Shown piece after piece: positions 1-64,000 of a stretch of DNA of 64,000 nt. Each line of letters starts with the position of its first letter. The first letter of the stretch is position 1. The DNA is from Kutzneria viridogrisea (lineage in GTDB: Bacteria > Actinomycetota > Actinomycetes > Mycobacteriales > Pseudonocardiaceae), in contig JACJID010000001.1 of assembly GCA_014138725.1 (NCBI GenBank), positions 2,046,001 through 2,110,000 on the forward strand, in the 5' to 3' direction. The notes under the pieces are model-generated. The model searched no databases, was not told the DNA's origin, and saw only the letters and a program-made list of their open reading frames with translations. Position numbers and translations under genes: made by a program.

Positions 1-84
1 CCGCCTCACGTACTCGTACGGCTGTCGGTCGACGGCCTCGGAGACGGGGGTGCCGCTGGCACGGGTGTCGAACAGCGCAGTCAT
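1..84 (-). CDS. kamA: Putative lysine 2,3-aminomutase, N-terminal fragment (runs off the window)
   Basis: Only the first 28 codons are visible. The ATG at 84 is preceded by a good ribosome binding site (AGGTGGAG, about 90-97 read on the minus strand). The peptide contains QPYEYVRR, which resembles the N-terminal region of actinobacterial KamA-type radical-SAM aminomutases; no catalytic motif lies inside the window. KamA converts L-lysine to L-beta-lysine. The call rests mainly on context: the substrate of the neighbouring lysine 5,6-aminomutase is made by this enzyme. If the next bases do not encode a CxxxCxxC radical-SAM protein, the call is wrong. Confidence 0.6.
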   Translation of the reverse strand, partial: MTALFDTRASGTPVSEAVDRQPYEYVRR

Positions 85-227
85 CCAACTCCACCTCTCG
101 CCCTCAGGGTTGCGTAAATATATGCTGCCAGAGTGTCGGCCGCCCGTAAATCTTCCGGTCCGACCGTGACTGAGGGCGAAGGAGTTCGGTGGTGGTGCGT
201 GAGCGAGTCGGTGCCAGCGGCTGCTGG

Positions 228-1589
228 TCAGCGGGCGCGCGCGTACCGGTCGGGTACGCCGATGACGGCGAAGCCGCTGATCAGCTCGCGGACGGCCGCC
301 TGGCCGCGGCCGGCGTCAAGGTCGGCCAGGGTGGCCGCGTCCACGGTGGTGGCGGGCAGGTGGTAGTCGAGCATCGCGTGGTTCTCGAAGGCGTACCAGC
401 AGGAGGGGAACTGGAAGAGCAACTGCTCGCCGGTGCCTGTCGGGGTGCGGTGGTAGACCGGGTTGACGGTGAGCGTGCCCGCGGCGTGCGGCCAGTGCCC
501 GTCCGGGCGGGGGCGGGGTGCGGTGACGGGCCGGGGCGTGGCCAGGATGGTGATCCACTTCCGGGTGTCGGCCTGGTCCAGTGGGCGGGGTGCGGTGTTG
601 GCGAGGTAGGCGCTGATCAGCTCCTGGTCGTCGAAGACCTGGTGGTGCAGGTCGCCGAGCAGGTCGGTGTAGCCGGTGGGGCTCAGCTCGCGGCCTTCGT
701 TGGGCTGGACCAGGGCGTTGCCGGTTCGTGTGATCAGCAGTGGCCCGTCGGGGGTGGTGCGGCGCAGCTCGCCGACGAGGTGCTGCTTGCCGGGCAGCAG
801 GTGGAAGGCGTCGGCGCACAGGGCGGCGGAGAACGCGCCCTCGGCGAAGGGCAGCGGGTCGGCGGCGTCGGCGCAGACGAACTGGGCCTTGGGGGCGAGG
901 AAGTGGCGGGCGACCCAGAGCTGGAAGTAGTTGCGGTCGGTGCCGAGGACCTCGTGGCCGCGGTGGCCGATGGCGTGGGTGAGGTGGCCGAAGCCGCAGG
1001 CCAGGTCGAGCACGGGGCGCGGGTCGTGCTGGGGCAGCGTGCCCAGCAGGGCGAGCGCGGCGAGCGTGCGGGGCTGGGCGAAGCGGTGGAAGAAGTAGGT
1101 GTACTGCTCGCGGTCGATGCCGCGGGAGCGCAGGTAGAACAGTTGCATCCAGTCCTGGGCGGTCTGGCTGGCCGTGTCCTCGGTGAGCAGGCGGCGCACG
1201 GTGCGCCTGCGGTGCCAGCGGGCCAGGGGCAGGGCGGGGCCGGTGGTCAGCGCGGTGCGCAGGACGGGGACGCGGGGCAGTGGCCAGGGCAGTTCGGGGT
1301 CGAAGGCCAGCAGCCTGACCAGTGCCCGGTGGCCGCGGCCGGCGCGCACGTCGGCGAGCAGGGTGGCCACGGTGGGGCCGGGGACCTCGACGGTGTCGGT
1401 GGTGTGGTCCTGGACGGGGACCCGGCCGTGCCTGATGACAGGGATGCCGTCGATGACGGGGTAGCTGTGTGTGCCGCAGTCCAGGGTGCCGAACGGTCTG
1501 CCGGGCAGGGCGGGGCAGGGCACGGGAGTGTGGTGCAGCGGGGTTCGGCAGTGCGGGCAGCGCAGGCTGTGGTGCGGTGTCGTGCTCAC
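228..1589 (-). CDS. Class I SAM-dependent methyltransferase with N-terminal zinc-ribbon-like (Trm112-type) segment
   Basis: About 453 residues from a GTG at 1589; an upstream in-frame GTG at 1640 is possible but would leave only 32 bp to the divergent kdd gene. The first 55 residues hold CPHC and a second Cys (DCGTHSYPV), like the Trm112/YcaR zinc-ribbon segment found on some methyltransferases. After a long helical linker, SAM motif I (VLDLACGFGHL) is near residue 195, followed by an acidic loop (GTDRN) and a CADAADPLPF segment. The substrate is unknown. It lies 143 bp upstream of the putative kamA on the same strand and divergent from kdd, so it could be co-regulated with lysine degradation, but nothing in the protein points to that pathway. 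Confidence 0.8.
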   Translation of the reverse strand: MSTTPHHSLRCPHCRTPLHHTPVPCPALPGRPFGTLDCGTHSYPVIDGIPVIRHGRVPVQDHTTDTVEVPGPTVATLLADVRAGRGHRALVRLLAFDPELPWPLPRVPVLRTALTTGPALPLARWHRRRTVRRLLTEDTASQTAQDWMQLFYLRSRGIDREQYTYFFHRFAQPRTLAALALLGTLPQHDPRPVLDLACGFGHLTHAIGHRGHEVLGTDRNYFQLWVARHFLAPKAQFVCADAADPLPFAEGAFSAALCADAFHLLPGKQHLVGELRRTTPDGPLLITRTGNALVQPNEGRELSPTGYTDLLGDLHHQVFDDQELISAYLANTAPRPLDQADTRKWITILATPRPVTAPRPRPDGHWPHAAGTLTVNPVYHRTPTGTGEQLLFQFPSCWYAFENHAMLDYHLPATTVDAATLADLDAGRGQAAVRELISGFAVIGVPDRYARAR

Positions 1590-1672
1590 AGGGTGTTGAT
1601 CGACTCGGCCCGGCGGCGTGTTGAGTGCCGGTTCGGGCACGTTCGGGTGATGTCAGTTCCAGGAGGAGGACT

Positions 1673-2716
1673 GTGACCGTGTCGCGTGCGGGAGGTTCGG
1701 CCATCGGCTTGCACCGGGTGCTGGAGCCGGAGGGGGTGTTGCCGCAGCAGGCCCTGCGGTTGGACGCCTCGCCGGTGCCGTGGCCGGACGAGGTCGTGGT
1801 GGACGTGGAGCGGTTGAACCTGGACGCGGCCTCCTACCGGCAGTTGCGTGAGCAGCACGGGGATGGTGCGGCGGTGCGGGCCGCGGTGCTGGAGATCGTG
1901 GCGGCGCGGGGCAAGATGCAGAACCCGGTGACCGGGTCGGGCGGCATGCTGCTGGGCACGGTGCGCGAGGTGGGGCCCGACTCGCCGTTGGGGCTGAAGG
2001 TGGGGGACCGGGTGGCGACCCTGGTGTCGCTGACGCTGACCCCGTTGGTGATCACTGACGGTCTGTCCGATTGGGACGGTCTGGGTGAGCAGGTGCCGTG
2101 CAAGGGCACCGCTGTCCTGTTCGGACGGTCGATCGCGGCGGTGCTGCCCGAGGACCTGCCCGAGGAGTTGTCCCTGTCGGTGCTGGACGTGTGCGGTGCC
2201 CCGGCGTTGACCGACCGGGTCGTGCGGGCCAAGTCCGCGCGGTCGGTGTGCGTGATCGGGGGTGGCGGCAAGTCGGGGTCGCTGTCGTTGGCGGCGGCGC
2301 GTGCGGCCGGTGCGAGCCGGGTCGTGGCGCTGGTGCCCACGCGGGGTGAGGCGGAGGCGGTGCGGGCGGCGGGGCTGGCCGACGAGGTCGTCATCGCCGA
2401 CGCGCGCAACCCGCTGGCGGTGGCCCAGGCGGTGGGTGAGCCCGTCGAGGTGACCGTGGTGTGCGTGGACGTGGCGGGCTGCGAGCACGGGGCGGTGCTG
2501 GCCACGGCCGCGGGCGGCACGGTGGTGTTCTTCTCGATGGCGACCTCGTTCTCCGCGGCGGCCCTGGGCGCGGAGGGCCTGGCGGCGGACGTGGAGATGC
2601 TGATCGGCAACGGCTACGTGCCCGGGCACGCGGAGTTCGCGCTGGGGCTGCTGCGGACCACGCCGGGGGTGCGTGCGCTGTTCGAGGCGCGGGAGAGGCA
2701 GACTGCGAAACCGTGA
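1673..2716 (+). CDS. kdd: L-erythro-3,5-diaminohexanoate dehydrogenase
   Basis: 347 residues. The GTG at 1673 is chosen because AGGAGGAGGA sits at 1661-1670. The enzyme oxidises 3,5-diaminohexanoate to 5-amino-3-oxohexanoate with NAD(P), the third step of lysine fermentation. Family signatures are RGKMQNPVTGSGG at about residues 79-91 and the dinucleotide-binding loop VIGGGGKSG at about 194-202, followed by a Rossmann-type C-terminal half. It is the first gene of an operon; its TGA overlaps the GTG of the next gene (GTGA, 2713-2716). The Kdd call is supported independently by kamD, kamE and kal downstream. Length agrees with the family (about 340-350). Confidence 0.92.
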   Translation: MTVSRAGGSAIGLHRVLEPEGVLPQQALRLDASPVPWPDEVVVDVERLNLDAASYRQLREQHGDGAAVRAAVLEIVAARGKMQNPVTGSGGMLLGTVREVGPDSPLGLKVGDRVATLVSLTLTPLVITDGLSDWDGLGEQVPCKGTAVLFGRSIAAVLPEDLPEELSLSVLDVCGAPALTDRVVRAKSARSVCVIGGGGKSGSLSLAAARAAGASRVVALVPTRGEAEAVRAAGLADEVVIADARNPLAVAQAVGEPVEVTVVCVDVAGCEHGAVLATAAGGTVVFFSMATSFSAAALGAEGLAADVEMLIGNGYVPGHAEFALGLLRTTPGVRALFEARERQTAKP

Positions 2717-4323
2717 GTGCTGCTTCGAGGACGACTCTGTTGCTGGGTGGCCGGATCTACTCCCCGGCCTCCCCCGAGGCCACGGCGATGGCCGTGACCG
2801 ACGGCGTGGTGGTGTGGGTCGGCCAGGACACACCGGGCACCGCGTTGTACGGGGAGGGCGCCGAGGTGGTGCACCTGGACGGCGCGTTCGTGGCCCCGGC
2901 CTTCGTGGACGCCCACGTGCACGCCACGTCCACCGGGTTGTTGCTGACCGGTGTGGACCTGACCGGGTGCCGGTCGGTGGCGCAGGTGCTGGCGGCGGTG
3001 CGCGAGGCGCCGGGGGCCACGGTGTGGGGGCACGGCTGGGACGAGACGCGGTGGGCGGAGGGCCGTGCGCCGACCCGGTCCGAATTGGACGAAGCGGCCG
3101 GGGGCCGTCCGGTGTACCTGTCGCGGATCGACGTGCACTCGGCGCTGGTGTCCACCGCGTTGCTGGCGGCGGCTCCGGGGGCCCGTTCGGCGGCGGGCTT
3201 CTCCGAGGACGGGCCGCTGTCGCGGGAGGCCCACCACCACGTGCGGCGGGCGGCCAAGGAGTCGATCGGTGCCGCGCAGCGGGCCGCGGCGCAGGAGGGG
3301 TTCCTGCGGCACGCGGCCTCGCGGGGGATCGCCAGCGTGCACGAGTGCGCGGGGCCGGACATCTCCGGGCTGGCGGACCTGGCGGAGTTGCTGGGCCGCA
3401 CCGGTGGGCCGAAGGTGGTCGGCTACTGGGGTGAGCTGGGTGCGTTGGAGGCCGCGCGGTCGGTTGGTGCGCGGGGGCTTGCCGGGGACTTGTTCGTGGA
3501 CGGCGCGCTGGGCTCGCGGACCGCCGCGCTGTGTGCGCCCTACGCGGACGAGCCGGGGACCAGCGGGGCGCTGTACCTGGACGCGGCGGCGATCGCCGAG
3601 CACGTGGTGGCGTGCACGCGGGCCGAGGTGCAGGCGGGTTTCCACGTGATCGGTGACGCGGCGGTGGCCGAGGTGGTCGCGGGCTTCGAGTTGGCGGAGA
3701 AGGTGGTGGGCGGGCCCGCGCTGGCGGGGTGCCGGCACCGGCTGGAGCACCTGGAGATGGTCAGCGCGGAGCAGGCGGCGAAGCTGGCGGCCTGGGGCGT
3801 GGCGGCCTCGGTGCAGCCGCTGTTCGACGCGGAGTGGGGCGGGGAGTCGGGCATGTACGCGCAGCGGCTGGGCGTCGCGCGCGGTACGGGGCTCAACCCG
3901 TTCTCGCGGCTGGCGGCTTCCGGTGTGGTGCTGGCGCTGGGTTCGGACGCACCGGTGACCACTGTGGACCCGTGGGCCGCGGTGCGGGCGGCGGTGCACC
4001 ACCGCACGGACGGGTCCGGGGTGTCGCCGCGGGCGGCGTTCACCGCGCACACCCGGGGTGGCTGGCGGGCGGCCGGGGTGGACGACGGGCTGACCGGCAC
4101 GCTGGTGCCGGGTGCGCCCGCGACCTACGCGGTGTGGCGTGCGGAGGAGTTGGTGGTGGGGGCGGCGGACTCGCGGGTGCAGCGGTGGTCGACCGACCCG
4201 CGTTCGCGGGTGCCCGCGCTGCCGGTGCTCGAGGCGGGCGCGGCGCTGCCGACCTGCCTGCGCACGGTGTTGGGTGGACAGATCATCTTCGATCGGGAGG
4301 GGGCACTGGATGGCCCTGCTTGA
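2713..4323 (+). CDS. Amidohydrolase, YtcJ-like (amidohydrolase_3 family)
   Basis: 536 residues from the GTG that overlaps the kdd stop. Metal-site motifs of the amidohydrolase superfamily are in order: HxH at residues 68 and 70 (FVDAHVH), a GxHG-type WGHGWDETRW segment, LFVDGALGSRTA, HVIGDAAV, HRLEHLEM and the terminal LGSDAPVTTVDPW with the conserved Asp. The fold is a metal-dependent TIM-barrel hydrolase of an amide, lactam or similar bond; the substrate cannot be read from sequence. It lies between kdd and kamD with overlaps on both sides (it ends 14 nt inside kamD), so it is almost certainly translated with the lysine genes. No classical lysine-fermentation step needs such an enzyme; it may handle an N-acylated or cyclised (lactam) intermediate. 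That role is inference. Confidence 0.85.
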   Translation: MSAASRTTLLLGGRIYSPASPEATAMAVTDGVVVWVGQDTPGTALYGEGAEVVHLDGAFVAPAFVDAHVHATSTGLLLTGVDLTGCRSVAQVLAAVREAPGATVWGHGWDETRWAEGRAPTRSELDEAAGGRPVYLSRIDVHSALVSTALLAAAPGARSAAGFSEDGPLSREAHHHVRRAAKESIGAAQRAAAQEGFLRHAASRGIASVHECAGPDISGLADLAELLGRTGGPKVVGYWGELGALEAARSVGARGLAGDLFVDGALGSRTAALCAPYADEPGTSGALYLDAAAIAEHVVACTRAEVQAGFHVIGDAAVAEVVAGFELAEKVVGGPALAGCRHRLEHLEMVSAEQAAKLAAWGVAASVQPLFDAEWGGESGMYAQRLGVARGTGLNPFSRLAASGVVLALGSDAPVTTVDPWAAVRAAVHHRTDGSGVSPRAAFTAHTRGGWRAAGVDDGLTGTLVPGAPATYAVWRAEELVVGAADSRVQRWSTDPRSRVPALPVLEAGAALPTCLRTVLGGQIIFDREGALDGPA

Positions 4324-5878
4324 CCTGGATGGCGAGGTCGTCGGGCGGGCGCGGGCGCTGGCGGCGCGCGCTGCCGAGCCGGTGATCACGTTGGCGCGGG
4401 CGCACACCACGGTGGCCGTGGAGCGGGCGACGCTGCGGCTGGCGGGCATCACCGGTGCCGACACGACGCACCGGGCCGGTGACGTGCCGTGGGTGAACCG
4501 GGTGGTGGACACCATCCGTGAGCACTGCGGGCTGGAGCACGGGGCGGTGCTGCCGGCGTTCCACGCGCTGCGCGAGCACGACCTGGGTTCGTTGACCGAG
4601 CTGGCCGAGGCGACCGCGGCCGGGCAGGTGCGGTTCACCGTGCCCACCGGCAAGCAGGCCGAGCGGGCGGGCAGGGCGGCGCGGACCGCGGTGGCCAAGG
4701 GGCTGCGCACGGTGGACCGCAATCGGGGCCAGCGCGACAAGCTGGTGGCCAGGCTGGGGGATCCGGCGCGGCGGCCGTGGATCTACCTGATCGTGGCCAC
4801 CGGGGACATCGACGAGGACGTGGTGCAGGCCTGCAACGCGGCGCGTGCCGGTGCCGACGTGATCGCGGTGATCCGCTCGACCGGGCAGTCCCTGCTGGAC
4901 TACGTGCCGGAGGGGGCCACCCACCACGGGTTCGCGGGGACCTACGCCACGCAGGAGAACTTCCGCATCATGCGGGCGGCGCTGGACGAGGTGTCCAAGG
5001 AGGTCGGTCGCTACGTGCGGCTGACCAACTACGCCTCGGGTCTGTGCATGCCGGAGATCGCGGTGCTGGCCGGGCTGGAGCGGCTGGACATGATGCTCAA
5101 CGACTCCATGTACGGCATCCTGTTCCGCGACATCAACCCGATCCGGACCTTCGTGGACCAGCGGTTCTCCCGCCAGGTGCACGCCCGTGCCGGGATCATC
5201 ATCAACACCGGTGAGGACAACTACCTGACCACCGCCGACGCGGTGGAGGCGGCGCACACCGTGACGGTCTCGCAGCTGCTCAACGAGCGGTTCGCGCACG
5301 AGGCCGGGTTGCCCGACGAGCTGCTGGGCCTGGGGCACGCGTTCGAGATCAACCCGGACCTGGCCGACTCGTTCCGGATGGAGCTGGCGCACGCGCTGCT
5401 GGCCCGTGAGCTGTTCCCGGACGCCCCGCTGAAGTGGATGCCGCCCACCAAGCACATGACCGGGGACGTGTTCAAGGGCTACCTGCTGGACGGGTTCTTC
5501 AACCTGGTTGGCGCGCTGACCGGTCAGGGCATCCTGCTGGTGGGCATGATGACCGAGGCCGTGGTGACCCCGTTCCTGTCCGACCGGGACCTGGCGCTGG
5601 CCAACGTGCGCTACGTGCTCAACGCCGCGGGCAACCTGCACGAGGACTTCCGGCCCGCGCCGGACGGGTTCATCGTCAAGCGGGCCCACCAGGTGCTGGG
5701 TGAGGCCGTGGACCTGCTGGAGCGGATCTGCCGGGACGGGCTGCTCACCGCGATCGCCGAGGGCACGTTCGGGCTGATGAAGCGCCCGCCGGACGCGGGC
5801 AAGGGCGCCGACGGAGTGGTGGAGAAGGCGGACGGGTACGTGAACCCGGCCAGCGAGCTGCTGGAGGCAGGGCAGTGA
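4310..5878 (+). CDS. kamD: Lysine 5,6-aminomutase alpha subunit
   Basis: 522 residues; ATG at 4310 with GGGAGGGGGC just upstream, overlapping the amidohydrolase end by 14 nt. With KamE it forms the adenosylcobalamin- and PLP-dependent mutase that moves the terminal amino group of beta-lysine (or D-lysine) from C6 to C5. Family stretches include WIYLIVATGDIDED, HHGFAGTYATQENFR, LTNYASGLCMPEIAVL, the RDINPIRTFVDQRFSR segment and MPPTKHMTGD. Length is typical for KamD (about 515-520) rather than for the fused ornithine 4,5-aminomutase OraE. The B12-binding domain is in the separate beta subunit, which starts within the kamD stop codon. Confidence 0.95.
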   Translation: MALLDLDGEVVGRARALAARAAEPVITLARAHTTVAVERATLRLAGITGADTTHRAGDVPWVNRVVDTIREHCGLEHGAVLPAFHALREHDLGSLTELAEATAAGQVRFTVPTGKQAERAGRAARTAVAKGLRTVDRNRGQRDKLVARLGDPARRPWIYLIVATGDIDEDVVQACNAARAGADVIAVIRSTGQSLLDYVPEGATHHGFAGTYATQENFRIMRAALDEVSKEVGRYVRLTNYASGLCMPEIAVLAGLERLDMMLNDSMYGILFRDINPIRTFVDQRFSRQVHARAGIIINTGEDNYLTTADAVEAAHTVTVSQLLNERFAHEAGLPDELLGLGHAFEINPDLADSFRMELAHALLARELFPDAPLKWMPPTKHMTGDVFKGYLLDGFFNLVGALTGQGILLVGMMTEAVVTPFLSDRDLALANVRYVLNAAGNLHEDFRPAPDGFIVKRAHQVLGEAVDLLERICRDGLLTAIAEGTFGLMKRPPDAGKGADGVVEKADGYVNPASELLEAGQ

Positions 5879-6621
5879 GTCAGGACAAGCGGTATGTGCG
5901 GCCCTACGGGGACACCACCGGTGACGGCATGGTGCAGATGTCGTTCACGCTGCCGGTGCCGCACGGCCCGCGCGCGGAGGGCGCCGCGCAGCAGCTGGCC
6001 AACAAGATGGGCATGGACCCGGCGATGGTCGTGCACTCGCACGCCATCGGCGCGGACTTCACCTTCGTGGTGGTCTACGGCTCGGTGCAGCACCTGGTGG
6101 ACCTGGAGCAGGTGCGGGTGGTGGAGCGGGAGTACCCGCTGCTGTCCCCGTACGAGGTGAACTCGGAACTGAAGGAGTCGTTGGGGCGCAAGCTGGTCGT
6201 GGTGGGCGCGTGCATCGGTACCGACGCGCACACCGTGGGCATCGACGCGATCCTCAACATCAAGGGCTTCGCCGGGGAGAAGGGCCTGGAGTACTACCGC
6301 GAGCTCAAGGTGATCAACATGGGCGCGCAGGTCTCGGTGCCCGAGCTGGTCAAGCGGGCCCGCACGGAGAAGGCCGACGCGGTGCTGGTGTCCCAGGTGG
6401 TCACCCAGCGCGACGCGCACATCCTCAACACCCAGGAGATGTCGGCTGCCTTCCGTGAGGCCATGGGGGACCGGCGTCCCACCCTGGTCGCCGGCGGGCC
6501 TCGGTTCGATCCGCTGATGGCCGGGGACCTGGGGGTGGACCGGGTCTTCGGGCGCGGCACCACTCCCGGTGAGGTCGCCAGCTTCCTCGTGCACACCGTC
6601 AAGAAAGGCGTCGCCGCGTGA
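5875..6621 (+). CDS. kamE: Lysine 5,6-aminomutase beta subunit (B12- and PLP-binding)
   Basis: 248 residues from the GTG in the GTGA overlap with kamD. An N-terminal dimerisation/PLP region precedes a Rossmann-like cobalamin domain. The base-off B12 motif DxHxxG is present as D117-A-H119-T-V-G122. Lys130 in ILNIKG lies 11 residues after that His, the same spacing as between the B12 His and the PLP-binding Lys of the clostridial enzyme, so it is the predicted Schiff-base lysine. Other conserved pieces are VSQVVTQRDAHI and AGGPRFD. All expected catalytic elements are intact. Its stop overlaps the GTG of kal. Confidence 0.95.
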   Translation: MSQDKRYVRPYGDTTGDGMVQMSFTLPVPHGPRAEGAAQQLANKMGMDPAMVVHSHAIGADFTFVVVYGSVQHLVDLEQVRVVEREYPLLSPYEVNSELKESLGRKLVVVGACIGTDAHTVGIDAILNIKGFAGEKGLEYYRELKVINMGAQVSVPELVKRARTEKADAVLVSQVVTQRDAHILNTQEMSAAFREAMGDRRPTLVAGGPRFDPLMAGDLGVDRVFGRGTTPGEVASFLVHTVKKGVAA

Positions 6622-7019
6622 GTTCCGCCCTGTACGAGGGTTTTTCCGTCACCCACCGCCGGTACGTGCCGCACGCGCACGCCCACTACGGGGGCAGCCT
6701 CGTCGACGGCGCCTACGGGCTGGGCCTGTTCGGTGACGTGGCCACCGAGCTGTGCGTGCGCACCGACGGGGACGAGGGCCTGTTCGCGGGCTACACCGCC
6801 GTGGACTTCCTGGCGCCCATCCGGGCCGGTGACGTGGTCGAGGCCACCGCCACCCTGACCCGGGTCGGCACCCGCTCGCGGGGCATCACCTTCGAGGCCC
6901 GCGTCGTGTGCCGTGCCGCCCCCGAGCGCGGCCCGTCCGCCGCCGACGTGCTCGACCCGCCGCTGGTCGTCACCCGCGCCACCGGCACCGTCGTCGTCCC
7001 GGTCCCCGCACCGGAGTAG
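6618..7019 (+). CDS. kal: 3-aminobutyryl-CoA ammonia lyase
   Basis: 133 residues, starting at the GTG of another GTGA overlap. Hotdog-fold protein with HAHYGGSLVDGA, LFGDVATEL, DEGLFAGYTAVDFLAP and a C-terminal beta strand region, all typical of Kal. It removes ammonia from L-3-aminobutyryl-CoA to give crotonyl-CoA, the last specific step of the lysine pathway. It is the last gene of the operon; a very long palindrome follows 7 nt after the stop. The enzyme needs the product of Kce (3-keto-5-aminohexanoate cleavage), whose gene is not in the window, so kce is expected elsewhere, possibly to the left with kamA. Confidence 0.9.
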   Translation: MSSALYEGFSVTHRRYVPHAHAHYGGSLVDGAYGLGLFGDVATELCVRTDGDEGLFAGYTAVDFLAPIRAGDVVEATATLTRVGTRSRGITFEARVVCRAAPERGPSAADVLDPPLVVTRATGTVVVPVPAPE

Positions 7020-7026
7020 TCCCGCT

Positions 7027-7109
7027 CTACGGGGCCCAGGCTTTATGCCATGAAAGTGCCGTTGCTTGCGTCCAACGCAAGCAACGGCACTTTCATGGCG
7101 GCCCCGTAG
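7027..7109. repeat. Long two-stage palindrome (copy A of the ATGAARGTGCCGTT family), probable terminator
   Basis: Perfect 25-bp arms at 7047-7071 and 7075-7099 with a 3-nt loop, enclosed by a second perfect 10-bp inverted repeat (CTACGGGGCC at 7027-7036, GGCCCCGTAG at 7100-7109). It lies between the kal stop and the lnt start. No T-tract follows. Related palindromes occur at 23574, 23661 and 60889. Confidence 0.85.
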
Positions 7110-7118
7110 GCTGAACGG

Positions 7119-8717
7119 GTGGTCGCCCCCGCCGTGACGCCGGAACACCCCGGTCCCGAACCAGTCCCGTCCACCCACCGGCGCCGCCCCTGGCCGGTGC
7201 TGGCGCGCGTGCTGGTGGCGGCTGCCGCCGGTGGCCTGTGGTACGTCAGCTACCCGCCGCGCACCGCGTGGTGGCTGGCGCCGGTGGCGTTCGCGCTGCT
7301 GGCTGCCGTGCTGCGGCACCGCAGGGCCCGCGCGGGCTTCGGTTACGGGCTGGTGTTCGGGCTGGCGTTCGTGCTGCCGCTGCTGTCCTGGTTGCAGGAC
7401 TTCCTGGGCGCGGACTTCGGGCCGCTGCCCTGGGCGGGCCTGTCCCTGGTGGTGGCGCTCTACATGGCGGTCTCGGGTGCGGCCATGGCAGTGGTCAGCA
7501 CGCTGCGCGGCGGCCCGGTGTGGATGGCGGCGCTGTTCATCGCCGGTGAGGTGCTGCGCACCCGCTGGCCGCTCAACGGGTTCCCCTGGGGCAAGGTCGG
7601 CTACGGCCAGCCCGAGGGCGCGTTCCTGCCACTGGCCGCGCTGGGCGGCACGGCGCTGCTGGGGCTCGCGGTGGTGCTGACCGGCACCGGTCTGGCGGAG
7701 CTGGTGGCCCGGCTGCGCGCACGGGCCGGGCGGCGGGCGCTGATCGCGCCGCTGGTGTTCACCCTCGCCCCGGTACTGGCCGGTCTGGCGGCGGCCCCAC
7801 TGGTGACCACCGACGCGCAGAACGGCACGCGCACGGTGGTCATCGTGCAGGGCAACGCCCCCAACGACGGCATGAACCTGCTCTACGACACCCCGATCCT
7901 GCGCGCCAACCACCTGGCGGCCACCCGGACGCTGATCGCCGACATCAAGGCAGGCAAGATCGCCAAGCCCGACCTGGTGGTGTGGCCGGAGACCGTGGTC
8001 GACCTGCCGCCGGACTCCGCCCGCGACAGCGAGCTCGCCGACCTGGTGCACCAGCTGGGCGTGCCACTGCTGGTCGGGGCCAGGCACTACCTGAACCCCA
8101 CCACGGTGCAGAACACCGTGCAGGTCTGGGACCCGGTGACCGGGCCGGGCCCCAGCTACGCCAAACAGGAGCTGGTGCCCTTCGCCGAGTACGTGCCGCT
8201 GCGCTCGATCTCGGCTGCGGTCACGCCGTTCGTGGCCGACACCCGCGACATGATCCCCGGCAGCGGTCCCGGCGCGCTGCCCACCACGGGCACCGTGGTG
8301 GGGGCCGCGATCTGCTACGAGATCGCCTACGAGCAGGTCGTGTCCGAGACGGTGGCCGCTGGCGCCCAGCTGCTGCTGGTGCCCACCAACAACGCCTGGT
8401 ACGGGCCGGGGGAGATGAGCTACCAGCAGCTGGCGATGTCCCGGGTCTCGGCGGTGGAGTTCGGCCGAGCGGTGGCGGTGGCGGCCACCAGCGGGGTCAG
8501 CGCCGTGGTGGAGCCGGACGGCTCGGTCAGCCAGCAGACCAGCCTGTTCACCGCGCAGACCCTGGTGGCGCGAGTGCCGCTGCGGTCGACGGCTACGCTT
8601 GCCACCCGGCTGGGGGCGTGGCCCGAGTGGGTGGTTTCCGCCCTCGGGCTCGCGGCGTTGGTGCTGGCCACCGGCACCCGGATCGCGCGACGCCGTGCCC
8701 GCACGGGCAGGGCGTGA
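7119..8717 (+). CDS. lnt: Apolipoprotein N-acyltransferase
   Basis: 532 residues, GTG start 9 nt after the palindrome. The N-terminal third has about six hydrophobic segments, followed by an extracytoplasmic nitrilase domain. The Glu-Lys-Cys triad is visible: E291 (VVWPET), K349 (YAKQELVPFAEYVP) and C399 (AAICYE); a last hydrophobic segment is near the C-terminus. Lnt adds the third acyl chain to the N-terminal Cys of lipoproteins at the outer face of the membrane. In mycobacteria the same activity is joined to polyprenyl-phosphate mannose synthase; here the ppm1 gene follows 72 bp downstream as a separate gene, supporting both calls. Confidence 0.93.
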   Translation: MVAPAVTPEHPGPEPVPSTHRRRPWPVLARVLVAAAAGGLWYVSYPPRTAWWLAPVAFALLAAVLRHRRARAGFGYGLVFGLAFVLPLLSWLQDFLGADFGPLPWAGLSLVVALYMAVSGAAMAVVSTLRGGPVWMAALFIAGEVLRTRWPLNGFPWGKVGYGQPEGAFLPLAALGGTALLGLAVVLTGTGLAELVARLRARAGRRALIAPLVFTLAPVLAGLAAAPLVTTDAQNGTRTVVIVQGNAPNDGMNLLYDTPILRANHLAATRTLIADIKAGKIAKPDLVVWPETVVDLPPDSARDSELADLVHQLGVPLLVGARHYLNPTTVQNTVQVWDPVTGPGPSYAKQELVPFAEYVPLRSISAAVTPFVADTRDMIPGSGPGALPTTGTVVGAAICYEIAYEQVVSETVAAGAQLLLVPTNNAWYGPGEMSYQQLAMSRVSAVEFGRAVAVAATSGVSAVVEPDGSVSQQTSLFTAQTLVARVPLRSTATLATRLGAWPEWVVSALGLAALVLATGTRIARRRARTGRA

Positions 8718-8789
8718 CCAGCCGGTCACGAGAACACGACGAACAGGCGTCCGACACCCCTGAGAGGGTGCTCGGCGAGGAGGACTTGC

Positions 8790-9551
8790 ATGGCGGACCA
8801 GCAGAGCAGCCGCGCGGAGCTCGGCAAGGTGCTGGTGGTGATCCCGACCTACAACGAGCGGGAGAACCTGGGACCCATCGTGAAGCGGCTGAACGAGGCG
8901 CTGCCCTCCGTGCACGCCCTGGTCGTGGACGACGGCAGCCCTGACGGCACCGGGCAGCTCGCCGACGAGATGGCCGCCGCCGACGAGCGGGTGCACGTGC
9001 TGCACCGCACGGAGAAGGCCGGGCTGGGCGCCGCCTACATCGCCGGGTTCGGCTGGGCGCTGGAGCACGGCTACGACGTGGTCGTGGAGATGGACGCCGA
9101 CGGCTCGCACGCCCCCGAGGACCTGCCCCGGCTGCTGGACGCCCTCAGCGACGCCGACCTGGTGCTCGGTTCGCGCTACGTGCCCGGCGGCAAGGTGGTC
9201 AACTGGCCCAAGCGCCGCGAGGTGCTGTCCCGGGGCGGCAACATCTACTCCAAGCTCGCGCTGGGCGCCAAGGTCAACGACATCACCGGTGGCTTCCGCG
9301 CCTACCGGCACGAGGTGCTGGAGAAGATCCGCCTGGACAACGTGGCCTCACAGGGCTACTGCTTCCAGATCGACCTGGCCTGGCGCACCATCGAGGCCGG
9401 GTTCGAGGTCGTGGAGGTGCCGATCACCTTCGTGGAGCGCCAGGTCGGCGTGTCCAAGATGAGCGGCAACATCGTGCGCGAGGCGCTGTGGCGGGTCACC
9501 AAGTGGGGTGTGCGCCGCCGCCTGGAGCAGCTCGGCCTGCGCCGCAGGTAG
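8790..9551 (+). CDS. ppm1: Polyprenyl-phosphate mannose synthase (GT2)
   Basis: 253 residues, ATG with GAGGAGGA upstream. GT-A glycosyltransferase family 2: [12 protein letters not shown] near residue 16, DDGSPDGT at 47-54, the metal-binding DAD at 102-104 (EMDADGSH), LGSRYVPGG near 126 and a conserved C-terminal NIVREALW region. It transfers mannose from GDP-mannose to polyprenyl phosphate at the cytoplasmic face of the membrane, providing the donor for protein O-mannosylation and lipoglycans. No membrane anchor is present; in mycobacteria the Lnt-like domain anchors it, and here the Lnt protein encoded just upstream may do so. Confidence 0.93.
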
Positions 9552-9570
9552 CCGCCGAGGGGCGCGGGGA

Positions 9571-9609
9571 CACGAAACGGCCGCCCGGCTGGGCCGGGCG
9601 GCCTTCGTG
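9571..9609. terminator. Hairpin between convergent ppm1 and rbpA
   Basis: Perfect 11-bp stem GGCCGCCCGGC / GCCGGGCGGCC with a 3-nt loop, extended by CACGAA / TTCGTG across a small bulge. It lies between two convergent genes and can serve both strands. Confidence 0.8.
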
Positions 9610-9631
9610 GTGGGTGCCGTGGGGCAGCCGC

Positions 9632-9976
9632 TCAGGCGGTGCGGGTGCGCCGCCCCCGCAACTCCTCCAGCCGCTCGGTGAGCAGCTCCTCCAGCTCCGG
9701 GATGCTGCGCCGCTCCAGCAGCATGTCCCAGTGCGTCCTCGGCGGCTTCGCCTTCTTCTGCTCGGGCTCGCTGCCGTCCATCATCTTCGACTCGGTGCCG
9801 TGCAGTCGACACTCCCAGACCGACGGGATCTCGGCGTCGTCGGAGAACGGCACCTCGAAGTCGTGGCCCTTGGGGCAGGCGTACCGCACCGACCGGCGCG
9901 GCGCGAGGTCGTGGTTGCGGTCAGTCTCGTAGCTGACCGCTCCGAGCCGGCTACCACGCAGAACGCGGTCGGCCAT
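9632..9976 (-). CDS. rbpA: RNA polymerase-binding protein RbpA
   Basis: 114 residues; ATG at 9976 with GAAAGGA upstream. Actinobacteria-specific protein that binds the principal sigma factor and stabilises open complexes. Visible parts are the central YACPKGHDFEVPF and VWECRLHG pieces of the RbpA core domain and the C-terminal sigma-interaction helix (TERLEELRGRR) after PPRTHWDMLLERRS, which is nearly invariant in the family. Monocistronic between two intergenic regions; a SigR-type promoter is present 58 bp upstream. Confidence 0.96.
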   Translation of the reverse strand: MADRVLRGSRLGAVSYETDRNHDLAPRRSVRYACPKGHDFEVPFSDDAEIPSVWECRLHGTESKMMDGSEPEQKKAKPPRTHWDMLLERRSIPELEELLTERLEELRGRRTRTA

Positions 9977-10446
9977 GACGGTGTCCTTTCGCTCGGCTCA
10001 GGGCGTGGGCCCCGGGGTTGCGCTTACCGAGTGCAACGACGGGACTGGTCCAATCGTTCCCCGGCGAGGGGTTTCGGTAGCCCTGGGTGACGTTATTCAC
10101 CCGTCAACCAAGAGCTTCCATCTCAGAGATGCCATCGGTTCGCCAACGTGACGCGTTATCGCGCTACCGAGTGGCAATGTCACTCTAATGGAGCAGAGAG
10201 ACCATCTGTGAACGGTGTGGATCCGGCAAAGTGATTGCGGAGCGAAACCGTCCGTAGATGCAACCCCATCTGTGAGTGACATTTCTTCCCGTATTGATGA
10301 CGGAGCGTAGCATAGCGGGTGGTCGCCCGCCCGTGGGGACCGGGTTGCACGAATGCGGGCACCCTTGCCTGCCCGTCCGTGCCCAGCGCCACACCCCCGC
10401 CAGTAGCGTCCCTGCGTTCACAGCCGCCGACCACGGGGACCCGCCG
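9977..10446. other. Gene-free 470-bp divergent region between rbpA and a secreted-protein gene
   Basis: Holds the rbpA promoter region and a stretch of lower GC content (about 10100-10320). Small repeats are visible: CCATCTGTGA at 10203-10212 and again at 10266-10275, and an inverted pair AATGTCACTC (10176-10185) / GAGTGACATT (10274-10283). No convincing ORF was seen; the possible minus-strand reading frame of 61 codons has no recognisable product. Confidence 0.5.
10034..10060 (-). promoter_or_regulatory. SigR/SigH-type promoter of rbpA
   Basis: On the minus strand GGAAC (10060-10056) and GTTG (10037-10034) are separated by 18 nt, matching the thiol-oxidative-stress sigma consensus GGAAY-N18/19-GTT. 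It is 58 nt upstream of the rbpA start. rbpA of Streptomyces is known to be a SigR target, so position and family agree. A TTGACG box further upstream could be a second, housekeeping promoter. Confidence 0.65.
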
Positions 10447-10920
10447 ATGCCGCGACCGCTGTCCAGACCCGTCCTGACCGCCCTGCTGCTCGCCCTGGTC
10501 GCCACAGTCCTGGGCGGCCCGGCCACCGCGCAGGCCGACACCCCGCCAGCGGTGTTCTCCGCCAACCAGGCCGTGGTGCCCAACGGGGGCACCGTCACCA
10601 TCACCGAGACCTGGACCAACACCCGCTCCAGCACGGTGACCTTCCTCTGGCTGGGCATTCACCCCGCGGCCCCACACCACACCACCTGGACCCTGGTGTC
10701 CTGCTCGAACTGCGGCAGGTGGGGGGACAACGACGCCACGGCGGGCGGCTCCAGCTCGATCCCGCCCGGCGGCACCGTCACCATCGCCGCCACCTACCGC
10801 ACCGGGGACACCGGCCAGGGCGTGGACGCCTTCGACGGCTACTCCTACTCCGAGTCCGCCGACGGCAACCTGTCGACCCTGGTGCCCGCCGCCGTGTCGG
10901 TCACCGTCGCCGCCTCGTGA
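10447..10920 (+). CDS. Small secreted protein of unknown function
   Basis: 157 residues from ATG 10447. The reading frame is open upstream, but this Met begins a clear signal peptide (basic start, LLLALVATVLGG core, cleavage near ATAQA) and a GGGGA stretch precedes it. The mature part of about 127 residues is rich in Thr, Ser and Gly, with alternating hydrophobic residues like a beta-sandwich (NGGTVTITETWTN, GGTVTIAATYRTG) and one CSNC pair. No family was recognised; an immunoglobulin-like adhesion or cell-surface role is only a guess. Its stop overlaps the GTG of the next gene. Confidence 0.6.
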   Translation: MPRPLSRPVLTALLLALVATVLGGPATAQADTPPAVFSANQAVVPNGGTVTITETWTNTRSSTVTFLWLGIHPAAPHHTTWTLVSCSNCGRWGDNDATAGGSSSIPPGGTVTIAATYRTGDTGQGVDAFDGYSYSESADGNLSTLVPAAVSVTVAAS

Positions 10921-11261
10921 ACCGCAACGACCGGCTCGGCGCACTGGTCCTGGAGCTGCGGACCAGCGCACCCCGGCCACGCAGCGCGCGCTGGCTGGCC
11001 CAGCGCTTCGGGGTCAGCACCCGCACCGTGGAGCGCGACATCGCCGCGCTACAGCGCACCGGCACCCTGATCCACGCCGAGACCGGGCGCGCTGGCGGCT
11101 ACGTGCTCGACCACGCCCGCTGCCTGCCCCCGCTGACCCTGACCCCCGGCGAGGCACTGGCCGTGGCCACCGCGCTCAAGGCACTGGCGGGCACCCCGCT
11201 GGCCGAGCACGCCGGGACCGCGCTGGACAAGGTGCTGGCGGTGTTGCCGCCACCGCGCTGA
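10917..11261 (+). CDS. Short HTH protein of the YafY/DeoR type lacking a WYL domain
   Basis: 114 residues from the GTG in a GTGA overlap with the secreted-protein gene. A winged HTH occupies residues 5-60 (LAQRFGVSTRTVERDIAALQ, then GGYVL), typical of HTH_11-containing WYL regulators. The remainder (LTPGEALAVATALKAL) is the short helical linker that normally leads into the WYL ligand domain, but the protein stops there. It could be a degraded regulator or a stand-alone short form, as also occurs in actinobacteria. It converges with the ECF gene, with 1 bp between stops. Confidence 0.65.
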   Translation: MNRNDRLGALVLELRTSAPRPRSARWLAQRFGVSTRTVERDIAALQRTGTLIHAETGRAGGYVLDHARCLPPLTLTPGEALAVATALKALAGTPLAEHAGTALDKVLAVLPPPR

Positions 11262-11262
11262 G

Positions 11263-12699
11263 TCAGACCGACCAGGTGAGCACGTCCTCATCCGAACGGA
11301 GCACAGCCCGCGCGTGCTGGTGACCGTCGCCGACCAGCCACGCGTGCGTGGTGAAGCTCTGCCCGGGCGCCACCGTCACCACGCAGCGCACCGTGCCGCC
11401 CAGCAGGCTCGTCAGCAGGTTGCAGCGACCGTCCGCCGACTGGATCACCGCACCCCGCGGCGGGGTGATCTCCAGCGTCATCACCCGTGCCTGCCCGCTC
11501 TGGTTGGTCGCCGTCACCGCCAGGCCCGCGACCGATCGAGAGCCGGTCAGCGACCAGTTCGGCCGTGCCGGGGGCGGGGAGGTGGTGGTCGTCGTGGGCG
11601 GAGTGGTCACCGGCGCGCTGGCCGTCGTCGGCGGGACCACCGCGGTTGTGGTGGTCGGCGGCCGTGTGCTCGTGCTCGACGGCGCCGTCGAGCTTAGTGT
11701 CGGCGTGGTCGTGCTGGTGGCGGGCGCGCTCGTGGTGGCCTCCGCCGTGGGCCGCAGCGTGGTGGCCCGGGCCGTCTCGGCCGCCGCGGCCCGCTCCTCC
11801 GACATGCCCGTGACCAGCCCGAACGTCACCGCGACGGCCAGCGCCACCGAGGAGCCCGCCGCGCCCAGCCAGGACGGGCCCGCCGCGGGCTGGGGCGGCA
11901 CCACCACCGCTGTGGTGGTCGGGGCGGGCGTGCCGCTCCACTGCCAGAACACCGTCCCCAGCAGCAGTGGGCCGATCCGCGCGGCCAGCGTGTAGTTCAG
12001 GTCCGACAGCTCCGCCGCCAGCTGGCGGCACCGCTCGCAGCCGTCCAGGTGCGACTCCACCTGCACGCTCTCCCGCCGCGACAGCCCGGTCCGCGCCCAC
12101 GCACCCAGCCGGGCCACCGTCGCCCGGCACCGCTCCTGCGCCGCCGCTAGGTGCGCCTGGAGGTACGCCTGCCGCAGGCCCTCCCGCGCCCGGTAGGCCA
12201 GCGCGGCCACCCCGTTGGGCGTCAGCCCCAGCAGTCCCGCCACCTCGGTCGGCTTGCTGCCCTCCACCTCGGTGTGCCACAGCACTGTGCGCCACCGCTC
12301 CGGCAACTGCGCGTAGGCCTGCGCCACGATCGACCGCTCCGCCGCCACCAGCACCACGTCGTCGGGCTGGTAGCCCCCGTCGAACTCGGACATGTCCTCG
12401 TGCACGCTCACCCTGCGGCCACGCCGGAACTGCTCGTGCGAGACGTTGCGCAGGGTCACCAGCAGGTAGCTGCGGAACGCCTCGTTGGGCCCCCGCCCGG
12501 CCCGCAGCGCCGTGAGCACGCGCAGGAACGCCTCCGCGACCAGGTCGTCGGCCTCCACCGAGTTCGCGGTCAGGTGCAGGGCGAAGGCCCGCGCCGCCCC
12601 ACTGTGCCGCTGGTAGAGCAGCTCGAAGTCACGGCTCGAGCCCGCGCGCACGGCCGCGATCAGCTCGGTGTCGCCGACGACGGGTACCGACTCCGGCAC
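11263..12699 (-). CDS. ECF sigma factor fused to a zinc-finger anti-sigma-like, membrane-spanning extension
   Basis: 478 residues. Region sigma-2 spans about 24-92 (LLYQRHSGAARAF, EADDLVAEAFLRV), and sigma-4 about 125-178 (LPERWRTVLWHTEVEG, then the HTH VAGLLGLTPNGVAALAYRA). It continues into a zinc-binding anti-sigma-like motif, H217-x3-C221-x2-C224 (HLDGCERC). A hydrophobic segment follows at about 277-297, then a long Thr/Pro/Ser linker (about 310-380) and a C-terminal domain of about 95 residues with two Cys (426, 439), predicted outside the cell. Such self-contained ECF proteins with C-terminal extensions are known in actinobacteria; the outer domain presumably senses a surface signal and the inner part may need release. 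No separate anti-sigma gene lies nearby. Confidence 0.85.
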   Translation of the reverse strand: MPESVPVVGDTELIAAVRAGSSRDFELLYQRHSGAARAFALHLTANSVEADDLVAEAFLRVLTALRAGRGPNEAFRSYLLVTLRNVSHEQFRRGRRVSVHEDMSEFDGGYQPDDVVLVAAERSIVAQAYAQLPERWRTVLWHTEVEGSKPTEVAGLLGLTPNGVAALAYRAREGLRQAYLQAHLAAAQERCRATVARLGAWARTGLSRRESVQVESHLDGCERCRQLAAELSDLNYTLAARIGPLLLGTVFWQWSGTPAPTTTAVVVPPQPAAGPSWLGAAGSSVALAVAVTFGLVTGMSEERAAAAETARATTLRPTAEATTSAPATSTTTPTLSSTAPSSTSTRPPTTTTAVVPPTTASAPVTTPPTTTTTSPPPARPNWSLTGSRSVAGLAVTATNQSGQARVMTLEITPPRGAVIQSADGRCNLLTSLLGGTVRCVVTVAPGQSFTTHAWLVGDGHQHARAVLRSDEDVLTWSV

Positions 12700-12793
12700 A
12701 GGCGCCTCCCAGCGGCTGGTGACAGTCGCAGTGAAGATGCACCTGCCGAGCGGCGCTTACGCGAACCGAGTGAGACCCCCGTCACACCCCGCT

Positions 12794-13098
12794 GAGTCCC
12801 GTCCTGAGGAGCGCGAGTCCCGGTCTGGAGCACGTGAGTCCCGCCCTGGCGACGACGAGTCCCGTCTTCCGGCGCGTGTCGGCGCTACCGGTGCGGTGTG
12901 TCGGACGTTCCGGGACGGTGTGTCGGCGGTCCTGTGTCGGCGTGTCCCGCGCTGGGGAGCGTGAGTCCCAGGCTGGGGAGCGCGAGTCCTGCGCTGGGTG
13001 CGCGTGTCGGTGCTTCACGCCCTGCGTGTCGGACGTTGCGGACGCGCGTGTCGGCGCTTTGCGGCGCGCGTGTTCGGCGTTCCGGGACGGTGTGTCGG
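12794..13098 (+). repeat. Array of 21-22-bp periodic repeats, left arm (two unit types)
   Basis: Sixteen units begin at 12794, 12815, 12836, 12857 (GAGTCCCG type), 12876, 12898, 12920, 12934 (GTGTCGG type), 12942 (GTGTCCCG), 12963, 12984 (GAGTCC type), then 13004, 13026, 13048, 13070, 13092 (GTGTCGG type). Most steps are 21 or 22 bp, two helical turns. The unit bodies are also alike (CTGGGGAGCGC; CGTTCCGGGACGGT). The units are not separated by unique spacers and no protein is encoded. Confidence 0.85.
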
Positions 13099-13214
13099 CG
13101 CTTGCGGGGCCGCTCGGGTCGCCCGCTGGACTGATGCGGGCTCTCCCGAGCGGGCGTGGGTGTCGGCTGGGGGTAGCTGTGCCCGCTTCGCTCTTGGCGC
13201 CCCTCCGGGGCGCG

Positions 13215-13314
13215 GCGTCTTCGCTTGGGTCCGGTCTCTTCCCTTGTCCGAAGATGATCACTGGACAGATGTGATCATCTTCGGCCTGCGGTCCAGAGAC
13301 CGGCGCGAAGACGC
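13215..13314. repeat. Nested central hairpin of the repeat region
   Basis: Perfect 14-bp inverted repeat CCGAAGATGATCAC (13248-13261) / GTGATCATCTTCGG (13271-13284), enclosed by CCGGTCTCT (13231-13239) / AGAGACCGG (13295-13303) and by GCGTCTTCGC (13215-13224) / GCGAAGACGC (13305-13314). Imperfect complementarity continues outward into the flanking arms. It could form a large cruciform or RNA structure. Confidence 0.8.
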
Positions 13315-13340
13315 GGGGCGCGGGGTGGGCGAAGCTGGGG

Positions 13341-13416
13341 CGGGACTCGCGTGCTCCAGGACGGGACTCGCGGTGCTCAGAGCGGGACTCGTCGTCGCCA
13401 GAGCGGGACTCGGGGG
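13341..13416 (-). repeat. Right arm of the repeat region: inverted 21-bp units
   Basis: CGGGACTC, the reverse complement of the left-arm unit, occurs at 13341, 13362, 13383 and 13404, exactly 21 bp apart. The arm ends at the stop codon of tdk, so the whole 12794-13416 block is an inverted-repeat structure between the ECF gene start and the tdk end. Confidence 0.8.
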
Positions 13417-14106
13417 TCAGGTGAGGCTGAGCTGGCCGCGGTGTACGGGGGAGGGGTCGAGCTCGCCGGTGCGGAAGTGCTTGCGGCACAGCACCTGGTA
13501 GCGGACCTCGGCGGCGTCGGTGTCGGCGACGAGCACGGTGTCGCCCTCGCGCAGTATCCGGTCGTCCTGCACGCGGGCGTTGAACCGGCCGGGCAGCCCG
13601 CACCAGCACAGCACCTCGACCTGCACCGGGTGCAGCTCGTCGGCCAGCTCGAACAGCCGCTGCGCCCCGGGGAACAGCATGCTGCGGAAGTCGGTGGCGA
13701 TGCCGAAGCAGTACACGTCCAGCTGGGCGTCGTCGGCCAGCTCGGCGAGCTGCTCCACCTGCGGGGCGGACAGGAACTGCGCCTCGTCCACGATCAGGTA
13801 GTCCACCCGCAGCCCGGCGGCCCACCGCTCGCGCACCAGCTGGCGCACGTCGGTGAGCTCCTCCAGCTCGGTGGCGTGCCGGGTGATGCCGATCCGGCTG
13901 GAGATCTGCGGGCTGCCCGAGCGGTCGTGGCGCACCAGCACCAGCCCGTGCCGCCCCTGGCGGGCGTGGTTGTGGTCGATCTGCAGCGCCAGGGTGGACT
14001 TGCCGCAGTCCATCGGGCCGAAGTACCAGCGCAGCCTGCCGGTGGCCGGTGCGACGCGGCGGGGCACCGAGGACAAGGCGTCGTCGAAGGATCCTGGCGT
14101 GGTCAC
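13417..14106 (-). CDS. tdk: Thymidine kinase (type II)
   Basis: 229 residues from GTG 14106; the frame is open far upstream, but that part is a shadow of the MFS gene. ATP:thymidine phosphotransferase of the salvage pathway. P-loop GPMDCGKS at 30-37, Walker-B-like DYLIVDEAQF at 102-111 with the catalytic Glu, lasso region GLPGRF near 170-175, and a structural zinc site made from C167/C169 (CWCG) and C207/H210 (CRKH). Length is typical for the TK1-like family. It lies 35 bp downstream of the MFS gene on the same strand and may be co-transcribed. Confidence 0.93.
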   Translation of the reverse strand: MTTPGSFDDALSSVPRRVAPATGRLRWYFGPMDCGKSTLALQIDHNHARQGRHGLVLVRHDRSGSPQISSRIGITRHATELEELTDVRQLVRERWAAGLRVDYLIVDEAQFLSAPQVEQLAELADDAQLDVYCFGIATDFRSMLFPGAQRLFELADELHPVQVEVLCWCGLPGRFNARVQDDRILREGDTVLVADTDAAEVRYQVLCRKHFRTGELDPSPVHRGQLSLT

Positions 14107-14141
14107 GGCGGCAGACCCTAACTGGTCCGGGCCGGTGATCG

Positions 14142-15494
14142 TTAACGGCGCAGGGTGGAGGGCGGGGTGTTGCCCGCCGCGACGATCGCCTTGCGGACGT
14201 TGACCGCGAGCAGCAGACCCAGCCCGACCACGAAGAACACGATCAGCGAGACGATGGCGTCGCGGTAGCTGCCGGTGTTCTGCAGGGTGAGGCCGAACAC
14301 CAGCGGGCCCAGCGCGGAGGTGCCCGAGCTGGAGATCTCGTAGAGGCTGAAGTACTCCGCCTCCTTGCCGCTGGGGATCATGCTGGAGAACATCGACCGG
14401 CTCAGGGCCTGGCTGCCGCCCATGACGATCGACAGCACCAGGGCCAGCGCGTAGAACTGGACCGCGTTGCCCGCCTGCAGGAAGTAGGCCGAGACCACCA
14501 GGCCGATCCACACCACCAGGCTGGCCGCGACCACCCGCTTGGCGCCCCACAGGTCGGCCAGCCTGCCCAGCAGCAGGGCCCCGCCGAACGCGGTGAACTG
14601 CACGAGCAGGATCGCCGAGAGCAGGGTGGAGTCGCCCAGGCCCAGCTCGTGCTGCCCGTAGTCGGCGGACAGGGTGGTGACCGTGGAGATGCCGTCGTAG
14701 TAGACCAGGTAGGCGACGAGGAAGAGCAGGGTCAGCGGGAACCGGCGCAGGTGGCGCAGGGTGTCGCCGAGTTCGTGGAAGCCCTGGGTGAGCACCGAGC
14801 CGCCGTGCGCGGCGCGCTGGGACTCGCTGCGGGGCAGGTGGCGCAGGATGCGCAGCGGGACCAGGTTGAACAGCACCCACCACAGGCCCGCCGTGCACAG
14901 GGACAGGCGGGCCAGCAGCGCGGTGTCGGCGATGAAGAAGGACATCACGAAGTTCGCGGCCAGCAGTATGCCGCCACCGATGTAGCCGGCGGCCCAGCCC
15001 TGCGAGGACACCTTGTCCCGCTCCTCCGGGCCCGACAGCTGCGGCAGGATCGAGTTGTAGACCACCTTCGCGCAGCTGTAGCTGAGGTAGCCGACGATCA
15101 GCAGCAGCGCGCCGAGTTGCCAGTCGGTGGGCCCGATGAAGATCATCGCCGAGCAGGCCAGCGCCCCGGTGTAGCCGAAGCCCAGCAGCAGCTCCCGCTT
15201 GCGGCCGGTGCGGTCGGCGATCGCGCCCACCACCGGCATCAGCACCACCAGCAGGATGGAGCACAGCGAGATCGTGTAGGTGAACAGCGAGCCGGGCGCG
15301 ATGGGGATGCCCAGCACGTGCAGCCTGCCGTCCGCGCCGACCGCGTTCTTGGCGGTGGCCGGGAGGTAGCGGCTGATGAACACGGTGATCACCGTGGCCT
15401 CGAAGGTGTGGCTTGCCCAGCCGTAGGCGAACCACCCGAACCGCAGTCGCCGCAGCGCCGGATCGGGAGTGGGCTTGACCGCCACGTCAGTCAT
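14142..15494 (-). CDS. MFS transporter of the UMF1/Atg22-like group
   Basis: 450 residues, ATG with GAGAGG upstream. About 12 membrane segments. The short cytoplasmic N-terminus is followed by FGWFAYGWASHTFEATVITVF, and loop 2-3 carries the MFS signature GAIADRTGRKRELLLG; a second copy GRLADLWGAKRVV is in the C-terminal half, and YLSYSCAKVVYNSILPQLS is typical of the UMF1 (vacuole effluxer-like) group. The substrate is unknown; relatives are suspected amino acid exporters. Neighbour of tdk with a short gap. Confidence 0.82.
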   Translation of the reverse strand: MTDVAVKPTPDPALRRLRFGWFAYGWASHTFEATVITVFISRYLPATAKNAVGADGRLHVLGIPIAPGSLFTYTISLCSILLVVLMPVVGAIADRTGRKRELLLGFGYTGALACSAMIFIGPTDWQLGALLLIVGYLSYSCAKVVYNSILPQLSGPEERDKVSSQGWAAGYIGGGILLAANFVMSFFIADTALLARLSLCTAGLWWVLFNLVPLRILRHLPRSESQRAAHGGSVLTQGFHELGDTLRHLRRFPLTLLFLVAYLVYYDGISTVTTLSADYGQHELGLGDSTLLSAILLVQFTAFGGALLLGRLADLWGAKRVVAASLVVWIGLVVSAYFLQAGNAVQFYALALVLSIVMGGSQALSRSMFSSMIPSGKEAEYFSLYEISSSGTSALGPLVFGLTLQNTGSYRDAIVSLIVFFVVGLGLLLAVNVRKAIVAAGNTPPSTLRR

Positions 15495-15650
15495 CCGCGG
15501 GCCTCTCGTGATCGTCGGGTGTGCGGAGACTACTTGTGACCAAGATCAGCGCACAGCACCGGCCGCCAGCTGATGCCACAGCGAGTCCGAACGTTCACCA
15601 ACCGGCTGGTTCGAGTTGTGGCCCTGTGATCGGCTGCTTACCGTCTGCCC

Positions 15651-16253
15651 ATGCGCGCCGCGGTGTCCCTGCTGGTCGCCGCCGGGCTGCTGGTGGCGGC
15701 CCCCGTGGCGTGGGCCGATCCGAGCGTGGCCGACTGGGCGCGGCTGCGTATGTGCGAGTCCACCGACACCTACACGGTCGTCTCCGCGGACGGCCGCTAC
15801 TTCGGCGCCTACCAGTTCGACCTGCCGACCTGGCGGAGCGTGGGCGGGGCCGGGCTACCCAGCCAGGCCGGTCAGTCCGAGCAGGACTACCGCGCGCTGT
15901 ACCTGTACCGGATGCGGGGCTGGCAGCCCTGGGAGTGCGCGGGCAAGCTGGGGCTGGCCCCCGACGCGGACGCGGGCAGCGGGCGGGCCCCCAGCCGGGC
16001 GGACTCCGCCTACATCGCTGTGCCGATCTGGCCGGGCCGGGTCTACCTGGAGGGGGACTGCGCCCCGGAGCTGGCGGTGTGGCAGCGGCGGGTGAACCAG
16101 TTCGGCTACCAGCTGGCCGCCGACGGCTGCTACGACTCGTGGACCTACCAGGCGGTCAAGGACGTGCAGGCCGCCAACGACATCCGCGTCACCGGACAGC
16201 TCGGCCGGCAGACCTGGAACGCGGTGTGGATCGGCAACCGGCCGGTCACCTGA
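15651..16253 (+). CDS. Secreted Rpf-like transglycosylase with C-terminal peptidoglycan-binding domain
   Basis: 200 residues. Signal peptide of about 22 residues (hydrophobic LLVAAGLLVAAPVA, cleavage after AWA). Residues 25-100 form a transglycosylase/resuscitation-promoting-factor-like domain: the first helix carries RMCESTDTY with E36 in the place of the catalytic Glu of Rpf, then YFGAYQFDLPTWRSVGG and WQPWECAG, whose Cys can pair with C35. Residues about 130-197 are a peptidoglycan-binding_1 domain (YDSWTYQAVKDVQAANDI, LGRQTWNAVW). It is expected to cleave cell-wall glycan outside the cell. Monocistronic, followed by a strong hairpin. Confidence 0.85.
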   Translation: MRAAVSLLVAAGLLVAAPVAWADPSVADWARLRMCESTDTYTVVSADGRYFGAYQFDLPTWRSVGGAGLPSQAGQSEQDYRALYLYRMRGWQPWECAGKLGLAPDADAGSGRAPSRADSAYIAVPIWPGRVYLEGDCAPELAVWQRRVNQFGYQLAADGCYDSWTYQAVKDVQAANDIRVTGQLGRQTWNAVWIGNRPVT

Positions 16254-16262
16254 GTGCGGCGG

Positions 16263-16333
16263 ACGGGAGCGGTCACGACTCGGCGGCCCGGCGCGTCCAC
16301 TGGGGACGGCGCCCGGGATGTGACCGCTCCCGT
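16263..16333. terminator. Composite hairpin downstream of the Rpf-like gene
   Basis: Perfect 14-bp arms ACGGGAGCGGTCAC (16263-16276) / GTGACCGCTCCCGT (16320-16333) enclosing a second partly paired stem (GGCGCGTCC / GGACGGCGCC). It starts 10 nt after the stop codon. Confidence 0.75.
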
Positions 16334-16477
16334 ACCAGATCGTCCACTTCGGACGGTGCAACCCCCGTTCCACCGGGAGATTTAAACAAGCAGTAACGTT
16401 CGGCCCCTGGAATCGAGCAGGCCGTGGGGCCAAGGTGGTCAGTAGCACCAGCCCTTCGGCGCCAGGAGGCCACGACC

Positions 16478-17308
16478 ATGGCGCAGCCAATCGCCGCGAC
16501 CCGCCCCGTTTCCGTTGCCGCAGCCGCTCCGCGCACACGATCCCGTTGCGCGGTGGGCACCGACGGCTCGTATTGGGGTGATGCGGCCCTGGCGTGGGCT
16601 GCGCAGCACGCCTGCGCCATCGGCGCGGAACTGGACGTGCACCAAGCGGATCCGCGCTTCATGGACATCCCCGCCGACATCCCGGTGGACGCCGGGATCG
16701 GGGACACGTTGCGGTCCATGCCGCATCTTCCTGTCCGCATCTTGCGCAGTGGCCCCGATCCGATCAGCACCCTGGTGTCGGCCAGCGCGAGCGCGGACAT
16801 GATCGTGCTGGGCTGCCGGGGCCACCACCACGGCACGCTCGGTCTCGGGCACAGCGTGATTCCCGTGGTGGCCAGGTCCCGCTGCGACACCGTTGTCGTG
16901 CGCGGGCTGCCCGCCACGCTGCGCGGGCGCAGCAGGTGGATCACCGCGGTCGTGCGCGGCAGCCGCGAGGACGCCTCGGTGGTGGAGCGGGCGGCGCGGC
17001 TGGCCACCGTGCTGCTGGGCAGGGTGCGTGTGGTGCAGGTCAGCCCGCCGACGGTGATCCAGGCCGAGGACCCGGCGAGCACGCTGGAGCGGGCCCGCGT
17101 GCAGCTGGCCGAGTCGGCGCCCAGGATGACCGTGGAGCTGCGGTCCATGGCGGGGCAACCGCTGGAGGCCGCGGCCGCGTGCGCCGACACCGACCTGCTG
17201 GTGCTGGGCGTCGGCTCGGCACTGCACGGGGACCGCACGCGGCTGGACCCGATGACCAAGGCGGCGCTGTACCACTCGCGCTGCCCGGTGTTGATCACCA
17301 GGAGCTGA
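16478..17308 (+). CDS. Universal stress protein, two tandem Usp domains
   Basis: 276 residues, ATG 16478 with AGGAGG at 16463-16468. The N-terminal Usp domain begins at RCAVGTDGSYWGDAALAWAA and ends with LGCRGHHHGTLGLGHSVI, a variant of the ATP-loop G-2x-G-9x-G(S/T) in which the last G is His. The second domain (ITAVVRGS...PVLITR) is more diverged. Predicted cytoplasmic nucleotide-binding stress protein. A paralogue follows 103 bp downstream; the two are about a third identical by eye and probably arose by duplication. Confidence 0.88.
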   Translation: MAQPIAATRPVSVAAAAPRTRSRCAVGTDGSYWGDAALAWAAQHACAIGAELDVHQADPRFMDIPADIPVDAGIGDTLRSMPHLPVRILRSGPDPISTLVSASASADMIVLGCRGHHHGTLGLGHSVIPVVARSRCDTVVVRGLPATLRGRSRWITAVVRGSREDASVVERAARLATVLLGRVRVVQVSPPTVIQAEDPASTLERARVQLAESAPRMTVELRSMAGQPLEAAAACADTDLLVLGVGSALHGDRTRLDPMTKAALYHSRCPVLITRS

Positions 17309-17411
17309 CTGACCTGTTCGGGCGGTGCCCCTGGCGATCATCGGGTCGGGGGAGCAGAGTGTTCGGCGGCGCCGAAATCCCGGATTCCCTGTTGCCGCCA
17401 GGAGGTTCCGC

Positions 17412-18188
17412 ATGGCGAGAGTCAGCGCGTCCGCGACCGTCCGCGGCGAACGCCGCGGCACCGGCCTGGGTGGTGTGGTTGTCGGCACGGACGGCTCCCC
17501 CTGGGGATCGGCCGCGCTGGGCTGGGCCGCCAGGCACGCCTGGCTGACCGGCAGGGAACTCGTGGTGCACCAGTCCGGTGCCGAACCGTCCACATCGGAC
17601 CGCCCGCTCACGCTGCACCCGCTGCCCGTGCGCGTGCGTGAGGCGGGACCGGACCCGCTGCGCACCCTGGTGCCCGCCAGTGAACACGCCGCGCTGGTCG
17701 TGCTGGGCTGCCGGGGGCAGCAGCACCGCTCGTTCGGGCTGGGCCGCTGGGTGCTGGCCGTGGTGGCCGCCGCGCACTGCGACACCGTGGTGGTGCGCGG
17801 GCTGGACGAGGCGGTGCACGGCAGGTACGGCTCGGTCACCGCGCTGATCGGCGGTGTGCACACCGACCGGGGGGTGCTGGCTCGCGCCGCGGCGATGGCC
17901 GCCGCGTCCCGCAGCGTGCTGCGCGTGGTGCACGCCCAGCCGCCGGGTGCGGTGGACGGGCAGGACCCGCAGGACGTGCTGGACCGGGCACGGGACCTGC
18001 TCGCGCTGCACGAGCCCAGGATCTCCGTGGACCTGGTCGCGGTGCCGGGGCTGCCTTACGAGGCGGTGGCCGCGTGCGGGCGCACCGACCTGCTGGTGGT
18101 CGGCGCCGGTGCCGGCGGCCGGCTGGGCACGGTGACCAAGGAGGCGCTGCACCATGCCCTGTGCCCGGTGCTGGCGGTCCACGTGTAG
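17412..18188 (+). CDS. Universal stress protein, second paralogue
   Basis: 258 residues, ATG with AGGAGG ending 6 nt upstream. Two Usp domains: VVVGTDGSPWGSAALGWAARHAW at the start, LGCRGQQHRSFGLGRWVL as the first ATP-loop-like segment, and a second domain ending CPVLAVHV. The layout matches the gene upstream, including the shared DPxxTLVxAS and RCDTVVVRGL/HCDTVVVRGL segments. A GNAT gene starts 9 nt after its stop and is probably in the same transcript. Confidence 0.87.
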   Translation: MARVSASATVRGERRGTGLGGVVVGTDGSPWGSAALGWAARHAWLTGRELVVHQSGAEPSTSDRPLTLHPLPVRVREAGPDPLRTLVPASEHAALVVLGCRGQQHRSFGLGRWVLAVVAAAHCDTVVVRGLDEAVHGRYGSVTALIGGVHTDRGVLARAAAMAAASRSVLRVVHAQPPGAVDGQDPQDVLDRARDLLALHEPRISVDLVAVPGLPYEAVAACGRTDLLVVGAGAGGRLGTVTKEALHHALCPVLAVHV

Positions 18189-18197
18189 ACAGATCGG

Positions 18198-18923
18198 GTG
18201 ACTGATCAACAACGTGTGGAGTTGAGCGACCCCGCGGGGCGGCCGGTGCTGAGCTACCTGCCGGGCACCATTGAGGGCGTACCCGCCGCGCGCGATGTGG
18301 TGGTGCTGGGTGAGGGTGCGGCCGAGGTGGTGCTGCGGGAGCTGCCCGGCCACGTGGTGATGGCCCCGGTCGAGCTGGGTACGCGCCTGGTGGAGCTGGG
18401 CGCGGGCCTGCGGCGGCACGGCCACGGTCTGCGCCGGGACCTGCGCGCCGACCCGCCGCCCGCGGACTGGGCCACCGTGCGGCCGCCCGACCCGCTGCGG
18501 GTGGTCCCGTTCGCGCACACCGCGGAGCAGTTGGCTCCCGCGTGGCACGCGGCGTACCCGCCGGGGCACGTCGACCACCACGCGGACGGCTCGTTGGAGC
18601 CCATGCGGCGGCTGCTGGCCGGTCAGGTGCTGGGCCCGGTGCTGCCGTGCAGCGCGGTCATGGTCGAGGGCGAGTCGGTGGTGGCGTGCGTGATCGTCAC
18701 CGAGGGGACCTCGGACCCGTGGATCACCGACGTGTTCCGCGACCCCGCGCCCACCTACGCCGGGCTGGGCGGGCTGCTGCTGCGCCGCGTGGTGGCCGAG
18801 GCACACGCCACCGGGCTGGCCGCCATCGGTCTGGCGGTCACCGAGGGCAACCCGGCGCGGGCCCTGTACGAGCGGCTCGGCTTCGTGCTGTTCGAGTCCA
18901 CGGTGAGCGTGCGCGTGCCGTGA
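18198..18923 (+). CDS. GNAT family N-acetyltransferase
   Basis: 241 residues, GTG start 9 nt after the Usp gene. The N-terminal 95 residues are not conserved. The GNAT domain spans about 95-240, with the acetyl-CoA pyrophosphate loop as GLGGLLLRRVVAEAHATG and a C-terminal VTEGNPARALYERLGF motif, which is diagnostic. The substrate is unknown. Likely cytoplasmic and co-transcribed with the stress-protein genes. Confidence 0.83.
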   Translation: MTDQQRVELSDPAGRPVLSYLPGTIEGVPAARDVVVLGEGAAEVVLRELPGHVVMAPVELGTRLVELGAGLRRHGHGLRRDLRADPPPADWATVRPPDPLRVVPFAHTAEQLAPAWHAAYPPGHVDHHADGSLEPMRRLLAGQVLGPVLPCSAVMVEGESVVACVIVTEGTSDPWITDVFRDPAPTYAGLGGLLLRRVVAEAHATGLAAIGLAVTEGNPARALYERLGFVLFESTVSVRVP

Positions 18924-18925
18924 CG

Positions 18926-18954
18926 TTGTCGACATACCAACCGGTCGGTACTAT
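18926..18954 (+). promoter_or_regulatory. Leaderless promoter of the HAD-APH-ACAD operon with a TetR-type operator in its spacer
   Basis: TTGTCG (18926-18931), 17-nt spacer, TACTAT (18949-18954); the expected transcription start falls on the GTG at 18961, so the mRNA is probably leaderless. The 16-bp near-perfect palindrome TACCAACCGGTCGGTA (18935-18950, one mismatched pair) fills the spacer and touches the -10 box. This sequence type is bound by TetR regulators of fatty-acid genes; the regulator gene is not adjacent. Confidence 0.7.
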
Positions 18955-18960
18955 CGCGGC

Positions 18961-19611
18961 GTGCCGACTTCCCCCGAGCGCGTCGTGGACGCCGTCGTGT
19001 TCGACTTCGGCGGCGTGCTCACCACCCCGCTGAGCCAGTCCACCGGGCAGTGGCTGGCCGCCGACCAGGTCGACCCCGACCGGTTCGCGCAGGTCATGCG
19101 CCGCTGGTTGGGCCGTGAGGCCGAGCCGGGCAACCCGATCCACCTGCTGGAGACCGGGGAGCTGCCCGCCGAGCGGTTCGAGCAGCTGTTCGCCGCGGAA
19201 CTGGTCACCACCAGTGGCGGGCCGGTGTCCGCGCCGGGCCTGCTGGGCAGGCTGTTCGCCGGGATGAGCCCCGACCCGGACATGGTCGACCTGCTGCGCG
19301 CTCTGCGCGCCGCCGGGCTGCGCGTGGCCCTGCTGTCCAACAGTTGGGGCAACGAGTACCCGCTGGAGCTGCTGCGGGAGCTGTGCGAGCTGCTGGTGAT
19401 CAGCGAGCAGGTGGGGCTGCGCAAGCCCGACCCCCGGATCTACCGGCACCTGCTCACCCAGCTGGACCTGCCCGCGGACCGCTGCGTGTTCGTGGACGAC
19501 TTCGTCGGCAACGTGCTGGGTGCCCAGGCCGTGGGCATGCGCGCGATCCGGCACCTGGACCCGGCCACCACCAAGGCCGAACTGGCTCAACTGATCGGGG
19601 TGGATCTGTGA
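18961..19611 (+). CDS. HAD-IA hydrolase (ACAD10 N-terminal-domain-like)
   Basis: 216 residues, GTG start, probably leaderless. HAD motifs in order: I VVFDFGGVLTTP (here DFGG, lacking the second Asp of DxD), II LLSNSWGNE, III the Lys in GLRKPDPRIY, IV CVFVDDFVGN. The missing DxD Asp suggests it may not be a classical phosphatase. Proteins of this kind occur next to, or fused with, aminoglycoside-phosphotransferase-like kinases and acyl-CoA dehydrogenases, as in animal ACAD10, whose first domain is a HAD. It overlaps the kinase gene by a GTGA. Confidence 0.85.
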   Translation: MPTSPERVVDAVVFDFGGVLTTPLSQSTGQWLAADQVDPDRFAQVMRRWLGREAEPGNPIHLLETGELPAERFEQLFAAELVTTSGGPVSAPGLLGRLFAGMSPDPDMVDLLRALRAAGLRVALLSNSWGNEYPLELLRELCELLVISEQVGLRKPDPRIYRHLLTQLDLPADRCVFVDDFVGNVLGAQAVGMRAIRHLDPATTKAELAQLIGVDL

Positions 19612-20639
19612 CGGAGTTGCCTGGCCTGGACCTAGACGCGCTGGCCGCGCACCTGGACACGACCCGGCCCGAGCTGGTCACCGGGCCGTTGAGCGCCAAA
19701 CTGATCCCCGGCGGGCGGTCCAACCTGACCTACCGGCTCACCGACGGCACGCACCGCTGGGTGCTGCGCCGCCCGCCGCTGGGCCACGTGCTGGCCACCG
19801 CGCACGACATGTCCCGGGAGCACCGGGTGATCAGCGCGCTGGCGGGCACGGCCGTGCCGGTGCCGCACACCGAGCTGCTGTGCACCGACCCCGAGGTGAT
19901 CGGCGCCCCGTTCTACCTGATGGAGCAGGTCGCGGGCACGCCGATGCGCTCACGGGCCGACACCGCCGGGCTGCGCCCCGAGCAGGCCGCCACGGTCGCC
20001 GAGCGGCTCATCGACGTGCTGGCCACCCTGCACGAGGTGGACCCGGACTCGGTGGGGCTGGGCGACTTCGGCCGTCCCGAGGGCTTCATGGCCCGGCAGG
20101 TCGCGCGCTGGCGCAAGCAGCTCGACGCCTCGCGCAGCCGTGAGCTGCCCGGCATCGACGAGCTGCACACCGCGCTGGGCGCCGCCGTGCCCACGGCGCA
20201 GCGCGCCACGATCGTGCACGGGGACTACCGGCTGGACAACACCCTGGTCACCACCGATCCGTTGGGCATCAGCGCGGTGCTGGACTGGGAGATGTCCACC
20301 CTCGGTGACCCGCTGTCGGACCTGGGCCTGTTCGTCGTCTACTGGCAGGGCCTTGGCGGGGCGGACGACCCGATCACCAACGGGGTCTCGGCCACCCCCG
20401 GCTTCCCCAGCACCGACGCGCTGGTCGCCCGCTACGCCGCCCGCACCGGCATCGAGGTCGGCAACCTCGGCTGGTACGTGGCCTTCGCCTACTTCAAGCT
20501 CGCCGTCGTGCTGGAGGGCATCCACTACCGGTTCACCCAGGGCGGCACCGTCGGCGCCGGTTTCGAGCGGATCGGCACCCTGGTCGCCCCCCTGGTCGCC
20601 GCGGGCAACGCCGCCCTGTCCGAAGTCAAGGAGGACTGA
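19608..20639 (+). CDS. APH-like kinase associated with acyl-CoA dehydrogenase (FadE36/ACAD10 kinase-domain type)
   Basis: 343 residues from the GTG overlapping the HAD stop. Protein-kinase-like fold: [10 protein letters not shown] glycine-rich region, catalytic [11 protein letters not shown] (Brenner motif) and the metal-binding [18 protein letters not shown]. In the ACAD10/ACAD11 and Pseudomonas Lva pathways, kinases of this type phosphorylate the 4-hydroxyl of 4-hydroxyacyl-CoA so that the partner dehydrogenase can eliminate phosphate. Its TGA shares a base with the ATG of the dehydrogenase. Antibiotic resistance is unlikely; the fatty-acid context decides the call. Confidence 0.87.
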
Positions 20640-21850
20640 TGGAGTTCGAGTACGACCAGCGCACCCAGGACCTGGTGGGCCGCCTCACCGAGTTCATGGA
20701 CAGCCACGTCTACCCGGCCGAGGCGGCACACGACGAGTTCGTGCTGGCCAACCCGACCTCCTGGGACGCGCCCCCGGTCATCGAGGAGCTCAAGGCCGAG
20801 GCGCGCAGGCGCGGGCTGTGGAACCTGTTCCTGCCCGACGCTGAGCACGGTGCGGGGCTGACCAACCTCCAGTACGCCCCGCTCGCCGAGATCACCGGCC
20901 GCAGCCCCGCGCTGGCCCCCGAGGCGCTCAACTGCGCCGCGCCGGACACCGGCAACATGGAGGTGCTGGCCATGTTCGGCACCCCCGAGCAGCAGGACCA
21001 GTGGCTCAAGCCGCTGCTGGAGGGCGAGATCCGCTCGGCGTTCTGCATGACCGAGCCCGAGGTCGCCTCCTCCGACGCCACCAACATCGCCACCCGCATC
21101 GAACGCGATGGCGACCACTACGTGATCAACGGCCGCAAGTGGTTCGCCTCCGGGGCGATGAGCCCGCGCGCCAAGATCTTCATCGTGATGGGGCAGACCG
21201 ACCCCACCGCCGAGCGGCACCGCCGCCAGAGCCAGGTGCTGGTGCCCCGCGACACCCCCGGCGTCACCGTCAAGCGCGGCATGCACGTGTTCGGCTTCAC
21301 CGACGGCGCGCACGGCGGCCACGCCGAGGTGATCTTCGACAACGTGCGCGTGCCGGTGTCCAACATCATCGCCGGGGAGGGCGAGGGCTTCGCGATCGCC
21401 CAGGCCCGGCTGGGCCCCGGCCGCATCCACCACTGCATGCGCCTGATCGGCATGGCCGAGCGCGCGCTGGAGCTGATGTGCCGCCGCACCCTGGACCGGG
21501 TGGCCTTCGGCAAGCCCATCGCCGAGCAGGGCGTGGTACAGGACTGGATCGCCGAGTCCCGGGTCCGCATCGAGCAGGCCCGCCTGCTGGTGCTCAAGAC
21601 CGCGTGGCTGATGGACACCGTGGGCAACCGCGGGGCGCACACCGAGATCCAGTCCATCAAGATCGGCACCCCGGCGATGGCCGAGTGGGTCATCGACAAG
21701 GCCATCCAGGCCCACGGCGGCGGCGGGGTCAGCCAGGACTTCCCGCTGACCCTGCTGTGGACCGCCGCGCGCATGCTGCGCATCGCCGACGGCCCCGACG
21801 AGGTGCACAAGATGTCGCTGGCCCGCCGCGAGCTCAAGCGCTACCGCTGA
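20639..21850 (+). CDS. Acyl-CoA dehydrogenase (ACAD10/11-like)
   Basis: 403 residues, ATG overlapping the kinase stop, AAGGAGG upstream. Flavoprotein of the acyl-CoA dehydrogenase family: [15 protein letters not shown] (FAD/substrate motif) near residue 138, the [14 protein letters not shown] loop, [15 protein letters not shown] and [15 protein letters not shown] near the C-terminus. These match the FadE36-neighbour and ACAD10/11 subgroup rather than short-chain dehydrogenases. Predicted partner of the upstream kinase in handling 4-phosphoacyl-CoA intermediates; this step is inference. Last gene of the three-gene operon, followed by a strong hairpin. Confidence 0.9.
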
Positions 21851-21855
21851 GCACA

Positions 21856-21894
21856 CCGCGGTGCCCCGGTCCGCCGAAGTCCGGGGCACCGCGG
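21856..21894. terminator. Bidirectional hairpin between acyl-CoA dehydrogenase and carboxylesterase genes
   Basis: Perfect 14-bp stem CCGCGGTGCCCCGG (21856-21869) / CCGGGGCACCGCGG (21881-21894) with an 11-nt loop, placed between two convergent stop codons. Confidence 0.85.
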
Positions 21895-21901
21895 GGCGCG
21901 G

Positions 21902-23461
21902 TCAGGAGCCGACCGTGCCGGAGCTCCACAGGTCGCACTGGTGCTCAACGCCCAGGTCGACCGGTCCGACGGCGTCCGGGGCCAAGCCCTGCACCCGGGC
22001 GTCACCGCCGAATCGAGCCCAGTGCGCAACACCTGGGGTGTTCGGATCACCGATCGCCGCGAATCGCGTCCAGTACCCGATCATCTGCGCGGACAGCCTT
22101 GCCTGCGCGGGGGTGTACCGGACCGTCGAGTGGTCGAACAAGTAGGCCGCGTCCGAGCCGTGGTAGGCGCCCAGCGGGTACAGCGAGTTCACGTGGAAGA
22201 TCGCGGGCGCCGTGCGGTCGACCATCTCGTAGGCGTGCACCGGCACCTGCCTGGCCAGCACCCGGTCAGCGTCCAGCGCCGGGCAGGCGTAGACCCGGTC
22301 GGTGACGATCGAGGCCCAGACCCGGCTCGGCGCCTGGTCACCGACGGGGTAGCGGTCCAGCACCTGCTGGGCGCGGTCACCGAAGGCGCGGGTGGCGTAG
22401 GCGCTCAGGTCCTGGGCGCTGAACGGTGTGCCCGGCTGGTCCAGGGCGGCGGTGAGCAGGGTCGCCTCGTCCCGGGTGGTGCCCAGCACCGTGGGCACGT
22501 GGTGGAACCGGCCGCTGGCCAGCGCGTCGGCCGGGTGCAGTGGCAGCACCGGCGTGCCGATCGCCGGGCTCCAGTACGGTGCCAGGTTGACCGGCGGCAC
22601 CGTGGCGTGCAGCAGTTCGGCGGTCGGCTTGCCGCGCAGGCAGGCCAGGTCCGCGCAGCCGAGCTGGTGGGCCGCCGCGGTACCCAGGTCCTGCTCGACC
22701 GCCAGCGGCTTCCAGGTGTCCCCGCCCGCGCCGACCCCGGGGATCAGCGCGTCCACCGCGTTGACGTGGCCGCAGGCGCTGCTCTGCACGATGATCTTGT
22801 CGAACAGGCCCGCCGCGGTGGGGGAGGCCAGCAGGGCACACATGCTGTCCCCACCCCCGGACTCGCCGAACACCGTGACGTTGCGCGGGTCCCCGCCGAA
22901 ACCCGCGATGTTGTGCCGCACCCAGCGCAGCGCCGCCTGCTGGTCCTGCAGACCGAAGGTGCCCGACCCGTCCAGCCCCGGGTAGCCCAGGAAACCGAAC
23001 ACGCCCAGCCGGTAGTCCACCTTCACCACGACCACGTCACCGGACCGCGCGAGCCGGTCCACCTGCGTGGAACTGCCCGACCCAGTGCGGAAGCCGCCGC
23101 CGTGCACCCACACCATCACCGGCCTGGGCCGGTTCGCGCGGGCGTGCGGCGTGACCACGTCCAGGTGCAGGCAGTCCTCGTCCATGCTGGCCGGCGTACC
23201 CACCACCGGGTCGGCGTCCTGCGGGCACGGGCTGCCCGGCGTGTTCGCGTCGCGGACCTGCTGCCACGGCACGGGCGGTTGCGGTGCACGCCACCGCAGT
23301 TCGCCCACCGGTGGTGCCGCGTACGGGATGCCCTGCCACGTGCCGTCCACCCCGCGCACCGGCCCGTACTCGGTGCGCACCACGTCCCCTGCGCTGGCCG
23401 AGGCTGGCACCACCAGCGCGGTCGCCGCCAGCACGGCCAACGCCGCTGCCTTACCCCACAT
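21902..23461 (-). CDS. Secreted type B carboxylesterase
   Basis: 519 residues from ATG 23461, chosen because GGGGGAGGACAC precedes it and because it begins a signal peptide (LAVLAATALVVPASASA). Alpha/beta hydrolase of the carboxylesterase/cholinesterase family: GxPYAxPPVGxLRWxxP near the start, oxyanion HGGGF, nucleophile elbow GESGGG, an acidic residue in TTRDEATLL and His in GAYHGSDAAYLF. Conserved EDCLHLDV is present. It hydrolyses ester bonds outside the cell; the substrate is unknown. Monocistronic. Confidence 0.9.
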   Translation of the reverse strand: MWGKAAALAVLAATALVVPASASAGDVVRTEYGPVRGVDGTWQGIPYAAPPVGELRWRAPQPPVPWQQVRDANTPGSPCPQDADPVVGTPASMDEDCLHLDVVTPHARANRPRPVMVWVHGGGFRTGSGSSTQVDRLARSGDVVVVKVDYRLGVFGFLGYPGLDGSGTFGLQDQQAALRWVRHNIAGFGGDPRNVTVFGESGGGDSMCALLASPTAAGLFDKIIVQSSACGHVNAVDALIPGVGAGGDTWKPLAVEQDLGTAAAHQLGCADLACLRGKPTAELLHATVPPVNLAPYWSPAIGTPVLPLHPADALASGRFHHVPTVLGTTRDEATLLTAALDQPGTPFSAQDLSAYATRAFGDRAQQVLDRYPVGDQAPSRVWASIVTDRVYACPALDADRVLARQVPVHAYEMVDRTAPAIFHVNSLYPLGAYHGSDAAYLFDHSTVRYTPAQARLSAQMIGYWTRFAAIGDPNTPGVAHWARFGGDARVQGLAPDAVGPVDLGVEHQCDLWSSGTVGS

Positions 23462-23532
23462 GTGTCCTCCCCCAAAACTCGTCCCGGCCAATGCTGTCGA
23501 GCCCGGTGCGCCCACACATCCGGAACAACCCC

Positions 23533-23561
23533 GAGTCCCGCCCTGGGTACGGCGAGTCCCG
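23533..23561 (+). repeat. Two GAGTCCCG 21-bp units
   Basis: GAGTCCCG at 23533 and at 23554, exactly 21 bp apart, with bodies like those of the 12.8-kb array (CCTGGGTAC, TCCGGGTAC). They directly precede two palindromic repeats. Confidence 0.7.
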
Positions 23562-23573
23562 CTCCGGGTACGT

Positions 23574-23622
23574 CACGAAGGTGCCGTTCGCGTCATTGGG
23601 CGTCCTGAACGGCACCTTGGTG
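23574..23622. repeat. Palindromic repeat, copy B (degenerate)
   Basis: Arms CACGAAGGTGCCGTTC (23574-23589) and GAACGGCACCTTGGTG (23607-23622), with one mismatched pair and a 17-nt loop. Same arm sequence as copies A, C and D. Confidence 0.75.
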
Positions 23623-23660
23623 GCATAGGGGCGGGACGTGGCGGCGCGCTGGGGCCGAAC

Positions 23661-23713
23661 GTCATGAAGGTGCCGTTCGCGACGCTCAACGTCTCAAACG
23701 GCACCTTCATGAC
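23661..23713. repeat. Palindromic repeat, copy C, covering the MFS stop codon
   Basis: Perfect 17-bp arms GTCATGAAGGTGCCGTT (23661-23677) / AACGGCACCTTCATGAC (23697-23713). The right arm contains the TGA (23707-23709, minus strand) of the MFS gene, so the repeat supplies the end of that reading frame. Confidence 0.8.
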
Positions 23714-24909
23714 ACTGCGGTGTGCGGCAGGCGGCGCACGGCGCGGGAGGCCAGCGGGAGCAGGGCCACGGCTACGGTCAGGACCCCGGCGACGGTGATC
23801 ACCGGGAAGCCGCCGAAGGTCTGCGCCAGCGGGCCCACGCTGAGCTGGCCGATCGGGATGGCGAGGTAGGACAGCAGGTCGTCGTAGGAGGCGACCCGGG
23901 ACAACACGTGGGACGGCACGTGTTCCTGCAAGGACGTGTCCCAGCTGATCCCGGCCGCGGCCATGCCCAGCCCGGAGGCGAACCCCGTGACGATCAACCA
24001 CGGAGCGACCGCCTGCGCGCCGATGGCCAGCAGGGGCAGGGCGACCAGCACGCTCAGCAGTTGCCCCAGCGCGAGCAGGCGCCGTACGGCCAACCGGTAG
24101 AGCAGCACGCTCATCAGCAGCAGGCCGGCCCCGCGGGCGCTGAGCACGAACCCCCAGGTCGCCTCGCCGCTGACCTGACGGGTGAGTTCGGGGCCCAGGA
24201 CCTGCCAGGTGCCGGTCAGCACCAGGTTCAGCAGGCAGGAACACGCGGTGACCACCCACACCCACCGGATGCCCGCGAACTGCTGCCAGCCCAGGCGGAT
24301 GTCGCTGCGGACCGTGCCCGCTCGGGACGCGGTCCCGGCCAGCGGGAGTCGCAGGAACAGCCCGGCGGCGATCAGGTAGGTCGCGGCGTCGAAGGCGATG
24401 GCCGGGCCACTGCCCGCCGCCACGACGAGTAGCCCGCCCAGTCCCGGGCCGAGGATCTTCGTGAGGTTGCGGGTGGTGGCCAACGCCGAGTTGGCCTGCC
24501 GCAGCTGGGACTTGTCCACCAGCTGCGGCAGTACCCCGCGCAGCGCCGGGGTGGTGAACGCGGCGAGCGCCCCGTTGAGCAGTTCCAGCCCCGCCACGGC
24601 GGGCAGCGAGTAGTGGCCGGTCAGCAGCAGGGCCGCGACCGCACCCTGGGTGAGCGCCGAGCCGAGGTTCGCGGCCACCAGCACCGTGCGCCGTGGGAAC
24701 CGGTCGGCCACCGCCCCACCCACCAGTAGCAGGGCCAGCAGCGGCAGCATGTGGGCGGCGAGCACCACGCCGAGGTCACCGGCGCTGCCCGAGGCGTCGA
24801 GCACGGCGAACGCCAGGGCGACCGGGGCCATCGAGCTGCCGAGCAGGGACACCAGGCGGGCGGCCAGGAACACGCGGAAACCGGTGTGGGTCAGGGGAGC
24901 GGTGCGCAC
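23707..24909 (-). CDS. MFS exporter (MFS_3, EntS-like)
   Basis: 400 residues, about 12 membrane segments. Starts FRVFLAARLVSLLGSSMAPVA, with the MFS loop motif GGAVADRFPRRTVLV between helices 2 and 3 and a helix-4/5 region (LELLNGALAAFTTPALRGVLP) typical of the MFS_3/enterobactin-exporter-like group of drug exporters. Divergent from an ArsR-like regulator gene with a 58-bp gap, so regulation by that protein is likely. Its last codons lie in a palindromic repeat. Substrate unknown. Confidence 0.85.
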   Translation of the reverse strand: MRTAPLTHTGFRVFLAARLVSLLGSSMAPVALAFAVLDASGSAGDLGVVLAAHMLPLLALLLVGGAVADRFPRRTVLVAANLGSALTQGAVAALLLTGHYSLPAVAGLELLNGALAAFTTPALRGVLPQLVDKSQLRQANSALATTRNLTKILGPGLGGLLVVAAGSGPAIAFDAATYLIAAGLFLRLPLAGTASRAGTVRSDIRLGWQQFAGIRWVWVVTACSCLLNLVLTGTWQVLGPELTRQVSGEATWGFVLSARGAGLLLMSVLLYRLAVRRLLALGQLLSVLVALPLLAIGAQAVAPWLIVTGFASGLGMAAAGISWDTSLQEHVPSHVLSRVASYDDLLSYLAIPIGQLSVGPLAQTFGGFPVITVAGVLTVAVALLPLASRAVRRLPHTAVS

Positions 24910-24967
24910 CGGCGGGAGTCTGCGGACCCGAGCGGGCGGCCGCTATGGTTTCGGCAGGAGGCGAAAG

Positions 24968-25939
24968 TTGGTACTGCTGCGGCTGAACTCGCTGGCCCTG
25001 TCGCGGTCCCGGTTCGCGCTGTCCCCGCTGGCGGAGACGCTGGCCTCGATGATCCTGCTGGGCAAGACCTGCGTGGACCCCTGGCTGACGCCCTGGCACG
25101 AGCGCCACCGCGCGGCCTTCGACCGCACCCTGGACGCCGACCCGTTCGCCAGGGGCCTGGTCCGGTTGCTCAGCTCCACCAAGTGGCTGCCGACCTACGT
25201 GGTCGTGCCGCCCACCGGGGGCATGCGCACGGCGCTGGCCGGTGAGCTGGCCCAGGTCGCCGCCTTCACCGACGAGGACGTGCGCGCCGAACTGGGCGCC
25301 TCCCTGGAACACAGCTGGCAGGAGCACGACATGTCCTGGCTGTCCGGCGGCGACTGGGCACCGCGGACCGCGCGGCTGCTCGACTCGGTGTGGCGCGAGC
25401 ACGTCGCCCCGGACTGGCCCCGGCGGCGGGCGCTGCTGGAACGCGACGTCACCTACCGGGCGGGCCTGCTGGCGGCCTACGGCTGGCCGCGGGCGCTGCA
25501 CCGGATGAACCGGCGCAGCGCCTGGGTCGGCACGGACGCGATCCGGTTCACCAACCGGTCCGGACCCGACCGCGTCGTCGGCGACGAGGGCATGCTGTTC
25601 GTACCGGTCAGCATGTCCAGCGGGAGCTGGCTGTGCGAGGGCCCGACCGGCCGGTACGCGCTGGTCTACCCGGCCCGGGGTTCGGCCGTGGACGCCGAGC
25701 AACCCAGGCCGCCGCACGCCCTGGGACGCCTGCTGGGCGCGGGGCGTGCGGCGATCCTGTGCGAGCTCGAACGCCCCGCGACCACCAGCGAACTCGCCGC
25801 GCAGCTCGCCCAGTCACTGGGCACGGTCGGCGGCCACCTCGCGGTGCTGCGCGAGGCCGGGCTGATCGCGGGGACCCGGGTCGGCAAGCGGGTGGTGTAC
25901 CGGCGCACCGAGCTCGGTGACCGCCTCGCGGACGGCTAG
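24968..25939 (+). CDS. ArsR-type HTH regulator with N-terminal DUF5937-like domain
   Basis: 323 residues from a TTG start; AGGAGG at 24956-24961 with a 6-nt spacer decides this start. The N-terminal 240 residues (LNSLALSRSRFALSPLAETL, SGSWLCEGPTGRYALVYPARG) form the actinobacterial domain usually found in front of an ArsR-like HTH. The C-terminal winged HTH (LERPATTSELAAQLAQSLG, VGGHLAVLREAGLI, VYRRT) is clear. Likely regulates the divergent exporter. Its TAG stop and the TAG of the convergent monooxygenase share the same CTAG (25936-25939). Confidence 0.83.
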   Translation: MVLLRLNSLALSRSRFALSPLAETLASMILLGKTCVDPWLTPWHERHRAAFDRTLDADPFARGLVRLLSSTKWLPTYVVVPPTGGMRTALAGELAQVAAFTDEDVRAELGASLEHSWQEHDMSWLSGGDWAPRTARLLDSVWREHVAPDWPRRRALLERDVTYRAGLLAAYGWPRALHRMNRRSAWVGTDAIRFTNRSGPDRVVGDEGMLFVPVSMSSGSWLCEGPTGRYALVYPARGSAVDAEQPRPPHALGRLLGAGRAAILCELERPATTSELAAQLAQSLGTVGGHLAVLREAGLIAGTRVGKRVVYRRTELGDRLADG

Positions 25940-27345
25940 CACGTCGCCGCGGGGTGGCGCCGGATGACCTCCGCCGAGGAGCTGATCGCGCCGATGTAGC
26001 CGTCCGGCCGCACCAGGACGAGCGTGCCCTCGGTGACGTCGTAGCCCTCGCACGGGGCCAGCGACACGGTTGGCACGGCGAAGGTCTCGCGCGTGCCGCC
26101 GAACGCGAGCACCGTGGCGTGCGGCCCGCGGAAGGCGTCGAACAGCCGGGTGCCGTCGGGCAGCAGCCCGTCCGGGGCGCGGTCCCCGGCCCGCAGCTCA
26201 CCGGGGTCGGCACGGTCGTCCACGGCGAGCGGGCCACCCCGGTAGGTGACGTCGAGCTGGTGGATGGACGGGGCGGGCCCGGACCGGAAGTTGCGCTGGT
26301 GCAACAGGGTGCTCAGCCCCAGCACGTGCGCCGCCACCGGCATGCGCTCGGCCTCGTAGCTGTCCAGCAGCGACTCGTCCGCCCCGCCCAGCACCGAGGC
26401 GAGCTTCCAACCGAGGTTGTAGGCGTCCTGCACGCTGGTGTTCAGGCCCTGGCCGCTGGCCGCGGAGTGCACGTGCGCGGCGTCCCCGGCGAGCAGCACG
26501 CGGCCCACCCGGAACCGGTCGGCCATGCGCACGTTCACCTGGTACAGCGAGATCCAGCGCAGGTCGTGCAGGTGCACGTCGGAGCGGCCGGTCCGCTCGT
26601 GCAGCAGGGACCGCACCCCCTCCAGGCTCAGCTCGGGCACCGCCTCGGTGGCCATGGAGGCGACGAACTGGTAGTGCTCGCTGCCCGGCAGGTTCCACAG
26701 TGAGAAGCGCTTGGTGATGTCCCCGGCGTCGGTGAGGATGTGGCAGAACCGGCCGTCCAGCCCGTCGGCCCGCACGTCGCCGACCAGCGTGCGCTCGGTC
26801 TGGAAGGTCTCGCCCGCGAAGCCCACGCCCAGCGCCTTGCGCACCGTGCTGCGCCCGCCGTCGGTGCCGACCAGGTAGCTCGCGCGGATCTCACCGCGGT
26901 TGGTGTGGGCCAGCACCCCGTCGGCGTCCTGCTCGAAGCCCAGCACCTCGGTGCCGAACTCCAACTGGCCGCCCAGTTCGACGAACCGGTCGCGCAGGAT
27001 CTCGTCGGTGCGCCACTGCGGGATCAGCCACGGACTGGGGTAGGGCACGGTGGGGGAGGCGGTCGGCTCCGGCGTGCCGAGCATCTCGTGCACGGCGCGC
27101 TCCCACACGACCTCCTTGCCTTGGTACAGCCGGAACTTCGGGAAGGGCTCGCCACCGGCGTGCACCGCGTCGAGCACGCCGAGGTCCTCGAACACCTCCA
27201 GCGTGCGCGGTTGCAGCCCCTTGCCCCGCGAGCCGATGAACAGCTCCGGAGCCTTGTCGACCACCCGGCAGGCCACGCCCCGACGGGCGAGCTCGCAGGC
27301 CAGGGTCAGCCCGGTGGGCCCGGCGCCCACGATCAGCACGGTCAT
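25936..27345 (-). CDS. FAD-dependent aromatic monooxygenase (PheA/TfdB family)
   Basis: 469 residues. Class A flavin monooxygenase: GxGxxG at the N-terminus (VGAGPTGLTLACEL), NADPH/FAD DG motif YLVGTDGGRSTVRK, second FAD motif LLAGDAAHVHSAASGQGLN, and a C-terminal thioredoxin-like tail as in phenol hydroxylase relatives. Hydroxylates an aromatic or polyketide-like substrate using NAD(P)H and O2; substrate unknown. Its ATG overlaps the stop of the upstream tetR gene (ATGA), so the two form an operon that is presumably self-regulated. Similar enzymes inactivate rifampicin or tailor natural products. Confidence 0.87.
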   Translation of the reverse strand: MTVLIVGAGPTGLTLACELARRGVACRVVDKAPELFIGSRGKGLQPRTLEVFEDLGVLDAVHAGGEPFPKFRLYQGKEVVWERAVHEMLGTPEPTASPTVPYPSPWLIPQWRTDEILRDRFVELGGQLEFGTEVLGFEQDADGVLAHTNRGEIRASYLVGTDGGRSTVRKALGVGFAGETFQTERTLVGDVRADGLDGRFCHILTDAGDITKRFSLWNLPGSEHYQFVASMATEAVPELSLEGVRSLLHERTGRSDVHLHDLRWISLYQVNVRMADRFRVGRVLLAGDAAHVHSAASGQGLNTSVQDAYNLGWKLASVLGGADESLLDSYEAERMPVAAHVLGLSTLLHQRNFRSGPAPSIHQLDVTYRGGPLAVDDRADPGELRAGDRAPDGLLPDGTRLFDAFRGPHATVLAFGGTRETFAVPTVSLAPCEGYDVTEGTLVLVRPDGYIGAISSSAEVIRRHPAATC

Positions 27346-27917
27346 TGCTGGTTACCCCCTCTGGTGAGCAGCACGAGCAGCACGTCATCGACCAGCCGCA
27401 CGATGAACCGGTCGTCCATCGGGGCGCTGGTCTGCAACTGGCGCTGGACCATCGCCTCGGCCACGTCGTGCACGAGTTCTGTGTCGGTGTCCGCGGGCAG
27501 TTCGCCGCGGTCCATCGCGCGGTGCAGCGCGTCGTGGAACGGGGACAGCTCCTCGTTGGCGATGTGCTCGGCGAGCGCTTGGGCCAGTTCCTCGTCGTGC
27601 CGCATGGCCTGCGCCAGGTCACCGATCATCGACACGTAGGACTGCGAGGCCTTGGCGCGCAAGGCCTCCACGATCGCGACCAGGTCGCCGCGCAGCGTGC
27701 CGGTGTCGGGCACGGCGGCGTTGTCGCGCGCGTCCAGTGCGTCCAGCGCGGCCTTGACCAGCTGCGCCTTGCTGCGCCAGCGGCGGTAGATGGTGGCCTT
27801 GCTGGCCTGGGCCCGCGCGGCCACGGCATCCATCGTCAGCCCCGCGTAACCGCGTTCGGCCAGCACCTCGATGGTGGCCACCAGCAGGGCGTCCTCGCGT
27901 TGTTGTCCTCGAACCAC
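27342..27917 (-). CDS. TetR family regulator of the downstream monooxygenase
   Basis: 191 residues from GTG 27917. Upstream in-frame codons run through the operator region and are not coding. HTH at about 10-55 (ATIEVLAERGYAGLTMDAVA, SKATIYRRWRSK); the C-terminal half is a variable ligand domain. The predicted promoter TTGAAG-N17-TACACT (27952-27924) puts the transcription start at the GTG, so the mRNA is probably leaderless. A palindrome covers this promoter. First gene of a two-gene operon with the monooxygenase. Confidence 0.87.
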   Translation of the reverse strand: MVRGQQREDALLVATIEVLAERGYAGLTMDAVAARAQASKATIYRRWRSKAQLVKAALDALDARDNAAVPDTGTLRGDLVAIVEALRAKASQSYVSMIGDLAQAMRHDEELAQALAEHIANEELSPFHDALHRAMDRGELPADTDTELVHDVAEAMVQRQLQTSAPMDDRFIVRLVDDVLLVLLTRGGNQQ

Positions 27918-27921
27918 CCCT

Positions 27922-27950
27922 GAAGTGTACGAGACGGTTTCGTACACTTC
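27922..27950. promoter_or_regulatory. Palindromic operator 1 (over the tetR-monooxygenase promoter)
   Basis: Arms GAAGTGTACGA (27922-27932) and TCGTACACTTC (27940-27950), 29 bp overall and nearly perfect to the centre. It spans the space between TTGAAG and TACACT of the minus-strand promoter, a layout expected for a TetR autorepressor. Confidence 0.8.
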
Positions 27951-27951
27951 A

Positions 27952-27974
27952 ACATACCATACCGTATGGTACGT
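27952..27974. promoter_or_regulatory. Palindromic operator 2 (over the promoter of the plus-strand tetR)
   Basis: TACCATAC-C-GTATGGTA is a perfect 17-bp palindrome at 27955-27971, extended to 23 bp with one mismatch. It overlaps the possible -10 box TACGTT (27970-27975) of the divergent tetR gene. It differs from operator 1, which lies 1 bp away. Confidence 0.8.
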
Positions 27975-27981
27975 TCCTGGG

Positions 27982-28509
27982 GTGGTGAGCAGACAGGACT
28001 GGTTGACGGCGGGGCTGGAGATCCTCGCCGCGAAAGGGGCGCCCGCGCTGACCGTGGACCGGCTCACCGCGCGGCTGGGGTTGACGAAGGGCTCGTTCTA
28101 CCACCACTTCGCGGGCATGGCGGGGTACCGGACGGCGCTGCTGGCGCACTTCGAGGCCGAGTGCACCACCCGGTTCATCGACCAGGTGGAGTCCGAGCCC
28201 GACGCCCCGGCCGACCGGCGGCTGCGGCGGCTCGGTGAACTGGTGCTCGCCGAGCACGGCACGCCCGCGCTGGAGATCGCCATGCGCGCCTGGGCGTTGC
28301 AGGACGCGGAGGTCCGCGCGGTGCAGGAGCGGGTGGACCGCACTCGCGTGGACTACCTGCGCGGGCTGCAACGCCAGCTGGGCCGCGCGCCGGAGATCGG
28401 CGACCTGGTCTACCTGGTGCTCGTCGGGGGCAGCCACGTCGTCCCGGCGCTGGAACCGGCGCAGCTCAGCCACCTGTGGGACCTGGTACTGGAGGGGGAA
28501 AAACCATGA
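27982..28509 (+). CDS. TetR family regulator
   Basis: 175 residues from GTG 27982 (a second GTG follows at once). HTH DNA-binding domain LEILAAKGAPALTVDRLTARLGLTKGSFYHHFAG at the N-terminus, then a compact C-terminal domain as in short TetR proteins. The mRNA is probably leaderless. It overlaps the next gene by ATGA, so the pair forms an operon with a small membrane protein. Divergent from the other tetR gene; each has its own operator in the 64-bp gap. Confidence 0.86.
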   Translation: MVSRQDWLTAGLEILAAKGAPALTVDRLTARLGLTKGSFYHHFAGMAGYRTALLAHFEAECTTRFIDQVESEPDAPADRRLRRLGELVLAEHGTPALEIAMRAWALQDAEVRAVQERVDRTRVDYLRGLQRQLGRAPEIGDLVYLVLVGGSHVVPALEPAQLSHLWDLVLEGEKP

Positions 28510-28883
28510 CACCGACCCGCTGGATCCCGAGCCTTCTCACCGCGACCGGCGTGCTGCACCTGCTCTACGGCGCGGCCACGCTGGCCCCGGTGATCGGCGA
28601 CATCCTCGGCGCCGGGCTGGTCAACGCGGTCGGCGGTCACCTGGACCGCCAGGCCGCGTTCTGGTTCCTCGTGGCCGCGCCGAACCTGATCGCCTTGGGC
28701 GAGCTGGCCCGCTGGGCGGTGCGCCGCACCGGCACGCTGCCCGCCCGGCTGGGCGGCTGGCTGCTGGGCATCGGCGTGGTCGGAGTGGTGCTGCTGCCGG
28801 TGTCCGGCTTCTGGCTGGTGCTGATCATCGGCGTGCTCGCGCTGGTGGCCGCCCGCCGCGGCCCGGTCAGTGCGGGTGCGTGA
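28506..28883 (+). CDS. Small membrane protein with four helices (DUF6463-like)
   Basis: 125 residues, ATG in the ATGA overlap with tetR and a GGAGGGGG ribosome binding site. Four hydrophobic segments (WIPSLLTATGVLHLLYGA, FWFLVAAPNLIALGELA, LLGIGVVGVVLLPVSGF, LVLIIGVLALVAA). The pattern resembles small actinobacterial proteins that sit next to TetR regulators; the domain name is tentative. Function unknown; the TetR gene upstream probably controls it. Confidence 0.7.
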   Translation: MTPTRWIPSLLTATGVLHLLYGAATLAPVIGDILGAGLVNAVGGHLDRQAAFWFLVAAPNLIALGELARWAVRRTGTLPARLGGWLLGIGVVGVVLLPVSGFWLVLIIGVLALVAARRGPVSAGA

Positions 28884-29310
28884 GGTTCTCCGCGCAGCGC
28901 GTCAGCAACATGGTCAACCGGCCGCGGTCGTCGGGGCTCAGCCCGGCGAGCATGCGCCGCTCCACGGTGTCCACCACCTTGTCGGCCAACTCCAGCCGGT
29001 GCTCACCGGCCGGGGTCAGCCGCACCGGCCGGGCCCGGCCACCGGTGGGCTGCTCGGCGACCACGACCAGTTCGTGCGTGCGCAGCCCGGACAACACGTC
29101 CTGCAGGGACTGCCTGGTGACGAAGCACAGCCTGGCCAGCTCCGCGGAGGACACCCCGGGGTGGTCGGCGACCGCCCGCAGCACCGTGTACTGCGAGATC
29201 GACAGGCCCGACTGGCGCAACTCCTCGTCCGAGGCGTGCCGCAGCATCTGCTGCACCCGCTTGACCAGGTAGCCGGGGCGTTGTTCGGTGCGGCGCCGCT
29301 CCAGGTCCAC
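28867..29310 (-). CDS. MarR family regulator
   Basis: 147 residues, GTG start. Winged HTH in the middle: SISQYTVLRAVADHPGVSSAELARLCFVTRQSLQDVLSGL followed by the wing (VVAEQPTGGRARPVRLTPAG) and the dimerisation helices at both ends (YLVKRVQQMLRHASDEELR). Likely a repressor responding to small phenolic or oxidative signals. It overlaps the convergent membrane-protein gene by 17 bp. No obvious target is adjacent on its own strand. Confidence 0.85.
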   Translation of the reverse strand: MDLERRRTEQRPGYLVKRVQQMLRHASDEELRQSGLSISQYTVLRAVADHPGVSSAELARLCFVTRQSLQDVLSGLRTHELVVVAEQPTGGRARPVRLTPAGEHRLELADKVVDTVERRMLAGLSPDDRGRLTMLLTRCAENLTHPH

Positions 29311-29407
29311 GGGTACCCCTGTCTCCAGCGATGATCAACGGTTCCCACCGTAGCCGCCACACGGGACGCGCAACCGCCGGTTCGGACCGGGCTTCGTCAC
29401 ACCGCGA

Positions 29408-29719
29408 TCAGTTGACGGCGGCCAGCAGGGCGGAGCGCTGGGCGGAACCGACCCCGCCGACCCTGCGGGACTCGGCGATCTCGCAGCCGCGCATCAGCTC
29501 GGCCGCGCGCACCGGACCGACCCCTGGTAACGCCTTGATCACCGCGAGGATCCTGGTCTTGCGCACGACCTCGTCGGACTCGGCCAGCTTGAAGACCTCC
29601 TCCAGGCGCACTGTGCCTGCCTTGAGCCCGGCGAGCAGATCGGCTCGCGCCCTGCGTGCCACCTGGGCCTTGGCTAATGCCTCGGCACGCTGCTGCGCGG
29701 TCAGAACCGGGAGAACCAT
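29408..29719 (-). CDS. mihF: Integration host factor, actinobacterial type (mIHF paralogue)
   Basis: 103 residues, ATG 29719 with AAAGGA upstream. Nucleoid-associated DNA-binding protein: LPVLTAQQRAEALAKAQ, a basic RRARADLLAGLKAG helix, LAESDEVVRKTRILAVIKALPGVGPVRAAELM (helix-two-turn-helix with GVGPVRA) and SRRVGGVGSAQRSALL. The plan is identical to mIHF/sIHF, but the gene is not beside gmk, where the housekeeping copy normally lies, and the sequence is diverged. It therefore may be a second, specialised copy. On the same strand, 91 nt after the S66 peptidase gene. Confidence 0.82.
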   Translation of the reverse strand: MVLPVLTAQQRAEALAKAQVARRARADLLAGLKAGTVRLEEVFKLAESDEVVRKTRILAVIKALPGVGPVRAAELMRGCEIAESRRVGGVGSAQRSALLAAVN

Positions 29720-29810
29720 GAGAATCCTTTCGGGAGGGAGCCTGTTCGATAATGGCCCCAACCCGTGCACCGGTGCCGCTGATTCGCGATCTCGGCGGCA
29801 AACCACCCAC

Positions 29811-30731
29811 TCAGAGCAATGCGGGCAGCACACAGGTGAGCGTCCCGGCGTCCGCGTCCAGCTCGGCGGCCACCCCCAGCGGCACGGTCAGCTGCCCGGG
29901 ACAGTGCCCGAAGCCCAGCTCCCACACCACCGGCACACCCAGACCGCCCAGCCGGTCGGCCATCAGCGCCCGCACGTCGGCCAGGTCGCCGCACCGCGAC
30001 CAGGAGCCCAGCGCGATGCCCGCGACCCCCTCGAACCAGCCCGCCCGCAGCAGTTGGGTCAGGATCCGGTCCAGCCGGTACGGCTCCTCGGTGACGTCCT
30101 CCAGCAGCACCACGGCCCCGCGCGGTGGCGGCGGCGCGTCGTGCGCGCCCAGCGCCGAGACCACCAGGCTGGCGTTGCCCCCGCTGGTGAACCCCGTGCA
30201 GCGCCCGCCGACCAGCGCGCCCGCACCCGGCCGGGTCAGGACCCGCACCGAGTCGGGCTCGAACAGGGTGCGCCGCAGGTGCTCGGCGGCGACCGGGTCC
30301 CCGGTGAAGGCCGCCGACCCGATCATCGGCGCGAACAGGGTCACCACGTCCAGGTGCGCGGCGAACGCGTCGTGCACCGCGGTGAGGTCACTGGACCCGG
30401 CGAAGACCTTCGGCCCGGCCGCGCGCATCGCCGCCCAGTCCACGTGGTCGAGCACGCGCAGGCAGCCGTAGCCGCCGCGGGCGCCCAGCACCGCGCTGAC
30501 CGCCGGGTCACACCACGCACGCTGAAGGTCGGCGGCCCGGTCGGCGTCGGAACCGGCCAGGTAGCCGAACACCTCGTGCCGGTCCAGCACGTGCTCGCCG
30601 ACCCGCACGTCCAGGCCCCACCCGCGCAGCAGCCGCACGCCCTCGGTGAGCAGTTCCTCGGGCACCGGCCCGGCGGGCGCGACCACGGCCACGGTGTCGC
30701 CCGGTACCAGCCGTGACGGGCGGGTCCTCAC
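29811..30731 (-). CDS. LD-carboxypeptidase (S66 family)
   Basis: 306 residues from GTG 30731, overlapping the stop of the upstream peptidase gene (GTGA). Ser-Glu-His peptidase of murein recycling: N-terminal PGDTVAVVAPAGPV, LGARGGYGCLRVLDHV, nucleophile Ser in FAGSSDLTAVH, Glu in VLLEDVTEEPYRLDRIL and His in ELGFGHCPGQLTVPLG. It removes the terminal D-amino acid from tetrapeptides, or is related to microcin C self-immunity proteins. Co-transcribed with a prolyl oligopeptidase-like gene. Confidence 0.9.
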   Translation of the reverse strand: MRTRPSRLVPGDTVAVVAPAGPVPEELLTEGVRLLRGWGLDVRVGEHVLDRHEVFGYLAGSDADRAADLQRAWCDPAVSAVLGARGGYGCLRVLDHVDWAAMRAAGPKVFAGSSDLTAVHDAFAAHLDVVTLFAPMIGSAAFTGDPVAAEHLRRTLFEPDSVRVLTRPGAGALVGGRCTGFTSGGNASLVVSALGAHDAPPPPRGAVVLLEDVTEEPYRLDRILTQLLRAGWFEGVAGIALGSWSRCGDLADVRALMADRLGGLGVPVVWELGFGHCPGQLTVPLGVAAELDADAGTLTCVLPALL

Positions 30732-32677
30732 GTGGCCAGGTCCAGCACCGGCACCCCGGGCGGCTCGAAGCCCATCACCTGCCCGTAGAAGGACAGCTCC
30801 GCCTGCACCGCGACCCTGATCGACTCCGCCTTGCGGAATCCGTGCTGCTCGCCCTCGAAGCCGATGTAGGCGTGTCGGGTGCCGCTGCCGCGCACGGCGG
30901 CCACGAACCGCTCGCTCTGCGCGGGCGGGCAGATCTGGTCCTCCAGGCCCTGCAACACCAGGATCGGCCCGGCCAGCTTGCCCACCCGGTTGCTGGGCGA
31001 GCGCTCCTCGTAGTGCGTCCGTGCCTCGGGCAGCGGCCCGATCAGCCCGGTCAGGTACTGCGACTCGAAATCGTGGGTCTCCCCGCTGCCAAAGGCCACC
31101 AGGTCCATCACCGGGAACATGGCCGTGCCGCAGGCGAAGGTGCTCACCGAGGTCAGCGCCGCCGCGGTGGTGAACCCGCCCGCGCTGCCGCCGCGCACCG
31201 CCAGCCGCGCCGGGTCCGCCTCGCCCTGCTCGGCCAGCGCCAGGGCCACCGCGGCGCAGTCGGCCACGTCCACCACGCCCCACTGTCCCAGCAGCCGCTC
31301 GCGGAAGGCCCGGCCGTAACCGCTGGACCCGCCGTAGTTCACCGCCACGACCCCGATGCCGCGGCTGGTGAAGTAGGCGAACTCCAGGTCCATGCCGCCG
31401 GAGACGGCCCCGGTCGGGCCGCCGTGCACGTGCACCATGAACGGCGGCAGCTCACCCTCGGGCGCCGCGAAACCGGGGTTGGTCGGCGGGTACACGTAGG
31501 CGGGCACGGTCTGCCCGTCCGGGCCGGTGAACACCCGGTGCACCGGGGTCGGCAGGTAGGCCGGGTCCACCTCGGGCGCGGAGTGCGAGGTCAGCACCTC
31601 GTGCCCGCCGGTGGACAGGTCCAGGCGCACCACGGCGCCCTCCCGGTCCGGGCCCGCCGCCACGCCGACCACCACCCCGTCGTGCGCGGCCAGCTGACCG
31701 GACCAGATCGGGAAGTCGTTGTCCACCTCGGTGACCGTGCCCGAACGCTCGTCGAGCACCGCCAGCCGCCCGGAGCGCACCACCGCGTGCCGCCCGCCAC
31801 CCAGCGGGGCGAACCAGCTCGACCCGATCCGCCACAGCGGGCCGCCGATCTCCGCCTCGCAGGCCGCGAGGTTGCGCACGGCACCGGTCATGTCCACCCG
31901 GTGCAGGTTCCACCAGCCCTGCGGGTCGGTCAGCACCAGCAGCGAGTCGGCGGCCTCCCAGCGGAACTGGCACACCGACTCGGCCGGGCCGCCCGCGACG
32001 ACCCGGTGCGGGCCCAGCTCCCCGTCGGTCACCGCGGCCACGCACAGCTGCGAGCCGTCCCAGGGCATGGCCGGGTGGTCCCAGCCGATCCAGGCCACGT
32101 GGCGCCCGTCGGGGGAGACCTTCGGGCCGGTCATGAAGTGGTGGCTCGCCGCGAGCTCGCGCACCGCCCCGGAGCCGTCCACCGGCAGGGCCACCAGCGC
32201 GCGCCGCACGTCGGGCGCGGCGTCGGAGATCTGGGTCTCCCGCACGCACCACACCTCGGTGCCGTCCGGGCTCGGGCCCAGGTCGGCGTAGCGGTGCCCG
32301 TGCAGCCGCTGCGGCTCGGGGCTGATCGCGCGCGGGGTTGCCGCCGGGTCGTCCGGGTCGACCAGGTACACCCGTTGGTCCACCCAGTGCGTGAACGCCA
32401 GCCGGGTGCCCTGCGGGGTGTCCACCAGGGTCCAGGGGCGCCCGCCGTACTCGTGCACCCGGTTGCGGACGTTCCAGGGCAGCGGCAGCACGTCGGCGGT
32501 CGACCCGTCGGCGCGCCTGCGCACCAGCGCGACCCGGCCACCCTCGTCGGGGCGTGTCTCGGCCCACCACACCTCGGTGCCGTGCAGTGCCACCCACTGC
32601 ACGGAGCCACCGGCGCTGGCGACCAGGTCGATGCCGACCGGCGAGGTCCACGTCCCATACGGTGCGATCTTCACCAC
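30728..32677 (-). CDS. S9 family prolyl oligopeptidase-like serine peptidase
   Basis: 649 residues, GTG start. An N-terminal seven-bladed beta-propeller (about 1-385, with SPDGRHVAWIGWD and ADLGPSPDGTEVWCV blades) is followed by an alpha/beta hydrolase domain. Catalytic triad: S498 (RGGSAGG), D580 (LEDQICPP), H612 (GEQHGF). Oxyanion region VHGGPTG near 418. Cytoplasmic, as no signal peptide is seen. It cleaves short peptides, possibly after hydrophobic or proline residues. It overlaps the LD-carboxypeptidase gene by 4 nt. Confidence 0.9.
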   Translation of the reverse strand: MVKIAPYGTWTSPVGIDLVASAGGSVQWVALHGTEVWWAETRPDEGGRVALVRRRADGSTADVLPLPWNVRNRVHEYGGRPWTLVDTPQGTRLAFTHWVDQRVYLVDPDDPAATPRAISPEPQRLHGHRYADLGPSPDGTEVWCVRETQISDAAPDVRRALVALPVDGSGAVRELAASHHFMTGPKVSPDGRHVAWIGWDHPAMPWDGSQLCVAAVTDGELGPHRVVAGGPAESVCQFRWEAADSLLVLTDPQGWWNLHRVDMTGAVRNLAACEAEIGGPLWRIGSSWFAPLGGGRHAVVRSGRLAVLDERSGTVTEVDNDFPIWSGQLAAHDGVVVGVAAGPDREGAVVRLDLSTGGHEVLTSHSAPEVDPAYLPTPVHRVFTGPDGQTVPAYVYPPTNPGFAAPEGELPPFMVHVHGGPTGAVSGGMDLEFAYFTSRGIGVVAVNYGGSSGYGRAFRERLLGQWGVVDVADCAAVALALAEQGEADPARLAVRGGSAGGFTTAAALTSVSTFACGTAMFPVMDLVAFGSGETHDFESQYLTGLIGPLPEARTHYEERSPSNRVGKLAGPILVLQGLEDQICPPAQSERFVAAVRGSGTRHAYIGFEGEQHGFRKAESIRVAVQAELSFYGQVMGFEPPGVPVLDLAT

Positions 32678-32859
32678 GGACCGACCCTAACCCTGAGCCG
32701 CCGCATGATCACGCGCAACTCCCTGACACCCAGGGAAAACTGTGAACCACCCGCACCTCGCGAAGCGGGCGTTGCGGACAGCCCGGGGCTGTCTGGGACA
32801 CGCCACTTGAGGGGATCGCTCGGCTGGCGCGGGCCGCGTGCCTTAGGGTCGTGTTCGCC

Positions 32860-33435
32860 ATGGCCCGTGTCATTCATGTATTCCGCCAGCCCGAACGGTT
32901 CGTCGCAGGGACCGTCGGGCAACCAGGCGAGCGCACCTTCTACCTGCAGGCCGCCCAGGAGGGCAGGCTGGTCAGCGTGGTGCTGGAAAAAGCCCAGGTC
33001 GCAGTTCTCGCCGAGCGCATCGGCTCGTTGCTGGAGGAGGTCGCCAGGCGCTTCGGCGCCGAGGTGCCCGAGACCACGCCCGAGGAGGAGCTGGACACCG
33101 AACCGCTGAGCGTGCCGGTGGAGGAGGAGTTCCGCGTCGGCACGATGGGACTGGGCTGGGACGCCGAGTCCGAGGCGGTCGTGGTCGAGCTGCTCGCGGC
33201 CACCGAGGAGGAGGTGGACGAGGCGGTGGTGCTCGACGACACCGAGGAGGGACCCGACGCCGTGCGGGTGTTCCTCAGCCCCGTCGAGGCCCGCGCCTTC
33301 GCCAGCCGCGCCGACCTCGTGGTCAACGCCGGGCGCAAGCCCTGCCCGCTGTGCGAGGAGCCCCTCGACCCGGCAGGGCACGTGTGCCCCCGGCAGAACG
33401 GCTACCGCCGCACGACCCCCCTCGCGGAGAACTGA
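32860..33435 (+). CDS. DUF3090 family protein with C-terminal zinc ribbon
   Basis: 191 residues; ATG 32860 preferred over GTG 32851 because the family begins MARVIHVF. The body is acidic, with FYLQAAQEGRLVSVVLEKAQV and VRVFLSPVEARAFASRA, and the C-terminus has CPLC-x8-HVCPRQNGYRR, a zinc-ribbon-like end. Widespread in actinobacteria beside an SCO1664-like protein and near mycothiol genes; function unknown. The next gene starts 7 nt downstream. Confidence 0.88.
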   Translation: MARVIHVFRQPERFVAGTVGQPGERTFYLQAAQEGRLVSVVLEKAQVAVLAERIGSLLEEVARRFGAEVPETTPEEELDTEPLSVPVEEEFRVGTMGLGWDAESEAVVVELLAATEEEVDEAVVLDDTEEGPDAVRVFLSPVEARAFASRADLVVNAGRKPCPLCEEPLDPAGHVCPRQNGYRRTTPLAEN

Positions 33436-33442
33436 GCCCGAG

Positions 33443-34237
33443 TTGCTGCCCACCGACCCCGGTGCGCTCGACCTGATCGAGCAAGGCCGCATCGAGATCA
33501 CCGGCCGTCTGGTGGACGCCTCCAACGCCACCCTGTTCGGCACGATCAGCCACGAGGGCGTGCAGGCGCACTGCGTGTACAAGCCGGTCAACGGCGAGCG
33601 CCCGCTGTGGGACTTCCCCGACGGCACGCTGGCCGGTCGCGAGGTGGCGACCTACCTGGTGTCGCGCGGCGCGGGGTTCGACCTCGTGCCGCCCACCGTG
33701 TTACGCCCCGGCCCGTTCGGTCCCGGCATGGTCCAGCTGTGGGTGGACGTGGACGAGGACGCGGGCCTGATCGACGTGCTGGCCCCGGCCGACCTGCCCG
33801 AGGGCTGGCGGGCGGTGCTGCACGCCCAGGACCGGTACGGGGACCCGGCCGTGCTGGCGCACGCCGACCACCCCAGGATGCGGTTGATGGCCGCGATGGA
33901 CGTGGTGGTCAACAACGCCGACCGCAAGGGCGGGCACGTGCTGCACACCGAGCGCGGCGAGGTCTACGGCGTGGACCACGGCATCTGCCTGCACGCCGAG
34001 ACCAAGCTGCGCAGCGTGCTGTGGGGCTGGCTGGGCGAGGAACTGCCGCCCGAGGCCGTGGAGGCGCTGCACAAGTTGCGCGCCGGGCTGGACGGGGAAC
34101 TGGGCGAGCAACTGGCCGAGCACCTGACCATCCGCGAGCTCGGCGCCCTGGCCACCCGCACCGACCTGCTGCTGGCCGCCGGGGTGTTCCCCGAGCCCAG
34201 CGGGGACTGGCCCGCGATCCCCTGGCCCGCCTTCTGA
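33443..34237 (+). CDS. SCO1664 family protein (PI3/PI4-kinase-like fold)
   Basis: 264 residues from a TTG start soon after the DUF3090 stop; the start is uncertain. Conserved pieces are YKPVNGERPLWDFPDGTL, REVATYLVSRG, the catalytic-loop-like MDVVVNNADRKGGHVL and the metal-loop-like VYGVDHGICLH. These resemble the kinase-like core of actinobacterial SCO1664 proteins, which are linked to PI3/4-kinase folds. Substrate unknown. The DUF3090-SCO1664 pairing is conserved, so the two are expected to work together. Confidence 0.86.
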   Translation: MLPTDPGALDLIEQGRIEITGRLVDASNATLFGTISHEGVQAHCVYKPVNGERPLWDFPDGTLAGREVATYLVSRGAGFDLVPPTVLRPGPFGPGMVQLWVDVDEDAGLIDVLAPADLPEGWRAVLHAQDRYGDPAVLAHADHPRMRLMAAMDVVVNNADRKGGHVLHTERGEVYGVDHGICLHAETKLRSVLWGWLGEELPPEAVEALHKLRAGLDGELGEQLAEHLTIRELGALATRTDLLLAAGVFPEPSGDWPAIPWPAF

Positions 34238-34357
34238 GTTCAGCCCCATGAACTCAATAGGAAGCCTTGTGTACTGTTTCGCTGACCGTTAACGTAGCCG
34301 CTACCGTCGCCGCGGCTGCAAGGCTGGCCCGCCCCCAGAAGTGGGAAAGGAACAGTT

Positions 34358-35236
34358 ATGCGAAACGGGGCTCCCTGTCGCAACGGACGGTCCACGACGG
34401 CTCTCCGGTGCGGCCTCGGCATTGCATCGGTGTTCGCACTCGCCATCGCAACTCCGGCTTTCGCCTCGCCCCTTGGCGTGGTGTCACCTGATTCACCGCA
34501 GGTGGTCGCGGCACCCGCGGCCTCCGGTGGGGACCTCACGGATCCCGCCAAGAAGGAAGTCGCGATGGAGCTGGTCTCCAGCGCGGAGAACTCCTCGCTG
34601 AACTGGAAGGCCCAGTACAGCTACATCGAGGACATCGGTGACGGCCGCGGCTACACCGCGGGCATCATCGGGTTCTGCTCCGGCACCGGGGACATGCTCG
34701 ACCTGGTCGAGCGCTACACCAACGCCAAGCCGGGCAACGTACTGGCCAAGTACCTGCCCGCGCTGCGCAAGGTCAACGGGTCGGACTCGCACGCGGGACT
34801 GGGCAACGCCTTCGTCTCCGACTGGAAGAAGGCGGCCACCGACACCGCGTTCCGCAGCGCGCAGGACGGTGAGCGCGACCGGGTGTACTTCAACCCGGCC
34901 GTCAGCCAGGCGAAGTCCGACAAGCTCGGCGCGCTCGGCCAGTTCATCTACTACGACGCCATCGTCATGCACGGTCCCGGAACCAGTAGTGACAGCTTCG
35001 GCGGAATTCGGGCCGCGGCCATGAAGAAGGCGAAGACGCCTGCTCAGGGCGGTAATGAGACCGCTTATCTCAACGCGTACCTGGACGCGCGCAAGGTAGT
35101 CATGAAGAAGGAGGAAGCGCACTCGGACACCTCGCGTGTCGACACCGAACAGCGCGTTTTCCTCAATGCCGGGAACCTGGAGCTGAACACCCCGCTGAAG
35201 TGGAAGGTGTACGGGGACTCCTACGAAATCAACTGA
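34358..35236 (+). CDS. csn: Secreted chitosanase, GH46
   Basis: 292 residues, ATG with AAAGGAA upstream. Long signal peptide to about residue 37 (IASVFALAIATPAFA). Catalytic pair of GH46: E77 (SSAENSS) as general acid and D95 (IGDGRGYT) as base, 18 residues apart as in the Streptomyces enzyme (E22/D40). IIGFCSGTGDMLDLVERY and the C-terminal LNTPLKWKVYGD are also typical. It hydrolyses beta-1,4-glucosamine bonds in chitosan outside the cell. Monocistronic with a strong terminator. No clear CsnR-type operator was seen upstream. Confidence 0.93.
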   Translation: MRNGAPCRNGRSTTALRCGLGIASVFALAIATPAFASPLGVVSPDSPQVVAAPAASGGDLTDPAKKEVAMELVSSAENSSLNWKAQYSYIEDIGDGRGYTAGIIGFCSGTGDMLDLVERYTNAKPGNVLAKYLPALRKVNGSDSHAGLGNAFVSDWKKAATDTAFRSAQDGERDRVYFNPAVSQAKSDKLGALGQFIYYDAIVMHGPGTSSDSFGGIRAAAMKKAKTPAQGGNETAYLNAYLDARKVVMKKEEAHSDTSRVDTEQRVFLNAGNLELNTPLKWKVYGDSYEIN

Positions 35237-35242
35237 TCTGCC

Positions 35243-35277
35243 GACTGTGCCCTCCGGTCCTGCCGGAGGGCACAGTC
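35243..35277. terminator. Hairpin after the chitosanase gene
   Basis: Perfect 15-bp stem GACTGTGCCCTCCGG (35243-35257) / CCGGAGGGCACAGTC (35263-35277) with a 5-nt loop; starts 6 nt after the stop and lies between convergent genes. Confidence 0.88.
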
Positions 35278-35294
35278 GTCCAGCTTGGGTCTGG

Positions 35295-35774
35295 TCAACT
35301 GGAGCGGTCCCGCGCCGAGGCCCGGTGCTCGACGTGCTCGACCACCGAGCCGTCCGGGTGGCGAGCGAACAGCGCGCGGCCGACCGGGGCCGGGTCGGGG
35401 CCGCGGAGCAGGTCCGCGCCCGCGGCCAGCAGGCGGCCGGGCACCGGGTCCAGGTCGGGGTGCAGCACGACGACCCGCACGGCGCTGACCTCGGCGAGCA
35501 CCTCGGGCGGCCCGGTGAGCAGGCAGAACCCGCCGACCGTCGCCACGGTGAGCCCGGTCTCCAGCGGCAGGTTCGCGGACTGGCGCACGCCCTGGACCCG
35601 CTCGTAGAACGCGATGGTCGCGGCGAACTCCTCCGGGGCGACCGGCACCGTGGTGTAGCAGTGCGGGGCGGTCAGGTACGAGGAGTCGGGGCGCTCACGC
35701 CACCAGCTGTCGTGGTTGGTCACCAGCCCAGCCTCGGTCTGCCAAGCGTTCACAGCAATGCCAGTCTCTGCCAT
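35295..35774 (-). CDS. VOC (glyoxalase/dioxygenase) family protein
   Basis: 159 residues. After about 35 residues without match, a VOC beta-alpha-beta-beta-beta pattern runs APHCYTTVPVAPEEFAATIAFYERVQGV, then GGFCLLTGPPEV, with a C-terminal RALFARHPDGSVVEHVEH in which the metal Glu is near the end. May bind a metal and a small organic molecule; one VOC module pair could form by dimerisation. Divergent from a LysR gene with a 20-bp gap, which probably regulates it. Function not assigned. Confidence 0.75.
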   Translation of the reverse strand: MAETGIAVNAWQTEAGLVTNHDSWWRERPDSSYLTAPHCYTTVPVAPEEFAATIAFYERVQGVRQSANLPLETGLTVATVGGFCLLTGPPEVLAEVSAVRVVVLHPDLDPVPGRLLAAGADLLRGPDPAPVGRALFARHPDGSVVEHVEHRASARDRSS

Positions 35775-35794
35775 GCTGCCTTAAGCTCTACTTC

Positions 35795-36694
35795 ATGCTT
35801 GATCCGCGCAGGCTGCTGGTCCTGGACGCCGTGGTGCGCGCCGGGTCGATGACCGCGGCCGCCCAGGAGCTGGGGTTCTCGCCCGCCGCGGTCTCGCAGG
35901 CGATCGCCGCGCTGGAACGCCAGGCGGGCACGCGGCTGCTGCGGCGGCACGCCCGTGGGGTGCGACCGACCGCCGCTGGTGAGCTGATCGCCGGGCACGC
36001 CGCCGTGGTCGCCGACCGGGTCCAGCTCGCCGGTGAGGACCTGAGCGCGCTCGCCCGCGCAGAGGCCGGGACCGTGCGGATCGGCTCGTTCTCCTCGGCC
36101 AGCGCCTCGATCCTGCCCGCGGCGGCCCGCGCACTGGGCCGCTCCCACCCCGGGCTGCGCCTGCATGTGGCGGACCAGGACGCAGAGCAGGCCGTCGAGT
36201 CCGTGCGGAGCGGGGAGCGGGATCTCGTCCTGGTGGCCGCGCTGTTCGGCGCTGCCTCGCTGGACCTGACCGGGCTGGCCGTCACCGAACTCGGCGAGGA
36301 GGTGGTCCGGCTCTGCCTGCCGGTCGGCCACCGGTTGCACGGCCCCGGCCCCGTCGCACTGGACGAAGCCGCCGCCGAACCGTGGATCCTCAACGAGGAC
36401 GCGGTGTGCGCCGCCACGCTCGCGCGGATCGCCACGGACGGTTCGGCGCGGCCGAGGGTGAGCATGCACACCAGGGACCACGCCAGCACCCTCGGGCTGG
36501 TCGCCGCCGGTCTCGGCGTGGCGCTCGTGCCCGGCCTGCTCCGCCCGCGAGACGGCGACGGGGTGGTGGTCCGCGAGCTGCACCCATGCCCGCGCCACCC
36601 GGTACTGCTGCTCGCGGGCGAGGAGGACTCGCCCGCCGTCACCGCGGTGGCCAAGGCGCTCACCGAGGCGGGCCGCGCAGCCCTGGGCCGATAG
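35795..36694 (+). CDS. LysR family regulator
   Basis: 299 residues. N-terminal winged HTH: LLVLDAVVRAGSMTAAAQELGFSPAAVSQAIAALER, then GTRLLRRHARGVRPTAAGE. The ligand domain (about 90-295) has the usual two-lobed pattern, beginning TVRIGSFSSASASILPAA. The gene is 20 bp from the divergent VOC gene, the classical arrangement for a LysR regulator and its target. Confidence 0.88.
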   Translation: MLDPRRLLVLDAVVRAGSMTAAAQELGFSPAAVSQAIAALERQAGTRLLRRHARGVRPTAAGELIAGHAAVVADRVQLAGEDLSALARAEAGTVRIGSFSSASASILPAAARALGRSHPGLRLHVADQDAEQAVESVRSGERDLVLVAALFGAASLDLTGLAVTELGEEVVRLCLPVGHRLHGPGPVALDEAAAEPWILNEDAVCAATLARIATDGSARPRVSMHTRDHASTLGLVAAGLGVALVPGLLRPRDGDGVVVRELHPCPRHPVLLLAGEEDSPAVTAVAKALTEAGRAALGR

Positions 36695-36769
36695 TGAACG
36701 GATAAAGGATCTTCCTAATGTCCACGCAGGGCCGGGGGAGGGCCCCGGCTGACGCATGGGGGAGGAATC

Positions 36770-37819
36770 TTGGGACGCACTCAACGCGTGGCTGGTGCTG
36801 TGCTGTCCGCTTCGCTCGCGCTGACGGTGGCCACGGGGCTGGCGCCCACGGCCATGGCCGCGCCCGCGGCGTGCACGTGGCAGCAGACGATCCTGCCGCT
36901 GCCCAGCGGGGCGCCCACTGGTGAGGTGTGGGCGAGCGACAACAACGGCGGCTACGCGGGCACGGTCTCCTTCGGCGCGGACTCCGCGAATGGCGAGCCC
37001 GCGGTGCTGTGGAAGAACGGCAAGATCACCAACCTCGGACTGCTTGCCGGGCACCAGAAGTACGTGTCGGTGACCGGGGTCAACCAGGCCGGGACCGTGG
37101 TCGGTTCGGCCCCGAAGAACACCGGGTTCGGCGAGCCCACCGCGTTCCGGTCCCGCAACGGCAAGCTGGCGGCGCTGCCCGAGCTGCCCAAGGCCATCGG
37201 GTCCACCGCACAGGCCGTCAACGAGCGCGGTGACATCGTCGGCGGCGTGCTCACCGAGGACCAGATCTGGCAGCCGGTGATCTGGCCCGCCGACAAGCCG
37301 GGCACCGTGGTCAGGCTGACCGGGCTGCCCACTGGCGGGAACTCGATCGTGGAGGGCATCGACAAGGACGGCACCCTGCTCGTCTCGTACGACCACCCGA
37401 CCAGGAGCAGGGTCGGCTACCTGTGGAAGGACGGCACGGCGCACGAGCTCGCCATGCCCGAGGACGCCTACGACGTGGTGCTGCGCGGTATCTCCAACGG
37501 CAGGGTCATCGGCCAGGTGAGCTACGGCAAGGGCGGTGACGGCCCGCTGCTGTGGGACCGCGACGGCAAGCCCTCGGTGCCGCCGCGTGCCGCTGACCTT
37601 CAGGGCATCAACCGCGACGGCCAGCTCGTGGGCCGCACCGACGACCCGAGCAGGCACGAGTTCGGCGTCTGGAAGGCGGGCAAGCTGGACTCCACGATCA
37701 GCTACACCGCCGACCACGGGCTGGAGCTGCACGTCTCCAGCGACGACGGCAGCATCGCGGGCCGCAGCTGGAAGTTCCCCGGCGGCTTCGACCAGCCGAC
37801 CGTGTGGAGGTGCAGCTGA
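36770..37819 (+). CDS. Secreted protein with HAF/beta-propeller-like repeats
   Basis: 349 residues from a TTG at 36770 with GGGGGAGGA at 36757-36765. Signal peptide about 1-29 (VLSASLALTVATGLAPTAMA). The mature part repeats a pattern of about 45 residues: GEPAVLWKNGKITNLGLLAG, then a gap and INxxGxVVGxxx, with copies around GVNQAGTVVGS, AVNERGDIVGGVL, ISNGRVIGQV and INRDGQLVGRT. These are HAF-like extracellular repeats forming a propeller. Function unknown; a single Cys pair (C36, C348) may close the ring. Monocistronic. Confidence 0.8.
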   Translation: MGRTQRVAGAVLSASLALTVATGLAPTAMAAPAACTWQQTILPLPSGAPTGEVWASDNNGGYAGTVSFGADSANGEPAVLWKNGKITNLGLLAGHQKYVSVTGVNQAGTVVGSAPKNTGFGEPTAFRSRNGKLAALPELPKAIGSTAQAVNERGDIVGGVLTEDQIWQPVIWPADKPGTVVRLTGLPTGGNSIVEGIDKDGTLLVSYDHPTRSRVGYLWKDGTAHELAMPEDAYDVVLRGISNGRVIGQVSYGKGGDGPLLWDRDGKPSVPPRAADLQGINRDGQLVGRTDDPSRHEFGVWKAGKLDSTISYTADHGLELHVSSDDGSIAGRSWKFPGGFDQPTVWRCS

Positions 37820-37840
37820 CCACGCCGCGGTAGGGCTCGA

Positions 37841-37882
37841 CGGCCACGTGCGAGGCACGACCTCATGCACCGCACGTGGCCG
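37841..37882. terminator. Hairpin downstream of the secreted repeat protein
   Basis: Perfect 11-bp inverted repeat CGGCCACGTGC (37841-37851) / GCACGTGGCCG (37872-37882) with a 20-nt loop, 22 nt after the stop. Confidence 0.65.
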
Positions 37883-37967
37883 CCGACCCTCACCGACCGG
37901 CCGACCGCGCGCTGCCGTGGGACCTGGCGGTCGGCGAGAGCAAGATCCTCAGCTAGGGTCGGCGACC

Positions 37968-38777
37968 ATGCGCTCCCACGACTACGGCCGTGACGTGCTC
38001 GCCGGCGGGCAACGTCGCAAGCAGGTCCCCGAGGTGGCCGCCGAGCCCGGGCTGGTCGCCGAGGACCCGGCCACGGGTTTTTGCGGGGCCGTGGTCCGGA
38101 TCGAGTCGGGCACCGTCGTGCTGGAGGACCGGCACGGCCGCCACCGCGTGTTCCCGCTCGTGCCCGCAGGGTTCCTGATCGACGGCAAGCCGGTGACCCT
38201 GGTGCGCCCGCGGGCCACCGGTGCGCCCGCGCGGACCCGGTCGGCCTCCGGCTCGGTGCGGGTGGCCGACGTGCGCGCGCAGGTCGCCAAGGACAGCCGG
38301 ATCTGGGTGGAGGGCCTGCACGACGCCGAACTGGTGGAGCGGGTCTGGGGTCACGACCTGCGCGTGGAGGGCGTGGTCGTCGAGCCGCTCGACGGGGTGG
38401 ACGTGCTCGCCGAGCGCATCACCGAGTTCGGCACCGGCCCCGGCAGGCGGCTGGGCGTGCTGGTGGACCACCTGGTCACCGGCAGCAAGGAGTCCCGGCT
38501 GGTCTCGGCGATCCGTGACGAGCACGTGCTGGTCACCGGCCACCCGTACGTGGACATCTGGCAGGCGGTCAAGCCCGCCTCGGTGGGGATCCGGCAGTGG
38601 CCGGTCGTGCCGCGCGGCGTGCCCTGGAAGGAAGGCATCTGCCAGGCCCTGGGCTGGGGCGAGCCCGCGGCGGGCTGGCGCCGCGTGCTCTCCGGCGTGC
38701 GGTCCTTCCGCGACCTGGAGACCCCGCTGATCGGTGCCGTCGAACGACTGATCAACTTCGTCACCGACCCGTCCTGA
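37968..38777 (+). CDS. DUF3097 family protein
   Basis: 269 residues, ATG start. Conserved actinobacterial family: YGRDVLAGGQRRKQVPEV at the start, then an OB-like strand region (GAVVRIESGTVVLEDRHGRHRVFPL), and a toprim-like core with VEGLHDAELVERVWG and GVLVDHLVTGSKESRL. The toprim resemblance (Glu in VEGLHDAELVE, Asp in VDHL) suggests nucleic-acid binding or cleavage, but the function is not established. Length is typical. Confidence 0.88.
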   Translation: MRSHDYGRDVLAGGQRRKQVPEVAAEPGLVAEDPATGFCGAVVRIESGTVVLEDRHGRHRVFPLVPAGFLIDGKPVTLVRPRATGAPARTRSASGSVRVADVRAQVAKDSRIWVEGLHDAELVERVWGHDLRVEGVVVEPLDGVDVLAERITEFGTGPGRRLGVLVDHLVTGSKESRLVSAIRDEHVLVTGHPYVDIWQAVKPASVGIRQWPVVPRGVPWKEGICQALGWGEPAAGWRRVLSGVRSFRDLETPLIGAVERLINFVTDPS

Positions 38778-39220
38778 CACATGTTTCGCGATCACGCCGC
38801 GGCATCCGACTGGTAGTGAAGCTCACTGGCAGTGTGGTCGGTGGTGCCCGAGCATCGTGCCGATCACAGACGCCGGGGCTTGCGGTGCGAGCCGCCACGC
38901 GCAGAGTGCTGTGCGGCCTCGTTGCGGAGACCGGACCCGCACAACGCATCAGCTTGATCCGAATCGATCGTTCTGGTTAGCTTGCCGTTGGTGGCCGCGC
39001 CAGGGGGCGGGCCATCCGTAGCTCGGCAACTGCGGGCTCGTCACCGCCTCAGTAGTAGAGGCGCCGGCATGAAGGACGTCCTCTCGTCGTCGTGAACCGC
39101 CCGCGCACGCCCCCTGAGGTTCTCGACTCCGGAGACTCGTGGTCTGCCTTGGGGGAGAGAGTGATGGCACCTCCACGCCGCGACGAACCTGTGATTGATA
39201 TCCTCGGAACTGGAGTACGA
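38778..39220. other. Gene-free 443-bp region before the lower-GC monooxygenase gene
   Basis: GC content falls visibly from about 39000 onward. A possible promoter is TTGATC (38954-38959), 18 nt, TAGCTT (38978-38983). A short palindrome CACTGGCAGTG is near 38825. No plausible protein was found; the open frame upstream of the Met at 39221 has no family resemblance. Confidence 0.4.
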
Positions 39221-40438
39221 ATGCGTGTCATCATCGTTGGCGCGGGACTCGGCGGCCTTGCGCTTGCCCGATTTCTGCGCCGCGCGGATATCGACGTATC
39301 CGTCCATGAGCGTGACGAGGCCTTTGAGCAACGGCCGCAGGGGGCGCGAATCCACCTCGACGAGCGTGGGATCGGCGCGCTGCACGCCTGCCTTACCGCA
39401 TCCGAAAGCAGGTTCCTTGACGCCACCTTGGGGCAGCCCGACGAGTACGTCACCATCCTCGATGAATCCGATCTCGCGATCGTGAAGCGCCGGAAGTCCA
39501 TCGGCCGGGAGGGGAATCCCAACGCGATACGCCCCGGCGCGTCGGCGAGTCGTCGTATCGTGCGACGGCTTCTCGCCCATGGCGTGCACGACACGATCCG
39601 ATTCGGTTCGGCGTTGACCGGTTACACTGAGCACACGGCAGGAGTCACCGTCCGATTCGCCGACGGGACGGTGGACGAAGCCGATTTTCTCGTCGGGGCG
39701 GATGGCATCGGATCCGCTGTGCGCCAGCTACGGCTACCCGGGGCCACGGTCAGCGACAGCGGATTGCGACTGTTGCAGGCGAAAACGCCGATCACGCCCG
39801 AGCTGATCGCCACCGGTGTGATCGACCGGATCGAAGGCAGCTTCACCCTGACCGCGATCGGCGACGTGCAGGCGATCATTGGCGCGGTCCGCTTCGGAGA
39901 ACAACCCGCTGCCGCCGCGGAACGGCTCATACCTGGTTTCGATCCGGGTGACCTGCATGACTATGTCATGTGGGGGCTCCTGTTACGACGGCACCAGCTC
40001 GGGGACCTCGACCGCGACTTCACCCGCCGATCACCCGCCGGCTTGTCCGACCATCTGCGGAGCGTCACCGCGACGGCCCACCCTGTGTTCAAGCTCCTGT
40101 TCGACCAGGCATTTCCCGACCAGTTCCACGGCCTGGCAATGGGAACTTCCCGCGAAGTCCCCGCGTGGACACCGGGCCGGGTCACCCTGCTCGGAGACGC
40201 CATCCACGCGATGTTGCCCACCAGGGCCTCAGGGGCCAACTCCGCCCTGCAGGACGCGCGCCGGCTGGCCGACGCGATCCTGTCCGTGCACGCCGGCGCC
40301 CAGGCATGGGAACACGCGATCGGCGGCTACGAGAACCTGCTCCGACGTGACGGTTTCCAGGCGGTACGGGCTTCGTTGAACGGTGTCCGCGAGCTCGATG
40401 AGGATCTCACAACCGCCGCGGCGTCAGTCGACTCGTAG
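39221..40438 (+). CDS. FAD-dependent monooxygenase (PHBH/salicylate-hydroxylase-like fold)
   Basis: 405 residues; ATG 39221 is chosen because VIIVGAGLGGLALARFL starts directly after it and GGAG lies 5 nt upstream. FAD motifs: GxGxxG near residue 7, the DG motif FLVGADGIGSAVRQL, and GRVTLLGDAIHAMLPTRASGANSAL. NAD(P)H-dependent hydroxylase of unknown substrate. Base composition is lower in GC than the surrounding genes, which hints at transfer. A tetR gene follows 58 nt downstream on the same strand, probably co-transcribed or local. Confidence 0.85.
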   Translation: MRVIIVGAGLGGLALARFLRRADIDVSVHERDEAFEQRPQGARIHLDERGIGALHACLTASESRFLDATLGQPDEYVTILDESDLAIVKRRKSIGREGNPNAIRPGASASRRIVRRLLAHGVHDTIRFGSALTGYTEHTAGVTVRFADGTVDEADFLVGADGIGSAVRQLRLPGATVSDSGLRLLQAKTPITPELIATGVIDRIEGSFTLTAIGDVQAIIGAVRFGEQPAAAAERLIPGFDPGDLHDYVMWGLLLRRHQLGDLDRDFTRRSPAGLSDHLRSVTATAHPVFKLLFDQAFPDQFHGLAMGTSREVPAWTPGRVTLLGDAIHAMLPTRASGANSALQDARRLADAILSVHAGAQAWEHAIGGYENLLRRDGFQAVRASLNGVRELDEDLTTAAASVDS

Positions 40439-40496
40439 AGCGTCGAGCACATCCCAACGTGCGTCCGCGTCGCCACCTCATGATTGGTAGGCTGAA

Positions 40497-41144
40497 ATGA
40501 TGACACTCCGGGAACGGCCACGTCGAGGCCCTGTCCGCAGAGAACAGATCGCGGCCGCGGCCTTGGCCGTTCTTCTCGATCGCGGCTACGCGGGCACGTC
40601 GATCCGAGCCATCGCCGAGCAGGCCGGCTGCTCCCTGGAAACGCTGTACCGGCACTTCGAAAACAAGGAAGCCCTGTTCCTTGAACTGGTCAATTCTTTC
40701 CGGAAACGTATAGTTGAACCCTTGCATAAAGCGGCCGCCGCACCCGCCACCGACCGTGATCTCAAAGAGGCGCTCACGCGCGCTGGCACACTACTCTTCG
40801 ACGTTCTCACCAGCGACGAAGGCCTGAAAATGCAACGCCTGACTTTCGCTGAATCGGGTCGGTTTCCCCAGCTCGGGCGGCTCGTCTACGACGAGGGGAT
40901 CAAACCCTTCGACAACGCTGTTGCCGCTATCCTCAGCGACGCCGCCGCGCGCGGGCTCTTGCAGTGCTCGGACCCGCTTGAAGCGGCACGCATGTTCAGC
41001 GGCATGATCTTGTTCGACCCACGGGAACGACTGCTCCTGGGAATTGAACAACCAAAATCGCTCGACAGCCGTTCCGATTACATAGAACGCGTCGTCACGC
41101 TGTTCCTCACAGGGGCTCGCGGCCCCGCGGGAACTCGACGGTAA
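40497..41144 (+). CDS. TetR family regulator
   Basis: 215 residues, ATG 40497 or the next codon. HTH: REQIAAAALAVLLDRGYAGTSIRAIAEQAGCSLETLYRHFENKE; the rest is helical and resembles AcrR-type ligand domains. The gene shares the lower GC content and codon use of the preceding monooxygenase, with several A/T-ended codons (AAA, ATA, TTT), unlike the neighbours. Likely regulates that monooxygenase. It converges with the TetX-like gene. Confidence 0.85.
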   Translation: MMTLRERPRRGPVRREQIAAAALAVLLDRGYAGTSIRAIAEQAGCSLETLYRHFENKEALFLELVNSFRKRIVEPLHKAAAAPATDRDLKEALTRAGTLLFDVLTSDEGLKMQRLTFAESGRFPQLGRLVYDEGIKPFDNAVAAILSDAAARGLLQCSDPLEAARMFSGMILFDPRERLLLGIEQPKSLDSRSDYIERVVTLFLTGARGPAGTRR

Positions 41145-41265
41145 TTCGTATCAGGAATTGGTGACCTCGCGGAATCAACTGCCACGTGTTCTCTGGCGGG
41201 CGTCGCGGTTGGTGGCGGTGGTGAGGTTGAGCCGCCGGTCCAGGTGCTGGCGCATGTGCCGCGGG

Positions 41266-42396
41266 TCATGAAGCCTGCTCGGCTCCGGTCAGCATGGCGA
41301 CCATGCTGTGGGGTGCGTCCTCACCGAACATGACCTTGTAGATGTCATCGTCTTCCGCTTGAGCGGCTGCGCGCGTGAACATGATCTGCTCGTGCTCGGC
41401 GAGGGCGGCTGCCACGTCGTCAGGGTGTGTGAGGATGGCCTGACCGAGTTCGGCGCCGTCCTGCATGGCCAGGTTGGCACCTTCACCGTTGGGCGGCATG
41501 AGGTGAGCGGCGTCGCCAAGCAGGGTCACTCCCGGTACTCGGTCCCAGCGGTGTCCGGTCGGCAGTGTGCACAGGCGGCGCAGGACCGGTGGGGTGTCGC
41601 TGTCGGTGATCAGGGCGGTGAGCTCGGGGGCCCAGCCGTCGAATTCCTCGGCGACCCGCGCGGTCACGGTTGCGGCATCGGTGATGTCGATATCGGCGAG
41701 CCAGTCCTGTGGCTTCATCAGCTGTGCGTAGGTGTGTAGGGTCCCGCCGCGCTCCCGGTGAGCCAGGAGTCCCTTGCCCGGCGCGAGCGCGAACAGCGAT
41801 CCGGCGCCGACCGCCGCTGCGGTGTCGGGATGGCGGGTGTCGCCGTCGAACAGGAAAGTCTCGATGACCGCGACGCCGATGTACTCGGGGGTGGCGTCGG
41901 AGAGCAACGGGCGAACCCGCGACCACGCACCGTCTGCGCCGACGAGCAGGCTCGTGACGACAGGGCTGGCGTCGGCGAAGCTCACCTCATGGCGGCCCTC
42001 ATCGAGGGCCCGTACGCCGGTGACCTTGTGCCCCCATCGGACGGTGCCGCGCGGAAGCGAGTCGAGCAGCAACTGCCGCAACTCGCCGCGCGGCACCTCG
42101 GGACGCTCGCCGGTGCCGTCGTCGGGTCGGTCGAGCAGAACGGTGCCCTTCCGGTCGAGGACCCGGTAGGACTCGCGGCCGGCCAGGATGAGCTTGCGAA
42201 ACCCCTCGGTCAGGCCGGCCGCTTCGAGCGCCGGTTGGCCGTTCCACGGGTGGATGTCGAGCAGCCCGCCCTGGCGGCGCGCGGTCGGCGAGGGTTCCGC
42301 CTCGTAGACCGTGACCGGGGTGCCGTGCTTGTGCAGGACGCGGGCCAGCACAAGGCCGCCGAGGCCAGCTCCGATGATCGTGACCGGTGTCGTCAT
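41266..42396 (-). CDS. FAD-dependent monooxygenase, TetX-like
   Basis: 376 residues; ATG 42396 with GGGAGG upstream. Single-component flavin hydroxylase resembling the tetracycline-destroying Tet(X) group: N-terminal TIIGAGLGGLVLARVL, the QGGLLDIHPWNGQPALEAAGL segment, an Arg-bearing FAD segment (RGELRQLLLDSL), LLVGADGAWSRVRPLL, and the GDAAHLMPPNGEGANLAMQDGAELG motif near the C-terminus, ending in a helix. Length is close to Tet(X) (388). Similarity is by eye; the natural substrate may be quite different. Divergent from a TetR gene across two operator copies. Confidence 0.85.
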   Translation of the reverse strand: MTTPVTIIGAGLGGLVLARVLHKHGTPVTVYEAEPSPTARRQGGLLDIHPWNGQPALEAAGLTEGFRKLILAGRESYRVLDRKGTVLLDRPDDGTGERPEVPRGELRQLLLDSLPRGTVRWGHKVTGVRALDEGRHEVSFADASPVVTSLLVGADGAWSRVRPLLSDATPEYIGVAVIETFLFDGDTRHPDTAAAVGAGSLFALAPGKGLLAHRERGGTLHTYAQLMKPQDWLADIDITDAATVTARVAEEFDGWAPELTALITDSDTPPVLRRLCTLPTGHRWDRVPGVTLLGDAAHLMPPNGEGANLAMQDGAELGQAILTHPDDVAAALAEHEQIMFTRAAAQAEDDDIYKVMFGEDAPHSMVAMLTGAEQAS

Positions 42397-42415
42397 GGTG
42401 CCTCCCAGAGACTCG

Positions 42416-42463
42416 TTGGATCGTCGCTCCAATACGCTACCACCGATTTGGATCGTCGCTCCA
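42416..42463. promoter_or_regulatory. Duplicated TetR operator between the TetX-like and tetR genes
   Basis: TTGGATCGTCGCTCCA occurs at 42416-42431 and again at 42448-42463, 32 bp apart (three helical turns). Each copy is itself an imperfect palindrome (TGGA-N7-TCCA). They lie in the 87-bp gap between divergent genes, where they would cover both promoters. Confidence 0.75.
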
Positions 42464-42483
42464 CAGGTGCGAGACTGGGACCC

Positions 42484-43158
42484 ATGGCGGCCAAGGCCCA
42501 ACGGACCCCGCGGCGCACGGACGCGCTCTCCAAGGAGCGCATCATCGAGGCCGCGACCGAGATCCTCGACACCGACGGCGAGAACGCGCTGACCCTGCGG
42601 GTGCTTACCACTCGCCTGAACACCGGCTACGGGGCGATCTACCACCACGTGGCGAACAAGAGCGACGTACTCGCGGCGGCCACCGACGAGGTCATCGCCC
42701 GCGTGATGACCGGCGTGGTCATCGACGCGCCGCCGCGGGAAGCACTGCGTGCCGTCGCGCTCGGCCTGTTCGACGCCATCGACGCACACCCCTGGGTCGG
42801 CGCCCAACTCTCCCGCGAACCGTGGCGCCCCGCGCTCCTGGAGATCTACGAGAGCATCGGCAGACTGCTCGACGCACTCCACGTGCCCGAGCGAGCGCTC
42901 TTCGATGCGGCGGGCGCGCTGGTGAACTATGTCCTCGGCGTCGCCGGGCAGAACGCCGCGAACGCCCGGGCCCTCGCCCACGGCGAGGCGGACCGATCGG
43001 TCTTCCTGGCCACCGCCGCCGCACACTGGTCGCAGCTCGACCCCGACAAGTACCCGTTCGTGCACAAGGCGGCGACGCAGCTGCGCGAGCACGACGACCG
43101 CGAACAATTCCTTGCCGGCGTCGACATCTTCCTGGCCGGTATCGCAACCCTCCGATAG
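42484..43158 (+). CDS. TetR family regulator (TetR_C-type)
   Basis: 224 residues, ATG 42484. The in-frame open stretch upstream is a shadow. HTH at about 15-60: SKERIIEAATEILDTDGENALTLRVLTTRLNTGYGAIYHHVANKSDVL. C-terminal domain (AAGALVNYVLGVAGQNAANARAL) resembles the tetracycline-repressor C-terminal class. Divergent partner of the TetX-like monooxygenase gene; likely represses it and itself. Confidence 0.87.
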   Translation: MAAKAQRTPRRTDALSKERIIEAATEILDTDGENALTLRVLTTRLNTGYGAIYHHVANKSDVLAAATDEVIARVMTGVVIDAPPREALRAVALGLFDAIDAHPWVGAQLSREPWRPALLEIYESIGRLLDALHVPERALFDAAGALVNYVLGVAGQNAANARALAHGEADRSVFLATAAAHWSQLDPDKYPFVHKAATQLREHDDREQFLAGVDIFLAGIATLR

Positions 43159-43222
43159 ACGACCAGTACCCCTGGCGCCGGTTACCAGAGGGTTCTTGCA
43201 TCCACCCAGGCCGACCAGATCC

Positions 43223-43816
43223 TCAGGGGATCGGCTCCCGCAGTGCGTCCATGACGAGGTCGAGCAGTCGTTCGGTCTGCTCGGGCGTCTCGGCCGCCGC
43301 GGTGCTGAGGAAGATCCCCAGCAGCAGCGCGGTGACGTCGTCCGGGGCGACGTCACCGCGAAGCGAGCGGGCCTGCGCCCCGCTGGCCAGGATCGTGGCG
43401 ATCGCGGCGGTGATGCGTTCCCGGGTGCTCGGGGTGGCGATCCGCCCCGAGGCCCAGCCGGCGCGAAGCGTCTCGGCCATGCCGCGCTTCGTCGCGACGA
43501 AGGCGGCGTAGCGCCCCATCCAGGCACGCAGCGCCGCGTCCGGCGGGAGTTCCGCGAGCAGGGTGGCAACGCAACCGGTGACCTCGTCGAGCTCGGCGGC
43601 GTACACGGCCTCCACCAGGGCCTCACGGGTGGGGAAGTGGCGGTACAGCGTGCCGATGCCGACCCCAGCCTCCCGGGCGATGCCCTCGAGCGAGACGGTG
43701 TCGGTGGCGGCCGCGAACGCGGCCCGCGCGACCTGGATGAGCGTGTCGCGGTTGCGCAGGGCGTCGGCGCGCGGGGCGCGGGCGCCACGTGCCTTCTTCC
43801 CGGTGTCGGAACTCAA
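43223..43816 (-). CDS. TetR family regulator
   Basis: 197 residues, TTG start with GGAGG about 10 nt upstream; a start further in is possible. Lys/Arg-rich N-terminus, then HTH DTLIQVARAAFAAATDTVSLEGIAREAGVGIGTLYRHFPTREALV. The C-terminal part has the TetR_C_33-like helical pattern. Divergent from an aldo/keto reductase gene across duplicated operators; a repressor of that gene is likely. Confidence 0.85.
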   Translation of the reverse strand: MSSDTGKKARGARAPRADALRNRDTLIQVARAAFAAATDTVSLEGIAREAGVGIGTLYRHFPTREALVEAVYAAELDEVTGCVATLLAELPPDAALRAWMGRYAAFVATKRGMAETLRAGWASGRIATPSTRERITAAIATILASGAQARSLRGDVAPDDVTALLLGIFLSTAAAETPEQTERLLDLVMDALREPIP

Positions 43817-43817
43817 A

Positions 43818-43871
43818 GCGGAGGCACCTCCGTTAAAGTGCTACAGTCAGTGGAGCGGAGGCCACTCCGTT
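43818..43871. promoter_or_regulatory. Duplicated operator between tetR and the PdxI-like gene
   Basis: GCGGAGGCACCTCCGTT at 43818-43834 and GCGGAGGCCACTCCGTT at 43855-43871, spaced 37 bp. Each is a palindrome (CGGAGG-N3-CTCCGT type). They fill the divergent promoter region between the two genes. Confidence 0.75.
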
Positions 43872-43902
43872 TATCGTATCGTTTCATGTGGAAGGACTCC
43901 CC

Positions 43903-44841
43903 ATGACCACGAACAGCACGTCCTCCGCTGAGCTCACCACCACCGGGGTCCCGCGCGCCGGGGGAGCCGGGACGATCGCCGGTCACACGGTTTCCCGCAT
44001 CGGCTTCGGCGCGATGCAGCTGGAGCGCCTGCGCGCCGACCGCAACGCCGCTATCGCCCTGCTGCGCCGCGTGGTGGAGCTGGGCATCGATCACGTCGAC
44101 ACCGCCCAGTTCTACGGCGACGGCTTCGTCAACGGGCTCATCCGCGACGCGTTGCGCCCCGAGGACGGCGTCGTGGTCGTCAGCAAGGTCGGCGCCGACC
44201 CCGGCGGTGCCATCCCGCTGCGTCCCGCCCAGCGGCCCGAACAGCTGAGGGCCAGTGTCGAGGACAACCTCACATCCCTTGGCCTCGACCAGATCCCGGT
44301 GGTGAACCTGCGCCGCCTGGACACCCGGCCGGGTCTGCGCGCCGAGGGCGACCAGGTCGTCGACCTCGACGACCAGCTCGCGGTGATGACCGCGCTGCGG
44401 GACGAGGGCAAGATCGGTGCGATCGGTCTGAGCGCGGTCACCCTGGACGGACTGCGCCGGGCCCTTCCCGCGGGGATCGTCTGCGTCCAGAACTCCTACA
44501 GCCTGGTCGCGCGCGGTGACGAGGAGATGCTCCGGCTCTGCACCGCCGAGCAGATCGCCTGGGTCCCGTTCTTCCCGCTCGGCGGCGCCTTCCCCGGCAT
44601 GCCGAAGGTGACCGAGGACCCGGCCGTCGCCGCGGTCGCGCGGTCCCTGGGCCGCACCCCCGAACAGGTCGGCCTCGCCTGGCTGCTGCGCCACGCGCCC
44701 AACGTGCTACTCATCCCCGGCACCGCGAACACCGGCCACCTCGAGGCCAACGTCGCCGCCGCAACGATCGCCCTGGACGAGGCCGCCCTGTCCGAGCTGG
44801 ACGCGGTCCGGTCGCGCTCCACCGACGTCCCGCTCGGCTGA
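43903..44841 (+). CDS. Aldo/keto reductase of the PdxI/YdbC type
   Basis: 312 residues; ATG 43903 with GGAAGGA upstream (GTG 43888 also in frame). TIM-barrel NADPH-dependent reductase: DTAQFYG with the catalytic Asp/Tyr, VVVSKVGADPGG with the Lys, and VVNLRRL in place of the usual catalytic-His segment. The latter, together with VCVQNSYSLV, WVPFFPLGG and LLIPGTANTGHLEANVAA, matches E. coli YdbC/PdxI, a pyridoxal reductase. Whether this protein reduces pyridoxal is not known. Divergent from a TetR gene. Confidence 0.83.
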   Translation: MTTNSTSSAELTTTGVPRAGGAGTIAGHTVSRIGFGAMQLERLRADRNAAIALLRRVVELGIDHVDTAQFYGDGFVNGLIRDALRPEDGVVVVSKVGADPGGAIPLRPAQRPEQLRASVEDNLTSLGLDQIPVVNLRRLDTRPGLRAEGDQVVDLDDQLAVMTALRDEGKIGAIGLSAVTLDGLRRALPAGIVCVQNSYSLVARGDEEMLRLCTAEQIAWVPFFPLGGAFPGMPKVTEDPAVAAVARSLGRTPEQVGLAWLLRHAPNVLLIPGTANTGHLEANVAAATIALDEAALSELDAVRSRSTDVPLG

Positions 44842-44939
44842 GCCGCACCCCAGTCGCAGCCCTGAGTTCGCAGGTCACGTCAAGATCACGCCGGGGGCGT
44901 CACCCATTGGTGGTCGGCACCATCTGACACGATGGGGCC

Positions 44940-45371
44940 ATGGCCGCTGTGCTGTGGCTCCTGCTCGGAGTGGCGCTGATCATCGCCGAGGTCCTCTCCG
45001 GGGACTTCGTGCTGGTGATGCTCGGTGTGGCCGGTCTGTCCGCCTCGATCACCGAGGCGCTGACCGGCAACCTGGTCGCCGACCTCGTGGTGTTCGCCGT
45101 GGTGGCGGTCGGCCTGGTGCTGGGCGTGCGCCCGGTGCTGCGGCGCAGGCTCGGCGCGGACACCCCCGAGAGCAGGACCAACGTGGCGGCGCTCAAGGGG
45201 GCCAAGGCCATCGTGCTGTCCACTGTGGACGAACATGGCGGGCAGGTGCGGATCGGCGGCGAGGTCTGGTCCGCGCGGTCCTACGAGGCAACGCACACCT
45301 TCGAACCGGGCAGGCAGGTCATCGTCATGGACATCTCGGGAGCGACCGCCGTCGTGTGGGCGGAGAACTGA
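44940..45371 (+). CDS. NfeD-like membrane protein
   Basis: 143 residues, ATG start. Two hydrophobic segments (LWLLLGVALIIAEVLSGDF, LVVFAVVAVGLVLGV), followed by a C-terminal OB-fold (GAKAIVLSTVDEHGGQVRIGGEVWSARS) typical of short NfeD proteins. It is a partner of SPFH proteins: the SPFH gene begins within its stop codon (TGATG). Together they organise membrane microdomains. Confidence 0.88.
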   Translation: MAAVLWLLLGVALIIAEVLSGDFVLVMLGVAGLSASITEALTGNLVADLVVFAVVAVGLVLGVRPVLRRRLGADTPESRTNVAALKGAKAIVLSTVDEHGGQVRIGGEVWSARSYEATHTFEPGRQVIVMDISGATAVVWAEN

Positions 45372-46555
45372 TGGAGGCCGCAGCTGTGACCACGGTCATC
45401 GTCGTCATCGTCATCATCCTGGTGCTGTTGACGATCCTGGTGAAGTCGGTGCTGGTGATCCCGCAGGCCACCGCCGCGGTGATCGAGCGGCTGGGCCGCT
45501 ACCGCGCCACGGCCGCGCCGGGCCTGAACATGCTGGTGCCCTTCTTCGACCGGGTGCGCGCCCGCATCGACCTGCGCGAGCAGGTGGTCTCCTTCCCGCC
45601 GCAGCCGGTGATCACCCAGGACAACCTGACGGTGTCCATCGACACGGTGGTCTACTTCCAGGTCACCGACCCGCGCTCGGCGGTCTACGAGATCTCCAAC
45701 TACATCGTCGGCGTGGAGCAGTTGACCACCACGACCCTGCGCAACCTGGTCGGCGGCATGAGCCTGGAGGAGACGCTGACCTCCCGCGACCAGATCAACG
45801 GGCAACTGCGCGGGGTGCTGGACGAGGCCACCGGCCGCTGGGGCATCCGCGTGGCCCGGGTGGAGCTCAAGGCGATCGACCCGCCGCCCTCCATCCAGGA
45901 CTCGATGGAGAAGCAGATGCGCGCCGACCGCGAGAAGCGCGCGATGATCCTCACCGCCGAGGGCCAGCGGGAGTCGGCGATCAAGACCGCGGAGGGGCAG
46001 AAGCAGGGGCAGATCCTGGCCGCGGAGGGCGCCAAGCAGGCCGCGATCCTCGCCGCGGAGGCCGACCGGCAGTCCCGGATCCTGCGCGCGCAGGGTGAGC
46101 GGGCCGCCCGCTACCTGCAGGCGCAGGGCCAGGCCAAGGCCATCGAGAAGGTCTTCGCCGCGATCAAGGCGGGACGGCCGACGCCCGAGGTGCTCGCCTA
46201 CCAGTACCTGCAGACCCTGCCGCAGATGGCGCAGGGCGACGCGAACAAGGTGTGGCTGGTGCCCAGCGACTACGGCAAGGCCCTGGAGGGCTTCGCCAGG
46301 ATGCTCGGCGCACCCGGCGAGGACGGCGTGTTCCGCTACGAGCCCCCGGCCGACACCGGCCCGGCCAAGGCGCCCGAGGAGGACGACGCGTCGATCGCGG
46401 ACTGGTTCGACACCGCACCCGACCCGGAGGTGGCCAAGGCGGTGCGGGCCGCCGAGCAGGTCGCGGCCACCCCGGTGCCCGGCCCGCTCGACCCCGCGCA
46501 CCCGGTGACCCCGCCGGCCGGTAACACTGAGTTGTCGGACGGTCAGGGCAGCTGA
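45371..46555 (+). CDS. SPFH/stomatin-like membrane protein
   Basis: 394 residues, ATG overlapping the NfeD stop; a GTG five codons later is an alternative. One N-terminal membrane segment (VVIVIILVLLTILV), SPFH/band-7 domain about 30-190 (VIERLGRYRATAAPGLNMLVPFFDRV, NYIVGVEQLTTTTLRNLVGGMSLEE), a helical Ala/Glu/Lys-rich coiled coil (AEGQRESAIKTAEGQKQ) and a long acidic Pro-rich C-terminus. Function: scaffold of membrane domains, paired with NfeD. A perfect 19-bp hairpin follows. Confidence 0.9.
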   Translation: MEAAAVTTVIVVIVIILVLLTILVKSVLVIPQATAAVIERLGRYRATAAPGLNMLVPFFDRVRARIDLREQVVSFPPQPVITQDNLTVSIDTVVYFQVTDPRSAVYEISNYIVGVEQLTTTTLRNLVGGMSLEETLTSRDQINGQLRGVLDEATGRWGIRVARVELKAIDPPPSIQDSMEKQMRADREKRAMILTAEGQRESAIKTAEGQKQGQILAAEGAKQAAILAAEADRQSRILRAQGERAARYLQAQGQAKAIEKVFAAIKAGRPTPEVLAYQYLQTLPQMAQGDANKVWLVPSDYGKALEGFARMLGAPGEDGVFRYEPPADTGPAKAPEEDDASIADWFDTAPDPEVAKAVRAAEQVAATPVPGPLDPAHPVTPPAGNTELSDGQGS

Positions 46556-46560
46556 CCACC

Positions 46561-46602
46561 CATGGCGGTGGCCCCGACCTGGCGGTCGGGGCCACCGCCA
46601 TG
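46561..46602. terminator. Strong hairpin after the SPFH gene
   Basis: Perfect 19-bp stem CATGGCGGTGGCCCCGACC / GGTCGGGGCCACCGCCATG with a 4-nt loop, beginning 5 nt after the stop; lies between convergent genes. Confidence 0.9.
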
Positions 46603-46677
46603 TTCGGCGTATTCCGCCAACCGTGTCGGAAAATGTTGTTTCTATTCTGTGAACACGCACCCTGGGTGCGTGTGCGG

Positions 46678-47454
46678 CTACCGCCCGGTGCGCTCCAGCA
46701 CCAGCAGGTCAGCCGTTTGGATTACTGGAACCGGGGGTGTACCCGCCGCCTGTTCGGCCGCCTCGCGCATCGCCGCCATGCCCTCGGCGATCTCCTGCTC
46801 GCTCATCAGCTGCAGAGTGGAAAACGAGCGGTGGCGGAATCGTTCGTAATAGGCGGGCAGACTGGGCGCCACGAGCTGGTCCACCGAGTCCATGGCGATC
46901 CTGGCCAACCCCGCCTCGGCGAACTGCTCCACCACCTCCGCCAGTTCGGGGAACACCGAGTCGTCCACCTCCCGGCCGCGCGGGAAGAAGCGGTACCACA
47001 GGTGGTCGTGCATCTGACCAGAGAATCCGCTGTGGACCATCAGCCGGGCGCCCGGTCGCAGCACCCTGGTGAGCTCCTTGACCGCCAGCGCCCGGTTGTC
47101 CACGTGGTGCAGGACCAGGAACATCACGGCCAGGTCGCAGCTGGCGTCGGGCAGCGGCACCGACTCCGCCCTGCCGTCCAGGTAGCTGACCGCCGGGTGG
47201 GGGTGGGACAGCTCGGCCTGGGCGCGCATCCGCGCCGAGGGCTCGACCCCGTAGACCGGGCCGCCGAAGGTCTCGGCGATGGCGTCGCTGAACCGGCCCG
47301 TGCCCGAGCCGAGGTCGAGCACGGTCAGCGGGCGTCGCGCGGGGGCGCTGCGGGTCAGGGCGGCCATCCACGTGGCGACGGTCTCGGGCGGCAGAACCCG
47401 CCCACGTTCGTACACGGCATGCAGCCGCTCGTCGTAATCAACGTGGATATGCAT
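46678..47454 (-). CDS. Class I SAM-dependent methyltransferase
   Basis: 258 residues, ATG. Methyltransferase core: VLDLGSGTGRFSDAIAETF (SAM loop), GVEPSARM, LDGRAESVPLPDASCDLAVMFLVLHHV and LTRVLRPGARLMVHSGFSG. The C-terminal part (VDQLVAPSLPAYYERFRHRSFSTLQLM) resembles actinobacterial ubiE-like or small-molecule methyltransferases. Substrate unknown. Monocistronic, convergent with the SPFH operon. Confidence 0.85.
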   Translation of the reverse strand: MHIHVDYDERLHAVYERGRVLPPETVATWMAALTRSAPARRPLTVLDLGSGTGRFSDAIAETFGGPVYGVEPSARMRAQAELSHPHPAVSYLDGRAESVPLPDASCDLAVMFLVLHHVDNRALAVKELTRVLRPGARLMVHSGFSGQMHDHLWYRFFPRGREVDDSVFPELAEVVEQFAEAGLARIAMDSVDQLVAPSLPAYYERFRHRSFSTLQLMSEQEIAEGMAAMREAAEQAAGTPPVPVIQTADLLVLERTGR

Positions 47455-47806
47455 GCGCCAACCTTAGAGATCGGATTATGTGCCCGCACTGCTCCGGAAG
47501 GGTGACGGGCGTATTCTCACGTTTACCCATGAACGGAACGGTGTTTTGTTAAACGTTCTTTTACCTTACCAGTTGAGAGGTGTTTGCGGAAAGTTTTCCA
47601 CCCTGCTCCACACATGCAATTCACCGTCACATCAGGCACGCGTCCGCAATCGATGCGTGACTGACTATGAACCCAGGTGGCGCACGGCATTCGCGGTCAC
47701 GCAGGGACGTCACTGTGCGCGCCGTACTGCATCCTCGCGGTGACCGCGTTGCTCCGAATGGTTCTTGTCCGTGCACCTGCGGTGTGAAATAGGGTTTGAT
47801 GATCTG
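47455..47806. other. Gene-free region of about 350 bp with an AT-rich patch
   Basis: A patch around 47500-47620 has much A/T for this genome (GTGTTTTGTTAAACG, TTTTACCTTACC) and must carry the divergent promoters of the methyltransferase gene and the next gene. No ORF or long inverted repeat was recognised. Confidence 0.4.
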
Positions 47807-49057
47807 ATGATCGGCGGCCAACCCGGTGCGACGGATGGGGATCTGGCTCGTACGCGCGGTGCGATCGAGGCGGCGCTGACCAGTGGTGACACAGCGTGGC
47901 AGGCGCTGGCCGAGGTGGTGGCCGCGCTGGAGGGCATCGTGCGCGCCGCCCGTGCCGCGCAGGGCGTTGAGCTGTCGGAGTACGTGGTGGAGGCCCTGGC
48001 CGGCGCACTGGTGCGGCTGAGCGATCGCGACGCCCGCCTGCGCGAACTGGCCCAGCGCGCGCTGGCCGCCCACGCCGTGGCCTGCCGACTGCACCAGGGC
48101 GACCCGGAGCGGCTCGCACAGTGGCTGGTGCGGTTGCAGCTGGAGCACCCGGAGGGCCCCGAGGTGCGGCTGACCGACTACGCGGGCGCGCTGGGCTCGC
48201 CGGGACTGGCCCACTACCGGGCGCTGGTCGAGACGATGTGCGCCGAGCTGGACGTGGTGGAGTTCGGCCGGACCCCCTGGTTCGACCGGTACCGGTGGGC
48301 GGTGCTGCGGGTCACCGAGGACCTCGCCGAACACCTGGGCGATGTGGACCTGCACGTGCTCGCGCTGGGCAAGGACCTGTCCTCGGGCTGGCACTACCTG
48401 CGCATCGCCACCCTGTTGCAGGAGGCGGGCCGCTCCGAGCAGGTGCTGGAGTGGGTCGGGCGGGGCCTGGCCGCCAGCGGCTGGCGCGGCGCCGCCGCCC
48501 GGCTGGTCGACGTGGCCGTGGACGAGTGCGTGCGGATGGGCTGGTTCGACCGCGCCGTCTCGCTGCGCATGCGGATCTTCACCAGCCAGCCCGGCATGGA
48601 CAGCTACCTGCGGCTGCGCGCGGTCGCCGAGCACGGCGGGCACTGGCCCGACCACCGCGAGACCGTGCTGCGCAGGCTGCGCGAGGGCGCCACCGACGTG
48701 GAGGTCAACTCGCTGCTGGTGCGCGTGCTCATCCAGGACGGGCAGGACGACGCCGCCTGGCAGGCCGCCATGGACAACGGCTGCACCGACGCGGTGTGGG
48801 CCGAGCTGGCGCGGATCCGCTCGGCCAGCCACCCGCGCGACGCCATCGCGGTCTACCGGGGGCTGGTCGAACAGGAACTGGTCAAGGATGACCACCGGCA
48901 CAACGAGGAACTCGTGGTGGAGCTGCTCGCCCAGCTGCGCACCCTGTTCACCCGCACCGGGCGGCAGGACGCGTTCAACTCCTACCTGGAGGGCGTGAAG
49001 TCCCGGCACGTGGCCGACCGGCAACTGCTCGACGAGCTGACCAAACGCGGCCTGTGA
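47807..49057 (+). CDS. Alpha-helical repeat protein of unknown function
   Basis: About 416 residues. Start is uncertain: ATG 47807 is used; the frame is open to a TTG at 47765. The protein is almost wholly helical, with TPR/HEAT-like pairs (WQALAEVVAALEGIVRAAR, LLQEAGRSEQVLEWVGRGL, DHRETVLRRLREGATDVEV). The end (YRGLVEQELVKDDHRHNEELVVELLAQLR) resembles the tail region of SWIM zinc-finger-associated proteins, but no SWIM motif (CxCx) is present. Function unknown. The OsmC gene lies 61 bp downstream on the same strand. Confidence 0.65.
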   Translation: MIGGQPGATDGDLARTRGAIEAALTSGDTAWQALAEVVAALEGIVRAARAAQGVELSEYVVEALAGALVRLSDRDARLRELAQRALAAHAVACRLHQGDPERLAQWLVRLQLEHPEGPEVRLTDYAGALGSPGLAHYRALVETMCAELDVVEFGRTPWFDRYRWAVLRVTEDLAEHLGDVDLHVLALGKDLSSGWHYLRIATLLQEAGRSEQVLEWVGRGLAASGWRGAAARLVDVAVDECVRMGWFDRAVSLRMRIFTSQPGMDSYLRLRAVAEHGGHWPDHRETVLRRLREGATDVEVNSLLVRVLIQDGQDDAAWQAAMDNGCTDAVWAELARIRSASHPRDAIAVYRGLVEQELVKDDHRHNEELVVELLAQLRTLFTRTGRQDAFNSYLEGVKSRHVADRQLLDELTKRGL

Positions 49058-49118
49058 GCGCTGCCGCCAGTACTGTTCGGGCGGTAGTGATCCACTCACG
49101 AGTGCGAGGAGTTCCGCT

Positions 49119-49544
49119 GTGGCCACGAACCGCGTCGCGACCACCGTCTGGGAGGGCGAGCTGCTCAAGGGCAGCGGCGTCGTCACCCTCGAGTCCTCGG
49201 GCATCGGCCAGTACCCGGTGTCCTGGCCCTCCCGCGCCGAGCAGGCCAACGGCAAGACCAGCCCGGAGGAGCTCATCGCGGCGGCGCACTCCAGCTGCTT
49301 CTCGATGGCGCTCTCGCACGGGCTGACCGGTGCGGGCACCCCGCCCACCCGGCTGGAGACCAAGGCCGAGGTGACCTTCCAGCCCGGTGAGGGCATCACC
49401 GGCATCCACCTGACCGTCCGCGGTGAGGTCCCCGGCCTGGACGCCGAGGGCTTCGTCAGCGCCGCGGAGAACGCGAAGAAGAACTGCCCGGTCAGCCAGG
49501 CGCTGGCCGGTACCACGATCACGCTCAGCGCCGAGCTCGCCTGA
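49119..49544 (+). CDS. OsmC/Ohr family peroxiredoxin
   Basis: 141 residues, GTG start. Thiol-dependent hydroperoxide reductase: first catalytic Cys in AAAHSSCFSMALSHGL, second Cys in NAKKNCPVSQAL, and the SPEELIAAAH segment before it. Reduces organic hydroperoxides. Length fits the OsmC group. Monocistronic, with a 16-bp hairpin starting just after its stop. Confidence 0.9.
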   Translation: MATNRVATTVWEGELLKGSGVVTLESSGIGQYPVSWPSRAEQANGKTSPEELIAAAHSSCFSMALSHGLTGAGTPPTRLETKAEVTFQPGEGITGIHLTVRGEVPGLDAEGFVSAAENAKKNCPVSQALAGTTITLSAELA

Positions 49545-49546
49545 GA

Positions 49547-49582
49547 CCCGTGCGGGGACCTCACCCGAGGTCCCCGCACGGG
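49547..49582. terminator. Hairpin after the OsmC gene
   Basis: Perfect 16-bp stem CCCGTGCGGGGACCTC / GAGGTCCCCGCACGGG with the 4-nt loop ACCC, 3 nt after the stop codon. Confidence 0.9.
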
Positions 49583-49597
49583 CCCTAGGGTCGGGGC

Positions 49598-51010
49598 ATG
49601 GACCTGGTCGAGGTGTGCTTCGCCGGAGCGGCCGCACAGGCCGAACTGCTGCGTTCGGGCGAGCTGTCCGCCCGCGAACTGACCGATGCGCTGCTGGCCC
49701 GCATCGAACGGCACGACCGCGAGCTCAACGCCTACCGGCTGGTGTTCGCCGACCAGGCCCGGCAGACGGCCAGCGAGGCCGACGAGCGCCGCGCGCACGG
49801 CGAGGACGCCCCACTGCTGGGCGTGCCGATCGCGGTCAAGGAGGACCTGGCGCTGGCCGGGCTGCCGACGACCACGGGCACCGACTCGGTGCGCACGGTG
49901 GAGGCCGCCGACTCGGAGGTGGTCCGCAGGCTGCGCGCGGCGGGAGCGGTGATCATCGGCCGCACGCGCATGCCGGAACTGGGGCTGTGGCCGTTCACCG
50001 AGTCGGCCTCCGCCGGGGCCACGCGCAACCCGTGGTCGACGGGGCACACCCCGGGCGGTTCCAGCGGTGGGTCGGCGGCAGCGGTGGCGGCGGGCCTGGC
50101 CGGTGCCGCGATCGGTACGGACGGGGCGGGGTCCATCCGCATCCCGGCGGCCTGCACGGGCCTGTTCGGGCTCAAGCCGCAGCGCGGGCGGGTGTCGCTG
50201 CACCCGCTGGGCGAGGTGTGGACCGGCATGGTGGCCGCCGGGCCGATCACCCGGCACGTGCGGGACTGGGCGCTGGTGGCCGACCAGATCCGCGGCAGCC
50301 TGCCCAGCGACCCGGTGGCCGCGATCCCGCCGAGGACCAGCTTCGTCACCGCCGCCGACACCCCACCGCCGAGGCTGCGCATCGCCCTGTCGCTCAAGCC
50401 CTGGGGCGTGGGCGTGCCGGTGGACCCGGTGGTGCGCCAGGCAGTGGTCGACACCGCGCGGCTGCTCACCGAGCTCGGCCACGAGGTGGTGCCGCGCGAC
50501 CCGGAGTACCTGGACCCCACCAGCCTGTTCGGCCTGGCGCCGCGCTACCTGGGCAGCGCCGCCGAGGGTGTGGCCGCACTCGACCGGCCCGAGTCGCTGG
50601 AACGGCGCACCCGGCAGGTCGCCGCGCTGGGCCGCCTGCTGCCTCGGGGCCTGGTGGCCCGCTCGCGGCGGTTCGGCGAACGGCTGTCGGCCACCGCCAA
50701 CCGGGTCTTCGACCACGCCGAGGTGCTGCTCACCCCCACGCTGACCCGGTTGCCGCTGCGGGTGGGCGAGTGGCAGGACAAGCCGACACCGCTGGCCCTC
50801 GTCCTGGCCAACCAGTACACCGGGTTCCTGCCGCTGTGGAACATCGCGGGCAACCCGGCGGCCTCGGTGCCCGCCGGGTTCAGCCCCGAGGGCCTGCCGC
50901 TGGCGGTGCAGCTGGTCGGCCGCCCGCACGACGAGTGCACCCTGCTGTCGCTGGCGGCCCAGGTCGAGCAGGCCCGGCCGTGGGCGGACCAGCGCCCGGC
51001 GATGTCGTGA
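49598..51010 (+). CDS. Amidase (amidase signature family)
   Basis: 470 residues, ATG. Ser-cisSer-Lys hydrolase: Lys in GVPIAVKEDLALAG, the glycine/serine stretch GHTPGGSSGGSAAAVAAG carrying the cis-Ser, and the nucleophile in GTDGAGSIRIPAACTGLFGLKP. C-terminal GLPLAVQLVGRPHDE is typical. It hydrolyses an amide to acid and ammonia; it is not a GatA in context (no gatB/gatC nearby). Substrate unknown. Confidence 0.9.
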   Translation: MDLVEVCFAGAAAQAELLRSGELSARELTDALLARIERHDRELNAYRLVFADQARQTASEADERRAHGEDAPLLGVPIAVKEDLALAGLPTTTGTDSVRTVEAADSEVVRRLRAAGAVIIGRTRMPELGLWPFTESASAGATRNPWSTGHTPGGSSGGSAAAVAAGLAGAAIGTDGAGSIRIPAACTGLFGLKPQRGRVSLHPLGEVWTGMVAAGPITRHVRDWALVADQIRGSLPSDPVAAIPPRTSFVTAADTPPPRLRIALSLKPWGVGVPVDPVVRQAVVDTARLLTELGHEVVPRDPEYLDPTSLFGLAPRYLGSAAEGVAALDRPESLERRTRQVAALGRLLPRGLVARSRRFGERLSATANRVFDHAEVLLTPTLTRLPLRVGEWQDKPTPLALVLANQYTGFLPLWNIAGNPAASVPAGFSPEGLPLAVQLVGRPHDECTLLSLAAQVEQARPWADQRPAMS

Positions 51011-51062
51011 CGGCGGTTCCTCCACTCGGCGGTTTGTTGATCTTATCCAGTAGGGTCGCGCC

Positions 51063-51743
51063 ATGCTTCGACGTTTCGACAGCGAAACAACCCTGTCCTG
51101 GGTGCTGTCCGGACTTGCCGGGATGACGGGTGCGACCGCGTTCACCCACAGTTCTGGATATTTTGTCACGTTCATGACAGGAAACACGGAGCGTGCCGTT
51201 CTGGGGTACTTCACCGAAGCGCCCCACCTGGCCCTGGCCTCGCTGTCGCTGATCGCGGCATTCCTCGTCGGTGTCGTGGTCGCCTCGCTGCTGCGCCGTC
51301 ACCTGTGGAAACGCCATCCGCACGGGGCCAGCGTGCTGACCACCGCGGCACTGGTGCTCTCGACCATGATCGATCTGGAGGTGAACGGCTGGACCGGGCG
51401 TGAGGTCACGTTCACCCCGATCCTGCTGATCTCCTTCGGTATGGGAGCGCTCAACGTCTCGTTCGTGCGAAACGGCGAGGTGTCCATCCCGCTCAGTTAC
51501 GTCACGGGCACCTTGGTGAAACTCGGTCAGGGCATCGAGCGGCACATCAGCGGTGGCGGTGTCTTCGAGTGGCTCGGTTACGCCCTCGTCTATCTCTCGT
51601 TCCTCGTTGGAGCGGTGGTGGGCGGCATTCTCGCCGTGGTGACCAGTGGCGCCCAACTCCTGCTGGCCACCACCGTCGTGTGCGCTCTCGTCAGTACGTA
51701 CACGTACTTCCACATCGACAGGGCACAGGCAGAGGTCGGCTGA
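51063..51743 (+). CDS. YoaK family (DUF1275) membrane protein
   Basis: 226 residues, ATG. Six hydrophobic segments; GMTGATAFTHSSGYFVTFMTGNTERA near the start and SFGMGALNVSFVRNGEVSIPLSYVTGTLV in the middle are DUF1275 hallmarks. Predicted inner-membrane protein of unknown function. A small alarmone synthetase gene follows 87 bp downstream. Confidence 0.88.
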   Translation: MLRRFDSETTLSWVLSGLAGMTGATAFTHSSGYFVTFMTGNTERAVLGYFTEAPHLALASLSLIAAFLVGVVVASLLRRHLWKRHPHGASVLTTAALVLSTMIDLEVNGWTGREVTFTPILLISFGMGALNVSFVRNGEVSIPLSYVTGTLVKLGQGIERHISGGGVFEWLGYALVYLSFLVGAVVGGILAVVTSGAQLLLATTVVCALVSTYTYFHIDRAQAEVG

Positions 51744-51830
51744 AACCCACGACGAATTGGGGCTGGGCATTCGCACCTGGGCCAACGGGTACTGTTGGTG
51801 TTCGGCTGGAGTGGAGGGCAACGAAGCGCG

Positions 51831-52520
51831 ATGAGTGGCGAGGTGTTGGAGCACGAGGGCTTGGCGGACCTGGTCCGGCAGCGTCCCGGGTTCCTGATGC
51901 TGTACAAGTTCGCCATCGAGGAGCTCATGACCAAGCTCCGGATCCTGAGTGAGGAATTCGACCTCGCCCACCGGCACGACCCGATCGAGCACATCACCAG
52001 CCGGGTCAAGCGTCCCGAGGCGATCGAGGTGAAGGCACGTCGGCGCGGGCTGGCCCCGGACCTGGCGGCGATTGCCGAGGGCCTCGACGACGTGGCCGGG
52101 GTGCGGGTGGTGTGCCCGTTCGTCTCCGACGTCTACAGCGTCGCGGAGATGCTCACCCGGCAGGACGACGTCGAACTGTTGCGCCGCAAGGACTACATCG
52201 CTACGCCGAAGGACAACGGATACCGCAGCCTGCACCTGATCGTGCGCATTCCGGTGTTCCTCTCCGATCGCGTCGAACGGGTCAAGGTCGAGGTGCAGTT
52301 GCGCACCATCGCAATGGATTTCTGGGCAACCCTGGAACACAAGCTCTTCTACAAGTACGAGAGCCAGGTGCCGACCGATTTCGCCACCGAACTGGCGAAC
52401 GCGGCCGGGCTCGCCGCCCACCTCGATTCCCGGATGGAGGACCTCCACCAGCGCCTTCGCGGCCCGGTGGACGAATGGGGGGATCCGGCGAACCCGGCCG
52501 TGCTGGGGCAGGGCGGCTGA
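51831..52520 (+). CDS. Small alarmone synthetase (GTP pyrophosphokinase family)
   Basis: 229 residues; ATG 51831 preferred within an open frame. RelA/SpoT synthetase domain without hydrolase: IEHITSRVKRPEAIEVKARRRG, the substrate-binding RRKDYIATPKDNGYRSLHLIV, and VEVQLRTIAMDFWATLEHKL with the catalytic Glu. Short, single-domain form like RelQ/RelP/YjbM. Makes (p)ppGpp or pGpp. Convergent with the CPBP gene with 8 bp between. Confidence 0.9.
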   Translation: MSGEVLEHEGLADLVRQRPGFLMLYKFAIEELMTKLRILSEEFDLAHRHDPIEHITSRVKRPEAIEVKARRRGLAPDLAAIAEGLDDVAGVRVVCPFVSDVYSVAEMLTRQDDVELLRRKDYIATPKDNGYRSLHLIVRIPVFLSDRVERVKVEVQLRTIAMDFWATLEHKLFYKYESQVPTDFATELANAAGLAAHLDSRMEDLHQRLRGPVDEWGDPANPAVLGQGG

Positions 52521-52528
52521 CCGCGCGG

Positions 52529-53344
52529 TCACGCGCCGCTCCTCGTCCGCCCGCGCCAGCCACCTCGGATCGACACCAACACCGCGAGCGCGGTCGCGGT
52601 CACCCCGGACACCACCGGGTTGAACTGCTCGGGGAAGACCAGGCTGGTCATGTTCACCATCAGGTGGAACAGCACCGCGGGCAGCACGCTGCGGCCACCC
52701 CGTTCGCACAGCCACACGATGAGTGCCCGCGAGGCGATCGTGTTCAGCGCCATCCCGGCTGCCCAGGTCAGGCTGTGCCCGGTCTGCACGGTCCAGCCCA
52801 GCGAGTGCAGCAGCGCGGAGAACGTGCCGATCAGCAACGCCGCCCGCACCGGCCCGAACCGCTCGCGCAGCGGTGCCAGCAGGTAGCCGGTGTACCCGGT
52901 CTCCTCACCGACAGCCGAGGCGAAGAACAGCACCGCGAGCAGCGGCAGGACCGGGGAGAGCGCGGGTGTCGGCGCGGGCGGGGAGAACACCCAGGACACC
53001 GCGAGCAGCAGCACCGGCAGCAGTAGCGCCACCAGTAGCCAGCGACGTGGGCGCACCACGCGAGGATCCACACAGCGCAGCAGGAACGCGCCCACCGGGG
53101 AGTGTTCCCGCCCCAGTAGCAGCAACGCGACCGTCGCGGGTACGAACGCCGCGAGCGAGGCGACCGGCACGTTCACGCCGATCGGCAGTGGAGCACCGCC
53201 GAGCAGCACGACCGGCACGGTCAGTGCTGCGGTGAGCAGGATGAACGCCAATGGGGCTTGCCGCACAACAGCCTCCAGCGGGTGGTCAGCGGACACCGCC
53301 AACGGTAAGGGGTTTGCTGTAGTAGGTACTGACAGGCCGGGCAC
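52529..53344 (-). CDS. CPBP family intramembrane metalloprotease (CAAX protease-like)
   Basis: 271 residues, GTG start (uncertain). About eight hydrophobic segments. CPBP motifs: EETGYTGYL (variant of EExxxR, with Tyr-Thr-Gly rather than Arg), the second FSALLHSLGW motif with His, and LFHLMVNM. Membrane protease or protein of the Abi group. Variation in motif 1 leaves activity open. Divergent from the FAD oxidoreductase gene with 23 bp between starts. Confidence 0.82.
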   Translation of the reverse strand: MPGLSVPTTANPLPLAVSADHPLEAVVRQAPLAFILLTAALTVPVVLLGGAPLPIGVNVPVASLAAFVPATVALLLLGREHSPVGAFLLRCVDPRVVRPRRWLLVALLLPVLLLAVSWVFSPPAPTPALSPVLPLLAVLFFASAVGEETGYTGYLLAPLRERFGPVRAALLIGTFSALLHSLGWTVQTGHSLTWAAGMALNTIASRALIVWLCERGGRSVLPAVLFHLMVNMTSLVFPEQFNPVVSGVTATALAVLVSIRGGWRGRTRSGA

Positions 53345-53367
53345 GGCGGTCCGGGCAGGCTGGTGGC

Positions 53368-54408
53368 ATGCGTGTACTGGTGATTGGCGCGGGCATTGTC
53401 GGCGCGAGCGTGGCGTACCACCTGGCGGTGCGCGGAGTGGACGTGGAGGTGGCCGACCGCGGTGATCGCGGGCAGGCCACGTCGGCGGGAGCGGGCATCG
53501 TGGGCCCGTGGCTGTCGGCGAACGAGGACCCGGACTGGTACCGGTTCGCCTCGGCGGGTGCGCGGTACTACCCGGAGCTGGCCGCGGTGCTGGCCGAGGA
53601 CGGCGAACCGGATCTGGGCTTCACGCGGGTCGGCGGCATGGTGGTCGAGCAGGACCCCGCGGTGCTGGACGCGGTGGCGGACCGCCTGGCGCGCCGGGCG
53701 GCGGCCGATCCTGTCGGTGAGGTGAGCAGGCTCGGGCCGGGCGAGGCTCGGGCGCTGTTCCCGGCGCTGCACGAGCGGTGGGCCGCCGTGCACGCCACCG
53801 GAGTGTCCCGTGTGGACGGCCGCAGGGTGCGGGACGTGCTGCTGCGCGCGGCGGTGCGGCACGGGGCACGGCGCCGCGAGGGCCTGGCACGGCTGGGCGA
53901 GCCGGTGGACGTGACGGTGGTGGCCGCCGGTGCGTGGAGCGCCGAGCTGGTACCCGCGCTGCCGGTCTCCCCGCAGCGCGGGCAGATCAGCCACCTGCGA
54001 CTGTCCGGTGTGGACACCGACCGGTGGCCGGTGGTGCAGGCGCCACGGCACCACTACCTGCTGGCGTTCCCCGACTCGCGGGTGGTGGCCGGTGCCACGC
54101 GGGAGACCGGGGCGGGCTTCGAGCACCGGGTCACGGTCGCGGGCCAGGCCCAGGTGCTGACCGAGGCGCTGCACGTGGCGCCGGGACTGGCCGCTGCCGA
54201 ACTGCTGGAGACCCGCGTCGGGTTCCGGCCCGCCAGCGACACGGGACTGCCGGTGCTGGGCCGGGTCGGTGACGTGGTGGTGGCCACCGGCATGGGCGCG
54301 ACCGGGCTGACGGTCGGGCCGTACGCGGGGGAGTTGGCCGCGCGGCTCGCGGTGGGCGAGGACCCGGGCCTGGACCTGGCGGCCTACTCCCCGGACCTGG
54401 CGCGGTAG
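53368..54408 (+). CDS. FAD-dependent oxidoreductase (DAO family)
   Basis: 346 residues, ATG. D-amino-acid/glycine-oxidase fold: RVLVIGAGIVGASVAYHLA, ATSAGAGIVGPWLSANEDP, and C-terminal VVVATGMGATGLTVGPYAGELAA. It oxidises an amine or amino acid, substrate unknown. Overlaps the CGNR gene (convergent) by 25 bp. No obvious operon. Confidence 0.87.
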   Translation: MRVLVIGAGIVGASVAYHLAVRGVDVEVADRGDRGQATSAGAGIVGPWLSANEDPDWYRFASAGARYYPELAAVLAEDGEPDLGFTRVGGMVVEQDPAVLDAVADRLARRAAADPVGEVSRLGPGEARALFPALHERWAAVHATGVSRVDGRRVRDVLLRAAVRHGARRREGLARLGEPVDVTVVAAGAWSAELVPALPVSPQRGQISHLRLSGVDTDRWPVVQAPRHHYLLAFPDSRVVAGATRETGAGFEHRVTVAGQAQVLTEALHVAPGLAAAELLETRVGFRPASDTGLPVLGRVGDVVVATGMGATGLTVGPYAGELAARLAVGEDPGLDLAAYSPDLAR

Positions 54409-54878
54409 GCGGCCACGTAGACCCGGTTCGCGCAGCGGGTGGTGCAGAACCGGCGCAGGCCGTTGCGGGAGGTGTCCACGAACACCTCGGCGCAGCCGGC
54501 CCGCCCGCACGCGCCCAGCCGCCCGGCGTCCTCGCACACCACGTGGGCCAGGCCCGCCGCGGTGAACCCGCGGATCCGGGTCACCAGGTCGTCGGTCTCC
54601 TGGGCGTAGTGCAGGTGCGGTGGTTTGCCGTCGTGGCAGGAGATGTAGGGGCGGCACGCGGACTCGGCCAGCAGCGCGTTGACCAGCTCCACCCTGTCGG
54701 GCCCGGTGAACACCTCGCGCAGCCGCTGCGCCCAGCGGGCCAGCTGCCAGACCTCGGCGTGGGTCAGCTCGTGCGCGGGGTAGTGCGCGTCGACCACCGC
54801 GTCGAGCCGTTCCGGGGTGGCGTTGGCCAGCTCGGCGGCCAGCCGCGCGCCCACACCGCCGTAAGGGGAGAAGTCCAC
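54384..54878 (-). CDS. CGNR zinc-finger/ABATE-domain protein
   Basis: 164 residues, GTG start. N-terminal ABATE-like region (ARLAAELANATPERLDAVVDAHY), then a C-terminal zinc finger C-x4-C ... CTTRCANR, in which CANR replaces the usual CGNR; predicted nucleic-acid-binding domain. Probably a transcriptional regulator of a poorly studied actinobacterial type. Overlaps the oxidoreductase gene at its 3' end. Confidence 0.82.
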   Translation of the reverse strand: MDFSPYGGVGARLAAELANATPERLDAVVDAHYPAHELTHAEVWQLARWAQRLREVFTGPDRVELVNALLAESACRPYISCHDGKPPHLHYAQETDDLVTRIRGFTAAGLAHVVCEDAGRLGACGRAGCAEVFVDTSRNGLRRFCTTRCANRVYVAAYRARSGE

Positions 54879-54945
54879 TCACCCATGACAGCACAAGATC
54901 GACCCCGAGTCACCACAGGCGTGGTACCACAGCTAGGGTGAACCC

Positions 54946-55581
54946 GTGGTTGAAGATCAACGGTCTCGGGGCTCGCGACGTGCGGTTTTGGGTGACGCGG
55001 CCATCGCGGTGCTGGCCAGGGAGGGCGGCCGGGGGCTGACCCACCGGGCGGTGGACCGCGAGGCCGAGGTGCCCATGGGGACCACGAAGAACTACTTCCC
55101 CAGCCGCGACTCCCTGCTGGAGGCCGCCGCGCGCCGCATGGCCGAGCAACACCGGGCCGCGGTGGAACGGCTGCGGCTGACCACCCCGTCCTCGGTGACC
55201 GCGGGACAGGTCAGCGAGCTGTACCCGGCGCTGCTGCACCGTGCGGTGGACGACCCCACGCAGATGCTGGCCATGGCGGAGCTGTACCTGGAGGCGGTGC
55301 GGCGGCCGGGGGTACGCACGGCGCTGGGCGAGATGGCCCTGGCCAACGCCGAGTCCGCCGCCGACCTGCACCAGGTGGCCGGGCTGCCCTCCACCGGGCG
55401 GGACGTGGGTGTGCTCGACGCCTACCTGCTGGGGCTCTCGCTCTCCCTGCTGGCCCTGCCGCCGCAGGTGCTGCGCCAGATCGGGCTGGACGATCCGTAC
55501 GCGCTGGGCCTGGGTGTGTTCGCCGCCGCCGTGCCCAAGCGCGCGGCCGAGGACGAGGCCCCGCGCAGCCGCAAAGGATAA
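54946..55581 (+). CDS. TetR family regulator
   Basis: 211 residues, ATG. HTH: VLGDAAIAVLAREGGRGLTHRAVDREAEVPMGTTKNYFPSRDSLL, a sequence like that of TetR proteins controlling cytochrome P450 or exporter genes. A perfect 10-bp palindrome lies between its stop and the P450 gene that follows 66 bp downstream. It may regulate that P450. Confidence 0.85.
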   Translation: MVEDQRSRGSRRAVLGDAAIAVLAREGGRGLTHRAVDREAEVPMGTTKNYFPSRDSLLEAAARRMAEQHRAAVERLRLTTPSSVTAGQVSELYPALLHRAVDDPTQMLAMAELYLEAVRRPGVRTALGEMALANAESAADLHQVAGLPSTGRDVGVLDAYLLGLSLSLLALPPQVLRQIGLDDPYALGLGVFAAAVPKRAAEDEAPRSRKG

Positions 55582-55605
55582 CGAGATCGTCACGAGACGA
55601 TCTCG
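55582..55605. terminator. Inverted repeat between tetR and P450
   Basis: CGAGATCGTC (55582-55591) / GACGATCTCG (55596-55605) with a 4-nt loop, overlapping the stop region of tetR. It could be a terminator or an operator in front of the P450 gene. Confidence 0.6.
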
Positions 55606-55647
55606 GAACGCTACTACTGCACCTGCCTGCGGCCTGACACTGCGGGC

Positions 55648-56688
55648 ATGTCCACTCCTCGCGGTCTGACCCAGCCCCGTCCCGCCGGCCCCGTCGTGTG
55701 CGTCGACGGTCCGGTGTGGATCGTCACCGAACCGTCCCTCGCGCGGCAGGTGCTGATCGATCCGCGCATCGTCAAGGACCCGGCATACGCGCCGCCGCAC
55801 TGGGATCCGCGCGAGGTCGGCCTCGAACCGACCGCGGCCGAGCACCTCTCACTGACCACTGTGGACGGTCCGGAGCACGTGCTCCTGCGCCGCGCGCACG
55901 CCCCGCTGTTCAGTGCCCGCCGGGTGCGGGCGCACGCCGACCGGATCACCGAGATCGCCCGCGAGCTGCTCACCGGGCTCGGTACCGGCACGGTGGACCT
56001 GGTCACCGACTTCACCAGCCGTTACCCGCTCACCGTGCTGCTCGAACTGCTCGGCGTGCCACTGGACCGGCTCGACCAGGCCACCGCCGCCAGCCAGCTC
56101 CTGGTCGGCGGCGATCCCGGCCAGCGCGGCGCCGCCATCGCCTCGTACCTGGAACTGGCCGCCGCCGCGGGCGGTGCCGGGCTGGCCGCCGAGCTGCGTG
56201 AGCGGCTGCCGGAGCGGATCACCGACCCGCAGCTGCACTACCTGCTGTTCGGGCTGATCTTCGCCGGGCAGGTCACCACCGAGGCCGCGCTGGGCTACCT
56301 GCTCGCGCACGCCCTGCACGGTCGGATCGGCGAGGAGGACCTCGTCGGGCAGACCCTGCGACAGCACCCGCCCGCCCCGTTCACGCTGTGGCGGTTCACC
56401 AGCACCGAGGTCGAACTCGCCGGTGTGCCGCTGCCCGCACGCGCCGCGGTGCTGATCGACATCGCGGGCCTCAACGCCGAGGGCCACGACCTGACCTTCG
56501 GCGGCGGCCCGCACTACTGCGTCGGCGCCCAGCTCGCGCTGGCCGAACTGGGCGCCGTGCTGCACGTGCTGCGCACCGAGTTCCCGCGGGCCCGCCTCGC
56601 CGTGCCGTTCGAGGACCTGCGCGAGGTCCACCTGGGCGGGATCCAGGGCAGTCGGCTCACCGCGCTGCCGGTCACGCTGACGGGGTGA
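55648..56688 (+). CDS. Cytochrome P450, short and atypical
   Basis: 346 residues, against about 400 for bacterial P450s. Haem ligand C291 in FGGGPHYCVGAQLALAEL and the oxygen-activation I-helix AGQVTT (206-211) are present. The Glu of the ExxR motif is replaced: the segment reads QTLR (Q235 to R238) followed by HPP. The region between the K-helix and the haem loop is shortened by about 15 residues, so the usual meander (PxRF-type) is missing. It may be non-catalytic or use an unusual fold. Its end overlaps a convergent methyltransferase gene by 17 bp. Confidence 0.85.
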   Translation: MSTPRGLTQPRPAGPVVCVDGPVWIVTEPSLARQVLIDPRIVKDPAYAPPHWDPREVGLEPTAAEHLSLTTVDGPEHVLLRRAHAPLFSARRVRAHADRITEIARELLTGLGTGTVDLVTDFTSRYPLTVLLELLGVPLDRLDQATAASQLLVGGDPGQRGAAIASYLELAAAAGGAGLAAELRERLPERITDPQLHYLLFGLIFAGQVTTEAALGYLLAHALHGRIGEEDLVGQTLRQHPPAPFTLWRFTSTEVELAGVPLPARAAVLIDIAGLNAEGHDLTFGGGPHYCVGAQLALAELGAVLHVLRTEFPRARLAVPFEDLREVHLGGIQGSRLTALPVTLTG

Positions 56689-57481
56689 GGGTCTCAGCTG
56701 CCGGACGGCGTCCGACCGTGGTCAGCAGCAGGTAGGACCTGGCGACCAACCTGGGGTCCAGCAGGAGCGGACGCAGGGCCGTGAGCTCGTCCTGGGTGAT
56801 CTCGCCGACCGCCACCAGCTGATCGCCCAGCTGGTGGCTGTTGGTGAAGTTGAGCAGCATGGCCGGGCTACCGCCCGCCGCGTCCTCCCGGTACTCGCTG
56901 ACCTCGACCCGTTCGAGCCCGGCCTCCCGCATGGCCTCGGGCACCCTGGCGGCCCAGGACCAGTCGCAGCCAGCCGCGGTGACCAGCACGCGCATCGCCG
57001 CGTTGAACTTGCGGACCAACCGCGCCGAGCGCTCGTCGGGCGCCTGCCGGACGAGGTCGTCGCTGGGGCACAGGAACTCCCCGAGGACCAGCGTGCCGCC
57101 GGGCTTGAGCGCACCGGCGAGCTTGCGCAGCACCGTCTCGCGCTCCGGCAGGTGCATCAGCACCAACCGGGCGTGGATGAGGTCGAACTCGGCAACGGGG
57201 ACCGGGTCCTCGCGGACGTTGTGCTGCCGGATCTCGAAGTCACCGGTCACGTGCTGGGGCTTGATGTCGGTGGCCAGCACCTCGGCACCCCGGGCCGCCA
57301 GCCACCGTGAGATCGACCCACCGCCCGCGCCGATGTCCCAGCACCGCCAGCCCTGGCCGACACCGGTACCGGCCAGGGCGGAGGTGGTGTGCGCGTCGAG
57401 CATCTCGCTGAGCACCCGGTGCTGGTTGACCGACTCGGCCGAGTTGTTGTCGAACCCCAGTGCCGCCGTGTTCTCGTACAT
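56672..57481 (-). CDS. Class I SAM-dependent methyltransferase
   Basis: 269 residues, ATG. Core: CWDIGAGGGSISRWLAARG (SAM loop), VLATDIKP, DLIHARLVLMHLPERETVLRKL and LKPGGTLVLGEF. Resembles actinobacterial methyltransferases that tailor natural products. Substrate unknown. Converges with the P450 gene and shares 17 bp at the ends; a tetR gene lies upstream on the same strand. Confidence 0.86.
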   Translation of the reverse strand: MYENTAALGFDNNSAESVNQHRVLSEMLDAHTTSALAGTGVGQGWRCWDIGAGGGSISRWLAARGAEVLATDIKPQHVTGDFEIRQHNVREDPVPVAEFDLIHARLVLMHLPERETVLRKLAGALKPGGTLVLGEFLCPSDDLVRQAPDERSARLVRKFNAAMRVLVTAAGCDWSWAARVPEAMREAGLERVEVSEYREDAAGGSPAMLLNFTNSHQLGDQLVAVGEITQDELTALRPLLLDPRLVARSYLLLTTVGRRPAAETLTPSA

Positions 57482-57518
57482 CGGTTCACGTCCCCTGTCA
57501 GGTAGTGCCGTCAGTCGG

Positions 57519-58139
57519 TCAGTTGAGGGCCCGGGCCAGTGTGTCGAAGGCCGACTCGGCGGCGGGCACGATCACCGCGCGGATCTGCTCGCTGTCCTGG
57601 CCCGCCAGCAGCAGGCGGCGGATCTCGCCGTGCAGCACGCCGAGCACGGCGCCGATCTGGGCGGCGGCGAGCCGGTCGGCCAGGGTGCCGCCCAGGGCCT
57701 CGGCCACGACCTCCACCATCTGCTCGGCGGACTCGCGTTCGCGGGCGCGCAGGGCGGGGCTGTTCTGCACGGTCCGCCAGAAGTGCACGGTGTCGGGGTG
57801 CAGCACGCTGTTGCGGCGCACGCCCTCGGCCAGGTCGTGCGGTTCGAGCGAGGCGAGGAAGTCCTGCCGGAAGGTCTCCACCACCGACTGCCCCCGCGGC
57901 CGGTCGCGGACCAGTTGGGCGACCCGCCTGGCCACCAGCGGCAGGTCGTCGAAGATCAGGTCCTCCTTGCTGGAGAAGTAGTTGAACACGGTCATCTTCG
58001 ACACCTCGGCGGCGGCGGCCACCTCGGCCACGGTGACCGCCTCGAAGCCGTGCTGCACGAACAGCCGCGTGGCCACGTCGGAGATGTGCTTGCGGGTCTG
58101 GAGCTTCTTGCGCTCGCGCAGCGGCAGGTCGGGGTCCAC
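57519..58139 (-). CDS. TetR family regulator
   Basis: 206 residues, GTG 58139. HTH: TRKHISDVATRLFVQHGFEAVTVAEVAAAAEVSKMTVFNYFSSKEDLI; helical C-terminal domain. A TAAGAT box (58151-58146, minus strand) is 6 nt before the GTG, so the mRNA may be leaderless. Divergent from the Rox-like monooxygenase gene with a 67-bp gap and likely controls it. Confidence 0.86.
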   Translation of the reverse strand: MDPDLPLRERKKLQTRKHISDVATRLFVQHGFEAVTVAEVAAAAEVSKMTVFNYFSSKEDLIFDDLPLVARRVAQLVRDRPRGQSVVETFRQDFLASLEPHDLAEGVRRNSVLHPDTVHFWRTVQNSPALRARERESAEQMVEVVAEALGGTLADRLAAAQIGAVLGVLHGEIRRLLLAGQDSEQIRAVIVPAAESAFDTLARALN

Positions 58140-58171
58140 CGGTTCATCTTAGGTCGGGTCAACGCATGTAC

Positions 58172-58200
58172 TTGTCATAAATTTGTACTCAGTCTAAGTT
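58172..58200 (+). promoter_or_regulatory. Leaderless promoter of the Rox-like monooxygenase, with a possible TetR site
   Basis: TTGTCA (58172-58177), 17-nt spacer, TAAGTT (58195-58200); expected start coincides with the ATG at 58207. Two GTAC half-sites (58168-58171, 58185-58188) flank an AT-rich core and may be the operator of the divergent TetR. Confidence 0.65.
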
Positions 58201-58206
58201 TGGCTC

Positions 58207-59595
58207 ATGACAGTGGACGTGGTGGTGGCCGGGGGTGGACCGGTCGGCCTGATGCTGGCCTGCGAGCTGGCGCTGAACGGGGTCGCGGTGACGGTGGTGG
58301 AGCGCGAGCCCGCCCCGGTGGAGCAGCTCAAGGCGGGGTCGATCACCCTGCGCACGATGCAGGTGCTGACCATGCGAGGGCTGCTGCACCGGGTCGAGGG
58401 CGTGATCCCGCTGCCGCCCGGGGTGGCCGGGCACTTCGCGGGCATCACGAAGCTGGAGGTGCCCGAGCGCGGCGAGCCCGGCGCGGTGATCGTCATGCAG
58501 GTGCAGATCGAGCGCATGTTGCAGGCCCGCGCACTGGAGCTGGGGGTGGACCTGCGGCGCGAGCAGGAGGTCACCGGTCTGGACCAGGACGAGCAGGGCG
58601 TGCGGGTGCACACCTCCGGCGGCACGATCCGCGCGCGGTATCTGGTCGGCTGCGACGGTGGGCGGAGCGCGGTGCGCAAGCTCGCGGGGTTCGAGTTCCC
58701 CGGCACCGACCCGACGGTGACCTGCCGCCAGGGCATCGTCACGCTGGAGGGCGCGGAGTCGCTGCCCAAGAGCTGGAACCACACCCCGCGCGGGGTGTTC
58801 GTCAACGGGCCCGGCCCGCGGTTGCTGACCGTGGAGTTCGACGGCCCGCCCACCGACCGGGACGCCCCGGTCACCGCGGGCGAGTTGGAGGACAGCCTGG
58901 AGCGGGTCACCGGGGTGCGTGCCCGCATCACCGAGGGCAAGTGGCTCTCGCGCTACACCGACAACACCCGCCAGGTGCCCGGCTACCGGCGTGGCCGCGT
59001 GCTGCTGGCCGGGGACGCCGCGCACGTGCACGCCCCCTGGGGCGGCCAGGGGCTGAACCTGGGCATCCACGACGCGGTCAACCTCGGGTGGAAGCTGGCC
59101 GCCACGGTGCACGGCTGGGCGCCCGCCGAGCTGCTGGACACCTACACCAGCGAGCAGCACCCCGTCGGCGCCCGCGTGCTGAGCAACACCCGCGCGCAGT
59201 TGGCCATGATGAACCCCGATCCGCACCACCTCGCCATGCGCGAACTGATGTCGGAGCTGATGGACCTGCCCGAGGTGTGTGTGAAACTCGGTTCGATGCT
59301 CGCCTTCGCCGACATCCGGCACGACCCGCGAGTCCCCGATTCGCACGAACTCGCCGGGCGATTCGCTCCCGTGTGCGGGGATCTCAGTGCGGGCAAGGCG
59401 GTACTGGTGGGTCCGGCGGAACTCGGTGAACACCTCGCCGGGTGGTCCGATCGTGTCGAGTTGCGGGTCGATTCCGCGGTGGAGACCGCAGTGCTCATCC
59501 GCCCGGATGGCTACGTGGCCTGGGCGGGAACAGGGGAGTGGGTGGGCCTGGAAAAGGCGTTGTTCACCTGGTTCGGGGACCCAGTCGTCAATTGA
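58207..59595 (+). CDS. FAD-dependent monooxygenase, rifampicin monooxygenase (Rox)-like
   Basis: 462 residues, ATG, probably leaderless. VVVAGGGPVGLMLACEL, YLVGCDGGRSAVRKLAGFEFPG, GRVLLAGDAAHVHAPWGGQG, the LNLGIHDAVNLGWKLAATV and GWAPAELLDTYTSEQHP stretches, and a thioredoxin-like tail ending WAGTGEWVGLEKALFTWFG. The layout strongly resembles Rox of actinomycetes, which hydroxylates and linearises rifamycins; by-eye similarity does not prove that substrate. Divergent TetR likely senses the substrate. Confidence 0.87.
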   Translation: MTVDVVVAGGGPVGLMLACELALNGVAVTVVEREPAPVEQLKAGSITLRTMQVLTMRGLLHRVEGVIPLPPGVAGHFAGITKLEVPERGEPGAVIVMQVQIERMLQARALELGVDLRREQEVTGLDQDEQGVRVHTSGGTIRARYLVGCDGGRSAVRKLAGFEFPGTDPTVTCRQGIVTLEGAESLPKSWNHTPRGVFVNGPGPRLLTVEFDGPPTDRDAPVTAGELEDSLERVTGVRARITEGKWLSRYTDNTRQVPGYRRGRVLLAGDAAHVHAPWGGQGLNLGIHDAVNLGWKLAATVHGWAPAELLDTYTSEQHPVGARVLSNTRAQLAMMNPDPHHLAMRELMSELMDLPEVCVKLGSMLAFADIRHDPRVPDSHELAGRFAPVCGDLSAGKAVLVGPAELGEHLAGWSDRVELRVDSAVETAVLIRPDGYVAWAGTGEWVGLEKALFTWFGDPVVN

Positions 59596-59657
59596 CTCAC
59601 CGCATTTCACCCATTCGGGCGAGAGATTTCGGTGCGTCCTGTGCGATCCTCGAAACT

Positions 59658-59948
59658 ATGGTCGACGACCAGGTGCCGAGCACGTCCGTGCTGGTGGACG
59701 TGGTCTACGTGCTCGGAGGCGATGTCGTGTGCACAAACGCGGCACTGGCCCCCGAGGTGGCCGAGCGGCTGACCGCCGCCGCGGCTCTGCTGGGTGTCGC
59801 ACAGCAGATTATGCATGAAATCGTGGAGTCCGCCATCGAACTCGGAGCACCACCCGAACAGGTTCTTCGGCTGGTCACCGACGTCCGTGACGCCGCCGGG
59901 TTGATTTCCGGTGACGGAGACGGAACCGAATGGTTGCGAGCCGGTTAG
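59658..59948 (+). CDS. Small acidic protein of unknown function
   Basis: 96 residues; ATG 59658 is the start that gives a compact frame just upstream of the convergent gene. Composition is acidic and helical (AAALLGVAQQIMHEIVESAIELG). The 9-11 residues before SVLVDVVYVLGGDVVC are polar. No family was recognised. Evidence is a clean reading frame in the codon style of the genome; it could still be non-functional. Ends immediately before the convergent sucrase/ferredoxin gene. Confidence 0.55.
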   Translation: MVDDQVPSTSVLVDVVYVLGGDVVCTNAALAPEVAERLTAAAALLGVAQQIMHEIVESAIELGAPPEQVLRLVTDVRDAAGLISGDGDGTEWLRAG

Positions 59949-60833
59949 CTAGTCGATCCGCTCGATCGCCTCGACCTCGAATGCCACCGGCACCGCGGCC
60001 GATTTGCCACAACTGGTCGACCGCGCCGGGGTGAGTTCGCGCGAGCTGATGTGCACCCGCCAATGCCGTCCGTCCACGTGCCGCACCACCGTGCCGGAAT
60101 CCACGTCCAGCGCCTCGGGATTGCGTTCACCGACAAGTGCGCGCACCGCGAGTTCGGCGACCTGCCCCGCACGGGAGAAGGCCGACCGGCCACGGCAGTC
60201 GGCCAGTTCCACCACGCCCTGGGCCGCCGAGACCAGCAACCGCCGACCGGCGGCCTGGTCGAGGCGGCCGTAGGCGTAGCCGGTGGGCAGCAGCACCCCG
60301 GTCGGCGCGAACCGGTGACCGCCGGTGTGCGTGGTCTCCCAGACCTGGCCGGGGAACTCCTCGGCCAGGTCACGGGCCACCGGCCGCCCGCGCACCGCGC
60401 AGCACACGTCCCGGCGCCCGTTGGTGCACACCAGCAGCACCGGCTCCGCGCAGCGCTGCCCGAAACCAACCGGCTCCCCGTTGCCCGCGGCCTCGAAGTC
60501 CAGGTCCAGCAGCTGCTTGGGCTCGGACAGCTCCACCCGCTCCAGCCAACTCGCCCCGGGCAGCGTGCAGGCCAGCAGCACCTGCCGCACGTCCTCACGC
60601 TCGCCACGGCCACCAGGGCGGCGGATCAGCGCGATGCGCACCCCGGTGCCCTTGGCGCGGGCGGCCAACTCGGCCGCCAGCCCCGAGTCCAACCGGCTCT
60701 CGTGCAACGCCTCGGCGCCCCACGGCCCGGGTTGCTCCAGGCACAGCCAGGTACTGGCCACCGCGGCCGTACCCGCCTGCGGTTCGCTCAGCGCCTGGGA
60801 CAGCGCCGAACACGTGCCGGTCAGTTCACCCAT
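59949..60833 (-). CDS. Sucrase/ferredoxin-like protein
   Basis: 294 residues, ATG. Thioredoxin-like [2Fe-2S] ferredoxin fold of the sucrase/ferredoxin-like family: first half with WLCLEQPGPWG, the second with LVCTNGRRDVCCAVRGRPV and the family motif ETTHTGGHRFAPTGVLLP. Several Cys (CTNG, CC) are placed as in the family; the cluster type is not certain. Role unknown. A palindromic repeat (copy D) lies upstream. Confidence 0.88.
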   Translation of the reverse strand: MGELTGTCSALSQALSEPQAGTAAVASTWLCLEQPGPWGAEALHESRLDSGLAAELAARAKGTGVRIALIRRPGGRGEREDVRQVLLACTLPGASWLERVELSEPKQLLDLDFEAAGNGEPVGFGQRCAEPVLLVCTNGRRDVCCAVRGRPVARDLAEEFPGQVWETTHTGGHRFAPTGVLLPTGYAYGRLDQAAGRRLLVSAAQGVVELADCRGRSAFSRAGQVAELAVRALVGERNPEALDVDSGTVVRHVDGRHWRVHISSRELTPARSTSCGKSAAVPVAFEVEAIERID

Positions 60834-60888
60834 CCTGCGGAGGGTACCGCCGAGCGAGTGACGGACACCGACAAGTCCGCGGGGACCC

Positions 60889-60943
60889 TGTCATGAAAGT
60901 GCCGTTCGAGACATCAGATGTCCGAAAAGGCACCTTCATGACA
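60889..60943. repeat. Palindromic repeat, copy D
   Basis: Arms of 26 nt, TGTCATGAAAGTGCCG.. (60889-60914) and ..GGCACCTTCATGACA (60918-60943), loop 3 nt, with a few mismatches. Lies between the stop of the desulfurase-like gene and the start of the sucrase/ferredoxin gene. Confidence 0.8.
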
Positions 60944-60945
60944 AG

Positions 60946-62142
60946 TCACAGCTCACCCAGGGCCTCGATCAGCCGGTCCACCTCCGACCGGTCGTTGTAG
61001 TGGACCAACCCGGCCCGCACCGCGCTGCCCGCCTCGCGGATGCCCAGCGCCCCGGTCGTCTCCCACGCGTAGTTGTGGCCATGCCACACATTGATCCGCC
61101 GCCGCGCCAACTCCCGCGCGACCTGCCCCGGGGTGCGGCCCGCCACGGTGAAGTACAGGGTCGCGGTGCGCGAGGCCGCCGACCCGTACACCCGGACCCG
61201 GTCCATGCCCGACACCGCCTCGAGCAGCATCGCGAACAGCCCCTGCTCGTACCGCTCCACCTCGGCCATCGAGGCCAGGACCCGCTCACGGCGCGACCCG
61301 GTGGCCTCGGTCAGCGCCGCGAGGTGCTCCACCGCCGCGGTGACCCCGGCCAGGTCGGCGAACGCAGTGGTACCCCACTCGAACCGGCCTGGCACCTCCT
61401 CGGCGGAACTGGCCAGCTTGTCCGGGTGCAGGCCCGCCAGCAGTTCCGGGTCGGCGACGACCGCGCCCACGTGCGGCCCAGCCCACTTGTAGGCACTGGT
61501 GGCGTAGAAGTCCGCGCCCAACTCGGCCACGTCCACCGGCGCGTGCGGGGTCGCGTGCACCCCGTCCACGTAGCTGAGCGCACCCACCGCCGCCGCCCGC
61601 GCCGTGATCGCCGCGACCTGAGGCCGCGTGCCCAACACGTTGCTGGCCGCCGTCACCGCCACCAGCCGGGTCCGCTCGCCGACCAGGTCGGCGTACTGCT
61701 CCACCGGCAGCTCACCGGTCACCGGGTCGATCCGCGCCCAGCGCACAACCGCACCCGCCCGCGCCGCCGCCTGCCCCCACGGCCGCACGTTGGCGTCGTG
61801 GTCCAACTGGGACAGCACCACCTCGTCCCCGGGCGCCCAGCCTGCCGCCAGCGTGTTGGCCAACCGGTAGGTCAGCGTGGTCATGTTCGGCCCCAGCACC
61901 ACCCCCTCAGGCCGCCCACCGACCAGATCGGCCACCGCCGCACGGCAGTCCGCCACGATCCGGTCCGCCCGCCCACTGGCCGGGAACACGCCGCCCACAT
62001 TGCCCAGACCTGCCCGGTAGGCCCCCGCGATCGCCTCGATCACCGACCCAGGCAGCTGCGTGCCCGCCGCCCCGTCCAGGTACGCGTGGCCGTCGGCCAG
62101 CGCCGGATACCCCGCACGAACCTTGCTCACGTCATAGGTCAC
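60946..62142 (-). CDS. Cysteine desulfurase-like PLP enzyme
   Basis: About 398 residues; GTG 62142 taken as start (a TTG three bases earlier is also in frame). Aminotransferase class V: PALADGHAYLDGAAGTQLP at the N-terminus, VLSQLDHDANVRPW, GALSYVDGVHATPHAPVDV and the PLP lysine in YATSAYKWAGPHVG. Matches the SufS-like subfamily of uncertain role rather than IscS/SufS proper, as no suf genes are near. Only 17 bp separate its start from the divergent carboxylase gene, so transcripts may be leaderless. Confidence 0.88.
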   Translation of the reverse strand: MTYDVSKVRAGYPALADGHAYLDGAAGTQLPGSVIEAIAGAYRAGLGNVGGVFPASGRADRIVADCRAAVADLVGGRPEGVVLGPNMTTLTYRLANTLAAGWAPGDEVVLSQLDHDANVRPWGQAAARAGAVVRWARIDPVTGELPVEQYADLVGERTRLVAVTAASNVLGTRPQVAAITARAAAVGALSYVDGVHATPHAPVDVAELGADFYATSAYKWAGPHVGAVVADPELLAGLHPDKLASSAEEVPGRFEWGTTAFADLAGVTAAVEHLAALTEATGSRRERVLASMAEVERYEQGLFAMLLEAVSGMDRVRVYGSAASRTATLYFTVAGRTPGQVARELARRRINVWHGHNYAWETTGALGIREAGSAVRAGLVHYNDRSEVDRLIEALGEL

Positions 62143-62159
62143 CAAGCGAAACTAACGGC

Positions 62160-63716
62160 GTGACCGAGGACTGGACATCCGCCGTCGAGGAGATCGAGCG
62201 CCGCCGCGCACTGGCCGCCCAGCTCGGCGGACCCGACAAGATCGCCCGCCAGCACAGCAGCGGACGCCGCACCGTGCGCGAACGCATCGACCGGCTCGCC
62301 GACCCCGGCAGCTTCCAGGAGATCGGCGCCCTCACCGGGTTCGGCACCTACGGCGAGGACGGCAGCCTGGACACCGTCCAGCCCGCCAACTTCGTCACCG
62401 GCACCGCCCGCGTGCACGGCCGCAAGGTGGTGCTGGGCGCCGACGACTTCACCGTCCGCGGCGGCTCCGGCGACGCCATGATCTACGCCAAGCAGATCTA
62501 CTCCGAACAGCTCGCCGGCCAGTACCGGCTGCCGCTGATCCGCCTGCTCGACGGGGCCAGCGGCGGGGGCAGCGTCAAGATGGCCGCCCAGTCCGGCTTC
62601 ACCTACGTCCCGGTCAACCCCGGCTGGGACCACGTCGTGCACAACCTGTCCACCGTGCCCGTGGTCGCGGCCTGCCTCGGCCCCGTCGTGGGGCTGGGCG
62701 CCGCCCGCGCGGTCATGTCCCACCTGTGCGTCTTCGTGGACGGCCTGGCCCAGCTCTTCGTCGCCGGACCACCCGTGGTGCGCGGCGGCACAGGGGAGCA
62801 GGTCAGCAAGGACGAACTCGGCGGCACCGACATCCACCGCCGCAACGGCTCGGTGGAACGCGTCGTGACCAGCGAGGACGAGGCCTTCACCGTCATCGGC
62901 CAGTTCCTGTCCTACCTGCCCGACAGCGTGCACGCCCTGCCGCCGGCCACCGCGGGCGCCGACCCCGCCGACCGCCGCGAGGAGTCACTGCTCTCCGCCG
63001 TGCCCCGCGACCCCCGCCGCCCCTACCGGATCCAGCCGATCCTGGACGCCGTGTTCGACACCGGCTCGGTGTTCCGCTACGCCGAGTACGGCGGCGCCAC
63101 CGTCACCGCACTGGCCCGGCTGGACGGCCACCCCGTCGGCGTGCTCGCCACCGACCCCTACCGCGGCGGCACCCTCTCGGCCACCGGCGCCCAGGCCCTC
63201 ACCCGGCTCGTGGAGCTCTGCGAGACCTTCCACCTGCCCATCGTCAGCCTCACCGACCAGGCGGGCATGACCATCGGCCCGGCCGCCGAACGCGCGGGCA
63301 CCCTGCGCGCCGGGGCCCGCGCCATCGCCACCGTCTACCAGGCCCGCGTGCCCCAGGCCGAGGTCATCCTGCGCCGCGTCTACGGGGTCGGCGGCGCGGG
63401 CATCGTCAACCGCCACCGCGTCCACCGCGGCTGGGCCTGGCCCTCCGGGGACTGGGGCTCACTGCCCACCAAGGGCGGCATCGAGGCCGCCTTCCGCGCC
63501 GAACTGGCCACCAGCCCCGACCCCGCCGCCGAGATCGACCGCATCCACGCCCAGCTCAGCGCCATCGCCTCCCCGTTCCGCACCGCCGAGCACTTCGGCG
63601 TGCAGGACCTCATCGACCCCCGCGACACCCGCGCCCTGCTCTGCGACTGGGTACACGACGCCTACCGGCTGCTACCCGAACTGCTGGGGCCGCCAGCATG
63701 GGGGAGCAGGCCGTAG
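62160..63716 (+). CDS. Acyl-CoA carboxylase carboxyltransferase (beta) subunit
   Basis: 518 residues, GTG. Carboxyltransferase: ALAAQLGGPDKIARQHSSGRRTVRERIDRLADPGSFQEIG, GADDFTVRGGSGDAMIYAKQI, RLLDGASGGGSVK, GPVVGLGAARAVMSHL, and the C-terminal half with PIVSLTDQAGMTIGPAAERAG. Forms a complex with a biotinylated alpha chain (not in the window) to carboxylate acetyl-, propionyl- or another acyl-CoA; the substrate-specifying residue was not judged. Confidence 0.9.
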   Translation: MTEDWTSAVEEIERRRALAAQLGGPDKIARQHSSGRRTVRERIDRLADPGSFQEIGALTGFGTYGEDGSLDTVQPANFVTGTARVHGRKVVLGADDFTVRGGSGDAMIYAKQIYSEQLAGQYRLPLIRLLDGASGGGSVKMAAQSGFTYVPVNPGWDHVVHNLSTVPVVAACLGPVVGLGAARAVMSHLCVFVDGLAQLFVAGPPVVRGGTGEQVSKDELGGTDIHRRNGSVERVVTSEDEAFTVIGQFLSYLPDSVHALPPATAGADPADRREESLLSAVPRDPRRPYRIQPILDAVFDTGSVFRYAEYGGATVTALARLDGHPVGVLATDPYRGGTLSATGAQALTRLVELCETFHLPIVSLTDQAGMTIGPAAERAGTLRAGARAIATVYQARVPQAEVILRRVYGVGGAGIVNRHRVHRGWAWPSGDWGSLPTKGGIEAAFRAELATSPDPAAEIDRIHAQLSAIASPFRTAEHFGVQDLIDPRDTRALLCDWVHDAYRLLPELLGPPAWGSRP

Positions 63717-63731
63717 TGCACTATCGGACCG

Positions 63732-64000
63732 GTGCGCTTCTACGCCGACCTGCACATCCACAGCAAGTACTCCAGGGCCTGCAGCCGGGACTGCGACCTG
63801 GAGCACCTCACCTGGTGGGCCCAGCGCAAGGGCATCAGCCTGGTCGGCACCGGGGACTTCACCCACCCAGCCTGGTACGACCACCTGACCGAAACCCTGG
63901 AACCGGCCGAGCCCGGCCTGTTCCGGCTGCGCCCCGAGCTGGACCGCGACATCGCCCGCACCCTGCCGCCCAGCTGCGTGGCCGACGTGCGCTTCATGCT
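63732..64000 (+). CDS. Endonuclease Q-like PHP-domain protein, N-terminal fragment (runs off the window)
   Basis: At least 89 codons, GTG 63732. The PHP motif YADLHIHSKYSRACSRDCDLEHL and SLVGTGDFTHPAWYDHL at the start match the endonuclease Q/YjcG-like group of metal-dependent nucleases, which in actinobacteria may be fused to a UvrD-like helicase. EndoQ cleaves DNA at deaminated bases. The rest is outside the window. Follows the carboxylase gene by 15 bp. Confidence 0.75.
   Translation, partial: MRFYADLHIHSKYSRACSRDCDLEHLTWWAQRKGISLVGTGDFTHPAWYDHLTETLEPAEPGLFRLRPELDRDIARTLPPSCVADVRFM

Follow-up and report, generated by a model that had tools for sequence, protein, structure and literature searches.

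The window, a stretch of 64,000 nucleotides from Kutzneria viridogrisea, carries an array of short repeats in the 717-bp gap (12700-13416) between two genes of the minus strand, as placed by our own gene calls and Pfam. On one side lies tdk, which encodes thymidine kinase (13417..14106, minus strand; PF00265, E 9e-21) and whose 3' end the array adjoins; downstream of the array lies a gene for an ECF-type sigma factor with a zf-HC2 zinc-finger domain (11263..12699, minus strand; PF04542, PF08281, PF13490). The first array unit begins about 5 nt past the tdk stop codon. The array had been thought to fill the whole gap, which it does not: 94 bp ahead of the ECF gene are free.

As originally predicted, the array is built from two inverted repeat types of 21 and 22 bp. 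Unit A is 21 bp long with the core GAGTCCCG, unit B is 22 bp long with the core GTGTCGG, and units follow one another at 22 bp for B and at 21 bp for most A. The first arm consists of four A units oriented like the tdk transcript (13411 down to 13328, minus strand). The second arm lies on the plus strand and comprises, from its outer end inward, four A units (12794..12875; starts 12794, 12815, 12836 and 12857), three B units (12876..12941; starts 12876, 12898 and 12920), three A-like units (12942..13003; starts 12942, 12963 and 12984), the first of which reads GTGTCCCG, a mixture of B and A starts, and five B units (13004..13113; starts 13004, 13026, 13048, 13070 and 13092) that begin with GTGTCGG or GTGTTCGG. 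The predicted count of four units in the minus direction holds; in the plus direction there are 15, not the "about 16" first read. Amid the array sits the nested hairpin that had been described, with outer arms at 13198-13231 and 13298-13331 and an inner, perfect 14-bp stem at 13248-13261 and 13271-13284, both seen in the inverted-repeat listing and in the fold. A second hairpin within the loop, CCGCTCGGG...CCCGAGCGG (13110..13154), appears in the fold of the minus strand.

The two arms of the array are complementary across a loop of nearly 500 nt: 12794-12846 matches 13338-13390 at 87%, and 12836-12864 matches 13383-13411 at 97%. Folded as the minus strand, 12780-13416 reaches -334.8 kcal/mol (z -7.16), a value equalled by none of 20 dinucleotide shuffles. 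The array is non-coding, as had been proposed; its open reading frames are mechanical, because each 22-bp B unit shifts the frame, and we rejected them as coding sequence. A CRISPR array was likewise rejected, in keeping with the first reading. The regular direct repeats are a likeness, but the units are contiguous at 21 or 22 bp with no unique spacers, the arms are inverted, and the units are diverged, those within one array agreeing at a mean of 59% of variable positions. Rfam gave no match within the window at gathering score.

The window holds a second array of two A units on the plus strand (23533..23574, starts 23533 and 23554) in the tandem gap 23462-23706, where a recurrence of the GAGTCCCG pair had been noticed. 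Alongside this array, the same gap contains hairpins of another gene-end family, GTCATGAAGGTGCC[GC]TTC..., which also occurs in sample gaps of C1, C2 and C4; it occupies 18 gaps of the 1.264-Mb sample described below (11 convergent, 5 tandem and 2 divergent), 5 of which also carry arrays. The related GAAAGTGCCGT motif is the commonest non-array 11-mer of that sample, found in 24 gaps.

Copy number and placement of the repeat family

Across the genome to which the window belongs (G000; 10.25 Mb, 11 contigs, GC 72%), a 29-bp A pair allowed up to 3 mismatches has 1,041 matches, against 0 for the reversed pattern, so chance is excluded genome-wide. Pairs of the form GAGTCCCG-N13-GAGTCCCG with up to 1 mismatch number 1,559 (control, 2), and exact B pairs 235 (control, 0). 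The units are hugely enriched elsewhere in the genome and almost only intergenic, with 208 of 12,267 array bases falling in predicted coding sequence.

For a closer inventory, we took a sample of 1.264 Mb, made up of three 400-kb stretches and the window. A position-weight scan of this sample, with a model trained on the arrays that a core regular expression had found in that very sample, yielded 90 arrays with 551 units, and the reversed sequence yielded one array of one unit; extrapolated from the sample, the whole genome would hold about 730 arrays. The longest reach about 39 units and run one way. Steps between units are regular, with 285 of 328 A steps at 21 and 126 of 133 B steps at 22, the chaining having favoured 21 and 22 while permitting 18-25 and double steps. 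A period scan that used no motif was positive in 32 of 434 gaps of at least 85 bp (the period was 21 or 22 in 30 of these) and in 0 of 434 shuffled gaps that preserved single-base content only. Once the phase had been set so as to match the core best, six or more of the seven core bases were present in 53 of 55 period-21 regions and 18 of 20 period-22 regions.

Conservation is uneven along the unit. In the period-found regions, the A core (columns 1-8) is conserved at 0.88-0.96 and most other columns at 0.59-0.76, the exceptions being column 16 (0.88) and column 20 (0.83). In the B unit the contrast is less sharp, and the conserved columns (1-4, 7, 16 and 21) are scattered. This pattern bears on two alternative explanations. 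In the first, a selfish or neutral repeat multiplies by copying and lengthens by slippage, with gene 3' ends being the least harmful sites and any effect on transcripts incidental. Uneven conservation counts against plain decay, which should affect every column to the same degree, unless copying itself needs the core. The second, which takes in the phased DNA-binding protein first suggested, sees in the units a row of binding sites spaced by two helical turns, at which a sequence-specific DNA- or RNA-binding protein would act on gene ends as a transcription roadblock, insulator or nucleoid anchor; the regular 21- and 22-bp steps and a core that varies far less than most of the unit, recovered without use of a motif, both speak for it.

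The arrays are not scattered evenly over intergenic gaps. In the sample they occupy 24 of 130 convergent, 25 of 478 tandem and 1 of 185 divergent gaps; among gaps of at least 60 bp the figures are 24 of 73, 25 of 273 and 1 of 168 (convergent versus divergent, Fisher p 3e-13). Our own gene caller missed atypical genes such as those of the DUF222 family, which were added by coordinates before these counts; before the addition, the counts were 27 of 130 convergent, 23 of 471 tandem and 0 of 184 divergent. The sole divergent array lies ahead of a broken DUF222 copy. First units that run with the gene begin 3-41 nt past its stop codon in 45 of 53 cases and lie within -15 to 45 nt of it in 46 of 53; antisense first units lie within -15 to 45 nt in 11 of 20. 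Where a gap holds one plus and one minus array, the two face inward in 18 gaps and outward in 3. Some gaps that seem one-way have an unseen partner, because single-unit arms escape detection. The repeat may itself supply the end of the gene, with the stop codon TGA lying inside a reversed A unit in three sample genes and inside a forward unit in one.

Orientation offers little to a roadblock. With the DUF222-linked cases set aside, nine tandem gaps with one-way arrays are left, of which 4 run along and 5 against the upstream gene; a polar roadblock by orientation is unsupported on these nine gaps, and this undirectedness counts against the binding-site explanation.

Folding of the arms and signals for transcript ending

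Six hand-picked two-armed loci fold far better than their shuffles on both strands (z -3.6 to -10.9), and six hand-picked one-way arrays no better and mostly worse (z -0.2 to +3.9), each judged against 30 shuffles that preserved single-base content only. Two-armed loci accordingly place a stable hairpin just past the stop codon, and one-way arrays do not. The palindrome exists solely at the level of the inverted arms and not within units: a hairpin at the level of the unit was considered and rejected, as neither A nor B holds a Watson-Crick stem and the strongest column pairs are neighbours or near neighbours. Inward arm pairs join B with B in 13 of 23 cases, and 7 of the 23, all B with B, share an identical centre spacing with a TTCCCAGCTSGTGGGAA-like centre of about 17 nt.

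Over the loci as a whole, nothing points to selection on individual hairpins. The arms of a locus pair with each other no better than with swapped arms, whether judged by pairing energy (-1.31 versus -1.32 kcal/nt, p 0.69, 23 pairs) or by identity (0.635 versus 0.652, p 0.44, 24 loci). Two of these 24 loci depart from this nominally, and the window locus is among them, its own arms matching at 0.75 against 0.60 when swapped (p 0.02). In the compact elements of related species, introduced below, own arms are again no better than swapped ones (p 1.0 and 0.90, 26 elements). Because the arms lack general compensatory change and the one-way arrays are unstructured, spread by copying with little function is a serious rival, and the main one, though we consider it rather unlikely. 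The lack of structure in the long one-way arrays also speaks for tandem binding sites.

The original prediction had offered a terminator or insulator, or a cruciform, as possible roles. The placement at gene 3' ends, with 1 of 185 divergent gaps occupied, and the strong folding of inward arms fit such roles; the absence of a U-tract and the large size of the loop between the window arms speak against them. No terminator-like site with a U-tract was found in 12600-13500, and T-rich windows follow 12 of 73 array ends against 76 of 346 other ends. In the accessible part of a study that mapped 3' ends in Streptomyces, 353 of 535 structured ends have no U-tract (PMC8269248), and termination by an array stem is plausible because many structured ends there go without one. 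The array shares with the U-tract-less "I-shaped" terminators of Streptomyces, as far as that part of the source describes them (PMC8269248), a GC-rich hairpin close past the stop codon with no U-run; it differs in belonging to a repeat family whose ends are fixed and whose arms are very long and made of many units.

Compact relatives and the DUF222 genes

In all six other genus members examined, no array stands behind tdk, and RbpA follows directly; none was seen in which the region is coding. In the window, about 3.4 kb (10000-13416), containing the ECF sigma gene, an HTH gene and one unknown gene, separates tdk from RbpA. A pairs number at most 12 in any of these six congeners, against 1,559 in G000, and B pairs 0 against 235. 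Such a burst in one species speaks for a selfish repeat. In a 400-kb sample of the congener G126, 0 of 106 gaps carry tandem arrays.

What the convergent gaps of G126 hold instead are compact hairpins with a single A core at each end. These ends, GAGTCCCGC...GCGGGACTC, recur in five of the six congeners: the pattern GAGTCCCGC N30-60 GCGGGACTC is found 76 times in G126, 42 in G019, 22 in G142, 14 in G087, 2 in G109 and 0 in G057, as well as 34 times in G000 and 98 times in G008, a member of another genus (g9). Among 249 genomes of the family, eight further ones have one match each and the remainder none; the reversed control has 0 in all six congeners and 1 in each of two of the 249. At one locus of G008 (L249), each arm carries two A cores at 22-bp spacing.

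We took 28 compact elements with their flanks (12 from G126, 11 from G019 and 5 from four other genomes), namely the first places among the matches listed, a non-random choice from which repeats of one element were dropped. Of these, 17 lie in convergent, 10 in tandem and 1 in divergent gaps. A stop codon is 4-26 nt away in 39 of 44 measured distances, the others being -56, -32, -23, 124 and 267. Their dG runs from -35 to -60. Interiors vary by species, with a GTCACACCGAA type in G019 and G087 and a GGGCAACTGAATGTCGAG type in G126 and G142, where G126 also has some of the GTCACACCGAA type. That the ends and the mostly 4-26 nt spacing recur in other species around different interiors argues against a purely selfish repeat. 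The congeners also speak against phased binding sites: one unit per arm suffices there, so phasing is unnecessary.

Outside the genus, genera g15 and g5 have arrays with the A core and different interiors, and this common core is in favour of a bound protein. With gene calls that used the codon model of G000, 17 of 25 arrays in g15 and g5 run with the gene and lie within 50 nt of its end; 8 of 25 fall outside this gene-end rule, and one G193 array lies in an apparent divergent gap. Two of four stretches from G193 and G213 had no array by our script. Taking the core, the spacing, the undirected one-way arrays and the one-unit congeners together, we regard tandem binding sites as a distinctly unlikely explanation.

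Elsewhere, 133 of 249 family genomes match the A pair at 1 mismatch one or more times, most of them only a few times; we discounted these, as their counts resemble those of the reversed control (up to 8). Head-to-tail microsatellites of the seven-base GAGTCCC occur at G205:C1:1251493 and 2369018 and at G109:C14:78359. A pattern scan of the named genomes gave no match, in a set from which near relatives may be absent.

Two convergent gaps could be followed between species. In the first, an orthologous gap, eight B units in G000 correspond to a one-unit A hairpin in G126, to fewer than 10 bp with no element in G087 and to a 1.8-kb spacer in G019. In the second, the flank alignments lie 9 bp apart in G019 and 34 bp apart in G087, against 216 bp or more in G000. 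Such a nearly empty gap would suit a selfish repeat, though the right-hand neighbour in G019 and G087 is a second, paralogous copy; the spacer of G126 is unrelated.

A further explanation makes the repeat part of a mobile element specified by a DUF222/HNH gene of the 13E12 type, with solitary arrays as leftovers or non-autonomous copies. REP13E12 of Mycobacterium tuberculosis belongs to this DUF222/HNH 13E12 repeat family. One DUF222 subfamily of G000, which we call group 1, bears A/B units 5' of the gene in all fifteen copies (L088-L100, L112, L113, L116 and L117), with at least four units within the 1.5-kb flank. Twelve of the copies are open, one has an internal stop and two are in pieces; besides the query, 12 copies show 85-92% protein identity. 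Three copies printed in full have a long inverted repeat in common. Across 13 copies compared by eye, homology ends near the gene's stop codon, so the group-1 copies resemble a discrete mobile element some 2.3 kb long.

The link does not extend to the family at large. Thirteen other DUF222 loci examined in G000 have no such 5' arrays, two of them with a few flank units. Five congeners (G126, G142, G019, G109 and G087) have their own DUF222 sets, at best about 40-53% identical to the one in G000, and ten congener loci show no GAGTCCCG on either strand in the flanks taken, yet compact elements occur in five of the six congeners. A pairs are present with no DUF222 match in G053 and G130, and G053 has arrays. 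The DUF222-linked units form a shifted subfamily; their B units are shifted from C to T on the sense strand (B position 5 is T in 54%, against 19% elsewhere), as if deaminated. A DUF222 scan of the named genomes turned up 29 loci, with 33-59% identity over the best segment. Beside the window array there is no DUF222 gene; directly downstream lies the ECF sigma gene instead. DUF222 as a universal partner is rejected by the G053 arrays and by the ten congener loci with no motif, and an origin of the repeat in a DUF222 element is very improbable. In our reading, these genes travel with the repeat or make use of it and did not cause it.

A proposed gene-end hairpin with multiplied ends

The array was rightly noticed as a real feature of the sequence, and the roles proposed for it are supported in part; neither outcome named as counting against the first reading, a lack of enrichment elsewhere in the genome or a coding region in a relative, came about. 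From the observed position, repeat structure, folding potential and one-unit relatives, we lean, with limited conviction, towards seeing in the window array a gene-end hairpin that resembles REP/BIME elements and has had its terminal motif multiplied in tandem. The starting form would be the compact palindrome GAGTCCCGC...GCGGGACTC, placed a few bases past stop codons and often between two convergent stops. In G000 the end motif would then have been multiplied head to tail at a 21-bp period as unit A, and the second, 22-bp unit B added, giving arrays of which many form two inward-facing arms and the longest run one way. A compact palindrome first and tandem multiplication later, most of it in G000, seems the simplest history.

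Given that the paired arms fold strongly, termination or protection of mRNA 3' ends would be the likeliest effect. In the tdk transcript, the minus units may pair with plus units roughly 450-620 nt downstream into a long stem around the nested hairpins. Such a stem would stop RNA polymerase with no U-tract, alone or with Rho, or would block 3' exonucleases; the tdk mRNA would end at the array, and the ECF gene would thereby be insulated. The elements themselves may have spread by copying via a putative enzyme.

REPs are known mainly from proteobacteria, as high-copy, gene-end sequences in inverted dimers, according to the accessible part of one account (PMC3733652; see also PMC3116915). As in the REP, BIME and REPIN elements described there, the array family is present in many copies, intergenic and inverted, lies mostly in convergent or codirectional gaps, often within about 20 bp of stops, and now and then supplies the stop codon, as in the four sample genes above. 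The differences are equally plain. The array consensus begins GAGTCCCG or GTGTCGG and has no terminal GTAG or CGTC tag. A REP unit is an imperfect palindrome of 20-40 nt, and the A and B units are not palindromic. The family has grown in tandem at 21 or 22 bp to about 39 units, in a host that RbpA and the GC content of 72% mark as actinobacterial. A search for RAYT (Y1_Tnp, PF01797) found 0 matches in G000, and 5 of 14 control genomes were positive. The family is REP/BIME-like in anatomy and lies outside the described superfamilies. We found no description of A/B units in a partial literature search that covered few subscription journals.

A bolder reading, which we think unlikely, is that this is a RAYT-free, REP-like actinobacterial system in which GAGTCCCGC would be the recognition site of a trans factor, and in which tandem sites would both amplify and fence transcription units in one species. 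The trans factor could possibly be a group-1 DUF222 HNH protein or a transcription-ending protein.

The family bears on how transcripts end in GC-rich actinobacteria, where many mapped ends have no U-tract, as the accessible part of the Streptomyces study reports (PMC8269248). With an element in one of every three sampled convergent gaps of at least 60 bp, and with one-unit congeners alongside, the family constitutes a natural dose series for asking whether such hairpins end transcripts, and it represents a REP-like population without the transposase that accompanies GTAG REPs elsewhere.
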